Positions 1 to 64,000 of a stretch of 64,000 nucleotides of DNA are shown here, piece by piece. The translations under genes and the position numbers were made by a program. The notes below the pieces were generated by a model. That model had not been told where the DNA came from and made no database searches. It saw only the letters and a list, made by a program, of their open reading frames with translations. Numbering within the stretch: the first letter of the stretch is position 1; each line of letters opens with the position of its first letter. Source of the DNA: Calothrix sp. FI2-JRJ7 (lineage in GTDB: Bacteria; Cyanobacteriota; Cyanobacteriia; Cyanobacteriales; Nostocaceae); NCBI GenBank assembly GCA_019359675.1, contig JAHHGX010000073.1:1-64000 (forward strand). Reading direction: 5' to 3'.

Positions 1-100
1 AATTAATATAATTAAAATTTATCATCTTAATATCTATAAACAATATAAACTTATAGTTAATTCTGCTTAAATAACTGCCCAACACTTGAGATTGCTTTTC

Positions 101-250
101 ATGACTTTTTCAGCAAACCCTAATTATTATTCTTTATCAGGAACAAGTAAGTTATTAGAACCAGCCTTAGATTCTTCCCCTAAAGCGGCGGTAAGTAAAT
201 CTTTTTTGCATAACTTAGTTGGGTTCTTACAAAGTAAAGCAGCAAGTTAG
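101..250 (+). CDS. possible small protein, 49 aa
   Basis: An ATG-started frame of 49 codons begins MTFSANPNYYSLSGTSKLLE and ends with a Lys/Ala-rich tail. There is no clear ribosome binding site and I recognise no family. It precedes the PatA-like regulator by about 190 bp. The composition is unremarkable, so it could be a real small protein or a chance frame. A palindrome of the AGAAACC type lies just after it at 256-270. Confidence 0.3.
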   Translation: MTFSANPNYYSLSGTSKLLEPALDSSPKAAVSKSFLHNLVGFLQSKAAS

Positions 251-443
251 CTTACAGAAACCAGGTTTCTGCAAGATATCTTTAAAATGAAAATCAGGAT
301 TTATACTGATTTGGTTGACGTAACAAAATGTTACCATAGGGTATAAGTAATAAGTGTATCTAATTTTTTTAACGTAGCTGTCTTAAGATAGCTTCACATT
401 AAGATTGGAAGGGTTGACTGATTGAATTGGAAGGAAATAAAAG

Positions 444-1640
444 ATGATCCATCCAGAAATGATGGTGTCAAGTAACTTACTTGATGAATTTAAAACTTGT
501 ACTTTATTGCAGTATAGCGGCAAGTTAGACATCAGAACTGCTAAGGGACATCGATGGACTTTCTACTATCGTTTAGGCAGAATTGTCTGGGCTACAGGAG
601 GAATACATCCGTTTAGACGCAGGCGCCGCCACATGGCACAGTATTGTCCGGAGGTGGAAATCGATAAAATACAATTACGTGCGGAAGATACTCAAATAGA
701 CTATTGGGATTATCGCCTTTTGGAAATTTTGCACGAAAAGCAAAAAATCAAACGCGAACAAATCAACTCCATAGTCGAAAGTACAATTGCGGAATTGTTG
801 TTTGACCTAGCACAACAAGCTAACTTCACACCTATCAGCAGCGATCGTAACCAGGATGTTATCTTGGAAACACCAATGAGTTTCACGAGTGCAGACATGT
901 CGTTAAAGTTGATGCAAGACTCGTGGAAAACTTGGTCGGATGCTGGTTTGGCTAATTTTTACCCAGACCATGCTCCTATTTTACGAAGACCTGAGCAACT
1001 AGAATCTTCTGTTAGCCCAGCGGTTTACAAGAATTTTGTAACGTTTATGAATGGTAAATATACCCTTCGGGATTTATCGTTCAAAATGAAACAAACTTTA
1101 ATGCCTGTGACTCGCTCATTACTTCCTTACATACTCAAGGGAATTGTCGAGCTTATAGAAGTACCTGACTTACCACTGAAAATTAGTGAAGCAAAACCAA
1201 ACTCAACAGCAGCAAAAGCAGCATCTTCTAGCCCCTTGATTGCTTGTGTTGACGATAGTCCTCAAGTATGCCAAATGCTGGAACAGATTCTTGTGCCCAA
1301 CGGGTTTAGATTTGTTAAAATTCAAGACCCTTTACAAGCTTTACCAATTTTAATCGAACATAAGCCTGACTTAATCTTTTTAGATTTAGTTATGCCTGTA
1401 GCTAGCGGTTATGAAATTTGCGCGCAATTACGTAGAGTCTCGGTTTTTGCTCACACACCTATAATCATTCTAACTGGTAGCGATGGTCTTTTAGACAGAG
1501 TACGGGCAAAGGTCGTTGGTTCAACCGACTTTATTAGCAAACCAGTGGCAGCAGATAAAGTTATGGCTGTTGTACGTAAGTATGTACACGCTGCTGCTTC
1601 TACTAACGGCGCCTTACAAGCTGCGTCAACACAAAAGTGA
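444..1640 (+). CDS. PatA-like response regulator (PATAN domain plus C-terminal receiver)
   Basis: This 398-residue protein has an N-terminal PATAN/DUF4388-type domain (about residues 5-130), a middle region, and a C-terminal receiver domain from about residue 266. The receiver shows the acidic pair in ACVDDSPQ, the phospho-acceptor Asp in FLDLVMP and the conserved Lys in DFISKPV. In cyanobacteria such regulators act with CheA/MCP-like systems in phototaxis, pilus control or heterocyst patterning (PatA). The start is supported by an AAGGAAAT Shine-Dalgarno-like sequence about 9 bp upstream. The normal downstream partners (CheY, CheW, MCP, CheA) are missing; only a decayed receiver fragment follows. 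The family call is firm, the pathway is not. Confidence 0.88.
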   Translation: MIHPEMMVSSNLLDEFKTCTLLQYSGKLDIRTAKGHRWTFYYRLGRIVWATGGIHPFRRRRRHMAQYCPEVEIDKIQLRAEDTQIDYWDYRLLEILHEKQKIKREQINSIVESTIAELLFDLAQQANFTPISSDRNQDVILETPMSFTSADMSLKLMQDSWKTWSDAGLANFYPDHAPILRRPEQLESSVSPAVYKNFVTFMNGKYTLRDLSFKMKQTLMPVTRSLLPYILKGIVELIEVPDLPLKISEAKPNSTAAKAASSSPLIACVDDSPQVCQMLEQILVPNGFRFVKIQDPLQALPILIEHKPDLIFLDLVMPVASGYEICAQLRRVSVFAHTPIIILTGSDGLLDRVRAKVVGSTDFISKPVAADKVMAVVRKYVHAAASTNGALQAASTQK

Positions 1641-1948
1641 GCTAACATTTCTTTACTTTAATATATATGATTTTGCGCTTTTTGTCGGCTTTTTATACGT
1701 GGTTTTACTGAGCCAATTCATAAAGCAATGCATCACAATTAGATAAAGTTAACTGTAAAGTTGTCCTTTTATAAGGGCGCCAACTTGTAAGTGCCAAGTA
1801 CAAAGTAGTACTTCAAGATATTTTTTATACTTATCTTGATTTGAATGCTGTAGCACGCTTGTATAAATTCATTTTTGATAAATAGCTGTGTTGATTTTAC
1901 ACAAAGCTAGCGATTAGTACAGTAATAAAGTTTTTGTTTCTTTTTTGA

Positions 1949-2320
1949 AAACAACAGGAAATTCTACCTCAAGCAAAACCAACAAAAAACAAAAATGAAA
2001 AAGTAGTACTAGTAGTCGATGATGCCATTAGTTTACGGCAAACAATATCTTTAACCTTACAAAAATCAGGTTATCAAGTAATACAGGCTCAAAACGGTAT
2101 TGAAGCAGTTGAACAACTACAGCGACATCCAGAAATTCAGTTAGTTGTCTCAGACTTAGAAATGCCACGCATGAACGGCTTTGAACTATTATCAAATGTC
2201 CGCCAAAACACTACCTTATCTGAAAAACCAGTCATAATTTTAACCTCGCGTAGCGTTTGTGAAGATGCCAAATTAAGACAACTTGTGCTTTGTTATAGAG
2301 TTATTTTTGTATCACTCTAG
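1949..2320 (+). pseudogene. remnant of the C-terminal receiver domain of a CheA-like hybrid kinase
   Basis: An open frame without any start codon encodes a typical receiver fragment: VVDDAISLRQT, then VVSDLEMPRMNGFELL with the phospho-acceptor Asp, then VIILTSRS. After that the reading continues into unrelated residues and stops, so the last strand and helix with the conserved Lys are gone. The VVDDAISLRQT signature is typical of the receiver at the end of cyanobacterial CheA-type hybrid kinases. Its place 300 bp after a PatA-like regulator suggests a chemotaxis-like operon that was deleted apart from its two ends. Confidence 0.7.
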
Positions 2321-2494
2321 CCAATGGCATTGATTTGTCATCCAGAGAATCAAGCATACAAGCTTTGTAAAGCATCAGCTACACAACGTTTGTAATTTCG
2401 TTCGTAAAAATTAATGTTATTTTTTAAAAAATCTAGATATAATTGTGAGGCAGCAAAAATATATACTATATTCACTTTGCACCCCTTAACTGTT

Positions 2495-2794
2495 ATGGAT
2501 GATTGGAATATTTTAATAGAGAGTACAACTGATGGTCTTACTACAGCAACTGTTCTAGAAGTTCCAGATTGTCAGATACAAGATGAAACAAAGCAAGGAG
2601 CAGTTGAAAAAGTTCAACTTCTATTACAAAAACGTTTAGCAAAAGCCGAAATTATTAAAATTCCGGCGCCTATACAACCAGTTGCCCCAGAAAATCCCTT
2701 AATGAAGTTTGCTGGAATTTTTAAAGATGACCCAGATTTCATGGAAATTATGAAAGAAATAAGAGCAGAACGGGAAGACGATAGCGAAATATGA
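2495..2794 (+). CDS. antitoxin of a VapBC-like pair
   Basis: This is a protein of about 99 residues starting MDDWNILIE. An upstream in-frame ATG at 2414 exists, but the sequence between is AT-rich and unlike the rest, so I prefer 2495. It is acidic at the C-terminus (MKEIRAEREDDSEI) and overlaps the PIN-domain gene by the four bases ATGA, the classic antitoxin-toxin arrangement. I do not recognise the DNA-binding fold. The call rests mainly on the neighbour; the antitoxin presumably neutralises the PIN ribonuclease and represses the operon. Confidence 0.65.
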   Translation: MDDWNILIESTTDGLTTATVLEVPDCQIQDETKQGAVEKVQLLLQKRLAKAEIIKIPAPIQPVAPENPLMKFAGIFKDDPDFMEIMKEIRAEREDDSEI

Positions 2795-3219
2795 GTTTAT
2801 GGATTCTTGATACTGACCATGCGTCGCTGTTTTTAGCAGGAAACAAATCAATAACTGCCCAAGTTGACAAATATTCTAAAAATGTTGCAATTACCGTAGT
2901 TACTGTCCAAGAATTATTTAACGGTTGGGTTGGAAGATTGAATAACCCTGCCCAAGCACAAAAAATCACTCAACTTTATACCAAGCTCTGGGAAACTACA
3001 GAATTTATTAGGGTAATAACTGTCTTGAATTTTGACGCAAATGCCGAGAACTGTTATCAAATGTTAAGGCAAAGCTCTAAAAACTTAGCAAAAAATAGAA
3101 TTGAAAAAGACTTGAGAATTGCGTCTATTACTCTGACTCAAAATGCAATAATAGTCACACGCAATTACAAAGACTTTTCCCAAATTCCAAATCTCAAGAT
3201 AGAAAATTGGGAAGAGTGA
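2791..3219 (+). CDS. vapC: PIN-domain ribonuclease toxin (VapC-like)
   Basis: The 142-residue product is a complete PIN domain. It has the first acidic motif LDTDHASLF, a Glu in VQELFNGWVGR, an Asp in the helix EKDLRIASI, and the last acidic region VTRNYKDFSQIPNL. These residues form the metal site of VapC-type endoribonucleases, which cut tRNA or rRNA when free of antitoxin. It is translationally coupled to the preceding gene by an ATGA overlap. No truncation is visible, so the pair could be active. Confidence 0.82.
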   Translation: MSLWILDTDHASLFLAGNKSITAQVDKYSKNVAITVVTVQELFNGWVGRLNNPAQAQKITQLYTKLWETTEFIRVITVLNFDANAENCYQMLRQSSKNLAKNRIEKDLRIASITLTQNAIIVTRNYKDFSQIPNLKIENWEE

Positions 3220-3288
3220 GCGTATTTATAGAGTACATGTAGCAATAATTTGGTCTCAAATGCAAAACTTGGGCGCCTTGAAGAATGT

Positions 3289-3348
3289 AGTGCGTAACGC
3301 TATCAACAACTTTGAAACGAAGCCAATAACCCCGTAGCGTTACGCACC
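3289..3348. repeat. intergenic hairpin repeat, GTGCGTRACGC family
   Basis: An arm starting TAGTGCGTAACGCTA pairs with TAGCGTTACGCACCA about 50 bases later. The same arrangement (GTGCGTGA-A/C-GC arm, 30-45 nt loop, complementary arm) is found at 5149, 14738, 17029, 27037, 52303 and 52393, so this is a dispersed repeat family. Here it lies between convergent genes and may also act as a terminator. Confidence 0.7.
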
Positions 3349-3370
3349 ATTTATTTCCCATGCCAAAAAA

Positions 3371-4426
3371 TCACTTTTTATGCTTTCGCATAGATTTAGT
3401 AATTTTCTTCCACCGTTCCTTTTCTGCTAAATATGAGCTTTGATCTTGTTTACGCTCCAAATAACCAAGCTCCCTCTGTAACTTTTGATAACTCAAAAAC
3501 CTCGGTGCCTCAAGTTTACCTAACTGCAAAGCTTCCTGTACAGCACAACCAGGTTCATGAGCATGTTGACAATTACGGAAGCGGCACTGTTGCGCGATAA
3601 TTTCAATGTCAGCAAATGTAGACTGCAAACCTTCATCACCTGTCCACAACTGTATTTCGCGCATTCCAGGAGTATCTATAACTACCCCTCCTGTTGGTAG
3701 TAATATTAATTCTCGATGAGTTGTGGTGTGTCTTCCTCTACTATCATCCTGACGTACAGATTGTACAGCTTGAACTGTTTCACCCATTAGTTGATTGGTA
3801 ATAGTAGATTTACCCACACCCGAAGACCCAAGCAGTGCAACAGTTTTACCTGGTTGTAAATAGGTTTTTAAAGCATCAATTCCCTGATTATGTGCCGCAC
3901 TTAAAACAAGTATTGGTATACCCAGAGCAACAGATTCTATTTCTACTAAACGCTGTTCAAGGTTATTACACAAATCTGCTTTGTTTAAAACTATAACCGG
4001 GTTGGCGCCACTTTCCCAAGTAAGAATTAAATAACGTTCGACTCTTCTAATATTAAAGTCTCCATCTAATCCAGATACTAAAAAAACAGTATCAACGTTC
4101 GCTGCAACTATTTGTTCGTCGGTTTTGCCCCCAACGGTTTTACGAGAAAACTTGCTAAATCTTGGCAATATTGCGTGAATAGTTGCTTGTTCTGAGTCTC
4201 GCACACGAATAACTACCCAATCTCCTACTGCTGGAAAGTCTTGACGTTGTAAAGCTTGATGTCGCAGTTTACCTGTTATTTGTGCTAATACTTCTCCCTG
4301 TTCTGTTAGAACGATGTAAGTATTTGTATGCTCAATTGCTACCCTACCTACTGTAAATCCTTGTAGACGAAAGGGTTCAAAGCTGGAATTAAAAAAGTCA
4401 CTCCAGCCTAAAGAATTCAAATGCAT
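3371..4426 (-). CDS. rsgA: ribosome small-subunit-dependent GTPase A (RsgA/YjeQ)
   Basis: This 351-residue circularly permuted GTPase assists late maturation of the 30S subunit. The order of motifs is diagnostic: an N-terminal OB-fold, then NKAD (G4, about residue 140), the P-loop [16 protein letters not shown] (G3), and a C-terminal zinc-finger region with the pattern C-x5-C-x-H-x5-C in [14 protein letters not shown]. The length is normal. A GAGG ribosome binding site precedes the chosen ATG. It appears to be transcribed alone. Confidence 0.96.
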
Positions 4427-4896
4427 TTATTTTTCCTCAATATGTGCTACTTGTTTTGCACAAGATGCCTATTCGAGGACTAAGCTAAAATCGAGATTAG
4501 CTAAACTGAACAAGAATGAAGGCGCCTTGTGTGAAGGTGTGTTGCGATTAATTCACTCATAGTTCAGTCTCCTTAATAATTTCACAGTGTAATCATATTG
4601 TAGTATAACATGTTTTGGGATAGTTGCCGCCAGCCCTATATAACACTTCTTCAACCAAGGCATTATGGTAAAATACACCTATATAGTAGATTTGTGCCAT
4701 GAAGTGAAAGAGTGATTCCAAAATTTGATTCCCTTCCACGTGGGGGTTGGGGGAATTAAGCTAAAAGCACATAGTGTAAAGATTGCTTGAACTAATAATT
4801 ATTTTCTAAAATTTATATAACGTTATGAAGCTACGATATTATAAATTTTAATTTTGATAAGTTATGGTAACGAAGAAGAGTTTTTAGGAATGAAAA
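4427..4896. other. intergenic region without a recognised gene
   Basis: About 470 bp of AT-rich sequence. It contains one GGCGCC site near 4520 and a few short direct repeats, but no coding pattern, tRNA or strong hairpin that I can support. Confidence 0.5.
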
Positions 4897-5128
4897 ATGA
4901 AACACATTTATAAAATACTTCTTGTTGTTGCACTTGTACCAGCCGTTTTTGGTGTATCTTGTCGAGCATCGAAAGTTTTGGCGCTCACTTAACTGGCTTC
5001 CTGATGTCGTAGAAACGCAAGCTCAAGTTACAGGTTATTTAGAGGTTGCTTATAATCTTGAATTAAAAGAACAAGTCAAAGGACTAACAAAAAATATTAG
5101 AAAGGTTAAGGAATCTACTCGTGATTAA
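4897..5128 (+). pseudogene. broken small lipoprotein gene
   Basis: An ATG at 4897, preceded by AGGA, opens a lipoprotein signal sequence (MKHIYKILLVVALVPAVFGV, then SC as the lipobox cysteine). That frame stops at 4992. Sequence with protein-like composition (LNWLPDVVETQAQVTGYLEV onward) then continues in a second frame up to 5128. The simplest reading is a short lipoprotein with one frameshift. I do not recognise the family, and a chance overlap of two frames is possible. Confidence 0.4.
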
Positions 5129-5148
5129 TCGCTTATTATAATGTTGAT

Positions 5149-5210
5149 GGTGCGTGAAAGCATTTTAATGTTGGGTTACATTTTTGATTTGTAATGGCTT
5201 TCACGCACCC
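5149..5210. repeat. intergenic hairpin repeat, GTGCGTGAAAGC family
   Basis: The arm GGTGCGTGAAAGCATT is complementary to AATGGCTTTCACGCACC, with about 30 bases between. It is the same family as the elements at 27037 and 52303. It lies between convergent genes. Confidence 0.75.
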
Positions 5211-5234
5211 TACGTATATCATCCACAATCAAAC

Positions 5235-5639
5235 CTACATACAACCTACAGGGATAGCTGCGGGGATGGCTGGGATACGCGCTAGGACGCCTTTTTTAAG
5301 GGGGTCGGGACGTTCTGCCCACGGTAATAATCCTTGTGGGTGATCGTAGTATTTATTAGCACACTCGAATATTCCTGCTACTTGTGTTGAGGATAATTCT
5401 GGTGATATGTCGCCGAATAGATATGTATATTTGTCTTTGGAAGTGAAGCAAATTACACATGAACGATTACAAGCACTCATGCATTCTACTGGCTGAATTT
5501 TAATTTCTTGGTTTTGGGAATTTTGGTTGTCTTGTTGTAAGCGCTTTAAAACTTTTTCACCACCGCTTTCTCCTACACGCTTACCGTTTTCCCATGTACT
5601 CGCACATGTTGTACAAACAAAAATTGTGTGTGCTGTCAT
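5235..5639 (-). CDS. DUF1636 metal-binding protein, B12-riboswitch controlled
   Basis: This 134-residue protein has the DUF1636 pattern: an N-terminal CTTCASTW cysteine pair and a second pair in ECMSACNRSCVICF. These cysteines resemble a thioredoxin-like ferredoxin or metal-binding fold. In cyanobacteria the family is often found with cobalt or cobalamin genes. Immediately upstream on the same strand lies a clear cobalamin riboswitch, which supports a role in cobalt/B12 homeostasis. The exact reaction is unknown. The start has GAGG 8 bp upstream. Confidence 0.85.
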   Translation of the reverse strand: MTAHTIFVCTTCASTWENGKRVGESGGEKVLKRLQQDNQNSQNQEIKIQPVECMSACNRSCVICFTSKDKYTYLFGDISPELSSTQVAGIFECANKYYDHPQGLLPWAERPDPLKKGVLARIPAIPAAIPVGCM

Positions 5640-5669
5640 CTATACCTCGTAGATTGTAGCTATTTTTAC

Positions 5670-5800
5670 TGCTCTCGGCGGGCATTCTGACTTGCTATAT
5701 TTTATAGCTTACAGCTGCGGGACAGTGCTGGAATTTCACCGAGCTTTCCCCGTTTCCTCTTATGGCTGGCGCCTTTTTGAACCGAATAAGCTAAATTAAT
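5670..5800 (-). promoter_or_regulatory. cobalamin riboswitch
   Basis: Read on the minus strand, the leader contains the conserved core GGTGAAATTCC, then CTGTCCCGCAGCTGTAA, then AGTCAGAATGCCCGCC, in the order and spacing of the AdoCbl riboswitch. It sits 30-160 bases ahead of the DUF1636 start. Such elements usually turn expression off when B12 is abundant. I cannot tell from the sequence whether control is at translation or termination. Confidence 0.88.
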
Positions 5801-5819
5801 CTAACACATTTTCATGACT

Positions 5820-7010
5820 TTAAACTTTTTCTTTTGCGGGTGGTACTATTCCGAATTTTTCTAAGTTATTATCGATTACGCGCAGTACTTCAAAGTCTGC
5901 TTCGGGTAATATGGCACTAGTTGTGGTTGGTTGTTTCTGTAGAAATGCAAATGCTTGTCTAAATTGCTGGGGTGTAGTGGTGACTGGCGCCTCTAAGTGA
6001 CAAGGTATTATGCTTTTAAAGTCCCATTTTGCAACTTTATCTGCCCATTCGAGTGTTTCAGCAGGCGCCCGATTTAGAATCAGAGCTTGTAAAATGGGTG
6101 CTACGAAAATGCGACCATTCGCATATAAAGCCTCGAAGCAACGTTGCCAGTCAGGTCTCCACTGAAAAGGGTATAAACCAAAATAATCTTTTTTGGAACG
6201 TTTGCTGGTTTTGAATGCGTCTTTAAATACTTGACCCCATTTGGGAACTTCTAAAACACTTGGACTAAAGTAAAACGCAAATAGTGCTATGCGTTGCCAT
6301 CCTTTACGACGGTTTTCTGCGGTGTCTTCTACAATATCAAATGCTTTATCTCGTGCGTGAAATAATAAGGGATATGAGTCTAGCTGCACTATGGCAGGTG
6401 GTTCAGATGGTATTGAGACGATAGAGTCGGTTACTAAAAGCGTATTTGAAAGCTTATGGAAAAATGCTACTTCTGCAAATCGACCGGGGCCAAGTTCTAT
6501 TGGCCCAAGTATGGCATAATCAAACTCACTGGCAAACGGCGCCTGTTTACTATCTTCTGGTAAAACGTGAGTACGCTTTGCTGGTAAACCTAACCAACTC
6601 AACGGTAAATTAACTGGAAAACTCCATTGACCTGGTGCGATAAATACTTGTGACGATGGAAACCGTCTCGCAAATGGACCAACGAATACTTTGTGTTCTA
6701 ACCCTGATATTGTTGGCAATATAATGTATTTTACATCACCATGCTTTTCTACTAACTCAGTAATTAGTCGGATGCATTCAGGTGTTGGCGCCACGGGTGC
6801 ATAAACTAATAAACCACCTTCACTGAGCTTAATTACCGTCATTCTAACTGGAACGACGACATAAAAAATTCCCTGGATTTGGTCGAACGTCCAAACTGTA
6901 TCTTTTATAACTTCTTTACGAATTGTTTGGCGCCTGCCAAATGGGTATATCGGCAGGGTGTACCAAAATGACCAGGAAAAGTCTTGCGGATTAGTGAGTT
7001 TACTCTGCAC
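5820..7010 (-). CDS. DUF4336 domain protein
   Basis: This 396-residue soluble protein matches my memory of the DUF4336 family of cyanobacteria and plastid-bearing eukaryotes, which has a metallo-beta-lactamase-like core. Recognisable stretches include YIILPTISGLEHKVFVGPFA, FIAPGQWSFPVNLP and a late IPCHLEAPV containing a conserved CH. No signal peptide is visible. Its substrate is unknown. It is read away from the riboswitch and appears to be an independent unit. Confidence 0.75.
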   Translation of the reverse strand: MQSKLTNPQDFSWSFWYTLPIYPFGRRQTIRKEVIKDTVWTFDQIQGIFYVVVPVRMTVIKLSEGGLLVYAPVAPTPECIRLITELVEKHGDVKYIILPTISGLEHKVFVGPFARRFPSSQVFIAPGQWSFPVNLPLSWLGLPAKRTHVLPEDSKQAPFASEFDYAILGPIELGPGRFAEVAFFHKLSNTLLVTDSIVSIPSEPPAIVQLDSYPLLFHARDKAFDIVEDTAENRRKGWQRIALFAFYFSPSVLEVPKWGQVFKDAFKTSKRSKKDYFGLYPFQWRPDWQRCFEALYANGRIFVAPILQALILNRAPAETLEWADKVAKWDFKSIIPCHLEAPVTTTPQQFRQAFAFLQKQPTTTSAILPEADFEVLRVIDNNLEKFGIVPPAKEKV

Positions 7011-7059
7011 GTTTAGGTTAGTTTAAGCAGTTTTAATTTCCCAATAATATTATATTAGG

Positions 7060-7839
7060 TTACTCGATTGGTGGAGGGTTGCGGCGAAGTTCAGATTCTG
7101 GCACTGTTGTCATGTTGAATGCTTGCCAGTTTGTTTTTACGTATTTGAACCTCCCCATTCCTATGCCACCGTTGGTTTTAAAATTATCCCACGGTGCCGC
7201 AAGGTCTAGCCAGTAATCTCCACCCATGTTAAGCACGTATTTGGCTCTGCTTCTATCGTCTGGTTTTTTGGCGTTGTCTATTACTAGTCTGGCTTGACAG
7301 GTGGTGAATATACCAGCTATGTCGTTGGGGTTTATAGTGCTTCTACCGTTTTTTGACCAGAAGTGATAGTTATATCCTCCTCCTGCTTTTGTTGATACGC
7401 TACCATCTTTTTCAGTACGAACGTCTGGTGATTTATTGGCATCTCCTGCAAAGTCTTCACGGTATGCTGCACCGTCTACTCCAACTGAACTTTTTAATAG
7501 GCGCCATTTTCTATCTCTTTTGCTGAGAATATAAGACTTGACGTTCCGTATCTGAACGCGCGTATTTTTTGCGGGGTTTCCTTGTTCTGCTTCATATAGT
7601 TGCCCCCATGCAATCATTGCTTTGAAGTTTTTGGGGTTGTTACCCATCCCCAATTCTGGCCCTTTTGCCCAACTGTAATGTTTGGGGACTCCACGTGGCG
7701 CCGCATCATGTGGTGGCTTCATATCACTGATAATTGTTGCTACCGAATTTATTCTTGGCTGTCGCGCGCTGACACTGGCGCCGAAACTGAATAGTATCGC
7801 GGCTACTACAAGAAATAAATGAATTGGCTTAATACGCAT
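7060..7839 (-). CDS. secreted protein of unknown function, paralogue 1
   Basis: This 259-residue protein has a cleavable signal sequence (IHLFLVVAAILFSFGASVSA) and a mature part rich in aromatic and polar residues. Landmarks are GVPKHYSWA, WGQLYEAEQGNPA, GAAYREDFAGDANK, YNYHFW and GDYWLDLA. The next gene upstream encodes a close relative with the same landmarks and length, so this is a tandem duplication. The DFAGDANK and NPNDI stretches could bind calcium or sugar, but that is inference. I do not recognise the family. Confidence 0.75.
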   Translation of the reverse strand: MRIKPIHLFLVVAAILFSFGASVSARQPRINSVATIISDMKPPHDAAPRGVPKHYSWAKGPELGMGNNPKNFKAMIAWGQLYEAEQGNPAKNTRVQIRNVKSYILSKRDRKWRLLKSSVGVDGAAYREDFAGDANKSPDVRTEKDGSVSTKAGGGYNYHFWSKNGRSTINPNDIAGIFTTCQARLVIDNAKKPDDRSRAKYVLNMGGDYWLDLAAPWDNFKTNGGIGMGRFKYVKTNWQAFNMTTVPESELRRNPPPIE

Positions 7840-7904
7840 AATTACTTAAATCAATTTGTTTTATTAACACTAAATGGTCAGGCAGGATGCCTGACCCACA
7901 TTAA

Positions 7905-8690
7905 CTATTCTAGTGGTGGCGGTACGGAGCGAATTTGGTCTGCTGGTAAGGTTGTCATGTTGAAAGCTTGCCAGTCGGTTGTGACGTATTTGAATCTGCC
8001 TGTGGCAATTCCACCATTCGTTTTAAAGTTATCCCAACCAGTACTCAAGTCAAGCCAGTAGTCTCCACCAACATTTAATAGATAACGTGCAGTCTCGCGG
8101 TCATCGGGTTTATTTGGGTCATCAGTAATAAGTCTTGCTTCTACAGTGGTGAAAATACCACCGATATCATTCGGATTGATTGAAGCTCGACCACCAGTAG
8201 TCCAGAAATGATAGTTATGCCCTCCTCCAGCTTTTGCTGAAATAGTACCATCAGATTCACTACGAACATCTGCCGGTTTATTTGCATCTCCTGCAAAATC
8301 TTCACGATATGCTGCTCCTTCTACTCCTTTTGAACTTTGTAGCAGGCGCCATTGGTTATCTTGTTTGCTCAGGTAATAAGCTTTGATGTCTCGTATTTGA
8401 ACGCGCGTGTTAGTAGCAGGATTACCTTGTTCTGCTTCGTATAGCTGCCCCCATGCCATCATGGCTTTAAAATCTTTGGGGTCATTACCCATACCAATTT
8501 CTGCACCATTTGCCCAACTGTAATGTTTGGGTACTCCATGCGGATAAGCGTCTTGTGGTGCTTGCATATCGCTAATGATTGTCGTAACTGAATTGGTTGG
8601 GCTTGTTGCTTGTACTGTTTTTATGCCACAACAAAGACTCAGTAGCATTGTCGCTACTGCTATAAATACGTATGCTTTTTGGAATCGCAT
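7905..8690 (-). CDS. secreted protein of unknown function, paralogue 2
   Basis: A 261-residue protein with a signal sequence (AYVFIAVATMLLSLCCGI), aligned along its whole length with the downstream paralogue at 7060. It has the same GVPKHYSWA, WGQLYEAEQGNPA, GAAYREDFAGDANK, HNYHFW and GDYWLDL landmarks. The two are 65 bp apart and co-directional, so they are probably co-transcribed. The mature domains are far more alike than the signal peptides, which suggests both are kept under selection. Confidence 0.75.
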   Translation of the reverse strand: MRFQKAYVFIAVATMLLSLCCGIKTVQATSPTNSVTTIISDMQAPQDAYPHGVPKHYSWANGAEIGMGNDPKDFKAMMAWGQLYEAEQGNPATNTRVQIRDIKAYYLSKQDNQWRLLQSSKGVEGAAYREDFAGDANKPADVRSESDGTISAKAGGGHNYHFWTTGGRASINPNDIGGIFTTVEARLITDDPNKPDDRETARYLLNVGGDYWLDLSTGWDNFKTNGGIATGRFKYVTTDWQAFNMTTLPADQIRSVPPPLE

Positions 8691-8834
8691 TTTACTTTAA
8701 ACTAATAGGGGTAACACCCCCCATTAGACGCTGGTAGCTATAAAAATGTTGCTGTAGTTATGTTTAATTGCATAAAAAATATGCCACTCAACGAATGGCA
8801 CTGAAATACTGAGTATTATTTACAATAAACAAGA

Positions 8835-8901
8835 AGAAACCAGGTTTCTACGCGAATCGTCATTTTTATTACAAAATATCAACAAAGAAACCTGGTTTCT
8901 A
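8835..8901. repeat. about 70-bp AGAAACC palindrome element
   Basis: Two palindromes of the form AGAAACCNGGTTTCT flank a conserved middle containing TACGC, TCGTCATTTTTATTA and TATCAAC. Very similar copies occur at 23714, 24652 (both inverted) and inside the larger element at 57051. Single palindromes are at 256 and 11576. It is non-coding and MITE-like. Confidence 0.75.
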
Positions 8902-8915
8902 AGGTTTCTAGAATT

Positions 8916-9887
8916 TTATGCGGCAATACAATCGTTGTAACTGTGTACTGTGTAGTCCGACATTAATCGACAATTATTCATTTCAACTTCTGAGCAACCT
9001 ACTGATATTTCGAGTAAATACTGTAAATAAGCTTTCGCAAGTGCAGACAGATGCTTTTTAGCTGGATATACCATATGCCACTGGCGCCAGATTGGGAAAT
9101 GTTCAACATTAAGAATTGTTAATTCATTGTCAGGATTTGAAATTATGCACTGACGTGGCAGAACCGAAATACCTAAACCATCAGCTACGAAAGACTTAAT
9201 CATCTCATCATTGTTCGATTCCATCTTAACTCTGACTTTAACATCATACTTAAGGAGGATGTTTTGTACATGATTTCGTGTAGCAGAACCGATTTCACGC
9301 ATTATAAAAGCTTCGTTGGCAAGATGATGAATCGAAATCTTCTTTTCTCTAGCTAATGGGTGACGAGAGGAAGCTACAACAACCAACTCATCTCGGAAAA
9401 ATGGAAAACTTTCAACATCGATAAACTTGGGAATTTCACTAACTATATATAAGTCGTCTAAATTTTTCATCATCCGTTCGGCAATCCCACTATGATTTGC
9501 CAATTTCAGCGAAACATCTATATCTGGATAACGCTGACTGAATTCTCCTAAAGTCAAGGGAATAATATACTTAGCTGTAGTTAGTCCTGATAGTTTTAGT
9601 GTACCTTGCTTCAAACTCTGTAAATCAGCTAACTTATCTTCAAACTTATCCATCGTATTGAAGATTTTATCGCATGTTTCTATCAATTCCTTTCCAGCTA
9701 TACTCGGACTGATATTTTTACCTAGCTTATCAAATAACGACAAACCAAGTGCTTGAGCTAATTTTTTCACCTGCATACAAACTGCGGGTTGAGAGAGAAA
9801 AAGCTCTTGACCTGCACGAGTAAAACTTCCAAATTTGACAACTGTATAAAAAATTTTTAGCTGATATAACGTTGCTTGGTCTAGCAT
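8916..9887 (-). CDS. LysR-family transcriptional regulator (CbbR/RbcR/CmpR-like)
   Basis: The N-terminal winged helix-turn-helix (LKIFYTVVKFGSFTRAGQEL, then LSQPAVCMQVKKL) is followed by a LysR substrate-binding domain. I prefer the ATG at 9887 (MLDQATLYQLKIF) over the one five codons upstream because family members begin this way. The sequence resembles regulators of carbon fixation or inorganic carbon uptake in cyanobacteria. The last 20 residues are rich in Asn and Ser and look divergent. No obvious target operon is adjacent. Confidence 0.85.
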   Translation of the reverse strand: MLDQATLYQLKIFYTVVKFGSFTRAGQELFLSQPAVCMQVKKLAQALGLSLFDKLGKNISPSIAGKELIETCDKIFNTMDKFEDKLADLQSLKQGTLKLSGLTTAKYIIPLTLGEFSQRYPDIDVSLKLANHSGIAERMMKNLDDLYIVSEIPKFIDVESFPFFRDELVVVASSRHPLAREKKISIHHLANEAFIMREIGSATRNHVQNILLKYDVKVRVKMESNNDEMIKSFVADGLGISVLPRQCIISNPDNELTILNVEHFPIWRQWHMVYPAKKHLSALAKAYLQYLLEISVGCSEVEMNNCRLMSDYTVHSYNDCIAA

Positions 9888-9902
9888 CAATTCTTGTCGC
9901 AT

Positions 9903-10448
9903 AGCTACCTTTACTCTTCACTAAGTCCTTAATTTTGATGTTCTCAAACAGGGAACTAAACAGAATTTCATTTATGATTACTTACAACTAATTGCTTACG
10001 ACATTTGTACTATTTATCAGCACATACAGAACTAAGCCACCATTGACCACCCTGTTTTGAGGCATTCTATAAACCTATTTTTTAGATTCATAGAAAAACT
10101 TAAGATTTTCTTTATTTTTACATTTACTTTGTACCATATTTGTCGAAGCCATCGTAGCAGCTTGTTACATTTCTTTACATGATGATATAAATGCAACATC
10201 AGTGGAGGCGCCTATATTTTGGTTATTCAAGCCAATATACCAGTTTGCAGAGGGTTTTACAGATGTCTTAGTGACAGTTATCACGTAAGCTATTTCTGTA
10301 CCAATTGACACAAAATTATTATCAAGTACTTAATTGAAGATTTTTTTTTCGATTAATAATTTACCGATAATTATAGACATATCTGTTGACATTAAATTGA
10401 CAATACAATTGTCACAACCCTAAAATAAATTTGCTTCAGGGTCAAAGT
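9903..10448. other. intergenic region with a startless coding-like frame
   Basis: Mostly AT-rich. From 10094 to 10288 on the plus strand there is a stop-to-stop frame without ATG whose translation looks protein-like (for example VEAPIFWLFKPIYQFAEGF followed by TDVLVTVIT). It carries a GGCGCC at 10207. It may be the end of a decayed membrane-protein gene; I cannot identify it. Confidence 0.3.
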
Positions 10449-11049
10449 ATGAATAGCTTACTTAACGCTGTGCATATCGCTTGTTATACCGCTAAAAACA
10501 AAGGACGTACCTGGGTACATGTGTATCAAGCTGACAATCGCGAGGTAGTCAAAGCCAAAAGCGAAATGCAATCTTCACATATGCTATCAACCTTTCGGGT
10601 GCCACAATAAATAATAATAAATTTATAGACTTTTTATGTGAGCAGCTAGCGTTGCACCAAATTCCAGCACAAGCAATTTGCTTTGAAATTACCGAAACCG
10701 TTGTTACTGTTAACTTGGCACAAATTGCCTCGAAAGTGCTTGCTATCAAAGAACTTGGTTTTTGCTTTGCCTTAGATAATTTTGGCAGCAGCATGTCATC
10801 GTGGGGTTATCTCAAAAACTTATCAATAGATTATCTCAAAATCAATGGAACTTTGATTAAAAATATTGTAGAGGAAAAATTCATATAGTAATGGTAAAAG
10901 CTATCAATGAAATTGCTCACTTGATGGACATTATAACTGTTGCAGAGTATGTAGAAAATCAAGAAATATTTGAAACAATCAAGACAATAGGTGTAGATTA
11001 TGCCCAAGGTTATGGTATTTCTAAGCCATGTCCTTTAAAAATCTGGTAA
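10449..11049 (+). pseudogene. decayed GGDEF-EAL cyclic-di-GMP gene
   Basis: Three fragments in different frames reproduce the order of a GGDEF-EAL protein. 10449-10610 encodes the end of a GGDEF domain (AVHIACYTAKNKGRTWVHVY). About 10611-10888 encodes part of an EAL domain (ICFEITETVV, FALDNFGSSMSSWGYLKN, DYLKING). 10891-11049 encodes the EAL end (INEIAHLMDIITVAEYVEN, GVDYAQGYGISKP). The GGDEF active loop and the first EAL motif are missing. It cannot make a complete enzyme. The end overlaps the opposite-strand gene by 15 bp. Confidence 0.85.
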
Positions 11050-11436
11050 TGGTTTATTTGCCCAGGTATTGCTGACTATGTAATATCTGCGTGCGAGAAG
11101 TTCATTTGCAGCATTTAAAGACCTTGCTTTTTTTTCCAGTCTACGGAAATATTGTGATTGCCAAAAGCTATATGCATTTACAAGTAGCACAATAGCAAAG
11201 CCAACCAGCCCATGATGAATTACCACAACAACATTCAGAAACAACCCGATAACCAGAAAAAATAATAGAAAGTATACCATATACATCTGGCGCCTGACCA
11301 AAGATTTAAATTCTTCTAGCACATAATCATCGGCAATACTTTTGTGCCTTTTAAGAAAAGCTTTAATTTGTTTACCTGCTATTAATCCAGCAAAAATACT
11401 ACAAAAATTCACCACGACAAATATTAAAAGCCACAT
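11035..11436 (-). CDS. small membrane protein of unknown function
   Basis: This 133-residue protein has three likely membrane segments: the N-terminus (WLLIFVVVNFCSIFAGLIAG), the middle (VYFLLFFLVIGLFLNVVVVI) and GLVGFAIVLLVNAYSFW. Between and after them lie basic stretches (KQIKAFLKRHKS, RRLEKKARSLNAANELLARR) that should face the cytoplasm. I do not recognise a family. It shares 15 bp with the decayed GGDEF-EAL gene on the opposite strand. Confidence 0.6.
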   Translation of the reverse strand: MWLLIFVVVNFCSIFAGLIAGKQIKAFLKRHKSIADDYVLEEFKSLVRRQMYMVYFLLFFLVIGLFLNVVVVIHHGLVGFAIVLLVNAYSFWQSQYFRRLEKKARSLNAANELLARRYYIVSNTWANKPLPDF

Positions 11437-11731
11437 AATTATTTTTTAGATTTTAACTAATCAGCTTATACTCGATTACAATCAATCGTCATCAGAGAAA
11501 TATGTAAATACTATATATAGCGAAATCTTCAATAAAGCTTTGGTATCGGTAAACATATTTGAATAAAAGTAAACCAGAAACCCGGTTTCTTTAGTTTTTA
11601 AAACATTGTTATTGACAAACAATATAATTTAAGCAAAAAAGCCGAAAAAGGGTTGGGAAGTTCTCAAGTAACACTTTTAATTGTAAATAGATAATAAAAA
11701 GGGTGATGAACACTGTTGACAATCCTCATCT

Positions 11732-12922
11732 ATGTTAAATTCGACAAAATCCACAGAGCTTTCTACTGGTACTGGTGCTTCGATATATACAAGTAATGCG
11801 AACAGTTTTGATCAAAGTTTATACTCAAATGATGTTTCAAGCTTAAAGGGGTCATCGCAGTCAGTTGAATCTCAAGGCTTGAACCCTAATCCCAACTTAA
11901 TTTTTAGTAGTGCAGCTGTTAACACTGACTTTAACGGCGATGGTAAGACTGATAAAATTTGGCGAAACTCGCAAACTGGTGAAGTTGCTATTTGGTTGAT
12001 GAATGGCGCCACTCCTGCTGGAGCTGCTCTACCATCGCGCGGTGCTGAATGGGATTACAAAATTGCAGACCTCAATGGTGATGGTAAAACTGATTTGATA
12101 TGGCGTAATAAAAATACCGGAGCAAACGAAGCTTGGGTAATGGATGGTGGAAATATAGTTGCTGATACTATGTTGCCTACCACAGATAGCAATTGGGATT
12201 TTACCGTTGGAGATACAAACGGAGACCGTAAGAGCGATTTAATTTGGCACAACAAGAGTACGGGTGAAAATGCTGCATGGGTAATGGATGGTACAAATGT
12301 TGCTTCTGCTGCAATGTTACCAACAACTGATGCTAACTGGACTTCTACTATTGTAAGTGTTGATGGTACAGGCAAAACCGATTTACTTTGGCATAATTCT
12401 GCAACAGGTGAAAATTCTTTGTGGAGTATGAATGGTACCGAGCTAGCTAGTGGTACTGCACTGGCAAATTTCGGCGTCGGTTCAGATTGGCAAATTTCTG
12501 CAACTGACTTCAACGGTGACATGAGAACTGATATTTTCTGGCACAATAGCAAAACAGGTGAAAACAAAACCTGGTTGATGAGTGGTACTAATGCTACAGC
12601 CGCAGATTTACCAACACAAGGCGCCGATTCTAATTGGAAGTACTCGTTTGGTGATGTAAATGGTGATGGAAACATTGACGTATTATGGCGTGATCAATCT
12701 ACTGGTCAAAATGTCGGTTGGACTATGAATGGCGCCACTGCAACCGCAACAGCTTTACCATCAATGGGTTCTGAGTGGACATCTAGCTTGGGTGACTTTA
12801 ATGGTGACGGCAAAACCGAACTGTTGTGGAGCAATAGTCAGACTGGCGAAAATATGATTTGGTCTGGAGATGGTACCAGCACCGCAGTTAATACTACTCC
12901 TGTTGGTTGGTACACCGCGTAA
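11732..12922 (+). CDS. VCBS/FG-GAP-type repeat protein, seven repeats (first of pair)
   Basis: The 396-residue protein has a Ser/Thr/Asn-rich N-terminal region of about 65 residues followed by seven repeats of roughly 46 residues. Each repeat has the pattern DFNGDGKTDLLWRNxxTGEN, then a WLMDGT-type end. The DxNxDG core is a calcium-binding loop in FG-GAP/VCBS beta-propeller blades, so a seven-bladed propeller is the natural model. No Sec signal is visible although such proteins are usually extracellular. A paralogue follows. Several GGCGCC sites fall in Gly-Ala codons. Confidence 0.85.
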   Translation: MLNSTKSTELSTGTGASIYTSNANSFDQSLYSNDVSSLKGSSQSVESQGLNPNPNLIFSSAAVNTDFNGDGKTDKIWRNSQTGEVAIWLMNGATPAGAALPSRGAEWDYKIADLNGDGKTDLIWRNKNTGANEAWVMDGGNIVADTMLPTTDSNWDFTVGDTNGDRKSDLIWHNKSTGENAAWVMDGTNVASAAMLPTTDANWTSTIVSVDGTGKTDLLWHNSATGENSLWSMNGTELASGTALANFGVGSDWQISATDFNGDMRTDIFWHNSKTGENKTWLMSGTNATAADLPTQGADSNWKYSFGDVNGDGNIDVLWRDQSTGQNVGWTMNGATATATALPSMGSEWTSSLGDFNGDGKTELLWSNSQTGENMIWSGDGTSTAVNTTPVGWYTA

Positions 12923-12970
12923 GTTGATGTTTTAAAAGTAGTGCCGCATTGTCATTAGCCACGTCCTATT

Positions 12971-12996
12971 GTCATTCTGAGCGTAGCGAAGAATCT
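12971..12996. repeat. dispersed GTCATTCTGAGCG repeat
   Basis: The string GTCATTCTGAGCGTAGCGAA, ending GAATCT, is one I know as a widely dispersed non-coding repeat in bacterial genomes. It is followed by a partly complementary stretch around 13031-13050 (CAGCATGACATGATTC). It lies between the two VCBS-type genes. Confidence 0.6.
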
Positions 12997-13091
12997 AAGG
13001 TCTCAATGTATAAACCAGATGCTTCACTACGTTCAGCATGACATGATTCTTCCAAATTGGGATGCTCTCATATTACCTTTACTCACATATT

Positions 13092-14336
13092 ATGAATACT
13101 TCTAGTTTATCTGTTGCTTCTCCTATTTCTGAGAATACTTACTCTACAAATAATTCTCTTTTCACAAATAATAATTTTGGTATTAATCAATCTAATTATT
13201 CGAGTAATTCTATACGTTCTTCAAGCTTTCATCCGTCTCTTTCTAATGATGTTTCGAGTCAGGCATATAATATACCAATAACTAATCCAAATCCTAACTC
13301 TATTTTTAGCAGTGCAGCTACACACGCTGATTTTAGCGGTAACGGTAAAACTGATTTACTATGGCGTGATGCTAAAACAGGTGATACTGCAATTTGGTTA
13401 ATGGATGGTAGTAATATTACGGATGCGAAGTTTTTGCCGAAAATGAGTGCTGACTGGGGATATAAACTGGGTGATTTTAATCGTGATGGAAAAAGTGATA
13501 TTTTTTGGCGCAATAGTACAACAGGTGAGAATGTATTGTGGATGATGGATGGTAATAATGTCGTAAGTAATATTCAATTACAAACTATTGACCCTGGTTG
13601 GAAGTTAGATATTGCTGACTTTAACGGTGATGGAAAGAGCGATGTTTTTTGGCACAATACAAATACTGGTGAAAATGCTACTTGGTTAATGGATAGTACT
13701 ACGGTAACAACCGCAGCATATTTAGATAAAACAGATTTGTCTTGGACTCCTACTATAGTTGACTTTAGTGGGGATGGTAAGAGTGATATTTTTTGGCGAA
13801 ATCCTGTTACAACCGACACAGCGGTATGGATGATGGATGGTACTAATTATTCTGGCTCATTCTTACAACAAATGGATTCATCTTGGGATTCTACAGTTGG
13901 CGATTTTAATGGTGATGGTAGAAGTGATGTATTGTGGCACAACAAAACTACAGGTGATACATCTGTTTGGATGATGAATGGAACTTTTCTGTTTAGTAGT
14001 AGTTTAAATAATATGGGCGCCGACTGGACAGATAGTATTGGTGATTTTAATGGTGATGGCAAAACAGATGTATTTTGGCACAATACCAAAACAGGTGAGA
14101 ATACAGCTTGGTTAATGGACGGTTCATCGATTGCAACGTCTGCATTTTTACCGCAAACTGACCCATCACTACAATATATGATTGGTGATTATGATGGTAA
14201 TGGAAAAACAGATATTTTCTGGCGTAACGCTACTACTGGTGATAATTCAATTTGGTTTATCAATGGTACAACTGCTTCAGGAAGCACAGTAACCAATGTC
14301 CCTGCTGAATGGACTACCCAAACAAAAATATCATAA
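13092..14336 (+). CDS. VCBS/FG-GAP-type repeat protein, seven repeats (second of pair)
   Basis: A paralogue of the gene at 11732 with the same plan: a low-complexity Ser/Asn N-terminus ending NPNSIFSSAA, then seven blades with DFNGDGKSDVFWHN and TGENATWLMDG motifs. I chose the ATG at 13092 (MNTSSLSVASPIS) over one ten codons upstream because it matches the paralogue's composition. The blade count points to a beta-propeller with calcium loops. Its role may be adhesion or cell-surface binding, which is inference only. Confidence 0.82.
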   Translation: MNTSSLSVASPISENTYSTNNSLFTNNNFGINQSNYSSNSIRSSSFHPSLSNDVSSQAYNIPITNPNPNSIFSSAATHADFSGNGKTDLLWRDAKTGDTAIWLMDGSNITDAKFLPKMSADWGYKLGDFNRDGKSDIFWRNSTTGENVLWMMDGNNVVSNIQLQTIDPGWKLDIADFNGDGKSDVFWHNTNTGENATWLMDSTTVTTAAYLDKTDLSWTPTIVDFSGDGKSDIFWRNPVTTDTAVWMMDGTNYSGSFLQQMDSSWDSTVGDFNGDGRSDVLWHNKTTGDTSVWMMNGTFLFSSSLNNMGADWTDSIGDFNGDGKTDVFWHNTKTGENTAWLMDGSSIATSAFLPQTDPSLQYMIGDYDGNGKTDIFWRNATTGDNSIWFINGTTASGSTVTNVPAEWTTQTKIS

Positions 14337-14391
14337 CATTTTAGGGAGTTGTGGCACAAAGTCGCAGATGTGCAGTGCATATAATTTTTTT

Positions 14392-14425
14392 TACCACGGA
14401 GACACAGAGTACACAGAGGGGAGAG
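14392..14425. repeat. dispersed ACCACGGAGACACAGAG repeat
   Basis: The string TTACCACGGAGACACAGAGT followed by ACACAGAGG is the same repeat found inverted at 60693-60722. A predicted frame across it has no coding character. Confidence 0.65.
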
Positions 14426-14502
14426 GAATAAACCACGCTCGTCACATAATCCGCAGGATTTCCCGCTTTCTTAGAACACAAAGAAAGAATTATTAAGATA
14501 GT

Positions 14503-14666
14503 AACCCACCAAAATTAATTACACAGACCACTAATAGTCCGTGTCATTAATTTTGGTGTGTTGCGTAAATATCAAAACCTTGTAGAGACGCGATATATCG
14601 CGTCTCTACATCTCAGAATTAATGACATGGAATACTAGTATTCCATGTCATTAATTTTGGTGGGTT
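14503..14666. mobile_element. 164-bp MITE-like element with nested palindromes
   Basis: The outer arms AACCCACCAAAATTAAT and ATTAATTTTGGTGGGTT are perfect inverted repeats. Inside are an internal copy of the right arm (near 14549-14570), a 28-bp palindrome GTAGAGACGCG... at 14582-14609, and a perfect 40-bp palindrome at 14617-14656 centred on ACTAGT. No coding frame is present. It looks like a non-autonomous element or a stack of small palindromic elements inserted into each other. Confidence 0.65.
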
Positions 14667-14737
14667 GGTGCCTGCCGTTACGGTATGGTAGGGTGTGTGA
14701 CCTATGCGGAAAAATTCCACGTTTCACGAAAAGACTT

Positions 14738-14804
14738 GTAGGGTGCGTCAAAGCACATGATTTTTCGTTTTATTGAAGATTGTAACGGCTTTGACACACC
14801 CTAC
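14738..14804. repeat. intergenic hairpin repeat, GTGCGT family
   Basis: The arm GTAGGGTGCGTCAAAGC pairs with GGCTTTGACACACCCTAC. It is the same family as 5149 and 27037, here with CAAAGC in place of GAAAGC. The second arm overlaps the TTG-started reading frame that follows, which weakens the N-terminus of that frame. Confidence 0.75.
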
Positions 14805-15108
14805 CTCCTGTCAAGAAAACGGCGCCAATACAGTAAATGACGGTCTGAAACACACAACTCAAGGTGTAGGAGATGCAGTTGCAGGTATTGAAGAAGGCGC
14901 CATGCCAGTAGTAACAGATACTTCTCATACACCTAAGTACACCGTGCATTCTTCCAACCCATCACAAACTCCAGATAGTCAATATCAAGAGCGCTCCAAT
15001 GCTCTTAATCAGCGATTTAGTAGTGAGCAAACCAAGGAATCTAAAAATACTAGTACGCAGGTGATTTATATTTCACCTTCCAGGACTCGAACGAAAGTTG
15101 TAGGATAG
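14773..15108 (+). CDS. doubtful hydrophilic protein or gene remnant
   Basis: A frame of 111 codons opens at a TTG inside a hairpin repeat. The first 12 residues are therefore repeat-derived. The rest (NDGLKHTTQGVGDAVAGIEE onward) is hydrophilic and Ser/Thr/Gln-rich, with two GGCGCC sites. No ribosome binding site is visible. It may be the truncated end of a gene whose start was lost when the repeat inserted. Confidence 0.3.
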   Translation: MKIVTALTHPTSCQENGANTVNDGLKHTTQGVGDAVAGIEEGAMPVVTDTSHTPKYTVHSSNPSQTPDSQYQERSNALNQRFSSEQTKESKNTSTQVIYISPSRTRTKVVG

Positions 15109-15139
15109 GCATCCCGCCTGTCCTACGAGATTTAATTTT

Positions 15140-15724
15140 TTAGTAACGGTAAGGTTGGTCGGCGGGGTCACCTAATGGGTCTTCACTTGCTGGACGGATG
15201 TCACCATATTGTCCATAATTTCCTTGGTTGCCCTGATTCATTAGCTTTTTAAGCGCTAAAGCTGCGATACCAGCCATTGCTCCTTTTGCTAATGGGTTAC
15301 TCAAAACGTTACCTCCTTGACCACCTATCATACCCGAGGCGCCTCTAAATATTTGACCAAGTAAATCGGGTTGAGAAGATTGAATTCTACCTGTTGCTTG
15401 AGCAAGATAACGTGGGTCTTGAAAACGGTCATCTATTCCATCTTGATTTAAATCGGGAAAATTTAAGTTTGAGGCACGTGTTTGCTGTTGAAGATAACGA
15501 CCAAACTGCATTCGTTCTTGCGGAGTCATGCGACTAAAAGCTTCTTGTGCAGATTCTTGATAAATGTCTGGAGGTAACCGTCTAGAAACATTTTGATAAC
15601 GGTCATAAACTTCTTCGTCTGAGTACCCTTCGGAAGGTGAACCTTGCTCATAACGGTTGACAAAATTACGGTAGTCTTTTTCGACTTCGCGGTCACCACC
15701 AAAAATACTTTCTAAAAAATTCAT
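15140..15724 (-). CDS. conserved cyanobacterial hypothetical protein
   Basis: This 194-residue protein starts MNFLESIFGGDREVEKDYRN. It has an acidic, helical N-terminal half with RRLPPDIYQESAQEAFSRMT, a PDLNQDGIDDRF segment that resembles a calcium-binding loop, then a Gly-rich short hydrophobic helix (AKGAMAGIAALALKKL) and a Gly/Asn/Tyr-rich tail. I recognise the type as a recurrent cyanobacterial protein but know no function. An AGGAGA-type site precedes the ATG. Confidence 0.7.
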   Translation of the reverse strand: MNFLESIFGGDREVEKDYRNFVNRYEQGSPSEGYSDEEVYDRYQNVSRRLPPDIYQESAQEAFSRMTPQERMQFGRYLQQQTRASNLNFPDLNQDGIDDRFQDPRYLAQATGRIQSSQPDLLGQIFRGASGMIGGQGGNVLSNPLAKGAMAGIAALALKKLMNQGNQGNYGQYGDIRPASEDPLGDPADQPYRY

Positions 15725-16202
15725 AATTTTCTCCTAATTGGTTTATTCTCAGATTTAGGCGTTTTGATAATTCTCATCAATCCAGCAGGATGGGGCAGTA
15801 TCGTTTAGAGGATTAATTAATGCCACTAAATCGTTTATTTCGATCATGCTTTCGGTTTCTTTATCTTGAAGTAACATAGTAAAAATGTTTCAAGACTAGT
15901 TGAAGAAATTAATTACTCAGGCAAGTACCCACGGTAGACTACAAATTCTCCTAATTTCACCAATCTTAAGAGAGATTATTTATTATATTGAAGATGTTTG
16001 AGTGAAATTACAAATAAAGTTTCATTGATTGAAGTTATTCAAAACTACCCAACGTCAGACGTTATTGTTGAGGGAGAGCGTATTTTAAGAACTTATAATC
16101 AATTAAGTCTTATTGCAGATATAGAAAGAATTTTCGGTATTGCTACATCTTTGAGGTAGTTATTTTTAGCGTAGTAAAAAATGTATATACTAAAATACTC
16201 TG
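15725..16202. other. intergenic region with one small coding-like frame
   Basis: 478 bp. A frame at 15998-16159 on the plus strand with a TTG start and 53 codons has a protein-like translation (EVIQNYPTSDVIVEGERILR, then TYNQLSLIADIERIFGIATS). It is perhaps the end of a decayed gene or a small protein. Nothing else is recognised. Confidence 0.3.
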
Positions 16203-17003
16203 TTAGGCTATATTAAAACGCTTACGTGCGGCAAAGCGAAATAACCTATCTGGGAGTATTGCTCTTATACGAGGGAGCCACTGCGCGTCATTACCAACAC
16301 GATACCGTAATCGCGGCGCCGGGTTTTGAGCAATAGAAACAATTAATTTTGCAACTTTTTCAGGATTTTCACCCTGTGCAATTGCCTGATTTATAGACGA
16401 TTGCATCACCTCACGTACATTGTTATAATCACTATAAGTTTTTCCTGAATGCAACATTTGATGATTAAAGTTAGTTTTAAAATAGCCTGGTTCAATTAAG
16501 GATACTTTGATATTGAAAGGGTCTAGTTCTATGCTTAATGCTTCACTATAACCTTCTAGGGCAAATTTACTAGCACAGTAATAACCTTGACCAGGGGCGC
16601 CGATTAATCCACCCAAGGAACTCATATTTATAATATGCCCACTACGTTGCTGTCTCATCGTTGGTAATACAGCATTTGTAACGCGCACAACACCCCATAA
16701 GTTTGTATCAAAAACATCCTGGGCTTGTTCTAAACTTGTTTCTTCAATCATGCTGGCATGTATTTGTCCCGCATTATTAATGAGCAAGTCAATACGTCCA
16801 GTTTGGTCAAGTAACTGTTTGACGCACGATTCCACTGATTCATCTGATTTGACATCCATCTTCAACATTGAAACAGACGAGGCTGAATGTTCTTTACGAC
16901 TGGTGCCATAAACACGATACCCAGATTGGGTAAGCATTGTCGCAGTTAACTTTCCAAATCCAGATGATGCTCCTGTAACTAGCGCAACTTTTTCGTTTGT
17001 CAT
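16203..17003 (-). CDS. short-chain dehydrogenase/reductase (SDR)
   Basis: This 266-residue classical SDR has the NAD(P)-binding TGASSGFG motif near residue 11, the NNAG motif near residue 83, the catalytic Ser in NMSSLGG, and YYCASK as the YxxxK pair. The Arg after TS in VYGTSRKE favours NADPH. The substrate cannot be told from the sequence. It is a single gene on this strand, followed upstream by a hairpin repeat, and its length is normal. Confidence 0.92.
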   Translation of the reverse strand: MTNEKVALVTGASSGFGKLTATMLTQSGYRVYGTSRKEHSASSVSMLKMDVKSDESVESCVKQLLDQTGRIDLLINNAGQIHASMIEETSLEQAQDVFDTNLWGVVRVTNAVLPTMRQQRSGHIINMSSLGGLIGAPGQGYYCASKFALEGYSEALSIELDPFNIKVSLIEPGYFKTNFNHQMLHSGKTYSDYNNVREVMQSSINQAIAQGENPEKVAKLIVSIAQNPAPRLRYRVGNDAQWLPRIRAILPDRLFRFAARKRFNIA

Positions 17004-17028
17004 ATTATTGTTGTTTTGATAAAAAGTT

Positions 17029-17089
17029 GGTGCGTGACGCTTTTTATGTTATGACTACGTTGAAGTATTTTTGTGGCGTCACGCACCCT
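17029..17089. repeat. intergenic hairpin repeat, GTGCGTGACGC family
   Basis: The arm GGTGCGTGACGC is complementary to GGCGTCACGCACC after about 35 bases. It is a sister of 52393. It sits between two co-directional genes. Confidence 0.75.
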
Positions 17090-17125
17090 ACGGCTTTTAC
17101 GTGCTTGTTCTGGTAAGTCCTAATG

Positions 17126-17575
17126 TTATCTGCTACCTAGAATTTCTGCTTTAAGAGAACGAATTTCACCTGCTAATTCTTTTCTTGTTTCAACCTTGAG
17201 TAAGTAGCGATTGGTAAACCAAGCTGTGTAACCAATACCTATCAACTCGAACAATGGCGCCACAAGGGGAATATCATTGAATGCACCGAGGACTGCAAAG
17301 AAGACTCTAAGGACGACTATTCCTAGAACTAATGCACCAATTGCTATAATAGGCAGTTTGTATTGTTGGTAAAATGCACTGATATATTCTGGTAGTGTCG
17401 CGAAAAAATTAGATGCTTTGTTACCTGCTACCTGCAATTGATAATCTGCTTCATTCGCAGTAGACTTGATTTTAGACTCTACTTTTTCAATCGCTTGGGC
17501 GCTAGTAGAATCCATGTTATTAACATACTCTTGAGTCGAATTCATGTATTCTTCTTGTTGCACTTGGGTTTCCAT
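17126..17575 (-). CDS. CAAD/CURT1-type membrane protein
   Basis: The 149-residue protein has a hydrophilic, helical N-terminal half, two membrane segments (LPIIAIGALVLGIVVLRVFF and the IPLVAPLFELIGIGYTAWF region) and a C-terminal amphipathic helix (ETRKELAGEIRSLKAEIL). This is the layout of the CAAD domain, first seen appended to cyanobacterial aminoacyl-tRNA synthetases and related to plastid CURT1 thylakoid-curvature proteins. It should sit in thylakoid or plasma membrane. A good AGGAA site precedes the start. Confidence 0.85.
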   Translation of the reverse strand: METQVQQEEYMNSTQEYVNNMDSTSAQAIEKVESKIKSTANEADYQLQVAGNKASNFFATLPEYISAFYQQYKLPIIAIGALVLGIVVLRVFFAVLGAFNDIPLVAPLFELIGIGYTAWFTNRYLLKVETRKELAGEIRSLKAEILGSR

Positions 17576-18073
17576 ACTATTCCTTCCTGTGTACTGAGTA
17601 TTATTAAGTATTACTTGGATAATTACGCGGTAAGAAAATTTACCGAGTTATTGAATTAGATTATTCTTTATACTTAACTATTTTTTTTGTGACTTGACAT
17701 CAACCGTTTGTTATAAGCTTGTTTCTACCAAAAGCTATACTATTTTATTTCGATTTTAACTACTTTTTTATGAAAAAATATTTATATGATTATAAATATG
17801 ATTAGTTAGGCTAGAAACTAGTCACACTATTTTCTTTCATAGTTGAATACATGAGAATTGTTAAAAATGTCCTTACATTATTTAAACAAAATATATTAAG
17901 ATTCTTTTTCCTACGTTAAATTCATCTACCAATAGGATGAAAATATCTTCTTTACAAAGATAGATTCAAAATTCTAGACTTATGAGTAAGCTATGTCACA
18001 TCAAATTACTGGTGGATATTGTCACTTTTTATATCTAACTAAGTAATACATCAAGGTTAAGCCCGAAAAATTT
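17576..18073. other. AT-rich divergent intergenic region
   Basis: 498 bp between two divergent genes, so it should hold both promoters. I see no operator, repeat or small gene that I can support and no GGCGCC site. Confidence 0.4.
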
Positions 18074-19717
18074 ATGGATATAACCTCGCTACTGGCACAA
18101 GCTACACAACCGTATCAACCAGTTCAACCAAGACAGGCGCTAGATAACAGTGTAGACTATATGGAACGATTGTTTGCACAGTTAATAAATTTTCTACCAA
18201 CATTGCTTGCAGCAGTAGCAATTTTGTTAGTTGGTTTACTAATTGCAGCAGTTGTAAGTGGAGTTGTACGAGGAATTCTCAATCGAACCAATGTCGATAA
18301 CCGCATTGCTGCCGCTATTTTAGGTCGTACAGACCAAAGAGATTTACCTAAAGTCGAGAAAGTAATCTCGAATTTTGTTTTTTGGGTTATTGTTCTAATT
18401 ACGGTTGTTGCTGTTTTACAAACACTCAACTTACAGGTTGTTTCACAACCCCTAAATACTTTCCTCAATACCGTACTTGGATATATTCCTAAAATAGTCG
18501 GTGCAATAATTTTATTTGGAGTTGCTTGGGTAGTCGCAACTATCGTCAAGCTAATAACAACACGAGGATTAGGCGCCTTAAGACTGGATCAGCGTTTGAA
18601 TACACAGTTTGAAGACCGTACAGCAGCAAGTCAAAATCAATTATCTTTAAGTGAGACGATTGGTAATGCACTTTATTGGTTTATCTTTTTACTGTTTTTG
18701 CTGCCAATTCTGAATGCATTAGAGTTAAATCAAGCATTACTTCCAATACAGAGTTTAATTACGCAGGTAATTTCGATTTTGCCAAACATTCTCGCTGCGG
18801 TGTTAATTGCTGCTGCGGGTTGGTTGCTTGCTACTATTGTTAGACGAATCGTGACTAACTTGCTTGCTTCTGCTGGAAGTGACCGCTTAGGCGCCCGATT
18901 TGGTTTACGGCAAACAACAGCAGGGCAATCATTGTCAGGGATTATTGGCACAATTGTCTACATATTAATATTGATTCCGTTTGCGATTGCAGCACTAAAC
19001 GCTTTAAAAATAGAAGCGATTTCTGTACCAGCAATTGCCATGCTGCAACAAATCCTCAGCGCGCTCCCCTTAATTTTCACGGCAGCAATTATATTAATAG
19101 CTGCTTACTTCTTAGGTCGTTTTGTCTCTGAACTCATCACCAACATTCTTACAAGCATTGGTTTCGACAATATTTTTTCTGTTTTAGGCATACCAACCCG
19201 AAGAACTCGAACAACTACCGTCCAAGCTTCTACTCAACCAGATGCAACGAGGGTGGCAACCACAACCCGCACACCATCCGAAATTGTTGGTATTGTGGTA
19301 CTCGTTGGGATAATGCTATTCGCTACCGTAGCAGCGGTTGATGTCTTGAATATTCCAGCACTAACAGCGTTAGTTAGTGGTTTAACTATAGTATTTGGTC
19401 GAATTTTAGCAGGATTAGCGGTATTTGCCGTCGGATTATTTCTTGCAAATCTCGCTTTCAGTATCATTACCGCTTCTGGTAATCGTCAAGCCCAGATTTT
19501 AGGACAAATCGCGCGAGTCGCAATTATTGCTTTGGTTTCGGCAATGGCACTACAACAAATCGGTGTTGCTAGCGATATTGTAAATCTCGCATTCGGTTTA
19601 TTACTAGGCGCCTTTGCAATTGCAACTGCTTTAGCATTCGGTTTAGGTGCGCGCGAAGTAGCAGGTGAACAAGTAAGAGAACTGCTCACCTCTTTCAAAA
19701 GCAAACGCAACTTATAA
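18074..19717 (+). CDS. multi-pass membrane protein with MscS-type conserved TM helices
   Basis: The 547-residue protein is built of repeated units in which a hydrophobic pair of helices is followed by a short amphipathic linker. Examples are LPTLLAAVAILLVGLLIAAV, ILPNILAAVLIAAAGWLLAT, ALPLIFTAAIILIAAYFLGR and ILAGLAVFAVGLFLANLAFS. This repeated pattern is the conserved TM helix found in mechanosensitive-channel-like proteins of cyanobacteria. It probably makes a plasma-membrane channel or scaffold. A hairpin of the AGAAACC type lies directly after the stop. Confidence 0.82.
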   Translation: MDITSLLAQATQPYQPVQPRQALDNSVDYMERLFAQLINFLPTLLAAVAILLVGLLIAAVVSGVVRGILNRTNVDNRIAAAILGRTDQRDLPKVEKVISNFVFWVIVLITVVAVLQTLNLQVVSQPLNTFLNTVLGYIPKIVGAIILFGVAWVVATIVKLITTRGLGALRLDQRLNTQFEDRTAASQNQLSLSETIGNALYWFIFLLFLLPILNALELNQALLPIQSLITQVISILPNILAAVLIAAAGWLLATIVRRIVTNLLASAGSDRLGARFGLRQTTAGQSLSGIIGTIVYILILIPFAIAALNALKIEAISVPAIAMLQQILSALPLIFTAAIILIAAYFLGRFVSELITNILTSIGFDNIFSVLGIPTRRTRTTTVQASTQPDATRVATTTRTPSEIVGIVVLVGIMLFATVAAVDVLNIPALTALVSGLTIVFGRILAGLAVFAVGLFLANLAFSIITASGNRQAQILGQIARVAIIALVSAMALQQIGVASDIVNLAFGLLLGAFAIATALAFGLGAREVAGEQVRELLTSFKSKRNL

Positions 19718-19721
19718 AAAT

Positions 19722-19757
19722 CTAGAAACCGGGTTTTCTAAGAAACTCGGTTTCTTT
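19722..19757 (+). terminator. hairpin terminator of the AGAAACC family
   Basis: AGAAACCGGGTTTTCT followed by AAGAAACTCGGTTTCT and a T-run forms a strong stem-loop 5 bases after the stop codon of the membrane protein. The arms belong to the dispersed AGAAACC palindrome family, so a repeat seems to serve as the terminator. Confidence 0.6.
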
Positions 19758-19982
19758 TATCCGTAGATTAACTGTCAATCTGATTTTAGTAGTATTAAAA
19801 TTAGCTCGATAGAGAGATGGATTGTGACGGTAACTAGTTTATTCTAATATTAAGTTTAGTACAGAACGTATTCTTGTTGTAGTGATGCAATAAAGATAAA
19901 GCTACAAACAGAATATATTAATCTGCATATTATTGTGAAATTTTGTTGGAAAATCTTGAAATACAAAGGAAGTAAATAATCA

Positions 19983-20621
19983 ATGGCATATGTAAATAGA
20001 ACAACAGATAATATAGGTACCGAGCCTATTATTACCACCCCAGTAGCTGATTATCATGACCGTGTTCGTTGGGGTCCAATCATTTCTGGATTACTAGTTG
20101 CACTTGCTACTCAGTTAGTATTGAGCGCATTATTTGGTGCAATTGGTGCCGGAACTGTAGAAGGTTCTGGAAGACCTAGAACAATTTCATCTGACGTCGC
20201 AGGTAATGTAGGAATTTGGTCAACCATTGGTTTATTAATTTCTCTATTTACAGGTGGTTGGGTAACAGCGCGTGCTTGTGGACCCATGAGTCGTAATACT
20301 GCTCTGCTCAACGGTGCAATACTCTGGGCAACAACATTAGCATTAAGTTCTTGGTTATTAGCTAGTGGTGTATCGGGTGCTTTTGGTGTTGCCGCTTCTA
20401 ACGCCGGAGAAGTAATAAATCAAGTACAGCAACAAGGTGTTAACTTACCGCAAAATACGCCTAACGTATCTGCTCAACAAGCTCGTGAAGCAGCATCTAG
20501 TGTACGTCAAGGATTATGGTGGTTTGTATTAGGTTCTTTACTAAGTTTACTTGCTTCCATGATTGGCGCCGTTGTTGGAACTCGTAGTCGCCGCAACGTC
20601 AGACCCGAAGCGTATAGATAG
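19983..20621 (+). CDS. integral membrane protein of unknown function
   Basis: This 212-residue protein has an N-terminal hydrophilic stretch and about four membrane segments: GPIISGLLVALATQLVLSAL, the IWSTIGLLISLFTGGWVTAR region, AILWATTLALSSWLLASGV and WWFVLGSLLSLLASMIGAVV. The C-terminus is basic. An AAGGAAG site lies 11 bp upstream. The type is common in cyanobacteria as a hypothetical or permease-like protein; I cannot assign a function. Confidence 0.75.
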   Translation: MAYVNRTTDNIGTEPIITTPVADYHDRVRWGPIISGLLVALATQLVLSALFGAIGAGTVEGSGRPRTISSDVAGNVGIWSTIGLLISLFTGGWVTARACGPMSRNTALLNGAILWATTLALSSWLLASGVSGAFGVAASNAGEVINQVQQQGVNLPQNTPNVSAQQAREAASSVRQGLWWFVLGSLLSLLASMIGAVVGTRSRRNVRPEAYR

Positions 20622-20678
20622 ATTGATAGATTCAACAAATTTTAGGTTTCGGAAACATATACCTGATACCCCAACATT

Positions 20679-20706
20679 GTAGAGACGTTACATGTAACGT
20701 CTCTAC
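20679..20706. repeat. 28-bp perfect palindrome GTAGAGACGTTACA
   Basis: GTAGAGACGTTACA is followed by its exact reverse complement. The same palindrome occurs at 37515-37542 inside a decayed gene, and a variant with GCGATA in the centre at 14582. It is a dispersed small repeat. Confidence 0.8.
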
Positions 20707-20777
20707 TTGTGCGTGTGCGCTTGCTGTAAATACTTGAATGCTTTGCTGTGTACAGGAAATCTTTTCTCGTGTTAAAG

Positions 20778-20849
20778 TGGGTGACCTGGGGCTCGAACCC
20801 AGAACCTGAGGATTAAGAGTCCTATGCTCTACCATTGAGCTAGTCACCC
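20778..20849 (-). tRNA. tRNA-Lys (anticodon CUU)
   Basis: Read on the minus strand, a full cloverleaf folds: acceptor GGGTGAC with GTCACCC, D arm GCTC/GAGC, anticodon loop CTCTTAA giving CUU, T arm CTGGG-TTCGAGC-CCCAG, discriminator A. The 3' CCA is not encoded. A predicted protein frame across it is a shadow of this gene. Confidence 0.96.
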
Positions 20850-21116
20850 GTAAACAATATAGCATAAAAATTTCTTTTGTCAGGGGTAATCTCGATGCTC
20901 CCGGCTGAATTTTAGAAATTCTTAATTTTATAATGGTTTTCGGCGCCAAAATCTTTAATTCTATTAACAATTATTATGAAAAATTTGATTTTGCTTTAAT
21001 AACACTTAACATATATATGAGTATTTATACTTTATGATGCGAATAAGAATCATTTGCCCGCACACATAAAATAGTTTTTATTATGTAGCGTTCAAGCTAA
21101 ATCAAGGGGAATCACG

Positions 21117-21767
21117 ATGAAGATTAGGCGCCATATCTACACTTGTTTTTACGCAACCTCCATCGCCTTACTACTAAATAGTTGTAAAAGCCTTGAATCG
21201 AAAAAAGTTAATACAGATACATCTGAAAAGATTGCTAGTCGTACTACGGCTACGTTAGCTACATCTTTTGCATCAAGTCAAGCTGCTGCTCAAACATCGC
21301 AACAAAATTTAATTACTATAAAACCAGAAGATGGAGCGGAAGCTGAGAAAAAGATTGATGAACTCAAAAATGCTATAAAAAATGCTGATGATATCGATAG
21401 AGAAGTTAATCAGTCTTTAAATTCTGATGTACTTAGCAAAGCATACACAGGAGAAGAGCTACAGAAAAAGCAAAAATTAGTTTCAGAGTTAAAATCTCAT
21501 CAAACTTATATATATTCCAAATTGCAGAAACAAGTTTTTCATAACTTTCAAATTAGCTCAGATGGTTCTACTGCAAAGGTAGATTTAACAGAAACTTGGA
21601 GTCATAAGATATTCTCGGTTAAATCAAATCAATTGCTAGCAAAGTCTCCACCTTTCGATGTCCCACAAACTAATTACTTGCAAAAAACAAAAAGTGGCTG
21701 GTTAGTTTCTAACACCGTTTTTAGCGGCGCCCCTCCAGCCTTTAAAATTATAGCTAAAGCACAATGA
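21117..21767 (+). CDS. lipoprotein with ARC6-IMS-like C-terminal domain
   Basis: The 216-residue protein has a lipoprotein signal (ATSIALLLNSC, with Cys about residue 23), a Thr/Ser/Ala-rich linker, a helical region, and a C-terminal domain of about 100 residues (KLQKQVFHNFQISSDGSTAK, DLTETWSHKIFS) like the IMS/DUF4101 domain of cyanobacterial and plastid ARC6-type proteins. It should be anchored in the periplasm. AGGGGAATCACG precedes the ATG. The domain call is from memory and moderately sure. Confidence 0.7.
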   Translation: MKIRRHIYTCFYATSIALLLNSCKSLESKKVNTDTSEKIASRTTATLATSFASSQAAAQTSQQNLITIKPEDGAEAEKKIDELKNAIKNADDIDREVNQSLNSDVLSKAYTGEELQKKQKLVSELKSHQTYIYSKLQKQVFHNFQISSDGSTAKVDLTETWSHKIFSVKSNQLLAKSPPFDVPQTNYLQKTKSGWLVSNTVFSGAPPAFKIIAKAQ

Positions 21768-21808
21768 AAAACCGAGTCATATCACAAACCCGGTTTATAT
21801 AAATTTAA

Positions 21809-22327
21809 CTACAGTGCTTTCTTCAACAAAGACACTAAGTCTTCAACTTCAGGAGTTCCAATTAAATCTAATACTTCAGAAACTCTTTCATTTGGCATAT
21901 GGTCATCAGGTATACCAACAACTGATTTTCCTAGGTTTTGAGCTAGTTGAAACCAGAAAAACAGTCGGGAGTCAGTAGTTAACGAGTCATATTCCTTACT
22001 GGAAAATGAAGTGCTTTTCTCACCACCTGTAAAAAGTTCACCTAGCGCTTTGGTGGGATGCTCATCGAGTACACTTTCTCCGTCGCTTTGTTTGCCTTCC
22101 ACTAACCCACGCAAAGCATCAACCTGTTGTTCTGAAGCCATTTGCTGAATCTGCTTGACTAAATTAGTAGCAGCGTCATCAGTTACATTGCTCTGAGAAA
22201 TAGTCGGAGCTATCTCTGCTGCTACTTCTCCATAGAGTTGAGCTAAAACGGTTAACTTATCGTCAGCACTTAATGCGCGGTATTTCAATATAACAGTCTC
22301 TACATTTTTGACATTTGCAAAAGTCAT
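21809..22327 (-). CDS. divergent OCP-N-terminal-domain (helical carotenoid-type) protein
   Basis: About 172 residues. The stretch KYRALSADDKLTVLAQLYGE and the later TTDSRLFFWFQLAQNLGKSV correspond to the helical carotenoid-binding domain of orange carotenoid protein, as does the end SEVLDLIGTPEVEDLVSLLK. The start at 22327 (MTFANVKNV) is chosen because GGAGG lies 8 bp before it; a longer TTG-started reading would run through that site. It is more divergent than its neighbour, and the carotenoid-contacting residues cannot be judged by eye. Confidence 0.72.
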   Translation of the reverse strand: MTFANVKNVETVILKYRALSADDKLTVLAQLYGEVAAEIAPTISQSNVTDDAATNLVKQIQQMASEQQVDALRGLVEGKQSDGESVLDEHPTKALGELFTGGEKSTSFSSKEYDSLTTDSRLFFWFQLAQNLGKSVVGIPDDHMPNERVSEVLDLIGTPEVEDLVSLLKKAL

Positions 22328-22532
22328 CACAACCTCCAATTATTTCATTATTTATTTGCTTTTGTATACGACCATTTAATAAATACTGCCTTGTAAATGT
22401 CGTACTTGTTACTAGCCTAGAAAATGTAAGCTTCTAACTTCACTATTAAAAGGTAGAAATATATTTATATACCTTTAGGTAGACGCGAAGTTGGAGAAAG
22501 GTTTTCCTTTCCCCGCTTCACACTATAAAAGT

Positions 22533-23024
22533 CTAAATTTCTGCACCTGGCTTCGCTTCGGCGCCCATTGGTGCTACATAGTCACGGAAAATAGTCATTT
22601 GTTGTTCAAATTCTTTTTGTTTGATTTGTTCAAACACTTCTTGAGCAGAACTGGAAAGTTCATAATTTTCAGGCATTGGAATAATTGTACCATTATCCAT
22701 ACCTTGAGCGAGCAAGTACCAGAACAATAGTTTTGTTGTATCGCTTAAAGAACCATACTGACGGCTTAATTGAGTATCTGCTTTATTTATCAAATCTCTT
22801 TGAAGTTGTAGCTGCTCTTCATGAGATAATTCTTTAACTTGGTTAAACAGACCTTCAGCAATTGCATCTGAAGCTGTACTGGCGCCTGGAGCCGCAGGAG
22901 TTACAGAACTGCCCATTTCTTTGTAAACAAACCAAAACAATGCTAGTTGGTCATCTACTTCTAAGCCGCTAAAAGCCTGCGCGACTTGATTAATCTCTTG
23001 GTTAGGGCTTTGAGTATAGGTCAT
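22533..23024 (-). CDS. helical carotenoid protein (HCP), OCP N-terminal domain homologue
   Basis: This 163-residue stand-alone N-terminal domain of the orange carotenoid protein family shows AFSGLEVDDQLALFWFVYKE, TPAAPGAS, HEEQLQLQRDLINKADTQLS, TTKLLFWYLLAQGMDNGTI and IFRDYVAPMGA. HCPs bind a keto-carotenoid, quench singlet oxygen or, in some clades, phycobilisome energy. CGGAGGGAATC precedes the ATG at 23024, ruling out the longer reading. No OCP C-terminal domain gene or FRP gene is nearby. Confidence 0.9.
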   Translation of the reverse strand: MTYTQSPNQEINQVAQAFSGLEVDDQLALFWFVYKEMGSSVTPAAPGASTASDAIAEGLFNQVKELSHEEQLQLQRDLINKADTQLSRQYGSLSDTTKLLFWYLLAQGMDNGTIIPMPENYELSSSAQEVFEQIKQKEFEQQMTIFRDYVAPMGAEAKPGAEI

Positions 23025-23180
23025 GATTCCCTCCGATTGGTATTTATACTCTGATAATGTCAAGTTATCAAAACATCATTTGCGAATAACCCTACTCAAG
23101 ACATATGTGGCGCCATCCAAAAGAATAACAATGTATATCAACCTTGAATAGGCTGATATACACTACTCGCGATATATTGG

Positions 23181-23208
23181 CAACGGATGTAACAGATGCA
23201 ACGGATGA
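23181..23208. repeat. 7-bp-type short tandem repeat (CGGATGTAA)
   Basis: CAACGGATGTAACAGATGCA followed by ACGGATG is a small array of the same degenerate unit found at 30044, 53061 and 62011. Such STRR arrays are known from heterocystous cyanobacteria. Confidence 0.65.
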
Positions 23209-23242
23209 GTTGGTTACTTACATCCCTATGGTCTCGATAGAT

Positions 23243-23479
23243 TTACCGAATATGAGAAATAATAATATCTGAATATTGCGGAACTTTAATAATAAATTGC
23301 TCGACATTAATATCTAATGCTGATATTTTCGACGCATCTGCGAGTATTTTTGCTCTCGCTTCTGAAGTTAAACATTGAATGAATATTGTTTTCGTTTCTG
23401 GCTCAAACTGAAAATTACATGTTCCCCAAAACGGAAACTTACATGTAATGAAATCTAACATTACCTGCATGTAACTCAT
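23243..23479 (-). CDS. small conserved-looking protein, 78 aa
   Basis: This 78-residue protein contains FQFEPETKTIFIQCLTSEAR and KVPQYSDIIISHIR. AAGGA precedes the ATG at a good distance. It is read in the same direction as the two carotenoid-domain genes but 220 bp upstream of them. I recognise no family. The beta-strand-rich pattern and the good start make a real gene likely. Confidence 0.55.
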   Translation of the reverse strand: MSYMQVMLDFITCKFPFWGTCNFQFEPETKTIFIQCLTSEARAKILADASKISALDINVEQFIIKVPQYSDIIISHIR

Positions 23480-23713
23480 ATTTATCTATCCTTACTGCGT
23501 TAAATAAATAGCACTAAACACGTACATAAATACATTTAAGACTTTAAATTCTTCGTTCTGACTCATTGATGAATCCCATTACCAAAGTTGCTTACGTGAA
23601 AACATAGGTTAAAAAAGTCACATTAATATCCTTTATACATTTCATCAGTCTAACTTAACATTTAATTTGTATTTGGCAAGCGATGTAAAGTTATGTCAAA
23701 TCTGAGAAACTTT

Positions 23714-23781
23714 TAGAAACCGGGTTCCTTTGTTGAAATATTCTAATAAAAAAGATGATTTGGCGTAGAAACCCGGTTTCT
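23714..23781. repeat. about 70-bp AGAAACC palindrome element (inverted copy)
   Basis: An inverted copy of the element at 8835: palindromic AGAAACC ends, with GGCGTAGAAACCCGGTTTCT on the right and TTGTTGAAATATT inside. The region 23480-23839 holds nothing else that I recognise. Confidence 0.7.
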
Positions 23782-23839
23782 TTGGTTATAGTGATGGATA
23801 GCACTCAATATCTTTTAAATAAATAATATTCATCACCAT

Positions 23840-24241
23840 ATGGATGAAATTGATAAGCTACTGGCTGAAATTCAGAACGAATATACACAGGCGCCTAAAT
23901 CACAATCTCAATCCCAGCGTCCGAACATACGTACATTAAATAATGTTGTATCATCAGATAAACCGATTGGTCTTGATAAACTGTTGGCTGATGTCAAAGC
24001 TGATTTTGATGAGAAAGATTTAGCAGTAGAATTACAACGACAGCAAGAACTTGAAGCAGAGCGTATTCGTGTGTTAGAGGAGCGGCAGAAAAAGCGTGAT
24101 GCTTTGAAGCAGCAAGCGCAAATTTGGTTATCTGAGTTAGAACCGCTTTCTCCAGAGGGACTTTGGTTTGAAAGTTTTTCTCAAGGGTATCCATCTCAGT
24201 TAGATGCAGCAGTTGAATATTTGGAAGGTTTTGAGAATTGA
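23840..24241 (+). CDS. Slr1339-family salt-stress-type protein
   Basis: A 133-residue hydrophilic protein beginning MDEIDKLLAEIQNEY, with a Gln-rich linker, a charged coiled-coil (ELQRQQELEAERIRVLEERQ) and a conserved tail LWFESFSQGYPSQLDAAVEY. I recall this pattern as the cyanobacterial family named after Slr1339 and linked to salt stress. The function is unknown. The next gene converges on it with a 13-bp gap. Confidence 0.65.
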   Translation: MDEIDKLLAEIQNEYTQAPKSQSQSQRPNIRTLNNVVSSDKPIGLDKLLADVKADFDEKDLAVELQRQQELEAERIRVLEERQKKRDALKQQAQIWLSELEPLSPEGLWFESFSQGYPSQLDAAVEYLEGFEN

Positions 24242-24254
24242 TGTATATATAATG

Positions 24255-24590
24255 TTATTGATTTTTTTGTTGTAAGTATTTCACACCCCATTCGTGCATT
24301 GCGTAGAGGAGCGGTTTGAGCGTTTCTCCGAGCGGTGTTAACTCATATTCTACTTTTGGCGGAATTTGTGGGTAAACTTGGCGCTTAACAATTCCGTCGT
24401 CTTCGAGTTCGCGCAGTTGTTGAGTCAACATTTTTTGAGTTATTCCAGGTAACGCGCGCTGTAGTTCGCCAAAGCGTTTGACTGTTATTAGTTCACGAAT
24501 AATCAAAACTTTCCAACGTCCTCCTATCACTTTTATCGTTGATTCGACTTCACACGTGAGTCGGGCATGGTTTTCAGAGTCGAGATGCAT
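24255..24590 (-). CDS. HxlR-family winged-helix regulator
   Basis: This 111-residue regulator has the HxlR hallmarks: a Cys near residue 13 (LTCEVESTIKVIGGRWKVLI), RFGELQRALPGITQKMLTQQ, LRELEDDGIVKR and VEYELTPLGETL. Members sense redox or reactive aldehydes and control nearby detoxification genes. No obvious target is adjacent; the amino-acid permease is 440 bp upstream and divergent. Length is normal. Confidence 0.93.
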   Translation of the reverse strand: MHLDSENHARLTCEVESTIKVIGGRWKVLIIRELITVKRFGELQRALPGITQKMLTQQLRELEDDGIVKRQVYPQIPPKVEYELTPLGETLKPLLYAMHEWGVKYLQQKNQ

Positions 24591-25031
24591 GGTGTTATGT
24601 GTTTACTGTTCATTCTATTTTGGCACGTGATGTTTTATATAACGTAAATCTTAGAAACCGGGAATATACGTTGAAATATTGTAATTAAAATGACTATTTT
24701 GCGTAGAAAAGCGGTTTCTTTAAATAAGCATCCTCCTAAAGTAATATTTATTTTAAGAAAAAAACTTTGCAAAATATATAAAGAAATTATTAAAATGTTT
24801 TCATAAAACTTTCATGGGAGATTTATCAAAGTTTTGAATACTTGATGATGTACGAACGTATGAGTATGTCTTGACCTGTCAAGCAAACACTGGCACTGGT
24901 GCTATTTTTTTATACATACACATTTGTTGAAAAATGTATATAAATGATGCGTATTTATTATTGAAATTTTAATAAAACTAGAGTTTCTGCTGCGTCCGAG
25001 CGTTATCAGTAAAACCATCCCAATAAATGTT
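24591..25031. other. divergent intergenic region with one AGAAACC element
   Basis: 441 bp between the HxlR gene and the permease. A degraded AGAAACC element lies at 24652-24719 (inverted, sharing TTGAAATATT and GCGTAGAAA with the copy at 23714). The rest is AT-rich and should include both promoters; I see no clear operator. Confidence 0.5.
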
Positions 25032-26363
25032 ATGGCATCAAAAACTACACTGTCTGAGTCAGCAATATCTACTCCAAAGCCAACGCTTTCTACTGTTGAT
25101 GCGGGTGCTTTGATAGTAGGAATGGTTGTTGGTGTAGGCATTTTCGAGACACCTGCTTTAGTTGCGGCTAATGCAGCAAATGCACAAGTTGCACTAACTG
25201 CTTGGTTGCTGGGTGGAATTATGTCTTTAGTCGGCGCCTTGTGTTATGCGGAGTTAGCAACTACATTCCCTCATGCGGGTGGAACTTATCATTATATACA
25301 TCGCGCATTTGGTGACAAGCTGGCATTTCTATTTGCTTGGGCACGTATGGCAGTTGTTCAAACGGGTTCAATAGCTTTGCTAGGTTTTGTGTTTGGAGAT
25401 TATACTGCACAGCTTTTACCGTTGGGAGAATATTCGGCGGATATTTATGCTGTTTTGGCGGTTGTAGTGCTGACGTTCTTAAACGTTATAGGCATTAATT
25501 CAGGTAGATGGACACAAAATCTTCTGACTGCTGCGAAAGTTTTAGGTTTATTGCTTGTTATTAGTGTTGGTATTTTTTTTGCTACCGCCGAAAGAGCAAG
25601 TACGGCACCTGCTCCTAACCAAACTACTACTTTTGGATTAGCGATGGTGTTTGTATTGCTAACTTACGGTGGATGGAATGAAGCTGCATATCTGTCTGCG
25701 GAGGTACGCGGCGCACGGCGTAATATGGTAAAGGTATTATTAGGAAGTATCGCAATCATAACAGTTATCTATCTATTAATTAACCTGGCATATTTGCACG
25801 GTTTGGGTATGGTAGATATGGCAAATTCAAAGGCGCCTGCTGCTGATTTGATGCGTCGTGCTTTAGGTGAAGGCGGAGCGAAGTTTCTCAGTTTTCTAAT
25901 TGCTGTTTCTGCATTGGGTGCGGCAAACGCCACTATCTTTACAGGCGCCCGCAGTAACTATGCACTTGGACAAGATTTTCGTAAATTTGCTTTCCTCGGT
26001 CGCTGGAGTAGTAAGAGTACACCTGCGAATGCTCTCTTGGTTCAAGCTGGCATCGCTCTTTTACTTATAATACTTGGCGCCATAACTCGTAACGGCTTTA
26101 AGACAATGGTGGAATATACGGCGCCAGTATTTTGGTTCTTTTTCCTTCTGTCTGGTATTGCCTTATTTGTACTACGTCATCGTGAGCCAGAAATTGAACG
26201 TCCTTTCAAAGTACCGCTTTATCCAATTATTCCTCTACTATTTTGTGCCACCTGTGCATACTTGCTGTACTCCAGCATTAACTATACAGGTATAGGCGGT
26301 ACTGTTGGTGTTTTAGTTTTGTTAACTGGAGTTCCCATATTGCTTTTAGGTAATAAGCAATAA
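25032..26363 (+). CDS. APC-family amino-acid permease
   Basis: The 443-residue protein has about 12 membrane segments. The APC signature is in the first segment: VDAGALIVGMVVGVGIFETP, with a Gly-rich bend. Further APC features are ALCYAELATTFPHAGGTYHY and the helix-8 region SALGAANATIFTGAR. The substrate is probably an amino acid. It lies ahead of the methyltransferase-like lipoprotein with a 34-bp gap, so they may be co-transcribed. Five GGCGCC sites fall inside it. Confidence 0.92.
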   Translation: MASKTTLSESAISTPKPTLSTVDAGALIVGMVVGVGIFETPALVAANAANAQVALTAWLLGGIMSLVGALCYAELATTFPHAGGTYHYIHRAFGDKLAFLFAWARMAVVQTGSIALLGFVFGDYTAQLLPLGEYSADIYAVLAVVVLTFLNVIGINSGRWTQNLLTAAKVLGLLLVISVGIFFATAERASTAPAPNQTTTFGLAMVFVLLTYGGWNEAAYLSAEVRGARRNMVKVLLGSIAIITVIYLLINLAYLHGLGMVDMANSKAPAADLMRRALGEGGAKFLSFLIAVSALGAANATIFTGARSNYALGQDFRKFAFLGRWSSKSTPANALLVQAGIALLLIILGAITRNGFKTMVEYTAPVFWFFFLLSGIALFVLRHREPEIERPFKVPLYPIIPLLFCATCAYLLYSSINYTGIGGTVGVLVLLTGVPILLLGNKQ

Positions 26364-26397
26364 TTCATTTTGACCTTTTTCCCCCTTATCAAACATT

Positions 26398-27024
26398 ATG
26401 TTCAGAACTTTACTCGCAACTTTAGGTGTAAGTAGCTTACTTTTAGCTAGCTGCACGCAACAGGTTGACTCAAAAAACGTAGCTCAGGCGCCTACAACTG
26501 CAGCACAAGAAGTACAGCAAACGGCGCCTTTAAAGCCTAAAGAACGTACTCCTGATGTCGTTTATGTACCAACACCACCAGAGGTTGTAGACAAAATGTT
26601 GTCGATGGCTAAAGTCGGAAAAGATGATATTTTGTTTGATCTTGGCAGCGGTGACGGTAGAATTCCTATTACTGCGGCAAAAAGGTTTGGGACGATAGGT
26701 ACTGGGATAGATATTGACCCAGAACGTATTAAAGAAGCTAACGCAAATGCGAAAAAAGAAGGTGTTAGTGATAAGGTTACGTTCCTTCAACAAGATTTAT
26801 TTAAGAGTGATTTCAGTAAAGCTACTGTGGTGACGCTTTATTTATTACCGGAGCTTAATGTCAAATTGCGACCACAGTTGTTTAAACAGCTCAAACCTGG
26901 TACTCGTATTGTTTCTCACGCTTTTGATATGGGTGACTGGAAACCTGAGCAAACTGCTAATGTTAATGGTCGGACGGTTTATTACTGGACTATTCCTAAA
27001 GAGGTTCCTGCTAATTTACGATAA
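26398..27024 (+). CDS. SAM-dependent methyltransferase with lipoprotein signal
   Basis: The 208-residue protein begins with a lipoprotein signal (LGVSSLLLASCTQ) and a Pro/Gln-rich linker, followed by a class I methyltransferase core: DILFDLGSGDGRIPITAA (motif I), TGIDIDPERIKEA, VTFLQQDLFKSDF and VVTLYLLPELN. Such a domain behind a lipobox is unusual because SAM is cytoplasmic. Similar proteins exist in cyanobacteria, but their target is not known to me. It follows the permease closely. Confidence 0.8.
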   Translation: MFRTLLATLGVSSLLLASCTQQVDSKNVAQAPTTAAQEVQQTAPLKPKERTPDVVYVPTPPEVVDKMLSMAKVGKDDILFDLGSGDGRIPITAAKRFGTIGTGIDIDPERIKEANANAKKEGVSDKVTFLQQDLFKSDFSKATVVTLYLLPELNVKLRPQLFKQLKPGTRIVSHAFDMGDWKPEQTANVNGRTVYYWTIPKEVPANLR

Positions 27025-27036
27025 ATTTTGTCAGAT

Positions 27037-27099
27037 GGTGCGTGAAAGCATTTTATCTTGGCGTTTCATTGATTGATTGTAATGGCTTTCACGCACCCT
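27037..27099. repeat. intergenic hairpin repeat, GTGCGTGAAAGC family
   Basis: GGTGCGTGAAAGCATT pairs with AATGGCTTTCACGCACC. It is nearly identical to the copy at 5149. It lies 12 bp after the methyltransferase stop and so may end its transcript. The long upstream extension of the next reading frame runs through it. Confidence 0.78.
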
Positions 27100-27182
27100 A
27101 CCTTACGAGGTGTGTTATTCCGTATCCTGTCTGTGTTATAAAAAGTTTAAGATTGTTAAAGGTGACTTTACATTTCTTAATT

Positions 27183-28115
27183 ATGCAGGCAGCTACGGTA
27201 TATCCTACCTCTTCTATTCCTGGCAAGTTTTGGCAATGGCGAGGACATAATGTGTATTATGTCCAAGCTGGAGAAAAGCGTCCGTCAAGACCAGCTTTAT
27301 TATTAGTACACGGTTTTGGCGCCTCTACTGACCATTGGCGCAAAAATATTGCAGAGCTTTCGCAGAGCTTTGAGGTATATGCTATTGACTTACTTGGTTA
27401 TGGTAGGTCGGCTAAACCAAAGTTAGAGTATAGCGGTAATTTGTGGTGTGACCAACTTTATGATTTTATTACCCAGGTTATTGGTAATAAAGCTGTTCTT
27501 GCTGGTAACTCACTTGGTGGTTATGCTTCTTTATGTCTAGCTGCACAGCGTCCAGATGCAGCAGCGGGGTTAATATTACTTAATAGTGCTGGTCCATTTA
27601 GTGATACTCAGTCATCTTCAGAACCGGAAGCTGTACAAAGCGAAATTCAACCGCCCAAACAACCTGATATGGTGCAAAAATTGTTTGGAGATATTGCAAA
27701 GTTAATATTCAAACAGCCATTTGCTCAATTTTTGATGTTTCAATACGCACGTCAGCGTTGGGTAATTCGACAAACCCTTGAAAAAGTATATCTCGATAAA
27801 AGTGCTATCACCGACCAATTAGTAGAAGATATATATCGTCCATCGTGTGATGAAGGCGCCTTTGATGTTTTCGCTTCGATGTTCAGCACTCCCCAAGGCG
27901 AAAAGGTTGATATTCTACTAAAACAATTAACTTGCCCATTACTTATATTATGGGGAGAAGCTGACCCTTGGATGAATGCTCGCGAACGCTCTAAACAGTT
28001 TCGTCGTTATTACCCAAATTTAAGCGAACATTTCTTAAATGCTGGTCACTGTCCTCATGACGAAATACCAGACCAAGTGAATGCACTAATTAAAGAATGG
28101 GTTTCAACAATATAA
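27183..28115 (+). CDS. alpha/beta hydrolase
   Basis: About 310 residues from the preferred ATG (MQAATVYPTSSIPGKFW). The oxyanion region LLLVHGFGASTDHWRKN, the nucleophile elbow LAGNSLGGYASL, the acid in ILWGEADPWMN and the His in LNAGHCPHDE make a full catalytic triad. The upstream in-frame extension to 27042 passes through a hairpin repeat and is rejected. The substrate is unknown; cyanobacterial relatives are often annotated as haloperoxidase-like or lipase-like. Confidence 0.9.
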   Translation: MQAATVYPTSSIPGKFWQWRGHNVYYVQAGEKRPSRPALLLVHGFGASTDHWRKNIAELSQSFEVYAIDLLGYGRSAKPKLEYSGNLWCDQLYDFITQVIGNKAVLAGNSLGGYASLCLAAQRPDAAAGLILLNSAGPFSDTQSSSEPEAVQSEIQPPKQPDMVQKLFGDIAKLIFKQPFAQFLMFQYARQRWVIRQTLEKVYLDKSAITDQLVEDIYRPSCDEGAFDVFASMFSTPQGEKVDILLKQLTCPLLILWGEADPWMNARERSKQFRRYYPNLSEHFLNAGHCPHDEIPDQVNALIKEWVSTI

Positions 28116-28146
28116 TACAACGTCTCGCCAAGCACTGGCGGGACAC

Positions 28147-29376
28147 CTATGCTACGGGTAACTTTATTTGGAAAGTAGAACCATTCCCTAAAATGCTATT
28201 CACTGTTATTTCTCCCTGATGCGCTTGTACTATTTGCTTGACTATTGCTAACCCTAAACCAAACCCTCCTGAGTTTCTTGTTCTAGCTTTGTCTACACGG
28301 TAAAATCTTTCAAATATATGCGGCAAGTCTTCTTGCGGAATACCGATACCATTATCTTTGACTTCGATAATGGCGCCGTGTGGCTGTGATAATAGTTTTA
28401 ATTCTACTGTTTTATTATTGGGAGTATATTTAAAGGCGTTATCGAGCAGGTTAATAATAGCTTGTTTTAATAAATCAGCATCGGCTTTGATATATATGGG
28501 TTTTTCTGGTAGTTGTACTGTTAGATTAGAATGGTTATTTTGGGATTGATATTCTGAAGCGAGTGTTTTTAAGACTTCAACAAGGTTGACATTGGGTAAG
28601 CTATGTAAATTTAGGGCGCCTTCATGGCGTGATAAAAATAGTAAGTTACTAACTAAGCTACTCATAGACTTGGCTGTTTTGATTATATTCTGTAATCTAA
28701 ATTGTTGCTCCGTTTCGTCGTATGGTGGTATAAGAGCAACTTGGGCATTACTTAACATTGCGGCAATAGGCGCCCGTAGTTCATGAGAAGCGTCAGCAGT
28801 AAAGCGCTGTAACTGCTCGTAAGCTCGACGAGTTGGCTGCATCGCTAGTCCTCCTAAATACCATCCTGTTATTCCAATGATGATAAAGGTAATGGGTACA
28901 CCAACAGCTAAAAACAATCTATAACGATTAAGTCTTTCTTCCAGCGAAGTTAATGGAGCAGTTATTTGTATATATCCAATCAATACATATTTATTTTTGT
29001 GAACTGCTAACGTCGCTTCTCTTAAACGCTGTTTTGTTTCACTTATATATATTGTCCGAAAACCTGGGGATACAGTTAATACACGTTCCGTTTCTTTTCC
29101 GCGATGTTCAATTAATTTGCGTTGACTATTATATAAGCGTATATCCTTAGAATCACCATTTAAGAGTAGAGAGCTATCTAAATTATATTGTAGGGCGCCT
29201 CCAGAGTAACGCGCTTGATTTACAACAGCTTTAGCTCTATTGAACAAAGTCTCATCAAATACCTTTAGTTCCTGCTCAACTCCCAAGTAATAAGCAACCC
29301 CTGCAAAGACAACAAGGATACTACCCATTGGCAGAGCAAACAAGTAAGCTAGGTTACGACGACTGCGGGTAAACAT
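28147..29376 (-). CDS. sensor histidine kinase, two transmembrane helices
   Basis: The 409-residue kinase has an N-terminal TM (LAYLFALPMGSILVVFAGVA), a periplasmic domain of about 120 residues, a second TM (LFLAVGVPITFIIIGITGWY), a HisKA box with His in TADASHELRAPIAAML, and the ATPase motifs (N box INLLDNAFKYTP, DNGIGIP, GFGLGLAIV). It resembles RppB/NrsS-type kinases, but no response regulator gene is adjacent, so it is an orphan here. A hairpin terminator-like sequence (GTCTCGCC/GGCGGGAC, 28122-28144) lies between it and the convergent hydrolase. Confidence 0.9.
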   Translation of the reverse strand: MFTRSRRNLAYLFALPMGSILVVFAGVAYYLGVEQELKVFDETLFNRAKAVVNQARYSGGALQYNLDSSLLLNGDSKDIRLYNSQRKLIEHRGKETERVLTVSPGFRTIYISETKQRLREATLAVHKNKYVLIGYIQITAPLTSLEERLNRYRLFLAVGVPITFIIIGITGWYLGGLAMQPTRRAYEQLQRFTADASHELRAPIAAMLSNAQVALIPPYDETEQQFRLQNIIKTAKSMSSLVSNLLFLSRHEGALNLHSLPNVNLVEVLKTLASEYQSQNNHSNLTVQLPEKPIYIKADADLLKQAIINLLDNAFKYTPNNKTVELKLLSQPHGAIIEVKDNGIGIPQEDLPHIFERFYRVDKARTRNSGGFGLGLAIVKQIVQAHQGEITVNSILGNGSTFQIKLPVA

Positions 29377-29400
29377 AATTTATTTATTACATATATTTTA

Positions 29401-29425
29401 CTTTGTGCGCCAATGGCGCACAAAG
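29401..29425. promoter_or_regulatory. 25-bp palindrome upstream of the kinase gene
   Basis: CTTTGTGCGCCA is followed by one central base and its exact reverse complement. It lies 25 bp upstream of the kinase start. It could be an operator or a dispersed palindrome; only one copy is seen in this window. Confidence 0.5.
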
Positions 29426-29533
29426 TAAAATTATAATCTTTAATACTTGTTAGCTTTTTAACACTGTCTTTTCTAAGTAAGACGATATGATAACGATGTT
29501 AAGTATGTTTTTTATTTTTTAACCCAATCATAT

Positions 29534-29791
29534 ATGTATCGTAACTTGGAAGGTTGTGGTGATGTAACAGCGGCGCCTGCGATTAATTATACATCACAGT
29601 TAATTTACGGGTTGATTGCTTGTTTTTTGGTAATTGGGTTAGGTGCATTTTTAGGCTTAGTTTTATTTTTTTTGCCATTTATATTTATCATCAAATTGGC
29701 TGACCGACAAACGGAGCAAGCCAAAATTACAAAAACTTATCAAAGCTTAATAGAAAGATATTATAACAACACGCTATTTAACATTCAATAG
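29534..29791 (+). CDS. small membrane protein, 85 aa
   Basis: An 85-residue protein with a hydrophilic N-terminus (MYRNLEGCGDVTAAPAIN), two hydrophobic stretches (LIYGLIACFLVIGLGAFLGL, VLFFLPFIFIIKLA) and a polar C-terminus. No ribosome binding site stands out. The composition is protein-like and a GGCGCC lies in the Ala-Pro codons. Unknown function. Confidence 0.5.
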   Translation: MYRNLEGCGDVTAAPAINYTSQLIYGLIACFLVIGLGAFLGLVLFFLPFIFIIKLADRQTEQAKITKTYQSLIERYYNNTLFNIQ

Positions 29792-29950
29792 CGATTCGGC
29801 ATAATATCTATATTATCTTGTAGGACAGATTACAAACTGTCCTCTTATTTACTTAATATTAAAATAGCTACAATGTAATATTATATACAAAATGCAATTA
29901 AAATTCGGTCTTACGATTAACGAAAGCTATTTATAAAGGTAATATATCCA

Positions 29951-30034
29951 ATTAATGGAGAAATCGTATCTGATAGTACATTAGGAACAGAAGCTTCAAA
30001 TATAACTAACCCCAATGCCATAATCACAAAATAA
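29951..30034 (+). pseudogene. fragment of a filamentous-haemagglutinin-type N-terminal domain
   Basis: A short frame reads INGEIVSDSTLGTEASNITN, which resembles the start of the mature two-partner-secretion domain in cyanobacteria (typically IxPDxTLGxExS). It then stops, and nothing similar continues. The likely meaning is a leftover of a large deleted adhesin gene. Confidence is limited by its length. Confidence 0.35.
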
Positions 30035-30038
30035 AAAA

Positions 30039-30779
30039 TCAACCATCCGTTACATCTGTTACATCCGTTGCCAATAGTTCCCTCCATCTCAAATACGCTT
30101 TGCCATTCAAGTGTAGTCCATCACTCGTAAAGTCGGCGCCTAGTTGTTGCTGTGTATCAACAAGATGGGAATGTATATCTATATATTTATAGTTATACCG
30201 TGCTGCTAACCTTTGTAACTCCCTATTCAAGTCTATAACTTTCTGGTTATCTGTCCAATACAAGTAGATATTATTGTTCACTGGTAAGACGCTTTGAATA
30301 TATACTTGGGTGTTAGGTAATTTTTCTTGAAACTGGTTTAAGATTTTTTTATATCCCTCTACTGTTGCTTCCACTGATTTTTTGAGCATGTGTAAGTCAT
30401 TAATACCAACCATCAAAAATATTTGTTTGGGATGATTTTTGATGATTGTATCTAGGCGCCTTAATATTCTCTCTGTGGTGTCACCTGATATACCACGGTT
30501 CTGAATGTTCGGGTTTTCTAACAGCTCCGTCCATTCTCCTTCGTCGGTTATACTGTCTCCAAGAAAAATTATTGTGTTAACTTTTATTGGCAATAGTTCA
30601 AATTGACTCGTTTTATGTATGTAATACGGTGGGTTGTGTACATCTGATATATTAGAGATGTTTATATTGGAGAGTTTTTGGCGCCAGTAATCTATTCCTC
30701 CGTTTTTAATGGTTAAGAAACAAGCTAATATAAATACTAGTAAGTTGAGACTAATAGAGATTAATATTATAATTTTCAT
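30039..30779 (-). CDS. SGNH/GDSL-type hydrolase, membrane anchored
   Basis: About 246 residues from the ATG at 30779, which overlaps the miaA stop (TGATG). The N-terminus MKIIILISISLNLLVFILAC is a signal anchor. The catalytic blocks are FLGDSITDEG (Ser), NRGISGDTT (Gly), MVGINDL (Asn) and SDGLHLNGKAY (Asp-x-x-His). It is likely a periplasmic esterase. The last residues, ATDVTDVTDG, are encoded by a short tandem repeat array. A longer start at 30803 is possible. Confidence 0.85.
   Translation of the reverse strand: MKIIILISISLNLLVFILACFLTIKNGGIDYWRQKLSNINISNISDVHNPPYYIHKTSQFELLPIKVNTIIFLGDSITDEGEWTELLENPNIQNRGISGDTTERILRRLDTIIKNHPKQIFLMVGINDLHMLKKSVEATVEGYKKILNQFQEKLPNTQVYIQSVLPVNNNIYLYWTDNQKVIDLNRELQRLAARYNYKYIDIHSHLVDTQQQLGADFTSDGLHLNGKAYLRWRELLATDVTDVTDG
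30044..30072. repeat. short tandem repeat (CATCCGTTA) inside the SGNH gene end
   Basis: CATCCGTTACATCTGTTACA followed by TCCGTTGCC repeats the unit found at 53061 and 62011. Here it encodes the terminal TDVTDVTD residues of the hydrolase. Confidence 0.7.
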
Positions 30780-31675
30780 CAGAATTTTTGTACTCTCTGC
30801 CATATTTGCTCTAATAATAATGGTGATTGAATGTCAAACCATTCAATTTCTGGATATGCATGAAACCATGTCCGTTGTCTTTTGGCAAATTGTCGGGTAT
30901 GTATTACCGTTAGTTCTTTGGCTTTTTCTAGAGAAATTTCGCCTGCTAAGTATTGTCGAATTTCTTGATAACCTAGTGTATTTAATAGTGGTAGGTCGGC
31001 GCCGTATTTAGAAGATAGATATTCAACTTCTGCAATAAACCCGTCTTCTATCATTTTTTCGGTACGCTGGGCAATACGTTGTGTTAGATGTGTAGGGTCG
31101 CTATCTAAACCTATTTGTAGGATGGGGTAAGAGGGAGGGTTTTCTCCCTGTTGTTTTGATATTGGTATGCCTGTAATATAATATACTTCTAATGCTCTAA
31201 GGGTTCGTACTGGGTCGTTAGGATGGATTTTTGATGCGGCAGTTGGGTCTACTTGTTGCAGCATTGCGTATAGTTGACTTTGAGTGAATGTTTCTACTAG
31301 TTGGGTTCTTAAGTTATTATTTGGCGCCACTCTTGGTATTTTCATACCCTGTACAATTGATTTTATATATAAACCTGTACCTCCTACTAAAAGAGGGGTT
31401 GCTTCTTTTAAGGTTTGTATTAAGTTGTGAACTTGGTCTTGGTAGTCTGCAACTGTCATTGTGTCAAGTGGGTCGCAGATATCTATCATGTAGTGGGGTA
31501 CTATTCCAAGCTCTGATAGTGTGGGTTTGGCGGTACCAATATCAAACTCACGGTAAACTAAACGCGAGTCTGCACTAATAATTATAGTGTTGAGTCGTGT
31601 TGCTAATTCTAACGCCAAGCTAGATTTCCCTGTCGCTGTTGCACCACATATGACTATTAATTTGAATTCGGTCAT
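30779..31675 (-). CDS. miaA: tRNA dimethylallyltransferase
   Basis: This 298-residue enzyme adds a dimethylallyl group to A37 of tRNAs reading UNN codons. The P-loop is CGATATGKSSLALELA; further family blocks are IISADSRLVYREFDIGTAKP, LVGGTGLYIKSIV, DPVRTLRALEVYYITG and the late GYQEIRQYLAGE and TRQFAKRQRTWF. I prefer the ATG at 31675 (MTEFKLIVICG). It is translationally coupled to the SGNH hydrolase downstream. Confidence 0.96.
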   Translation of the reverse strand: MTEFKLIVICGATATGKSSLALELATRLNTIIISADSRLVYREFDIGTAKPTLSELGIVPHYMIDICDPLDTMTVADYQDQVHNLIQTLKEATPLLVGGTGLYIKSIVQGMKIPRVAPNNNLRTQLVETFTQSQLYAMLQQVDPTAASKIHPNDPVRTLRALEVYYITGIPISKQQGENPPSYPILQIGLDSDPTHLTQRIAQRTEKMIEDGFIAEVEYLSSKYGADLPLLNTLGYQEIRQYLAGEISLEKAKELTVIHTRQFAKRQRTWFHAYPEIEWFDIQSPLLLEQIWQRVQKF

Positions 31676-35313
<3,638 letters not shown>

Positions 35314-35342
35314 TCCAGATTTCAATCATTAATATTTAAAAT

Positions 35343-35368
35343 GGCTAGCCTCAAAACTAGCCTTTTTT
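35343..35368 (+). terminator. rho-independent terminator after gyrB
   Basis: GGCTAG, loop CCTCAAAA, CTAGCC, then TTTTTT, 30 bp after the gyrB stop codon. A short but typical intrinsic terminator. Confidence 0.75.
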
Positions 35369-35475
35369 CATAAGTAATTTAAAATACAGGCAGAAACCAA
35401 GAGGCGGAGACAGTAACAATCTGCTAGTATTTATTATGAAAATATATTTCGTGCCTCATTTCAGGATTATATATA

Positions 35476-35814
35476 ATGGAAGTTCTTAGAAGAGCCATTA
35501 AACCAAAAACCTATATATCGTTCCTTTACATTTACGAAACTACTTGGGGAACTGCTGGTGATATCTGTCTCGTTCGTGAAGTTATAGCCAAAGAAAGCAC
35601 CTCCAAGTTTAGAGGTCATATAATTAAACTACCACTTACAAAGGAAATGGAGCGTAACCGCTTGGCTGGTTTGCCCATTATCAAAGTTGCAGGTCATGTT
35701 GGTGAGGGACATCCCAAAGACAAAAACTCCGAATGGGAAGTATATGAAGGTATAGACCGAGAAATAGCTCTCACCGTCATCAAACCTTGGGGTTTTAAGC
35801 TTATTGAACCTTAA
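35476..35814 (+). CDS. hypothetical protein, 112 aa
   Basis: A 112-residue soluble protein starting MEVLRRAIKPKTYISFLYIY, with RLAGLPIIKVAGHVGEGH and a C-terminal IALTVIKPWGFKLIEP. It is rich in beta-strand-like segments. I do not recognise it. It follows gyrB by 160 bp with its own terminator-separated unit, and the next gene converges on it. Confidence 0.65.
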   Translation: MEVLRRAIKPKTYISFLYIYETTWGTAGDICLVREVIAKESTSKFRGHIIKLPLTKEMERNRLAGLPIIKVAGHVGEGHPKDKNSEWEVYEGIDREIALTVIKPWGFKLIEP

Positions 35815-35827
35815 TCATCCAGGCGCC

Positions 35828-37000
35828 CTATCGATAAACAGGTGCAGGTTGAGGTATTGGTAATTTTACCGTCACTGTTGTTCCGGCGCCTACTTCACTT
35901 ACTAGTTCAACTGAACCAGCATACAAATCAACGCATTTTTTAACAATAGCAAGTCCTAACCCTGTACCAGGAATATCTTTGGCATTGCTGGCACGTTGAA
36001 ATAAACCAAATAGTTTTTCTTTATCTTCGCGAGGAATACCAATACCTTTGTCTTGAATTGTAAAAATCGCTTCACCATCTTGACAACGTAAAGTAAAATT
36101 AATATCGTTTTCAGGAGATGAGTACTTAACTGCGTTAGAAAGCAAGTTAATGAGAATGTGACGAATTAAATTTTCATTAACATATACATCGTTATAACCA
36201 CCGTAAAACTTAAATGCGATTTTGCGATGTTGTTCTGATGTTAGACAAATTTCTTCAATTAAATCACGCGAAAAATCAGATAAGTTAATTGGCTTAATAT
36301 CCGCTTTAAACATTTTTAAATCAACCTCACCAATCGTTAAAACATCATTTAACAATTGATTCATTTTCTTAACATTAGCTTTAATATGTTGAAAAAACTG
36401 CTGCTTTTTTTCTAACGAAAGTCTATCACCATGCTGCTCGATGATTTGCGAAGAAGATAAAATGACTTGTAAGGGTGAACGAAACTCATGCGACACCATC
36501 GATACAAACCGAGACTTTAGCTCATTTAGTGTACGTTCACGTTCTAAAGATGAACGAATATCTGTTTCTAAACAGCGTATCTGTTCAATTTCCATTGATA
36601 GCTTTTTATTCGCTGTATGCATCTGCTGCGACAACAAGCGTGACCTCAATAAAACTTCTACTCTTAAAAGTAACTCACGTTTCACTATTGGTATTGTAAT
36701 TAGATCATCTATACTATGCAGCGAATTATGATTTATTATTCTTAACTGTTTTTGGGTAATAACAAGTAAATATGGTAAAACAACGGGATATTCAGCTTCT
36801 TTACGTGCGTGTAGTGCTTGACGATAGCGTTTTAACATTACGCTGCACAAAATACATAAATCAAACGGTTGCTGTATTAACTTTTCTAATTCCTTACTAG
36901 ATAACCCTTCTGGCGCCACTATTTCATTGGTTTGTGCCAAAGTATTCACTAACAGGCGCCTGTTTTGTCTATTATCCAGGAGTAACAAAATTTGACTCAC
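35828..37000 (-). CDS. histidine kinase with an N-terminal pseudo-receiver
   Basis: This 390-residue soluble kinase has an N-terminal receiver-like domain (MSQILLLLDNRQNRRLLVNT) in which the usual phospho-acceptor Asp seems to be Cys (DLCILCSVML), a coiled-coil linker (about residues 115-165), a HisKA box with His in FVSMVSHEFRSPLQVIL, and HATPase motifs (INLLSNAVKYSS, DKGIGIP, GTGLGLAIV). It is probably a cytoplasmic kinase whose receiver works as an interaction domain. The partner regulator is not adjacent. Three GGCGCC sites are inside. Confidence 0.88.
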   Translation of the reverse strand: MSQILLLLDNRQNRRLLVNTLAQTNEIVAPEGLSSKELEKLIQQPFDLCILCSVMLKRYRQALHARKEAEYPVVLPYLLVITQKQLRIINHNSLHSIDDLITIPIVKRELLLRVEVLLRSRLLSQQMHTANKKLSMEIEQIRCLETDIRSSLERERTLNELKSRFVSMVSHEFRSPLQVILSSSQIIEQHGDRLSLEKKQQFFQHIKANVKKMNQLLNDVLTIGEVDLKMFKADIKPINLSDFSRDLIEEICLTSEQHRKIAFKFYGGYNDVYVNENLIRHILINLLSNAVKYSSPENDINFTLRCQDGEAIFTIQDKGIGIPREDKEKLFGLFQRASNAKDIPGTGLGLAIVKKCVDLYAGSVELVSEVGAGTTVTVKLPIPQPAPVYR

Positions 37001-37151
37001 AGCTACTCTCCCAATTAAAAGCGAATTACTATAATTCGCATCGCGTAATATGCTAAAAAGCGATGTAGACTAATTACACGAGGTTAGCATACCATTCTAT
37101 ATGCATCGCCCATGTCTACATATACCGCTTAAGGAGTATTTTATGATGTAA

Positions 37152-37908
37152 GCAGATGGACGCTTATTGAATGATATTGCCCATACCGAACCACAACATA
37201 TTTATGGTGGATTAATAACAGTATTGCTGCGGTTAGTATTTCTGTTATATGCGGAAGATGAAGGATTAATGCCGCAAGATTCTATCTATACCCGTAACTA
37301 TTCCGTTACAGGATTATACGAACGATTGCGCGAAGATGCTGGTAAATATCCCGATACAATGGAACAACGATATGGCGCCTGGGCATGGTTGCTCAGTCTA
37401 TTTCGTTTAGTATACGATGGGGGTTGTCATGGTGGTTTATATTTACCCGCGCGTCACGGTCAGCTATTTGACCCCGATGAATATACATTTTTAGAAAGTC
37501 GCACACCCGGAAATGTAGAGACGTTACATGTAACGTCTCTACAATCAATCGAGCCACCTCATATCTCCGATGGCGTAATTTATCATGTATTACAAAGGTT
37601 ACTCGTTCTCGATGCCGAACGCTTATCCTACCGTTCCTTAGATGTCGAACAAATCGGTTCCGTCTATGAGGCGATAATCGACTATGAAGTAAAAAATTGC
37701 TACCTCTGCTTCTATTGGTGTATGGAGTAAGCCGAAAAGTGCAAAAGCTTCAGTGACTGTAGTTGTTAGCGTTGACGAGATTTTAAAAACAAAACCTGCT
37801 GATAGAGCAAAGTATTTAAAAGAGTTTGCAGGATGTGAAATATCAGGAAAATCACTGAATGAGTTAAAGCAAGCAAAAACCACTGAAGATTTAATCGCAG
37901 CTTTATGA
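37152..37908 (+). pseudogene. remnant of a large type IIG/PglX-like restriction-methylase gene
   Basis: The first part (NDIAHTEPQHIYGGLITVLL, LLYAEDEGLMPQD, QRYGAWAWLLSLFRLVYDGG, LYLPARHGQLFDPD) matches an internal region of large fused methyltransferase-endonuclease proteins of more than 1000 residues. The frame has a stop just upstream of residue 1 and ends at 37730. A second frame, about 37694-37908, gives a normal family end (KTKPADRAKYLKEFAGCEIS, then a Lys-rich helix). Several hundred residues including the methylase core are missing. A 28-bp palindrome interrupts the first part. Confidence 0.75.
37515..37542. repeat. 28-bp palindrome inserted in the decayed methylase
   Basis: GTAGAGACGTTACA plus its reverse complement, identical to the copy at 20679. 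It adds residues VETLHVTSLQ in frame inside the pseudogene, showing that this repeat family moves into coding DNA. Confidence 0.8.
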
Positions 37909-37928
37909 CATGTATTGTCAGAATTTGG

Positions 37929-38170
37929 TGTTGTACATTAACTAATTATTTGTCAATTTAACAAATTATTGTCACTACTCTATCAAATGTTGAAAGCCCT
38001 GTCATGGAAAGGTTTCTGACGGGGTTTTTATTATTTTCACATTCTTAACCCTTCAAAGCTTGATTAACATATTAGCTGTCAAATGCCAGAATTATAACAC
38101 ATTAATTGTCATTTTCCAAAAAACAAACAAACCAATGATTTTGCAAAATTTAACAAATTCTTTGTCCAGA
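37929..38170. repeat. CAST left end with TnsB-type sites
   Basis: After the terminal TGTTGTACA there are at least five related motifs of the form TTAAC-AATTATTTGTC: at 37938-37954, 37957-37973, 38064-38080, 38094-38110 and 38148-38166. V-K left ends typically hold several such TnsB binding sites. The region also carries the tnsB promoter and, just before the tnsB start, a TGTTTTCATAAAACA inverted repeat (about 38190-38204). Confidence 0.75.
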
Positions 38171-38209
38171 TGTCAGTATAATACAACTATGTTTTCATAA
38201 AACACAAAT

Positions 38210-39969
38210 ATGAAGGATGCAGAATCTACTACAAACTCTCCAATGACACATGCCAGCATTGTGGATGCAGAAAATGGTAAAGCAGAAGCAAATATTATTG
38301 TTTCTGAACTGTCAGATGAAGCTTTGCTAAAAATGGAGGTTATTCAAAGCCTATTAAAAAACAGCGACCGTAGCACCTATGGTGAGCTTCTCAAACAATC
38401 AGCGGAAAAACTTGGTAGGTCAGTACGAACTATTCGGCGCCTAGTTGATAAATGGGAAAAAGAAGGTTTAGCTGGATTGGTTCAAAATCAACGAGATGAT
38501 AAAGGTAAGCACCGAGTTGATAAGTACTGGCAAGAGTTTGTTTTGACGACTTACAAAGAAAATAATAAGGGCAGTAAAAGAATGACTCGCCAACAGGTAT
38601 TTATCAGAGCCAAGGCGAGAGCAGATGAACTAGGGATTGAGCCTCCTTCACACATGACGGTTTATAGAATTTTAAAACCGATAATAGACAAGCAAGAACA
38701 GGCTAAAAGTATTCGCAGTCCAGGTTGGCGCGGTTCGCGATTATCAGTAAAAACTCGTGATGGCAAAGATTTACAAGTAGAGCATAGTAATCAAGTTTGG
38801 CAGTGTGACCATACCCGTGTTGATGTTTTATTGGTAGATCAGCATGGGAAAATTCTTAGTCGTCCTTGGTTAACAACATCGATAGCTATTCGCGTTGCAT
38901 TGTGGGTATTAATTTAGGCTATGATGCACCAAGCTCGACTGTTGTGGCTTTAGCACTACGTCATGCAATTTTGCCCAAGCAGTACAGTTCAGAATATGGG
39001 CTTCACGAAGAATGGGGTACTTCTGGTTTACCGCAAAATTTCTATACGGATGGAGGTAAAGATTTTCGCTCCAACCATTTGCAGCAAATAGGAGTGCAAC
39101 TGGGGTTTGTGTGCCATTTACGTGATAGACCATCTGAGGGTGGTAGTGTCGAACGTCCATTTAAAACTTTAAATACAGAATTATTTTCAACTTTGGCGGG
39201 GTATACGGGTTCTAACGTTCAAGAAAGACCAGAGGAAGCAGAGAAAGAAGCAAGTTTTACACTACGCCAACTAGAAAAGATGTTGGTGCGTTACATCGTC
39301 GATAACTATAACCAACGAATCGATGCACGAATGGGCGACCAGACAAGATTTCAACGCTGGGAATCTGGGTTAATTGCAATGCCAGATTTACTTTCTGAAA
39401 GGGATTTAGATATTTGCTTAATGAAGCAAACACGGCGCCAAGTTCAACGTGGGGGATATCTACAATTTGAAAATTTGATGTATCGAGGTGAGCTTCTAGC
39501 GGGTTACGCAGGGGAAAGTGTTGTATTACGCTACGACCCTAAAGACATCACAACAATTTTGGTTTATCGCATAGAAGGAGATAAAGAGATATTTCTTGCC
39601 CGTGCTTATGCTCAAGATTTAGAGACAGAAGAACTATCTTTAGATGAAGCAAAAGCAAGCAGCCGTAAAGTTAGGGAAGCAGGTAAAGCTATTAGTAATC
39701 GCTCAATTTTGGCTGAGATTAGAGAACGAGAAACATTCCCAACTCAAAAGAAAACTAGAAAAGAGCGTCAAAAATTAGAACAGGCTGAGGTTAAAAAAGC
39801 TAAACAACTTACACCTGCTGAAACAGAGGAAGAAATAATTGTGGTATCTATTGATGCAAAGCCTACTGCCAAAAATCCTCTTGAGAGCGAGCTTTGCACT
39901 GAATCTGGAGAGCCAGATATGCCAGAAGTACTTGACTACGAACAAATGCGCGAAGATTACGGGTGGTAA
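38210..39969 (+). pseudogene. tnsB: TnsB transposase, split by a frameshift
   Basis: Two overlapping frames (38210-38917 and about 38880-39969) together give a complete V-K TnsB of about 585 residues. The first has the helix-turn-helix (GRSVRTIRRLVDKWEKEGLA) and the first catalytic Asp (VWQCDHTRVDVLLVDQHGK). The second has DSYSRCIVGINLG, the second Asp (FYTDGGKDFRSNHL) and the Glu (RPSEGGSVERPFKTL). The break lies at RPWLTT|IDSYSRC, where the family has one more residue; about 4 bases seem lost near 38877. No slippery heptamer is seen, so decay or a sequencing error is likelier than programmed frameshifting. Confidence 0.88.
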
Positions 39970-39971
39970 AA

Positions 39972-40808
39972 ATGGTAGCGAAAGAAGCGCAAGAAGTCGC
40001 CAAACAGCTAGGTGATATTCCTGTTAACGATGAGAAATTACAAGCAGAAATTCATCGATTAAATCGGAAAGGTTTTGTCCCCTTGGAACAAGTACAAACT
40101 CTCCACGATTGGCTGGAAGGAAAGCGGCAATCACGCCAATCTGGACGTGTGGTGGGAGAATCAAGAACTGGTAAGACTATGGGTTGTGATGCATATCGAT
40201 TAAGGAATAAACCCAAACAAGAAGCAGGAAAACCGCCAACAGTACCTGTAGCTTACATTCAAATTCCTCAAGAGTGCGGCGCCAAAGAATTTTTTGGGGT
40301 CATACTAGAGCATTTGAAGTATCAAGTAACTAAAGGAACAGTGGCGGAAGTTCGAGATAGAGCGCTACGTGTTCTTAAAGGTTGTGGGGTTGAGATGTTA
40401 ATTATTGATGAGGCTGACCGTTTTAAACCCAAGACTTTTGCTGAGGTTCGTGATATTTTTGACAAGTTAGAAATCCCAGTTATTCTAATCGGGACTGACC
40501 GTTTAGATGCTGTGATTAAGCGCGATGAGCAGGTCTATAACCGTTTTCGGTCTTGCCATCGTTTTGGTAAATTGTCGGGGGAAGAATTTAAACGAACTGT
40601 GGAAATTTGGGAAAAGAAGGTTTTGCAGTTACCAGTAGCTTCTAATCTTTCTAGTAAAACGATGTTGAAAACCTTGGGGGAAGCAACAGGTGGTTATATT
40701 GGTTTAATGGATATGATTTTGCGAGAGAGTGCAATACGTGCCCTGAAAAAGGGACTACAAAAAATAGATTTGAACACTTTAAAGGAAGTAACTGCGGAAT
40801 ATCGGTAA
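39972..40808 (+). CDS. tnsC: TnsC AAA+ regulator of the CAST
   Basis: The protein has about 278 residues from the ATG at 39972 (MVAKEAQEVAKQLGDIPVND); a GTG at 39963 overlapping the tnsB end is an alternative. The Walker A is VVGESRTGKTMG and the Walker B MLIIDEADRFKPKTF, with a sensor in VILIGTDRLDAVIKRDEQVY. TnsC forms filaments on DNA and passes the target from Cas12k-TniQ to TnsB. It is intact and overlaps the tniQ start by one base (TAATG). Confidence 0.95.
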   Translation: MVAKEAQEVAKQLGDIPVNDEKLQAEIHRLNRKGFVPLEQVQTLHDWLEGKRQSRQSGRVVGESRTGKTMGCDAYRLRNKPKQEAGKPPTVPVAYIQIPQECGAKEFFGVILEHLKYQVTKGTVAEVRDRALRVLKGCGVEMLIIDEADRFKPKTFAEVRDIFDKLEIPVILIGTDRLDAVIKRDEQVYNRFRSCHRFGKLSGEEFKRTVEIWEKKVLQLPVASNLSSKTMLKTLGEATGGYIGLMDMILRESAIRALKKGLQKIDLNTLKEVTAEYR

Positions 40809-41311
40809 TGGAATCAGAATATATTAAAGCTTGGCTATTTCAAGTTGAGCCGTTTGAAGGTGAGAGTTTGAGTCACTTTTTGGGAAGATTTCGACGGACG
40901 AATGATTTGACACCAGGTGGTTTAGGCTCGCAGGCAGGACTTGGAGGAGCAATTGCCCGTTGGGAGAAATTTCGGTTTAATCCTCCCCCTTCTCTAGGGC
41001 AATTAGAAAAACTAGCTGTTGTAGCAGGAATTGATGCTGGTAGGCTAGTGCAAATGCTGGCGCCTCCTGGTGTGAGCATGAAGCTTGAGCCAATTAGATT
41101 GTGTGCTGCTTGTTATGCTGAGTCTCCTTGCCACAAAATTGAGTGGCAGTTTAAGGAGACACAGGGGTGTAAGCACCATAAATTGCGCTTGTTATCAGAA
41201 TGTCCTAATTGTGGCGCCAGGTTTAGGGTTCCAGCTTTGTGGGTAGATGCATGGTGTCATAGGTGTTTTACGCTGTTTGGGGGGATGGTAAATCATCAAA
41301 AGCCTTGTTGA
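40808..41311 (+). CDS. tniQ: TniQ targeting protein of the CAST
   Basis: A 167-residue protein, the exact size of characterised V-K TniQ. The N-terminus VEPFEGESLSHFLGRFRRTN is followed by a helix-turn-helix-like part (IARWEKFRFNPPPSLGQLEK) and two zinc-finger units (CAACYAESPCHKIEW; CKHHKLRLLSECPNC, with a final CHRC). It bridges the Cas12k R-loop and TnsC. It is intact and coupled to tnsC. Confidence 0.94.
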   Translation: MESEYIKAWLFQVEPFEGESLSHFLGRFRRTNDLTPGGLGSQAGLGGAIARWEKFRFNPPPSLGQLEKLAVVAGIDAGRLVQMLAPPGVSMKLEPIRLCAACYAESPCHKIEWQFKETQGCKHHKLRLLSECPNCGARFRVPALWVDAWCHRCFTLFGGMVNHQKPC

Positions 41312-41387
41312 TATTCTTCTATTAACTAAATGGACGTAGTACCTACTACTCACACCACCAAACATCAATAGGGTTTATTTTTCAAAT

Positions 41388-43058
41388 TCAATCTACTTTG
41401 CGAGAATCTGACGGGCATAAAATCTCTTCTCCCACCAAACGAGGTATATCAGGAGCAGTTTTGGAAGGGGAGTCTGTTTCACAAGTCGCAATAGTAGTTG
41501 TATCAGAATATTCTCCACCTTTTCTAATTTGAAATACGGCTCCTATGTAACTTTTTAATCCATTTTGTTGTGCTGTAGCAGTTGTAATCACTTGTGAAGC
41601 ATCAATGTTGGTCATCTTGTAATTATAATCATTTGTTTCTAATTTATTCACTAATTCTAAATCGGAAATAGATGTAGCAAATTGTTGTTTTTCTAAAAAG
41701 AAAATTTGTTGAGACATGTTGATAGAACTAATATCAATTTTTGCTATTGATTGTTTTGAGCTTCTCACAGATGCTTGTTCATCTAGCTGAACTTTTATCC
41801 CAGCAAATACCTTTGGTACAATTAATCCAAGAACCATTAACCCAGCAAAAATATATACTTTTCGAGATTTTCTAAAATTGGCTAAATCTAAGAAATAATT
41901 GAGAAACCCGACTTTTTTGATATTTTCTTTTTCTTGCAAATAAGTTCCAGCAATAATTAAGCTAAGACCCAGCAGGATAATTATCCAACCCCATTGTAAT
42001 TGAATTGAGTTTACAGCAGCATCTGCCAGCCCGCGAAATGGATTTCCGCGTAGTTCAGACTCCATGCTTGATTTTATATTAGATAATTTCAATTGAAAAC
42101 TGAGAAAACCGATAATTGTAACAATAAGTGAAGCAAGTCCTGTCCACCATAAGTATTTAAATTCATCTTTCATTGCTAAAAAGATAGAAATGACTGCTAA
42201 TATTAATAAGATTAGCCCATCACCATTTCCATTGTGAAAGTAATTGAGAGTCCCAATTACAGGTGCGCTTATAATAGGACAGAAAACTCCAATAGCTAAA
42301 ATCACTGAACCAACAATTACAGATAGTTTGGTAATTTTTAATAATTCAACACTGTTTAAACTAATTGTTTTATCATTAATATTAATAGAAATATTATGCG
42401 AGTTAACTGTGGAATAATTACTAGATGTTGTTGGATGAATATTGTTTAATAAATTAATTTCTTTTGACCAGATAGGAAAATCATTACCACATTGTTTTGC
42501 ATAAATTTTTATACTACTTATGAACGTAGAATTCAGCATAATAATTTCTCTACGAATCAAGGTCGCACAAGCTTCATTGGGAATATCATGAGATGTCAAT
42601 ATAACATTTAAAGTTTCTTCTTTTAAGTTAGCTTTTACCAGAACATTTTTAGATTGTAGAGATTGAGTTAAAAGCATTGAGATAGCTTCATTATCTCCCT
42701 GTTTTGCTTGTTCTTTTAAATTCGACTTTGATTTTTGCCCTTCAACTAATAATTCAAACTGAGTACCATTCAGATTTAATATTTGACTCCAAGTGGGAAA
42801 TTCTTCCCCTACCTGTTTTCCAAAAATTTCGACTTTCTCAATTACTGTAATGCCTAATCCAGTTAATCCTTTGCGAATAAACTCAACTAAAATCTCTTTA
42901 TCTATAGCTTTCTCAGCTACTAACATTACTTGTAAGCAAGAATTATTAATAGTTGCTTGAGCTGTGATTCCTTTAGATTGTAATTGTCTATTCATTAAAG
43001 ATACAATAGCTTGAGCATCACCTTGCTTTGCTAGCTCTAAAATGCGCTGCTGTGACAT
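41388..43058 (-). CDS. CAST cargo: membrane protein with duplicated N-domain and pilin-like C-domain
   Basis: A 556-residue protein on the opposite strand. Residues about 1-95 and 115-200 are two copies of one unit (LAKQGDAQAIVSLMNRQLQS and EQAKQGDNEAISMLLTQSLQ, each ending with EFPTWSQI or DFPIWSKEI). Then come about five membrane segments (250-420) and a C-terminal domain of about 110 residues (FFLEKQQFATSISDLELVNK, GLKSYIGAVF, ATCETDSPSKTAPD) like the cyanobacterial type IV pilin-like G/H proteins. The function is unknown. AT-rich, with no GGCGCC, unlike the chromosome. Confidence 0.8.
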   Translation of the reverse strand: MSQQRILELAKQGDAQAIVSLMNRQLQSKGITAQATINNSCLQVMLVAEKAIDKEILVEFIRKGLTGLGITVIEKVEIFGKQVGEEFPTWSQILNLNGTQFELLVEGQKSKSNLKEQAKQGDNEAISMLLTQSLQSKNVLVKANLKEETLNVILTSHDIPNEACATLIRREIIMLNSTFISSIKIYAKQCGNDFPIWSKEINLLNNIHPTTSSNYSTVNSHNISININDKTISLNSVELLKITKLSVIVGSVILAIGVFCPIISAPVIGTLNYFHNGNGDGLILLILAVISIFLAMKDEFKYLWWTGLASLIVTIIGFLSFQLKLSNIKSSMESELRGNPFRGLADAAVNSIQLQWGWIIILLGLSLIIAGTYLQEKENIKKVGFLNYFLDLANFRKSRKVYIFAGLMVLGLIVPKVFAGIKVQLDEQASVRSSKQSIAKIDISSINMSQQIFFLEKQQFATSISDLELVNKLETNDYNYKMTNIDASQVITTATAQQNGLKSYIGAVFQIRKGGEYSDTTTIATCETDSPSKTAPDIPRLVGEEILCPSDSRKVD

Positions 43059-44199
43059 AAAGGTTAATTTTTAACAATAATGGTTAATTTAACTATTCCC
43101 TCATTTTTGATAAAAGTAACAGTCTTGATAATATTTCCGCAAAACTACTAAAATAGACCGTATTTTTACGGTCATATAGCCATCCAATAATCAGAAATAA
43201 CCGACCCTATCACTTGTCTTAGTGTTTAATTTCTTTGTAAAATCCATCTCCTGCAACAAACCTTCAGTAAGCGATGTGATTATGTTAATTTTATTCGTAT
43301 ATTTTCAAGTCCAGCTTCTGTTTTCTTACCATGTCGCAAAACCAAGCAACAACATGAATATTACCCCATCACGTAATCAAACTTTGTTGGAGACGGCTTC
43401 AAGAATTAGTACCTACATTATGAAAAAGCGTAGTTAATGGCGCCTATATCCCAATTGCATCTTTAGATTCCAACTCAACAATATTTGAATTTCAAATCAA
43501 ACCTTGACGTTTCCACAGATAACGTCCAACCAAAGGGGTATTACAGGCTTACCTTGTTCTAATAATACGATTGCTTTTTCCTTATCGAACTCAACAAGGT
43601 TAAATTTCTGTGATGCCTTATTTTTTATATTACCCCCAATCGAAAGCTGCACCAGCATAAAACGCTTATCTTGATTAGCTTTCAAACCATCTGATTATTT
43701 TTCTCTCAGTTTTGCTAGGGTTTCACTCGCTACATCAAAATTCAATAACTACTCGTACCAAAACACTATATGATGCGGTGCTTAATCTTGTACCAAAAGA
43801 CTGTTAGCTCTTGCACCTACACCAAACAACCTACTTCGGCACCTCCATCAATGTATCACAAGCCACCGATATCACAATTAAATAGTTAAGATGCGGTGCC
43901 TAATCAACGGCTAACATCCGGTACATAACCAGCTATTTAATATACGTCTACCTGCCAGCTAACTACTTCATCCACCCATATGCACTTGCCAACACTCCAC
44001 AATCCGCCCCTATCACTGTAGCAGCGGCAGGATTTGTTTTGTTAGTTCTTTTCTAAAAGTTTGACCGTGAATATGTTAGTTTTCCAAAAAATTAGGGAAT
44101 TTTATAATTATAGACTCTGATAATTGTAAATCAATTAACAGACTAAGTAAAAGTACGTATTAATATATATAAATTTAGAGTTATTTTATAAGGATAGTT
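43059..44199. other. cargo spacer region, mostly non-coding
   Basis: 1.14 kb between the two cargo genes. It holds a doubtful 71-codon frame at 43222-43437 on the plus strand (hydrophobic VIMLILFVYFQVQLLFSYHV), one GGCGCC (43439), the broken cvkR copy (43497-43747) and, from 43750 to 44040, sequence without coding pattern but with repeated phrases such as GATGCGGTGC (twice). It looks like decayed DNA. Confidence 0.5.
43497..43747 (-). pseudogene. broken second copy of cvkR
   Basis: The last 62 residues (QDKRFMLVQLSIGGNIKNKA, then FNLVEFDKEKAIVLLEQGKP) are nearly the same as the end of the intact CvkR gene at 45839, and the DNA similarity extends to about 43747 before it is lost. The N-terminal MerR helix-turn-helix is missing. 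It is a truncated duplicate, perhaps left by an earlier CAST insertion or an internal rearrangement. Confidence 0.82.
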
Positions 44200-45753
44200 A
44201 TGGCTGATTTTGAACAGCTTCTTGAAGAGTTACCAAATATTGCTGATAGTTTGAAACTTAGTATCGGTGATGCTAACAAAATTCGTTGTGAAGCAACTAG
44301 GTTAAATAAAGTTGGATTAAAACTACAAGATATTCACCAAGCGATTGACAAAGAATTAGGTTTTGAAAAGTTTAAAAATACAGCAATGCGTGCCTTGCCT
44401 TTTTTAGGTACAGCCGCAAGTTTTTTTATTCCTGGTGGTTTTATAGTAGATGCGGTTATTGCAGGTGGTGCGGGGTTTATTTCAGATAAATTTGGCGACC
44501 CAGAAGCAGAAGTTACCTTAGAAGATTTAAAATTTAGAGTAGAAGATTGGATTGACTGGTCTAATGATCTTCAAGAATTTGCACAAGATTTTTTAAGCAA
44601 TAAACAACTTTTAGTGCATATCAATACAGAACAATTGAAGCCTAGTGTAATTGAGCAAATTAAAAATATTGAGAGTTGTTTAAAAAATAATTTAGATTTT
44701 AGTAATTATAATTTACTTAAAAAAGAATTGGGAAAAATAAAAAATGCTCAACATCAATTAACAGAACTGCAAGAACGACTAAATCAGATTACCGATATTA
44801 TTGAAAATAGCGAAAGTATTACAGATTTATTATTTGCCATAACATCATTTTTTGGTAATTGTGATTTTGCTTTAGATTGGTTCCATGAGGAGTATGGATT
44901 AATTATATCTAGTTATGATAATTTTATTTCTTTAGGAGATATTTTTAATGAGTGTGAAAGTTTGAGAGAGAAATCAGCCAACTTAATATTACAAGCTAAT
45001 ACATTAAAAGGGCAAGTAGAGCAAAACCTAAAATATATTGAGCAAGAAAATCGTAAAGAAAAAGCTAATTCTTTAAATTCTGCATCTGACGCAACAAGTC
45101 AGATAAAGAGTAATACTGAAGTGCAAACCCAATTTAAAGAGCGAGAATCCTCACAAATAACTAAACAAAAAAGTTTCGTTGTTATCTTAATTTCAATTTT
45201 TTCAATCTTGGGTTTTGGAGCTTGGATTGGCAGAGAAAAAATATTACCAGTTCAACCTATAAGTGCAGCTTATAGTCAAGAAATAGAGATTATTGCAAAT
45301 TTTAAAAATGCTCAAGAAATAGCAATGGAGGCAGCATTAATCGTTCAAAATAATCCTAATTCTCTAGATACTTGGGAGCAAGCAGAAACCAAATGGCAGC
45401 AGGTATTAAAACTTTTAGAAAATATTCCAGAAGGAGCATCAGTTTATTATGATGCAAAAAATAAGCTAGCTACTTATCGTATTAATTATGAAACCTTAAA
45501 GAAAAAGCTTGTAAAAGAAAGAGAAGCTAATTTAAACTGGGAAAATGCTCAAAAAATAGCTTTAGAAGCTGCTATTATTGTTCAAAATCCTCCTCATGCA
45601 AAAGAAGTTTGGCAACAAGCAAAAGGTAAATGGGAGCAATCAATTAAATTATTAGAAGCAATTCCAAAGGATACTTTTCTTTACCAACAAGCTCAACAAA
45701 AACTCATTACTTATCGAACTAACTATACCGCTATCAGTATAAGAATCAAATGA
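44200..45753 (+). CDS. CAST cargo: coiled-coil membrane protein with duplicated C-terminal repeat
   Basis: The 517-residue protein has a helical N-terminus, a long hydrophobic stretch at about residues 66-96 (LPFLGTAASFFIPGGFIVDA, then VIAGGAGF), a coiled-coil region (150-310), one membrane helix near 328 (FVVILISIFSILGFGAWIG) and two repeats of about 70 residues (AQEIAMEAALIVQN, WEQAETKWQQVLKLLENIP; then AQKIALEAAIIVQN, WQQAKGKWEQSIKLLEAIP). The repeats resemble those in some cyanobacterial PPC/TPR-like proteins. No enzyme motif is seen. Strong AAGGA site. Its AT-rich composition without GGCGCC suggests recent acquisition. Confidence 0.8.
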   Translation: MADFEQLLEELPNIADSLKLSIGDANKIRCEATRLNKVGLKLQDIHQAIDKELGFEKFKNTAMRALPFLGTAASFFIPGGFIVDAVIAGGAGFISDKFGDPEAEVTLEDLKFRVEDWIDWSNDLQEFAQDFLSNKQLLVHINTEQLKPSVIEQIKNIESCLKNNLDFSNYNLLKKELGKIKNAQHQLTELQERLNQITDIIENSESITDLLFAITSFFGNCDFALDWFHEEYGLIISSYDNFISLGDIFNECESLREKSANLILQANTLKGQVEQNLKYIEQENRKEKANSLNSASDATSQIKSNTEVQTQFKERESSQITKQKSFVVILISIFSILGFGAWIGREKILPVQPISAAYSQEIEIIANFKNAQEIAMEAALIVQNNPNSLDTWEQAETKWQQVLKLLENIPEGASVYYDAKNKLATYRINYETLKKKLVKEREANLNWENAQKIALEAAIIVQNPPHAKEVWQQAKGKWEQSIKLLEAIPKDTFLYQQAQQKLITYRTNYTAISIRIK

Positions 45754-45838
45754 AATCATTACTTTATTCATATTACTTGTAAATTTTTATTCAACCTAAC
45801 ACCTAAAAACTCCTATTCAACAAAATTCAGATAACAAA

Positions 45839-46279
45839 TCAAACCTTGACCTTCCCACAAATAACATCTAGCCAAACTGGTATTACAGGTTTACCTTGTT
45901 CTAAGAGTATGATTGCTTTTTCCTTATTGAACTCAATAAGGCTGAATTTCTGTGATGCCTTATTTTTAATGTTATCCCCTATATTAAGCTGTACTAACAT
46001 AAAACGCTTGCCTTGATTGGCTTGTAAGCTTTCCGCGTCTTTTTCTCTCAATTTTGCTAGGGTTTCAGTCGCTACATCAAAATTTAACCCACAAGACAAA
46101 AGATATACCATCACCGCTAGCTCAAATAAATTGCTTTTTGAGTAATAAATGCTACGTCCAGTTCCTGCATCACTGATAACAGGAATAATTACTCCCTTCT
46201 CGCGCCAGTACTGGAGCTGGCGCAGGGTACAGCCTGTTATTTGAGCCGCTTGTTTGCTAGTAAAAAATGTGTCTTGCAT
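45839..46279 (-). CDS. cvkR: MerR-type repressor of the V-K system (CvkR)
   Basis: A 146-residue protein with a MerR winged helix at the N-terminus (FTSKQAAQITGCTLRQLQYW, then REKGVIIPVISDAG) and a compact C-terminal dimer domain (GKRFMLVQLNIGDNIKNKAS; LLEQGKPVIPVWLDVICG). It is divergent from cas12k with 73 bp between the starts, the arrangement known for CvkR, which represses cas12k and the tracr/crRNA genes. It is intact, unlike the partial copy at 43497. Confidence 0.9.
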   Translation of the reverse strand: MQDTFFTSKQAAQITGCTLRQLQYWREKGVIIPVISDAGTGRSIYYSKSNLFELAVMVYLLSCGLNFDVATETLAKLREKDAESLQANQGKRFMLVQLNIGDNIKNKASQKFSLIEFNKEKAIILLEQGKPVIPVWLDVICGKVKV

Positions 46280-46352
46280 GAAATTATTTTACATACAGAC
46301 TTTTATAAAACATTTATGTTATTATTGAACAAAATTGTACAAAGGCTATCCT
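46280..46352. promoter_or_regulatory. cvkR-cas12k divergent promoter region
   Basis: This 73-bp region separates the two divergent starts. It contains AAAACATTTATGTTATT (about 46308-46324) with the half-sites ACAT and ATGT, close to the inverted motif reported for CvkR binding. A similar TTTTCATAAAACA stretch lies before tnsB. The site assignment is inference. Confidence 0.5.
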
Positions 46353-48494
46353 ATGAGCCAAATTACGATTCAATGTCGCTTAGTAGCCAGTGCCTCTACC
46401 CGCCAAAAGTTATGGAAACTGATGGCTGAACTCAACACGCCATTAATCAACGAATTGCTAATACTGGCGTATCAGCATCCAGATTTTGAAACTTGGCAAC
46501 ACAAAGGCGCCATTCCCGCAGGAATAATCAAGCAGTTGTGCGAACCGCTAAAAACGGATGCTCGTTTTGTTGGACAACCAGGACGGTTTTTTGCAAGTGC
46601 AATTGCGACAGTGAGCTATATTTATAAGTCTTGGGTAAAAGTTCAAAAACGCTTGCAGTTGCAAATCGATGGTAAAACTCGCTGGCTAGAGATGCTAAAC
46701 AGCGACACAGAATTGGTAGAAATGGCTGGCGTAGCTTTAGATACGCTACGTGCAACAGCAACTGAATTTTTAAATCAATTAAATCCTCAGCCGACAACAG
46801 AAGAAAGTCCTAAAAAGAAAGGAAAGAAGACGAAGAAAACTCAACAATTGCAAGGGGAACGGAGTCTGTCTAAAATTTTATTTGACACATACAGCGACAC
46901 AGAAGATGTTCAGACTCGGTGCGCTATTAGCTACTTGCTCAAAAATGGTTGCAAAATACCAAATAAAGAAGAAGACTCCAAAAAATTTGCCCAACGGCGC
47001 CGTAAAGTTGAAATTCAAATTCAAAGGCTGACAGACCAGCTTGCGTCAAGAGTTCCTAAAGGAAGAGATTTAACTGGCGCCAAATGGCTAGAATGTTTGT
47101 TAGAAGCAGTTCGTAAAGTTCCAAAAAATGAAGCCGAAGCGAAATCTTGGCAAGACAGCCTTCTAAGGCAATCTAGTAGCTTGCCTTTTCCTGTTGCTTT
47201 TGAAAGTAGCGAAGACATGACTTGGTTTCGCACTCTCAAGCTAAATAATATACCAATAAAGCTTTGGACTCTTTTGCTTTATATTGATTATTTAACAGTT
47301 ATCTCATTTGTACGTGATTCGCTTCAAAACGAAGCACTTTGGTTTAAGAATTTGAAAATTAACAATATTGATGTACTAAAAAAAGTTTGGATGATTCTGC
47401 TTAATATAAATAGCTTTGCTGGTATTTTATTTTTAGACGGTGTACTAAAAAAATATCAAAAACGTATATGTGTACACTTTAATGGTTTAAGTGATTTAAT
47501 GTTTGAAATTTACTGCGACTCTCGTCATCTTCATTGGTTTAAACGTTTCTTAGAAGACCAACAAATTAAGAGAAGTAGTAAAAATCAGCATTCAAGCAGT
47601 TTATTTACTATTCGTAGTGGACGTATCGCTTGGAAATCCACTCAAGGCAAGGGTAAACCTTGGAACGTAAATCGTCTAATGCTTTACTGCTGCGTTGATA
47701 CTCGTTTATGGACTGCTGAAGGAACAAACTTAGTTGTAGAAGAAAAAGCTCTTGAAATAGCTAAAACTATTACTCGAACAAAGGAGAAAGAGACAAAAGA
47801 ACAAGTACAACTAAATGATAAGCAACTTGCCTACATTAAGCGTAAAAATGCAACTCTTACACGCATTAATAGTCCCTTCCCACGTCCGAGTAAACCTTTA
47901 TACAGCGGACAATCTCATATTCTAGTGGGTGTAAGTCTTGGTTTGGAAAAGCCTGCAACACTAGCCGTGCTAAATGCGATTACAGGGAAAATCATTGCTT
48001 ACCGTAGTGTTAAACAACTGCTGGGTAAAAATTATAAACTAATTAATCGGCAACGACATGAAAAGCTTGCTTTGTCTCATCAGCGCAAAGTAGCTCAAAC
48101 ACTTGCTGCACCAAATGAATTTGGTGACTCTGAGTTAGGAGAGCATATCGACAGGTTGCTGGCAAAGGAAATTATCGCTGTAGCTCAGAAATTTAATGCT
48201 GGCAGTATCGTAGTACCCAACTTAGATAACATGCGGGAACAAGTCAACAGCGAAATTCAAGCCAAAGCAGAAGAAAAATGTCCTGAATCTATAGAAGCTC
48301 AAAAAAAATACGCCTCATCTTATCGGCGTAGTGTCAACCAGTGGAGCTACAGAAGATTAATAGATTGTATTACAAATCAAGCAGCAAAAGCTGGAATTGT
48401 CATTGAAGAAAATAAACAACCTATCCGGGCAAGTCCACAAGATAAGGCAAAAGAATTAGCATTAAGTGCTTATAACGCGCGTAAAAAATCTTAA
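46353..48494 (+). CDS. cas12k: Cas12k (C2c5) effector with an in-frame repeat insertion
   Basis: The 713-residue protein starts MSQITIQCRLVASAST. It follows known Cas12k closely: LWKLMAELNTPLINELL, DGKTRWLEMLNSDTELVEMA, SYLLKNGCKIPNKEEDSKKF, YCCVDTRLWTAEGTNLV and the end IRASPQDKAKELALSAYN. The RuvC motif I is VGVSLGLEKPA, with the catalytic Asp absent as in other Cas12k, so it binds but does not cut. Between Trp291 and Cys373, where the reference has about 8 residues, there are 81, made of two repeats of about 40 residues (WFRTLKLNNIPIKLWTLLLY and WFKNLKINNIDVLKKVWMIL). Confidence 0.95.
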   Translation: MSQITIQCRLVASASTRQKLWKLMAELNTPLINELLILAYQHPDFETWQHKGAIPAGIIKQLCEPLKTDARFVGQPGRFFASAIATVSYIYKSWVKVQKRLQLQIDGKTRWLEMLNSDTELVEMAGVALDTLRATATEFLNQLNPQPTTEESPKKKGKKTKKTQQLQGERSLSKILFDTYSDTEDVQTRCAISYLLKNGCKIPNKEEDSKKFAQRRRKVEIQIQRLTDQLASRVPKGRDLTGAKWLECLLEAVRKVPKNEAEAKSWQDSLLRQSSSLPFPVAFESSEDMTWFRTLKLNNIPIKLWTLLLYIDYLTVISFVRDSLQNEALWFKNLKINNIDVLKKVWMILLNINSFAGILFLDGVLKKYQKRICVHFNGLSDLMFEIYCDSRHLHWFKRFLEDQQIKRSSKNQHSSSLFTIRSGRIAWKSTQGKGKPWNVNRLMLYCCVDTRLWTAEGTNLVVEEKALEIAKTITRTKEKETKEQVQLNDKQLAYIKRKNATLTRINSPFPRPSKPLYSGQSHILVGVSLGLEKPATLAVLNAITGKIIAYRSVKQLLGKNYKLINRQRHEKLALSHQRKVAQTLAAPNEFGDSELGEHIDRLLAKEIIAVAQKFNAGSIVVPNLDNMREQVNSEIQAKAEEKCPESIEAQKKYASSYRRSVNQWSYRRLIDCITNQAAKAGIVIEENKQPIRASPQDKAKELALSAYNARKKS

Positions 48495-48522
48495 TCAAAA
48501 AGACCGTACCTTGAAAATATAA

Positions 48523-48760
48523 TAGTAACAAACAGCGCCGCAGTTCATGCGTCTTATGGCGCCTCTGTGCTGTGCAAAATGTGGGTTAGTTTGACTGTTG
48601 GAAGACAGTCTTGCTTTCTGACCCTGGTAGCTGCCCACCTTGAAGCTGCTATCCCTTGTGGATAGGAATCAGGTGCGCCCCCAGTAATAGAGGTGCGGGT
48701 TTACCGCAGTGGTGGCTACCGAATCACCTCCGAGCAAGGAGGAACCCACCTTAATTATTT
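48523..48760 (+). ncRNA. tracrRNA of the type V-K system
   Basis: The region after cas12k matches the V-K tracrRNA: AGCGCCGCAGTTCATGC, GGGTTAGTTTGACTGTTGGA, AGACAGTCTTGCTTTCTGAC, GTAGCTGCCCACC, AATCAGGTGCGCCCCCAG, GTGGTGGCTACCGAATCACC and the stem CTCC-GAGCAA-GGAGG. The anti-repeat AACCCACC (48743-48750) is followed by a T-rich run that may end the transcript. The exact 5' and 3' ends are estimates. Confidence 0.88.
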
Positions 48761-48953
48761 TTTTTGGCATGGCAAAGCGGGAGCGATTTTACCGGGACTG
48801 GCGCCAAAGCTTCAAATCGTTTTATTGACAAGGTTTCTAGACTTTTGTTTGTCACTTGATTTATTTTTTTAATTGTCAACTAGCAAGTGATTTTGGTAGT
48901 CCTGCCAAAAGTGTCTCTAGGAATCTTGATAAATAAAGGGTTTTAGGCGCGGG

Positions 48954-49499
48954 GTTTCAATGCCCCTTCAAGCTTTGGGCGGGTTGAAAGTCCATAGCTG
49001 ATAAATTACACAATTTGCGTGGTATCGGTTTCAATGCCCCTTCAAGCTTTGGGCGGGTTGAAAGGTTACCTACCTAGAAGCTAGCTATTTTCAAATTCTA
49101 TTGTTTCAATGCCCCTTCAAGCTTTGGGCGGGTTGAAAGAGCAAAGTAAGCAAATTATAATTCCTCCGGCGCCGCAGTTTCAATGCCCCTTCAAGCTTTG
49201 GGCGGGTTGAAAGTATAACTTGTGGTTTCCAAGGGGAAACGACAATTGGTTTCAATGCCCCTTCAAGCTTTGGGCGGGTTGAAAGCCGACAATATCTACA
49301 ATTTGTTCGCCATCACGGACGTTTCAATGCCCCTTCAAGCTTTGGGCGGGTTGAAAGCCTTCTATCCGGAGGTGTATAGCATAGTTCATCGACGTTTCAA
49401 TGCCCCTTCAAGCTTTGGGCGGGTTGAAAGGATGCGATGAAAAAGTACACATTTAAAAAGAAGTTTCAATGCCCCTTCAAGCTTTGGGCGGGTTGAGAC
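48954..49499 (+). CRISPR. type V-K CRISPR array, 8 repeats and 7 spacers
   Basis: 37-bp repeats start at 48954, 49028, 49103, 49177, 49249, 49321, 49394 and 49463. They begin GTTTCAATGCCCC, have TTCAAGCTTTGGGC in the middle and end GGGTTGAAAG. The spacers are 37, 38, 37, 35, 35, 36 and 32 bp. The first seven repeats appear identical; the last ends GAGAC and is degenerate, marking the distal end. There is no cas1 or cas2 nearby, as usual for V-K systems. I could not identify spacer targets. Confidence 0.97.
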
Positions 49500-49598
49500 T
49501 TTTTGCTGGCAGTGAGATACTTTCAATATTTTGATGTTTTAAGCCTTAGCTAAAACTAAATGGATTAATCAAGAGTGGAAAGAATAATTTAAAATTAT

Positions 49599-49632
49599 TA
49601 GTGGTGGGTTGAAAGCGAATCCAGTTACGTCC
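49599..49632 (+). ncRNA. delocalised homing crRNA targeting tRNA-Val
   Basis: About 100 bp after the array is a partial repeat (GTGGTGGGTTGAAAG, 49601-49615) followed by CGAATCCAGTTACGTCC (49616-49632). These 17 bases are identical to the 3' part of the adjacent tRNA-Val gene (reverse complement of 49825-49841). The genomic target is preceded by GTT, a valid GTN PAM. This is the known private crRNA by which V-K CASTs home to tRNA genes. Its repeat pairs with all eight bases of the tracr AACCCACC. Confidence 0.93.
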
Positions 49633-49715
49633 TTATTAACTGGTTAGTGAACTTAGAAAGCAAACAAATCAATTTCAGTTAAAATCAAGAGGCAAATTTT
49701 AGTGACTAGCTTTAG

Positions 49716-49781
49716 GACACTAATCTGTCAAAAGTGACATTAATTTGTCAACGCGGTCAAATAATTTGGCAATCGACAACA
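49716..49781. repeat. CAST right end
   Basis: Three inverted TnsB-type sites lie at 49716-49731 (GACACTAATCTGTCAA), 49736-49751 (GACATTAATTTGTCAA) and 49755-49772 (GGTCAAATAATTTGGCAA), then the terminus GACAACA at 49781. The outer 26 bp align with the left end with identical spacing. Exactly 60 bp separate the terminus from the PAM of the homing target, which fits the known 60-66 bp rule. Confidence 0.82.
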
Positions 49782-49823
49782 CTAAATTATTTAGCCAACA
49801 AAGGTGTCATCGGTATAAATTTA

Positions 49824-49897
49824 TGGACGTAACTGGATTCGAACCAGTGACCCCATCCATGTCAAGGATGTACTCTAACCAACTGAGCTATACGTCC
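49824..49897 (-). tRNA. tRNA-Val (anticodon GAC), homing target of the CAST
   Basis: On the minus strand the cloverleaf is GGACGTA acceptor, D arm GCTC/GAGT, anticodon loop TTGACAT giving GAC, T arm ACTGG-TTCGAAT-CCAGT, acceptor TACGTCC and discriminator A. No CCA is encoded. Its 3' end faces the CAST. The gene is intact because the element inserts downstream of it. Confidence 0.96.
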
Positions 49898-49952
49898 GAA
49901 TTTTTCGCAACTTGTTAAGTATAGCATAGCTTATTCTACAAGGCAAGATATA

Positions 49953-50684
49953 TTATTTAACTTTGGCTGCCGCATCAATACCATCGCTAACCAGTTTGCC
50001 GTCTTCCATATATACAATTCTGTCGGCAATGTCTAAAATACGGTTGTCGTGGGTGACTAATAATATTGTACAGCCTTGCTCTTTTGCCAGTTTTTGCATT
50101 AGTTCTACGACATCACGTCCCGATTTTTTGTCTAATGCGGCTGTTGGTTCATCTGCTAGTATTATTTTAGGATGACTCGCCAATGCCCGCGCGATTGCTA
50201 CACGCTGCTTTTGTCCTCCCGACAAACTTTCGGGATAATAATCAACACGATTACCTAAACCTACTGTTTCTAACATATTAACAGCTAAGGCATCCATATC
50301 TTGGTCTAAGTACTTATCGTGCAACTCTAATGACATCCGCACGTTTTCTTTTGCCGTTAAAAATGTCATCAGATTATGCGCTTGGAATATATAGCCAATA
50401 TTACGACGTAACGAAGTTAACTGCTTTTTACTAGCGCCGCATATCTCTTGTTCTAATATCTTCAAACTACCCGACTGCGCTGAACGCAAACCACCCATCA
50501 ACGTTAAAAGCGTCGTCTTTCCAGAACCCGATGGCCCCGTCATGATGATTATTTCACCTTTGTTGATTTCCAAATTTATATCAAATAATGCTTGCTTACG
50601 TAAGGCGCCTTCCCCAAAATAATGGTTTAAATCTTGTATCGATATTACACTCTCTTCACCAAGCTGATGTGATTCTGATTGCAT
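49953..50684 (-). CDS. devA: DevA-type ABC transporter ATPase
   Basis: The 243-residue ATPase has Walker A MTGPSGSGKTTLLTLMGG, the signature SLSGGQKQRVAIARALA, Walker B IILADEPTAALD and the H-loop LLVTHDNR. It belongs to the MacB/LolD/DevA group that powers DevBCA export of heterocyst glycolipid or related lipids. Its partners devC and devB lie 6.7-9 kb away on the same strand, with the oxidase cluster between. An 18-bp TetR-type operator stands 14 bp upstream of the start, linking it to that unit. Confidence 0.92.
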   Translation of the reverse strand: MQSESHQLGEESVISIQDLNHYFGEGALRKQALFDINLEINKGEIIIMTGPSGSGKTTLLTLMGGLRSAQSGSLKILEQEICGASKKQLTSLRRNIGYIFQAHNLMTFLTAKENVRMSLELHDKYLDQDMDALAVNMLETVGLGNRVDYYPESLSGGQKQRVAIARALASHPKIILADEPTAALDKKSGRDVVELMQKLAKEQGCTILLVTHDNRILDIADRIVYMEDGKLVSDGIDAAAKVK

Positions 50685-50697
50685 AATCTCACTTATT

Positions 50698-50715
50698 ATA
50701 TCGAACGTTTGTTAT
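50698..50715. promoter_or_regulatory. TetR operator before devA
   Basis: ATATCGAACGTTTGTTAT lies upstream of devA. It matches ATATCGAACGCTCGTTAT before tetR (61954) at 16 of 18 positions and ATAACGAACATTCGTTAT before the GNAT gene (59209) at 15. The motif is an imperfect inverted repeat, as expected for a TetR dimer. Confidence 0.72.
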
Positions 50716-50778
50716 AAATTAATTTAACTTATTGAGTAAAGTGGTGTCAAGATCGGGCAGGATGCCCAACCCACAAGG

Positions 50779-52266
50779 TTATAAATTTGTAATTAAATGT
50801 TCCCCCACTCTGAGAGCGTTTGCAATTACTGTAAGTGAGGGACTGGTTGCTGGGTTGGATGGGAAAAAGCTGGCGTCAACAATATATAAGTTATTGACAT
50901 CGTGTGTACAACAGTTGAGGTTAAGAACTGATGTTTTGGGGTCTTCACCAAAGCGACATGTACCTGACTGGTGTGCAATTACATTTAAAGGCGCCTCAGC
51001 ACGGGGATAGGCGCCACGCGATAGGGGATTATTGATTGTGCGGTCTACTGTTTTGAGTGTATCTAACCAGCGATAAATTAAACGGTCGTGTGCTTCGGTG
51101 TTGTTAGGGGTATATTCTAGATAGAGTTTTGAGTTTTTTAGTCTGACTCGGTTGTTTGGGTCTGGTAGGTCTTCGGTTTGTAACCACCAACCAATGGAAC
51201 GAATGGCTAGTTGTCGTAAACCGGAACCAGGCATAAGTTTGGCTAAACCAGATAATAAAGGTGGAGATTCTGCAAACATGACATTTTGAAGAAGACCACC
51301 TGTATTGTGAATACTGCCCATTGGGAAGGGAAAGTTTTTATCTCCCCAGTAAAAATCATTGATACAAACTGTTTTGGGAAATATACCCGAATTTGTTGTT
51401 GGACGTAGTTGTACTATAGATGTCATTAAGTGTTTCATAAAATTGCGTCCCACTTGGTCGGAACTGTTCGCTAGTCCGTGGGGGTGTTTTTCGTTGCGTG
51501 AACGCAATAGTAATGCTGCCGAGTTGACGGCGCCGCAAGCTAGAATAACAATATGGGCAAAGAATAGATATGACTGTGTACCTATTTGCGCTTCAACTGC
51601 TTTAACTTCGGCGCCACTGGGGCTAGTATGTAGAAAGCTAACAAATGCGTCGGTTTTGAGAGTGACATTAGGATAGTTTTTGACGGTTGCAATTCCTGGT
51701 TTGGTATCGCTATTTTCATTTGACTCTAAAGGTAGATGCGATGGATTTAATCCTTGTTTAGCTACGATATTGCAAATTTCTTGGACTTGAGGTTCGTGAT
51801 TTATTGCTGGGTACAAATATTCTTGAGTGCGAGGTGGTTCGGTAGAGTCTTCTCCAACTTGACCACCGACATTATAAAGCTTTTCAGCTTCATTGTAATA
51901 TGGTTCCAAGTCTTTATATTTAATCGGCCATTCAGGAGAAATACCATCTTGATGCTGTACCTGCTCAAAATCTTTTTCCCGCATCCGTAACAGTTCAGCA
52001 CTGTAAGTCTTGGTATCACCACCAACCGAGTAACTTGTTTGGGGAAAAAATGGCTCGCCATCTTTATCGTACCATTCTTCGTTAGCGCGATAACGTTCTT
52101 TTTTAAAGACTTCGCCACCTTGAAGTTGTTCTTCTGGAGCTAAAAAACCACCTCTTTCCAAAATTAGAATTTTCTTACCCGTTGGCGCCAGTTTTTGTGC
52201 TATCGTTCCACCACCAGCGCCTGTACCAACTATAATTACATCATAATATTGGTCATCGATAATCAT
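50779..52266 (-). CDS. GMC-type FAD oxidoreductase
   Basis: About 495 residues from the ATG at 52266 (MIIDDQYYDVIIVGTGAGGG), which has GAGGAGA 8 bp upstream; the ATG 8 codons earlier is less likely. The FAD site GTGAGGGTIAQKLA and ILERGG are near the N-terminus, the PQTSYSVGGDTKTYSAELLR region follows, and the C-terminus has HQSGTCRFGEDPKTSVLN with the catalytic His and DASFFPSNPATSPSLTVIAN. It probably oxidises an alcohol or sugar and is next to the oxidase genes, so it might feed electrons to them (inference). Confidence 0.88.
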   Translation of the reverse strand: MIIDDQYYDVIIVGTGAGGGTIAQKLAPTGKKILILERGGFLAPEEQLQGGEVFKKERYRANEEWYDKDGEPFFPQTSYSVGGDTKTYSAELLRMREKDFEQVQHQDGISPEWPIKYKDLEPYYNEAEKLYNVGGQVGEDSTEPPRTQEYLYPAINHEPQVQEICNIVAKQGLNPSHLPLESNENSDTKPGIATVKNYPNVTLKTDAFVSFLHTSPSGAEVKAVEAQIGTQSYLFFAHIVILACGAVNSAALLLRSRNEKHPHGLANSSDQVGRNFMKHLMTSIVQLRPTTNSGIFPKTVCINDFYWGDKNFPFPMGSIHNTGGLLQNVMFAESPPLLSGLAKLMPGSGLRQLAIRSIGWWLQTEDLPDPNNRVRLKNSKLYLEYTPNNTEAHDRLIYRWLDTLKTVDRTINNPLSRGAYPRAEAPLNVIAHQSGTCRFGEDPKTSVLNLNCCTHDVNNLYIVDASFFPSNPATSPSLTVIANALRVGEHLITNL

Positions 52267-52302
52267 ATAAGTTCTCCTCTTTATGTACAAGCGTGAAAGT
52301 AG

Positions 52303-52362
52303 GGTGCGTGAAAGCCATTACCATCAATCAATAGAACGCTAGGATTAAAGCTTTCACGCACC
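52303..52362. repeat. intergenic hairpin repeat, GTGCGTGAAAGC family
   Basis: GGGTGCGTGAAAGCC pairs with AAAGCTTTCACGCACC. It is an inverted copy relative to 5149 and lies between coxC and the GMC gene. Confidence 0.75.
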
Positions 52363-52392
52363 ATCTTACATATGGTGTTTAAGCAATAATAA

Positions 52393-52453
52393 GGTGCGTG
52401 ACGCTAGAAGATTATTCTTTTACCTGTTAATTGTTCATAGCGTCACACACCCT
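52393..52453. repeat. intergenic hairpin repeat, GTGCGTGACGC family
   Basis: GGTGCGTGACGCTA pairs with TAGCGTCACACACC. The last bases of the repeat form part of the coxC stop codon (read on the minus strand as TAG), so the repeat inserted right at the gene end. Confidence 0.75.
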
Positions 52454-53033
52454 ACCACAAATAAATTAAGCTAAACAAAATAATCCAAATCACATCGACA
52501 AAGTGCCAAAATAGCGAAGTTGCCGCAACACCAAAGTGACCTTTGTCGTAGTTACCAGGAATAAAAGAACGAATTAAGACCATGAACTGTAATAAAACAC
52601 CTGTAAAAACGTGCAGTCCGTGGAAACCTGTGAGTAAATAAAACGTTCCACCGAAGACTCCAGATGTAAACCCAAAATTGAGTCCTTGCCATTCCACTGC
52701 TTGACCGTATAGAAAATAACTCCCCATCATCATTGTGAGCAGTAAAAACACGCGAAAACCCCAAAGGTTTTTACGTGCGAGGAAAAGTTCGGCTATATAT
52801 ATTACAAAGCTGCTGGCTACAAGAATGACTGTATTTATTCCAGGTTCTTTAATTTCTAATCCTTCTACACCTGTTGGCAACCAGTTTGTTGTTGTTGTTT
52901 TGTAGACTATATATCCTGCGAATAAACTTAAGAAAATAACGCTTTCGGAAAGTAGAAACACGATGAAGCCAAACATGCTATTTGCTTCTTCGTCGTGGGA
53001 ATGCTGAATATGTTCTGGTGCTGTTGTTTCCAT
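52452..53033 (-). CDS. coxC: heme-copper oxidase subunit III (ARTO)
   Basis: About 193 residues from METTAPEHIQHSHDEEANSM. The longer reading to 53120 adds residues encoded by a short tandem repeat (TDTTDVTDVTD) and is unlikely to be the native start. It has five membrane segments and subunit III landmarks: FLLSESVIFLSLFAGY, the FYLLTGFHGLHVFTGVLL region with its His residues, and ATSLFWHFVDVIWIILFSLI. It completes a coxBAC set. Confidence 0.93.
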   Translation of the reverse strand: METTAPEHIQHSHDEEANSMFGFIVFLLSESVIFLSLFAGYIVYKTTTTNWLPTGVEGLEIKEPGINTVILVASSFVIYIAELFLARKNLWGFRVFLLLTMMMGSYFLYGQAVEWQGLNFGFTSGVFGGTFYLLTGFHGLHVFTGVLLQFMVLIRSFIPGNYDKGHFGVAATSLFWHFVDVIWIILFSLIYLW

Positions 53034-53060
53034 TTTAGATGTTTGAATAAAATACCTTGC

Positions 53061-53118
53061 AACGGATGTAACGGATGATTTATCCGTTACATCCGTTACA
53101 TCCGTTGTATCCGTTGCC
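53061..53118. repeat. STRR array between coxA and coxC
   Basis: Tandem degenerate 9-mers on both strands (CAACGGATGTAACGGATGA, then CCGTTACATCCGTTACATCC) form a potential hairpin between coxA and coxC. The same units occur at 23181, 30044 and 62011. Confidence 0.7.
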
Positions 53119-53119
53119 A

Positions 53120-54775
53120 TTATTTCAAGTTGGCGCCGTTTTCTACGAGTGGTTCATTTTTACCATAACCATATGGTTCTGAGATAACTATGGGGAGTTC
53201 TTCAAAGTTTTCTACTGGTGGAGGTGAGGAAATTAACCACTCTAAACCTATTGCTCTCCAAGGGTTATCACCTGCTAATTTACCGTTCACACACGAACTG
53301 ACCATATTTAAGATAAATGGCAGTGTGGACATTCCAAGTAAAAATGCTCCTAAAGAAGCTATCACATTCCAAAATGCATACTCTGGGTCGTATGAAGCTA
53401 CCCGACGTGGCATTCCTTGTAAACCTAACGGATGCATTGGAAAAAAGTTTAAGTTGGTGCCAATAAATGTTAATACAAAGTGTAATTTTCCTAATCCTTC
53501 GTAGTACATCCGTCCGGTCATTTTGGGGAACCAGTGGTATATAGCAGCATACACTCCCATGACAGTGGCGCCGTATATAACGTAGTGGAAGTGACCGACG
53601 ACAAAATAGGTGTTATTAACATGAATATCAACGGGTACTGCGGCAAGCATAATACCTGTAATGCCCGAAAATACAAACATTACTAATCCACCGAGTGCAA
53701 ATAGCATTGGAGTGTCAAGTCGAAGTTTACCACCCCAAATCGTTGCTAGCCAAGCAAATACTTTAATACCAGTGGGGACGGAAATTAACATCGTCGAAAA
53801 CATGAATAGCACCCGCATCCAGCTTGGAGTACCACTCGCAAACATGTGGTGAACCCAAACAACTGCACTCAACCCTGTGATAATGAGGGATGATACGGCG
53901 ACTACTCTGTATCCAAATAACGGCTTTCTGGCGTAGACTGGAAAAATTTCCGAGAAAATACCAAATATTGGCAGTATTATTACGTAGACTGCGGGATGCG
54001 AATAAAACCAAAAGAAGTGTTGATATAATACTGGACTGCCACCTTTGGCAGGGTCAAAGAATGCTGTGCCAAAACAGAGGTCACACAGTAACATTACTGC
54101 CCCGGCGGTGAGTGCAGGTAGTCCAAATAACTGAATAATTTGGGCACTCAGAACCGTCCAAACATATGCAGGCATTCGGAAGAACGTCATTCCCGGTGCC
54201 CGCATTTTAAAGATAGTGGTGACAATATTAACGGCGCCCATTATTGAGGAAACCCCCGATAATGCCACTGCCACCAACCATAAAAATTGACCGTTAATAA
54301 AATTCCCACTAGGGTTTTGTAAACTGACGGGAGGATAAGACCACCATCCTGCTTGTGCTGGACCCGAAGGTAACAGAAAACTTGCCATCAGAATAATCCC
54401 GAATACAGGCACCATCCAAAATGCCACAGCATTCAATCTTGGAAATGCCATATCACCGGCGCCTATCATTAGTGGTACAAGATAATTAGCCAGACCAGCT
54501 AAAACAGGAAACGTCCACAGAAATAACATCACCGTACCATGCATAGTGAACATAGCATTGTAAACAGTACGGTCAACCAAGTCAGATTCGGGAGTTATTA
54601 ATTCTCCGCGAATAATCATCGCGAAAATTCCACCAATGAGAAAGAATATAAATGCCGTAACTATATATTGAATACCAATTACCTTATGGTCAGTGCTAAA
54701 GCTAAAGTAACTTTTCCACGTCGTTAAAGGTGGATGATGTTCTTTTTGCCCTTGAATACTTTCTAAAATTGTCAT
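53120..54775 (-). CDS. coxA: heme-copper oxidase subunit I (ARTO)
   Basis: This 551-residue subunit I has 12 membrane segments and all metal ligands: MHGTVMLFLW (heme), WFYSHPAVYVIILP (CuB His with the cross-linked Tyr), WVHHMFASG (CuB His pair) and VGHFHYVIYG (both heme His). The K-channel region after HP is normal. It is followed by coxC after a repeat array and preceded by coxB with a 2-bp gap. The complex sits in the cytoplasmic or thylakoid membrane. Confidence 0.97.
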   Translation of the reverse strand: MTILESIQGQKEHHPPLTTWKSYFSFSTDHKVIGIQYIVTAFIFFLIGGIFAMIIRGELITPESDLVDRTVYNAMFTMHGTVMLFLWTFPVLAGLANYLVPLMIGAGDMAFPRLNAVAFWMVPVFGIILMASFLLPSGPAQAGWWSYPPVSLQNPSGNFINGQFLWLVAVALSGVSSIMGAVNIVTTIFKMRAPGMTFFRMPAYVWTVLSAQIIQLFGLPALTAGAVMLLCDLCFGTAFFDPAKGGSPVLYQHFFWFYSHPAVYVIILPIFGIFSEIFPVYARKPLFGYRVVAVSSLIITGLSAVVWVHHMFASGTPSWMRVLFMFSTMLISVPTGIKVFAWLATIWGGKLRLDTPMLFALGGLVMFVFSGITGIMLAAVPVDIHVNNTYFVVGHFHYVIYGATVMGVYAAIYHWFPKMTGRMYYEGLGKLHFVLTFIGTNLNFFPMHPLGLQGMPRRVASYDPEYAFWNVIASLGAFLLGMSTLPFILNMVSSCVNGKLAGDNPWRAIGLEWLISSPPPVENFEELPIVISEPYGYGKNEPLVENGANLK

Positions 54776-54777
54776 AA

Positions 54778-55677
54778 TTAGCTATCTTTCTGACTGGGAT
54801 AATTCACAATTGGAGGTGTAGCAGGCGCCACACTATTCCAACCTTTTATAGTTTGTTTACTTTGCTGTTCATACTCAGCAAAAGCCTGATTATATGAAGG
54901 TTGTGGCTCAAGTTTCGCTGCCTGAACTAACCAAGTACTAAAATCTTCAGGTGTTTCCACAACTACATTGGTTTGCATTGCCGCAAAATAAGTACCGCTA
55001 AATTGGGAATCACGAAGACGATATTTACCCACACGTATTGGAGTAAACTCAAAATCTATAACTTGTTGAGGTATGATATCTTGCTTCAATCTAAAAGCTG
55101 GAATATACAACCCATGTATTACATCAGCAGAAGTCAACTTCAACCGAACTCGTTGCGCGCTAGGTAAATGTAACTCTGTACTACTGACATTAGCACCTTT
55201 ATAGCGGAACTCCCAAGACCACTGTTTGGCAATGACTTCTACTTCTGTAATTTTCTTAGATGGTGTATCCATCGAAGCAGCTTCTGCTGACTGCATTAGA
55301 TGTACATGTTCCATCGGTCCAAGAATTCCCATTTGGTCGTATATTTGATAGCTATAGACGCCAATCCAAATCACCAAGAAAAAAGGAATTGCAGTCCAAA
55401 TAATTTCTAATTTGACGTTCCCCTCAATTGGAGGTCCGTCACTCATATCGTATTTACCTGCACGTTGAAACAGAACTGAATAAGTAAGAGTACCCGTTAC
55501 TCCCAAAAATATAAAAGTCCCTAACGTCACCAAAAAGCTAAATAAATCATCAATAAGTAAAGACTCTGCTGTTGCTTGGGGTGGAAACCAAGAATGTGAC
55601 AAATCTCCCATCCACAAACTCACAGCACTCAAAGCTAATGTAACAATAATCAAGGTTACAATAGTACGAATTTTCAT
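54778..55677 (-). CDS. coxB: subunit II of the alternative terminal oxidase, CuA site missing
   Basis: This 299-residue subunit II has two N-terminal membrane helices and a cupredoxin domain (KQWSWEFRYKGANVSSTELH, DVIHGLYIPAFRLKQDIIPQ). The CuA loop, usually C-x3-C-x3-H-x2-M, reads YRLRDSQFSGTYFAAMQTNV: Asp and Ser replace the two Cys, and Phe replaces the His. This loss of CuA is the hallmark of ARTO-type quinol oxidases in cyanobacteria, which accept electrons from quinol and not from cytochrome c or plastocyanin. Heterocyst cox3 of Nostoc is of this type. Confidence 0.93.
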   Translation of the reverse strand: MKIRTIVTLIIVTLALSAVSLWMGDLSHSWFPPQATAESLLIDDLFSFLVTLGTFIFLGVTGTLTYSVLFQRAGKYDMSDGPPIEGNVKLEIIWTAIPFFLVIWIGVYSYQIYDQMGILGPMEHVHLMQSAEAASMDTPSKKITEVEVIAKQWSWEFRYKGANVSSTELHLPSAQRVRLKLTSADVIHGLYIPAFRLKQDIIPQQVIDFEFTPIRVGKYRLRDSQFSGTYFAAMQTNVVVETPEDFSTWLVQAAKLEPQPSYNQAFAEYEQQSKQTIKGWNSVAPATPPIVNYPSQKDS

Positions 55678-55679
55678 AA

Positions 55680-56285
55680 TTATTTCAACACTGCATTAAC
55701 ATCTTCACTCATCCGCAATAACCTAACAGCGGTATTGTGAACACCAAACTCACCTGCTAAATGGGCGCCTAATGTACCATGAAGATACATCATAAACATG
55801 ATTACCAGTCCCACAGCTAAATAACTCCACTGAACTTGTTGTCCTCGGTCTTTACGCCAAACGTAGCGCTGAAACCCTCGCCAAACCGTCATCACAACAA
55901 TTAACGTTAATAAAACGACACCACCAACACCATGCCAAAGCATAGTTTCAAAAGCTTGTAAACCCCAAGCGCTTTTAATTTCAGCTCCGGGTTGTGCCAG
56001 CATAATTTCGTAAAAACCTGCTGCGACTGTAAAAAACGTAATAATTGCACAAGCGAGCATATTGTACCAACCAACATCGAACAAGCTCGCACGTGTCGCA
56101 GGAATTGCTAAAAATTTAAAAACTGGCTTTTCCAACATATAAAAGGCGCCAACAATATCAAAAGTTACTGCTACAATAAATAATCCCAACGTTAAATGTA
56201 CCAAGTTGGGATGAATTGGTATTGCATAAGGCAACCCATTGGCGCCTAAGTGTGATTTAATTTGGTCAATCAAATCATAATTCAT
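55680..56285 (-). CDS. DUF2231 membrane protein (second)
   Basis: About 201 residues from MNYDLIDQIKSHLGANGLPY. The start overlaps the stop of the preceding DUF2231 gene (ATGA), and a longer reading to 56378 runs back into that gene and is rejected. Four membrane segments; the first carries the DUF2231 signature IPIHPNLVHLTLGLFIVAVT with conserved His residues. The pair sits directly upstream of coxB, as in heterocyst-type oxidase clusters I remember. It may bind heme or help assemble the oxidase (inference). Confidence 0.87.
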   Translation of the reverse strand: MNYDLIDQIKSHLGANGLPYAIPIHPNLVHLTLGLFIVAVTFDIVGAFYMLEKPVFKFLAIPATRASLFDVGWYNMLACAIITFFTVAAGFYEIMLAQPGAEIKSAWGLQAFETMLWHGVGGVVLLTLIVVMTVWRGFQRYVWRKDRGQQVQWSYLAVGLVIMFMMYLHGTLGAHLAGEFGVHNTAVRLLRMSEDVNAVLK

Positions 56286-56785
56286 TGCAAAACCCCTTGT
56301 TTTATAGCTTCTACAACTGGTTGTGTGTGTAGTCCATAGACCCAAACCAACTTGTCCCCAAGGTAAACTTGGAAGCAAACAATTACACTTAAAACTAATC
56401 CAACAGCTAAATAAGAAGTAGGTATTCTCAAAGGGTCACGTAATCGAATAATATAACGCCATCCTGTAATAGCTGCAATAATTCCCGACAGCGACCAACC
56501 AATCAAAGTATGTAAATTCAATACAGGTTCTACTGCTTCATATGCCAAAGAGAGACCAGCTTCGATTTGACCAAATATAATCGCAATAAATATCGAAACC
56601 GTGGCAAAACACATATTCCACCAACTTACCTCATACAGTTTATAATTCCGAGTTGCCAAACCTACAAAATCACAAACCACAGCAAACAACACCATTGCGA
56701 TTACAAAGTGAACAACAATAGGGTGTATTGTGTCTGGATACGGTAGATTATGCTCATTTAAAGGTGGAAGTAAGTTGTCAAACAT
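56282..56785 (-). CDS. DUF2231 membrane protein (first)
   Basis: This 167-residue protein has four membrane helices. The DUF2231 signature DTIHPIVVHFVIAMVLFAVV shows the paired His residues also seen in the downstream paralogue. AGAGGAAAAC precedes the ATG. It is the first gene of a five-gene unit DUF2231-DUF2231-coxB-coxA-coxC with tiny gaps, so the promoter should lie in the 600-bp region upstream. Confidence 0.87.
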   Translation of the reverse strand: MFDNLLPPLNEHNLPYPDTIHPIVVHFVIAMVLFAVVCDFVGLATRNYKLYEVSWWNMCFATVSIFIAIIFGQIEAGLSLAYEAVEPVLNLHTLIGWSLSGIIAAITGWRYIIRLRDPLRIPTSYLAVGLVLSVIVCFQVYLGDKLVWVYGLHTQPVVEAIKQGVLQ

Positions 56786-57402
56786 TTTGTTTTCCTCTAC
56801 ACATCCAAAAGATACGACGAAATTTCACTAACACTTGATTTTTTTTTAGATTTACGGTCATTAATTTACTCAAACACTACTAGTATTAACACATAAATTC
56901 TATATAGAAAAATTACATAACTGAAACAATGATATAATCTACTTTAAAAATTACACAGAGAAATTAAGATATAGTAAAGAATGAACTGGAATTCTACTGC
57001 TTCATATCTGCAAGACTTAGTTTATTAATAAAGAGTAATCATACTATTTCGGACTTACGCTGCATAAACCTGGTTTCTACGCATTCATTGTCGCAGACAA
57101 ATCGTCATTTTTATTAGATGCTATCAACGTATATTCCAGGTTTCTAGGTTTTCATGCGTAAGTCCTGATATTATCGGCGCCTGAAAGTTTGATGAATATT
57201 GCTTTTTCAAGAATAAATTCATTGTTTGATGTATCACTTAATTGTTTAAGTAAACTGGATAAAATCAAAATAAGATACAAACTTTACTAGCAACATTATA
57301 TGTCCCTAACTCCGGAACATATAATCAATCATTCTTAATGACTTATAATTACCAAATCATGGGCAACCAAATTTACTTGCAACTAGCATCCATCCGCAAA
57401 AG
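56786..57402. other. intergenic region with a MITE-like element
   Basis: 617 bp between devC and the oxidase unit. At 57051-57165 there is a 115-bp element with ends GGACTTACGC and GCGTAAGTCC, enclosing a copy of the AGAAACC element (CCTGGTTTCTACGC; ATCGTCATTTTTATTA; CCAGGTTTCT). The GGACTTACGC ends look like terminal inverted repeats of a small transposon. The rest is AT-rich, presumably with the oxidase promoter. Confidence 0.65.
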
Positions 57403-58569
57403 TTAAAAAATATCGGCAGGGTCAGCAGATTGCAACTTTCGCATCGCAATAGTACCAGAAATACTACACATAGCTACAGTTAAAACAAAAACATTAATTG
57501 CACGTTCTACCGTCATCGCAATCGGTAACATTGTGGCGCCAGCAGCAAGACTATATAATCCAATAGCAGCAATAAAACTAGGTATATAACCTAAAACAGC
57601 TAAAAGCAGCGACTCTTGTATCAAAACCCGCAGCAGAAAACCATCCGTATATCCCATCGCTTTGAGTGTTGCGTACTCAGGCAAATGTTCTGAAACATCA
57701 GAATAAAGAATTTGATAGACAATTACAATTCCCACAATAAACCCAACACCGACACCCAAACCGAAAATAAACCCTATTGCTGTACCTTCTGCCCAATATT
57801 TCTTTTCAATTTGGGCAAACTCTTCGGTAGTCAGTACCGAAACATCTTTGGGTAAAGATGCAGCAAGCTGTTTTTGCACCCTGAGAATATTGGCATTATC
57901 CTTCAAGTTAATCAAACCAACGGCAATTTTCTCAGGTTTGCTACTTGGAAAAAGCTGCATAAATGTAGATTCACTCGTAATTACATTACCATCTGCTGCA
58001 AACGAGGCGCCATTCACAAACAAACCTCGAAGATTTACAGCTTTACCGTTTAACTCAGTTTCAAACTTGTTACTTTTCTTAAACTCATCACTATTAACAC
58101 CGTAGTCAGGACGACCCGCAATATCAAACAACACACTATTGAGTGGTTTAATACTTTCGAGTCGTTTATTAACTTCTGGCATTTTGAACGTCGGTTTAGT
58201 TGGGTCAACACCCCATACTAAAATAGCCCTTTCCAAACGAGTTTGCGGATTACGCCATTGTCCGGTGGAAATATATACTGGAGTTACTGACTCAACACCA
58301 TCATACGCCAAAGTTTGATATAATCGTTCCCGCGCAAAATCTTTGACCGAAAATAAAGTTTGCATTTGCGGGTCAATCAACACCAAATCAGCTTGTAGGT
58401 TACGATGCGGTTGTATCGAAGCATCATATAAGGCGCCTTCAAACCCCATCTGAATTAACATTAATATATCAGCAAACGCAATTCCCGCAACCGCAATAGC
58501 AAGACGAGTTTTTTCTTTCATCAACTGGCGCCAAGCTAACGGTGTTTTCTTTTTACTAAATAATCTCAT
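57403..58569 (-). CDS. devC: DevC-type ABC transporter permease
   Basis: The 388-residue permease has an N-terminal TM (RLAIAVAGIAFADILMLIQM), a large periplasmic domain (about 40-265) and three C-terminal helices typical of FtsX/MacB permeases (AIGFIFGLGVGVGFIVGIVI, the LIQESLLLAVLGYIPSFIAA region, VERAINVFVLTVAMCSISGT). It should pair with DevA and the DevB fusion protein. It is 4 bp after the GNAT gene and probably co-transcribed with it. Confidence 0.92.
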   Translation of the reverse strand: MRLFSKKKTPLAWRQLMKEKTRLAIAVAGIAFADILMLIQMGFEGALYDASIQPHRNLQADLVLIDPQMQTLFSVKDFARERLYQTLAYDGVESVTPVYISTGQWRNPQTRLERAILVWGVDPTKPTFKMPEVNKRLESIKPLNSVLFDIAGRPDYGVNSDEFKKSNKFETELNGKAVNLRGLFVNGASFAADGNVITSESTFMQLFPSSKPEKIAVGLINLKDNANILRVQKQLAASLPKDVSVLTTEEFAQIEKKYWAEGTAIGFIFGLGVGVGFIVGIVIVYQILYSDVSEHLPEYATLKAMGYTDGFLLRVLIQESLLLAVLGYIPSFIAAIGLYSLAAGATMLPIAMTVERAINVFVLTVAMCSISGTIAMRKLQSADPADIF

Positions 58570-58573
58570 AAAA

Positions 58574-59188
58574 TTATGCCTCCCTTTCCATTGCCCATAA
58601 ATAAGGACTACCCTTTAATAACTCACCACCCCAAACAACCTTAAACCCATGCTTTTGATAAAACCGCATAGCGAGTTCGGTTGAAGTTTCCAAATAAATT
58701 GGCAACCCGTCACGAGAAGCTTGTCGAAGTATTGGTTCAATTAATAAACTACCTATTCCACATCCTTGACTACTTGGTGAAACACCCAACAGCGATAAAT
58801 ACCAATGAGGTTTTGACGACATATTGCGTTTATGTAGTTCTTCCATTGCCCAAGACCAAGAAAGCGTGCGTGCAAACCTTGATATTCCCAGTTTGAACGG
58901 CAAAATTAAGGCGCCTGCTTGTAATATACGTGTAACACTACTACCAGAACCTTCGGGGGGTATCCAAGATGCAACACCTTGTAATTCACCAGTATTGGTA
59001 GTAGTTGTATAAATATGGTTATAAGAATTGCTATATCCCAAAGCAACACGAAGTAACCACAAGAGCGCATTAGTAGAATTATCTGGCAGCAAATAATTAA
59101 AAATAGGGTCTTGACGAAAAGCATGACCTAAAACTTCGATAGCTTGGTTGACTTGTGATGTTTCAAGCTTGGTTATTGTTGCCTGCAT
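58574..59188 (-). CDS. GNAT-family N-acetyltransferase
   Basis: This 204-residue protein has the GNAT core: HWYLSLLGVSPSSQGCGIGS, the acetyl-CoA loop Q-x-x-G-x-G, then LPIYLETSTELAMRFYQKHG and FKVVWGGELL. The N-terminal part (NQAIEVLGHAFRQDPIFNYL) is typical of acetyltransferases of small amines. It lies between devB and devC in the same direction, with a TetR-type operator 21 bp upstream of its start. It may modify or detoxify the exported compound (inference). Confidence 0.9.
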   Translation of the reverse strand: MQATITKLETSQVNQAIEVLGHAFRQDPIFNYLLPDNSTNALLWLLRVALGYSNSYNHIYTTTTNTGELQGVASWIPPEGSGSSVTRILQAGALILPFKLGISRFARTLSWSWAMEELHKRNMSSKPHWYLSLLGVSPSSQGCGIGSLLIEPILRQASRDGLPIYLETSTELAMRFYQKHGFKVVWGGELLKGSPYLWAMEREA

Positions 59189-59208
59189 ATTTCACTTCCT
59201 TCAAATGT

Positions 59209-59226
59209 ATAACGAACATTCGTTAT
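59209..59226. promoter_or_regulatory. TetR operator before GNAT-devC
   Basis: ATAACGAACATTCGTTAT is a perfect 18-bp palindrome between devB and the GNAT gene. Related sites stand before tetR (61954) and devA (50698). It is the best match to a TetR operator in the window. Confidence 0.78.
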
Positions 59227-59245
59227 GCTTTACAGTAATAAAACG

Positions 59246-60637
59246 TTACAAATCAATCGAAGTTTGAACTTGTAAATTAGTCAACCCAGCGACACGCGAA
59301 TTATCTTCAGGGTTGATACGAATTTTGACTTCGACGACACGACGGTCGAGGTTTTCCCCTGGTTGGTTAGCAAAGGTGTTTTGACGGTTCACTTGTAAGC
59401 CAATTTGTGATACAGTGCCTTTGACTTCACCTTGGAACGCTTGTCCTGTTACCTTAGCCGTTTGTCCAAGTTTAATTTTACCAATATCGCTTTGATAAAC
59501 TTCAGCAATTGCTACCATTTGACTCGTTTGTGCCAAATCTGCAATTCCGTTATCACCAATCTTTTCTCCAGGACGGGTATGAATTTTGAGAATTTGTCCA
59601 CTCAGTGGCGCCCGAATGTAAGATTGTTCTAATTCAGTTTCTGCACGTTTAGCGGTTGCGATAGCATTATCAACTTCAGTTTGTGCAGCTTGAACATCCA
59701 CAGGGCGAACTTCAGCGATACTATTTAATGTAGCTTGAGCCTCGCTAATTTGTTTATTGCCAGTTGCGTTAATTCGATTTAGCGCAACTCTTGCTTCACT
59801 TAAGAGCTTACTATTAGTTGCATCAATACGTCGCAAAACAGCTTTAGCTTCACTAATTTGTCTAAGGGAAGTAGTATCAATCCGTTTCAACACAGCTTGA
59901 GCTTCATTAAGTTGCTGTTTCGCAGTTTCCACACTCAACCGTTTACCATCGAACAGCGAAATTGAAATTGCCCCTTCATTATATAGTTGCTGATAACGTC
60001 CCAATTCCGAATTTGCATTATTCAACTCAGCTTCCAACCTACTAATAGTGGCAAGTTGTGCTTGTCTATCACCTTGTGCTTGTGCTTCTAACCGTGCGAT
60101 ATTTTCTAACTGTGCTTGTTTATCACCTTGCCATTGAGCTTCTAACCGAGCAATAATTTCTTGTTGTCCAACCTTATCACCAACAGATTGAGCTTGCAGT
60201 CTAGCTACTGTAGCTTTTTGAGCTTGAATTTGTCCAGTTTTGGCGCCAGCTTGTACTTGTGCCAATTTTGCCCTTGCCATACTGACTTGTTTTTGAGCAA
60301 CAAGTAAAGCATCCTGTAATCTTGCTCTTGAATCTAATACAGCAACAACCTGACTTTGTTTAACACTATCACCCTCTTTTACCAACATCTTCGCTACTCT
60401 ATCACCATCTAAAGGGATAGGCGCCGATAACTTAATTATTTCAGCTTCAGGTTCCAGGCGCCCCAAAGCACTAACTTTCGTAACAGGAGGTAACTCAACA
60501 GGTTTTTCAACAGGCTTACCACTTAAACCAAACTGCTGGGCACCATAATATAATACACCACCAGTAGCAGCAGTAGCAGCAACCATCATTCCAACCATCC
60601 AACCATTAAAAGACTTGAGAGACAACTTAAAAGGCAT
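59246..60637 (-). CDS. devB: DevB-type membrane fusion protein
   Basis: The 463-residue HlyD-family adaptor has an N-terminal membrane anchor (GWMVGMMVAATAATGGVLYY), a lipoyl/barrel half (VSALGRLEPEAEIIKLSAP), a long coiled-coil hairpin (residues about 110-310) and the barrel return (SYIRAPLSGQILKIHTRPGE). The coiled coil contains internal repeats: ARLEAQ-x-QGDKQAQLENI three times, and RIDATNSKLLSEA-type units four times. It links DevAC to a TolC-like outer-membrane channel. AGAGGAAG precedes the ATG. Confidence 0.93.
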   Translation of the reverse strand: MPFKLSLKSFNGWMVGMMVAATAATGGVLYYGAQQFGLSGKPVEKPVELPPVTKVSALGRLEPEAEIIKLSAPIPLDGDRVAKMLVKEGDSVKQSQVVAVLDSRARLQDALLVAQKQVSMARAKLAQVQAGAKTGQIQAQKATVARLQAQSVGDKVGQQEIIARLEAQWQGDKQAQLENIARLEAQAQGDRQAQLATISRLEAELNNANSELGRYQQLYNEGAISISLFDGKRLSVETAKQQLNEAQAVLKRIDTTSLRQISEAKAVLRRIDATNSKLLSEARVALNRINATGNKQISEAQATLNSIAEVRPVDVQAAQTEVDNAIATAKRAETELEQSYIRAPLSGQILKIHTRPGEKIGDNGIADLAQTSQMVAIAEVYQSDIGKIKLGQTAKVTGQAFQGEVKGTVSQIGLQVNRQNTFANQPGENLDRRVVEVKIRINPEDNSRVAGLTNLQVQTSIDL

Positions 60638-60690
60638 ACTTCCTCTCTATATATAGATGCTGAACTTATAATTCCCAAAAATTCTATACT

Positions 60691-61341
60691 CTAACTCTGT
60701 GAACTCTGTGTCTCTGTGGTAAAAAACCGTTCCACTAAAAAATAAACAACAGGAATCATCAACCAAACATAATCCCACAATTCTTGATTCAAAAAAGCCA
60801 CCCCAATAGAAACCAAAGCAAAAGCAGGTTCAATCAAAGCCTTAACCCTCGTACCCCAAATAATACTCTTATCCAAATTTATATCAACAAGCCGATAATT
60901 ATAAGTTGCATAAGTCCAACTTACAAAATTCAAAATACCAATTAAACAAATATTAACACTAAACCAAACCTTCACCATTAAATTTCCAGAAAAACTCATC
61001 AACAAATCATTAGACAAAGGAACAAGAAAAAGACACATCAAATAAACAACCCCAATCCAGAGGTGTGTTTCATCAGTGCGCTTATAATAACTAACCTGCT
61101 GCGAATGAGCAATCCAATAAACAGCCACCAAAACAAACGTAATAACATAAGTACCCAAAGGCTTTAATTGTGCCATCAAAAAAGAATTGATTTGAGCATC
61201 CGTCATATCCTTCGCTTCCGGAAAATCAAATCCAGCAACCATTAGAGCCATAGCAAAAGCAAAAATACAATCGCTCAACCGTGCCAAATGACGAATCATG
61301 TTAGTAGATTTTTCTTCTTTCTCAAGTCCTTGACTAACCAT
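60691..61341 (-). CDS. TMEM175-family potassium-channel-like protein
   Basis: The 216-residue protein has five to six membrane segments. The family motif RLSDCIFAFAMALMVAGFDF (compare R-x-SD-x-x-FAxAxTL) is in the first helix. Bacterial TMEM175 proteins are potassium-selective channels that work as tetramers. AGGAG precedes the ATG. It is 9 bp after tetR, so the two should be co-transcribed. The last residues (FFTTETQSSQS) come from a dispersed repeat that seems to have replaced the original end. Confidence 0.88.
   Translation of the reverse strand: MVSQGLEKEEKSTNMIRHLARLSDCIFAFAMALMVAGFDFPEAKDMTDAQINSFLMAQLKPLGTYVITFVLVAVYWIAHSQQVSYYKRTDETHLWIGVVYLMCLFLVPLSNDLLMSFSGNLMVKVWFSVNICLIGILNFVSWTYATYNYRLVDINLDKSIIWGTRVKALIEPAFALVSIGVAFLNQELWDYVWLMIPVVYFLVERFFTTETQSSQS
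60693..60722. repeat. dispersed ACCACAGAGACACAGAG repeat at a gene end
   Basis: The inverse of the repeat at 14392: read on the minus strand, ACCACAGAGACACAGAGTTC then ACAGAG. It supplies the last eight codons and sits over the stop region of the TMEM175-like gene. Confidence 0.65.
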
Positions 61342-61350
61342 AAGAAACTC

Positions 61351-61932
61351 CTATGAATTCAAACCATACTTTTCTAAATAAGCATCAACCATCTTGCCCA
61401 TCAGCGTACATTGTTCAACAACATCAATCGTATTTACACCAAGCAACCTTTCTAAAATCACCCCATCAACAAAGCACATAATAAAATCAGCAAGCGCGCG
61501 GTCTTCCACACCTAAAAATTGATAAATGGCGCCTTGATAACGCTCGCATAAACGGCGCCAAAATTCACTATCTATATACCCTTCAGAATCTTGATGCTGA
61601 GAAAAATCAATCATTAAATAACTGCTTTTAATATGATAATCGAGATTACCATTCAAATATTTACCCAAAGCGGACGCACGTTCCTGCCGAGTCTTTAATG
61701 TCTCCCACTCCGCAGTTGCAATAGAAAGCTCATTCTGCACCATATCTTCCACCAACTGCTCAAATAAAGCCTTCTTATTTGGAAAATAGTGATACAGCGT
61801 TCCCGTCGAAACCTTTAACTCCTTCGCAATTTCACGCATCGTTATAGACCCATACCCCTTAGCAGCAAACAAGTCAAAACACTTACTCAGTAACTCCTTA
61901 CGGTACAAATCGTGGTCTACTATCTTTGGCAT
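61351..61932 (-). CDS. TetR-family repressor of the split dev locus
   Basis: A 193-residue protein from the ATG at 61932 (MPKIVDHDLYRKELLSKCFD). The helix-turn-helix is YGSITMREIAKELKVSTGTL, then YHYFPNKKALFEQLV. An upstream reading to 62013 runs through its own operator and is rejected. The C-terminal ligand domain has no known match to my eye. With operators before itself, before GNAT-devC and before devA, it likely represses an export system until a ligand binds. Confidence 0.9.
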   Translation of the reverse strand: MPKIVDHDLYRKELLSKCFDLFAAKGYGSITMREIAKELKVSTGTLYHYFPNKKALFEQLVEDMVQNELSIATAEWETLKTRQERASALGKYLNGNLDYHIKSSYLMIDFSQHQDSEGYIDSEFWRRLCERYQGAIYQFLGVEDRALADFIMCFVDGVILERLLGVNTIDVVEQCTLMGKMVDAYLEKYGLNS

Positions 61933-61953
61933 AATACATTGTTTGGCTTTTTT

Positions 61954-61971
61954 ATATCGAACGCTCGTTAT
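61954..61971. promoter_or_regulatory. TetR operator before tetR (autoregulation)
   Basis: ATATCGAACGCTCGTTAT starts 22 bp upstream of the tetR start. It shares 15 of 18 bases with the site at 59209 and 16 of 18 with that at 50698. Confidence 0.75.
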
Positions 61972-62483
61972 GGAATAGTCTAACGTGAAGTTTACAGCGA
62001 AGTCAAGTGGCAACGGATGTAACGGATGTAATGTAGGTTGGGTGGAGCGACAGCGGAACCCAACATTAATATAGGCGCCTTTTTAGAATTACAAGCGGTA
62101 CAAAATATGAGAGCATAATTTCTGTGCAATTAATCACAATCTGCGTGCAAGGGGTAAGACCCCACATTTTCATGAAAAATCGACCATTTCAAGAGCTATA
62201 GGCGCTCAAACTGGTAACTCAAAAACTTATTAAATCGTTCGGGTGAGGGGTTAAACTACCATTCGCTCTTGTGTATCCTCGTAGGAGAGGGTCGGGGGAG
62301 AGGTTTTCAACATCCTGCCAAATTTTGCCGTACTGTCCGGAAAGTTAAATTTGGTAACTGTAGTAAGAGTTGTTCCTAAAACAAGGGACAAAATGCATAA
62401 GTTGAAAAAGATAGACATATATAAGTAATAGAAGGGATAACAACCCGACTACCAAACAAACAAAAAACATTAGGAGAAAGATT
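61972..62483. other. divergent intergenic region
   Basis: 512 bp. It begins with an STRR array (62011-62030, CAACGGATGTAACGGATGTA) and a GTAGGTTGGGTGGAGCGAC dispersed repeat with its complement GAACCCAAC (62031-62063), then one GGCGCC at 62072. Otherwise AT-rich with no gene I can support. Confidence 0.5.
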
Positions 62484-62771
62484 ATGACATCCTTTACACA
62501 ACTCCACCGCCAAAACGATATACTCTTTCCTATCCGCCAGTGGTTAGAATCAATCGAAGTTAAAGACTCAAAATTTGCACATAAGTTATGTAAGCTTATT
62601 CCTTCGCAATGTCCATTTGAACGTGATGTTGTAGTATTTGGCAAGAAGTTATTTCATATTCCTCCAATGTGCAAGTTAAATCCTTTTTACGAACAAGTCG
62701 TGTATTTACGCTTCAAAGCATTATGCTACCTTGCAGATGTCTGCGGCGAAGACGTAAGCGCTTACTGTTAA
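62484..62771 (+). CDS. Mo-dependent nitrogenase C-terminal family protein
   Basis: A 95-residue protein with the family pattern: LFPIRQWLESIEVKDSKFAH, KLIPSQCPFERDVVVFGKKL, IPPMCKLNPFYEQVVYLRF and CYLADVCGED. The domain is named for its occurrence with Mo-nitrogenase genes of diazotrophic cyanobacteria; its role is unknown. TTAGGAGAAAG precedes the ATG, so the start is secure. It is a stand-alone gene here with no nif genes in the window. Confidence 0.88.
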   Translation: MTSFTQLHRQNDILFPIRQWLESIEVKDSKFAHKLCKLIPSQCPFERDVVVFGKKLFHIPPMCKLNPFYEQVVYLRFKALCYLADVCGEDVSAYC

Positions 62772-63203
62772 TATATATTTTCAATGAGCGAATCTTAACT
62801 TGGATTAGTATTAAATGTGATTAAAGTCTACAGCACCTCTACAAGCTACACCCTGCGCGCGCAAAGTAATATAGTCAGAGTATTTCAATAATTTTATATC
62901 TTTACATTGAACCTTTAACCACTGATAGTTTGTGGTATAAATTATACTTAAATTTTATTTGAAAGTCATAGATTCCTAACTTCTTGAAGAAACTGGGAAT
63001 CTTTAAGCATAAATAAGTAAAACAATATAATATTGCAACAAAACTTATCAATTCATTTCAGAATATGCTTGTATAATCTGGAGTGTTAACGTTTACAGTA
63101 GCATGTAAATTATAACACACCAAAACCAAATCGAAGTCAAATAAATGTAAAAAATGTTGCTTTAGTTCGGACGAGTCTCTGTTGTTAATTAAAGAAAAAA
63201 ACT
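62772..63203. other. intergenic region, nothing recognised
   Basis: 432 bp, AT-rich, with no GGCGCC site. It contains an imperfect inverted repeat near 62970-63003 (GATTCCTAACTTC; GAAACTGGGAATC). The promoter of the response regulator should lie here. Confidence 0.4.
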
Positions 63204-63890
63204 GTGAAAAAATCGATGACAGCCCATATATTATTAGTAGAGGACGAAGTTAAGCTCGCACGATTCGTGGAGATGGAGCTTGGATATCTAGGGTATAAAG
63301 TGACAGTCGAGCATGATGGAGTAGCAGGCTTGAATGTAGCGCGTGAGTCACAACCCGACTTAGTGATAGTAGATTGGATGTTGCCTGGGTTATCAGGGTT
63401 AGAAATTTGCCGACGTTTACGAACGACTGGTGACCAAGTGCCAGTAATATTGTTAACGGCAAAAGATGAAGTTAGCGACCGCGTAGCAGGACTGGATGCG
63501 GGAGCAGATGATTATGTAGTTAAACCGTTCAGTGCAGATGATTTGCTTGCACGAGTACGCGCACATGTCAGGAAGACACAAGAATTAGACCCAGACCTAT
63601 TACTATTTGAAGACTTGAGCTTGCATCGAAAAACGCGACAAGTAAAACGTAAGGAAAGAAATATAGAATTAACAACTAAAGAATTTGACTTACTCGAATA
63701 TTTAATATCACATCCGCGCCAGGTAATATCACGGAATAGAATTTTAGAATCTGTCTGGGGATATACATTTATGGGTGATTCTAATATCATTGAAGTGTAT
63801 ATTCGTTATTTGCGTATCAAGCTCGAAGCTGAACACGAAAAACGATTAATACACACAGTGCGTGGCGTAGGTTATGTTTTGCGTGAATAA
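63204..63890 (+). CDS. OmpR/PhoB-family response regulator
   Basis: The 228-residue regulator has a receiver (ILLVEDEVKLARFVEMELG; phospho-acceptor in LVIVDWMLPGLSG; AKDEVSDRVAGLDAGADDYV and VKPF) and a C-terminal winged helix (LTTKEFDLLEYLISHPRQVI, RNRILESVWGYTF, VYIRYLRIKL, TVRGVGYVL). The start is GTG at 63204 or ATG at 63216. No sensor kinase is adjacent within the window. A hairpin follows the stop. Confidence 0.93.
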   Translation: MKKSMTAHILLVEDEVKLARFVEMELGYLGYKVTVEHDGVAGLNVARESQPDLVIVDWMLPGLSGLEICRRLRTTGDQVPVILLTAKDEVSDRVAGLDAGADDYVVKPFSADDLLARVRAHVRKTQELDPDLLLFEDLSLHRKTRQVKRKERNIELTTKEFDLLEYLISHPRQVISRNRILESVWGYTFMGDSNIIEVYIRYLRIKLEAEHEKRLIHTVRGVGYVLRE

Positions 63891-63927
63891 GAAAGCGGGT
63901 TTCTTTATCGAAACCCGATTTCTAAAG
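63891..63927 (+). terminator. hairpin after the response regulator (AGAAACC family)
   Basis: GAAAGCGGGTTTCTTTATCG followed by AAACCCGATTTCT can fold into a stem with the AGAAACC-type arms. It starts just after the stop codon and may end the transcript. Confidence 0.5.
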
Positions 63928-63971
63928 ACATGTACAAGTTGATAGACTAGAAAGAGTAATCTAAAATCTCC

Positions 63972-64000
63972 ATGACTTACCTAGAAACCGCAGCGCAATT
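63972..64000 (+). CDS. start of a gene cut by the window edge
   Basis: ATG followed by nine codons reads MTYLETAAQ before the sequence ends. That opening resembles cyanobacterial ArsM-like methyltransferases as I remember them, but nine residues cannot prove it. Confidence 0.3.

Follow-up and report, generated by a model that had tools for sequence, protein, structure and literature searches.

A predicted TetR regulon with one 18-bp operator motif at three promoters of a split DevBCA exporter locus in Calothrix sp. FI2-JRJ7

The window, that is, the whole stretch of 64,000 nucleotides of Calothrix sp. FI2-JRJ7 analysed here (contig JAHHGX010000073.1), contains a set of genes lying on the minus strand in the order tetR-TMEM175-devB, GNAT-devC, two DUF2231 genes-cox2-cox1-cox3-GMC and devA. 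DevA, DevB and DevC each score above the curated cut-off of their own DevBCA-exporter family. The features of the locus are:

61351..61932, minus strand: tetR, TetR-family repressor, 193 aa (Pfam TetR_N, 60.6 bits)
60691..61341, minus strand: TMEM175-like membrane protein, 216 aa (Pfam TMEM175, 76.2 bits), starting 9 bp past tetR
59246..60637, minus strand: devB, periplasmic adaptor (TIGR02971 heterocyst_DevB, 330.9 bits; curated cut-off 129)
58574..59188, minus strand: GNAT acetyltransferase, 204 aa (Pfam Acetyltransf_1 and Acetyltransf_7)
57403..58569, minus strand: devC, permease (TIGR01185 devC, 463.9 bits; curated cut-off 290.35)
50779..56785, minus strand: operator-free block of two DUF2231 genes, cox2, cox1, cox3 and a GMC oxidoreductase gene
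49953..50684, minus strand: devA, ATPase (TIGR02982 heterocyst_DevA, 377.7 bits; curated cut-off 295.8)
61954..61971, minus strand: predicted operator O1, ATAACGAGCGTTCGATAT on the gene strand, upstream of tetR (matrix score 28.4)
59209..59226, minus strand: predicted operator O2, upstream of GNAT-devC (matrix score 22.3)
50698..50715, minus strand: predicted operator O3, ATAACAAACGTTCGATAT, upstream of devA (matrix score 27.7)
61977..62006, minus strand: promoter-like TTGACT-18-TAGACT near tetR
50721..50750, minus strand: promoter-like TTGACA-18-TAAATT (alternatively TTGACA-17-TTAAAT) near devA

An earlier note on this DNA had claimed that three 18-bp sites are one motif, and that the exporter genes, although split by an oxidase cluster, share its control. 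The gene order is as claimed, each exporter gene set has its operator, and the shared motif supports a single regulator. The three sites were found exactly at the positions given above. Scanning both strands of the window with the pattern of the earlier note and up to three mismatches gave seven matches against 1.0 expected, a number reached in none of 100 shuffles, although this count alone is a weak test because the pattern was derived from the sites themselves. The matrix built for an independent test drew solely on other genomes, using 19 distinct sites that lie upstream of tetR there, and it ranked O1, O3 and O2 as the top three places in the window; the next place scored 13.0, and the best score across 30 simulated 64-kb sequences was 18.7. 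The genome-wide scan proposed in the earlier note was informative in its strict form, in which ATAACRARYGTTCGATAT with at most one mismatch was found at only three places of the 8.66-Mb genome, O1 to O3, and at none in the control. With three mismatches the earlier pattern gave 101 matches in the genome and 193 in the control, so that setting is uninformative. Thirteen other near matches in this genome were cut out as loci and rejected; their best score was 19.2, and 10 of them lie within reading frames.

The site is also found in relatives. Of 39 relatives, 36 have a palindrome with up to four mismatches ahead of tetR, whereas 300 permuted palindromes reached at most 3 of 39. Matrix scores of at least 20 were obtained at tetR in 74 of 80 named loci (six fell below this threshold), a set that overlaps partly with the genomes used for building the matrix. 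Among 291 genomes, tetR is present in 86, the motif in 80 and both in 70; under the strict setting, 16 of the 86 genomes with tetR lack the motif and 10 have the motif without tetR. O2 is the lowest-scoring of the three window operators, and a site of its type occurs within 130 bp past devB in 19 of 72 named loci, compared with 14 of 1440 random stretches. Calothrix sp. HK-06 retains all three sites and the same gene order. By these counts, the 18-bp site accompanies this TetR as a conserved element. Copies of ATATCGAGCGTTCGATAT, repeated in a few genomes, were taken as a dispersed repeat because several have alike flanks, and the operator reading was dropped for them; single matches at three further loci lie within reading frames, and no consistent neighbour was noticed for the ATAACAAGCGTTCGATAA sites of four genomes. 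In the openly accessible literature searched we found no description of an operator or a TetR for DevBCA pumps.

The TetR protein has the features of a family autorepressor, namely a TetR_N domain, a helical ligand domain and the palindrome conserved at its own promoter. In its DNA-binding domain, STGTLYHYF is invariant or nearly so across 45 aligned sequences. The AF2 model is all-helical (mean pLDDT 91.7) and resembles many TetR structures at Z > 13; among the best 1000 Foldseek chains compared with VIA-align, QacR with drugs came first (3br2_A, Z 15.9, rmsd 2.9, 176 aligned), and FadR with acyl-CoA (3whc_A) gave Z 15.4, rmsd 2.7 and 170 aligned. With QacR and FadR tied within 1 Z, the fold search names no ligand.

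A -35-like, TTGACA-like hexamer lies 33-35 bp ahead of the operator in 43 matches among 73 distinct upstream sequences, against a mean of 1.4 per position, and at window tetR and devA the distance is exactly 35 bp. From this spacing, transcription would be expected to start within the operator. A plain scan of the region showed no enrichment of promoter-like sites (37 versus 33.5).

Among the loci examined, cox genes between devC and devA occur only in the window and in Calothrix sp. HK-06. In Calothrix sp. NIES-4101, devA, 90% identical, follows devC directly and has no operator ahead of it. Since this is the nearest relative with contiguous genes, the devA operator probably arose together with the split. 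Other loci have separated pump genes as well. In two genomes tetR-devB and devC-devA occupy separate loci, the latter preceded by two sites, and the stretches between these sites contain only short ORFs of 50-90 aa; in another genome a site lies upstream of devA about 2.4 kb past devC, and in Scytonema one lies within the 3.3-kb devC-devA gap. When loci were divided at a gap of 500 bp, the operator was present in 3 of 12 versus 1 of 83, a weak association. It was found in all three gaps longer than 2 kb (window, HK-06 and Scytonema, the first two being sisters) and in none of nine gaps of 0.5-1.8 kb, with the 2-kb cut chosen after the data were seen; the 2.4-kb case is outside this count, we think because the contig end cuts devA. 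These split loci provide a natural experiment in which pump subunits far from the rest carry the operator, in the cases seen.

The membrane protein encoded after tetR had been called a TMEM175-type channel. Distant homology holds by Pfam and by profile search (6w8n, 1e-13; 5vre, 1.2e-11), but the channel signature does not. In the window protein and four relatives, with two of the five pairs near-identical, the FSD motif reads LSD in the window and LSD, VSD or IAD in the relatives, with Phe in none of the five. The Thr at Asp+8, conserved in TMEM175 and described in the part of the source available as conferring K+ selectivity (PMC7176437), is replaced by Ala in all five. By these alignments, the protein is a distant homologue without two signature residues. 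A tmem-like stretch of 51 aa at another locus has no Pfam match and was left out of the counts.

The families matched by DevA, DevB and DevC are named for the heterocyst exporter, which would agree with a lipid exporter of the heterocyst glycolipid type, either constitutive or timed by development, on which TetR has little effect. However, Microcystis, Phormidium and Leptolyngbya, which are not known to form heterocysts, carry the tetR-devBC module together with its operator, so this module is not confined to heterocyst formers. In the DevC tree, the window DevC is set apart from five of the seven other copies of its own genome, and the tetR-linked rows with operator fall in one set (98% SH-aLRT); six long branches were flagged as unsure in placement. 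Moreover, modifying enzymes and other exporters are among the genes that have this operator in relatives. For Anabaena sp. PCC 7120, the accessible parts of the publications report the DevBCA-like Alr3647/8/9 and Alr4280/1/2 as drug exporters, and alr3646 ("transcriptional regulator") precedes alr3647-49 and is treated as one unit with them. In favour of developmental timing, the same partial sources list alr3646 in a nitrogen step-down table (values 1.1, 9.0, 2.1); they also report NsrM as binding the alr3646-49 promoter, so TetR may not act alone. Taken together, a glycolipid-type exporter of this kind is very unlikely, and the statement of the earlier note that the pump is not a constitutive lipid exporter finds indirect support.

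It is similarly improbable that TetR acts on its own operon only, through O1, with O2 and O3 as relics or as sites of another TetR. Most named loci are without a site past devB, and a second close tetR, 54% identical, is present on another contig of the genome; as the DNA-reading helix is common to both proteins, the motif alone cannot distinguish them. Yet O3 has a score close to that of O1 and is identical in HK-06 though the DNA immediately upstream differs. Upstream of the second tetR no comparable site is present (best, 8 mismatches), and this gene seems to belong to a second copy of the module, perhaps a decayed one. We give still less credence to the oxidase cluster belonging to the regulon, as a respiratory stress regulon, by lying inside it. 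In two sister species the cluster does have operator-bearing genes on either side, but no operator was found between O3 and O2 (best matrix score 4.6), nor upstream of the DUF2231-cox block or GMC (1.9 and below 0 at best), devC and the block lie 617 bp apart, and no further locus examined has cox at this place.

We therefore favour an autorepressed, ligand-induced efflux regulon in which TetR at O1-O3 keeps the pump parts under one control, with a probability of roughly 85%. The analysis establishes the identity and conservation of the sites, their co-occurrence with tetR, the conserved position of the -35-like hexamer and the operator-free devA of NIES-4101; binding and repression by TetR, its induction, the sequence of the rearrangements and the pump's substrate are inferences. 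TetR would bind ATAACGARCGTTCGATAT, an 18-bp near-palindrome, at each of three promoters, with O1 controlling tetR-TMEM175-devB, O2 GNAT-devC and O3 devA. As the operator sits at the expected transcription start, TetR bound there would stand in the way of RNA polymerase. A ligand, probably lipophilic or drug-like, would release it and so turn on the adaptor, the permease, the ATPase and the accessory enzyme at the same time. In an ancestor common with HK-06, the oxidase block would have come to separate devC from devA, and devA, then with its own promoter-operator, would have stayed in the regulon.

More tentatively, and as a rather doubtful extension, the TetR with its conserved operator might govern a defence against lipophilic compounds, repeatedly recruiting varied exporters (DevBCA, MFS) and enzymes (GNAT, P450, Rieske oxygenase, Coq4-like, perhaps a fatty-acid hydroxylase) and re-capturing displaced pump genes. 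Because Coq4-like genes follow or adjoin the operator in several genomes, the inducer could then be a prenyl- or quinone-like compound. In any case, a testable operator and regulator are now available for the tetR-linked DevBCA pump, which is also present in the bloom-forming Microcystis, Dolichospermum and Aphanizomenon.

A TetR guarding an exporter is an already known kind of system. The TetR family includes efflux-pump repressors of the AcrR, MtrR, TtgR and QacR type, with which the Calothrix protein shares the fold, a gene beside a tripartite exporter and an operator at its own promoter, although its identity to QacR is only about 19%, the 18-bp operator is one found in cyanobacteria and the exporter genes stand under three promoters. 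The TMEM175-like protein is homologous to CmTMEM175 and MtTMEM175, but these bacterial channels have FSD and the K+-selectivity Thr where it has LSD and Ala. Anabaena Alr3647/8/9, compared by the partial description available, is likewise of DevBCA type with a regulator gene in front, and differs in the reported binding of its promoter by NsrM. DevBCA-HgdD, the heterocyst glycolipid exporter, belongs to the same protein families; according to the accessible part of its description it is a single operon, alr3710-12, whereas the Calothrix genes are split and tetR-linked, with a DevC apart from most of its own paralogues.

The three 18-bp near-palindromes proposed as operators in the earlier note are found exactly where it had placed them, and are listed here with the neighbouring features.

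61954-61971, minus strand: operator before tetR (tetR-TMEM175-devB)
59209-59226, minus strand: operator before GNAT-devC
53058-53100, minus strand: long inverted repeat of 19 pairs, followed by a T-rich tail, within the 5' portion of cox3
50698-50715, minus strand: operator before devA
49824-49897: tRNA-Val, just downstream of devA
46335-48494: Cas12k gene (NF038191, 907 bits), just downstream of devA

Because a pattern made from three sites necessarily finds those three, a blind test was carried out on 39 tetR loci of other genomes, taking the best palindrome from the 250 bp upstream of tetR. It was present with at most 4 mismatches in 36 of the 39 loci and with at most 3 in 29, while 300 permuted palindromes reached a maximum of 3/39 loci at 4 mismatches; L087, L090 and L092 had none within 4 mismatches upstream of tetR. 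A matrix built from 19 distinct tetR-upstream sites of other genomes ranked the window's three sites 1st to 3rd (28.4, 27.7 and 22.3), the next place in the window scoring 13.0 and the highest of 30 simulations 18.7. A genome-wide scan of the kind suggested in the earlier note, run with ATAACRARYGTTCGATAT and at most one mismatch, returned three places in the own genome, all of them the window's sites (control, 0). The TetR regulon is real, conserved and of a known kind; titles, abstract starts and passages retrieved in literature searches contained no description of this operator.

Among 291 genomes searched for tetR (E <=1e-20) and for the motif, tetR was found in 86, the motif in 80 and both in 70 (Fisher 2.6e-40, a value not to be read literally because the genomes are related). 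At the strict setting the motif was absent from 16 of the 86 tetR genomes. Ten genomes have the motif without tetR, two of them incomplete: G243 (74%), where the contig stops immediately after the site, and G248 (65%). The G248 site is flanked on one side by devB and on the other by a DUF2834 gene and then devC, and a poor tetR match is present at the contig end. A matrix score of at least 20 occurs within 300 bp upstream of tetR in 74 of the best 80 named loci, which overlap with the genomes used to build the matrix; the other six are L208 (19), L227 (14), L232 (19.5), L233, L235 and L246 (17). Copies of ATATCGAGCGTTCGATAT, several with similar flanks, are dispersed in a small number of genomes from another family (L161-L166, L277 and L278), and are probably a repeat resembling the operator.

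Among 73 distinct upstream sequences, the distance from the start of a TTGACA-like hexamer (at most one mismatch) to the operator is 35 bp in 28 cases, 34 bp in 9 and 33 bp in 6, against a mean of 1.4 per position. TTGACT (tetR) and TTGACA (devA) each start exactly 35 bp before the operator in the window, and the GNAT-devC site is preceded at about 30 bp by a poorer hexamer, TTGATT. Given this position of the hexamer, the operator would span about +1 to +18, and the TTGACA suggests that devA has its own promoter. TetR may thus repress its own gene at the transcription start, and a ligand would release it from the operator. A GCAACGGATGTAACGGATGTAA stretch upstream of tetR (about 62010) resembles the cox3 inverted repeat.

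Relatives bear on the history of the split. Calothrix sp. HK-06 (L123 and L171) has the window's gene order and all three sites, whereas in Calothrix sp. NIES-4101 tetR-devB-GNAT-devC-devA are contiguous (devA 90% identical), with a weak site (12.8) after devB, and the locus contains neither cox genes nor an operator before devA. Therefore, the cox block and, with it, the devA operator were probably later arrivals. In G356 and G348 an operator precedes tetR-devB at one locus and two operators precede devC-devA at another, located on another contig and 122 kb away, respectively. In G217 a site precedes a devA that lies about 2.4 kb from devC, and in Scytonema tolypothrichoides a P450-like gene within the 3.3-kb devC-devA gap is preceded by a site. 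Among 95 distinct devA loci, a site is present in 1 of 83 devC-devA gaps of up to 500 bp vs 3 of 12 larger ones. Taken together, these loci clearly document operators at pump genes that have become separated. In HK-06 the stretch between GMC and the devA promoter (L123, 15085-17169) holds an MFS exporter gene and a MarR gene, both missing from the window, and likeness to the window begins again at the TTGACA of that promoter. In the window, the tRNA adjoining devA seems to be the location of a type V-K CRISPR-associated transposon.

Other genes are linked to the operator in relatives. Of the best 80 named loci, 12 have a GNAT resembling that of the window and 27 a DUF2834 gene, counted as matches above 40% at any position in the locus; both sit between devB and devC in the loci whose gene order was examined. 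The operator precedes genes for an MFS exporter and for a Coq4-like protein (solved relatives 3msq and 6e12) in HK-06, P450-MFS in G308, tetR-Coq4 in G351 and a Rieske-domain protein in Mastigocoleus. In G305 a weaker site (20.3) is followed 385 bp on by a Coq4-like gene, and a Coq4-like gene has an exact site directly downstream of it in G161 and G197. The target set looks like one of detoxification and export. Two genomes belonging to one genus (L151 and L152) have an exact operator with a Coq4-like gene on one side and a GCS2 glutamate-cysteine ligase family gene on the other. TMEM175-like genes turn up repeatedly, either between devC and devA (L084, L242 and L249) or behind an operator next to a second devA (G235 and G289). 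The "TMEM175-type channel" of the earlier note stands as a profile match to solved TMEM175 structures, but, judging from the sequences, K+ selectivity should not be assumed, because the F of FSD and the selectivity Thr, whose roles are described in passages of PMC7176437, are missing in 5/5 sequences.

DevA, DevB and DevC exceed the curated DevBCA cut-offs, and by cut-offs of our own the genome encodes eight DevC and six DevA copies, including the window's. In a DevC tree of 45 rows (quick search), a branch with 98% SH-aLRT support has on one side 36 tetR-linked rows, the window among them, and two own paralogues, one of these two on contig C15 near a second tetR; outside it are the other five own paralogues and L227 and L233, which have tetR without operator. 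Positions 58805-66557 of C15 hold a second copy of the module, with devB-devC on one strand and tetR (54% identical) and devA (79%) on the other; no operator was found upstream of this tetR, in a stretch that looks coding.

The model of TetR (mean pLDDT 91.7) is nearest to structures of QacR and FadR, which differ by less than one Z, a match that identifies no ligand. Passages of PMC8277102 describe Alr3647/8/9 and Alr4280/1/2 of Anabaena PCC 7120 as DevBCA-like drug exporters, and PMC6161253 lists additional DevBCA homologues whose function is not known. A regulator is also placed beside one of these pumps: alr3646 appears as a transcriptional regulator in an excerpt of PMC3141674, and sections of PMC12584617 handle alr3646-49 as one unit, the MerR-like NsrM being reported to bind its promoter.
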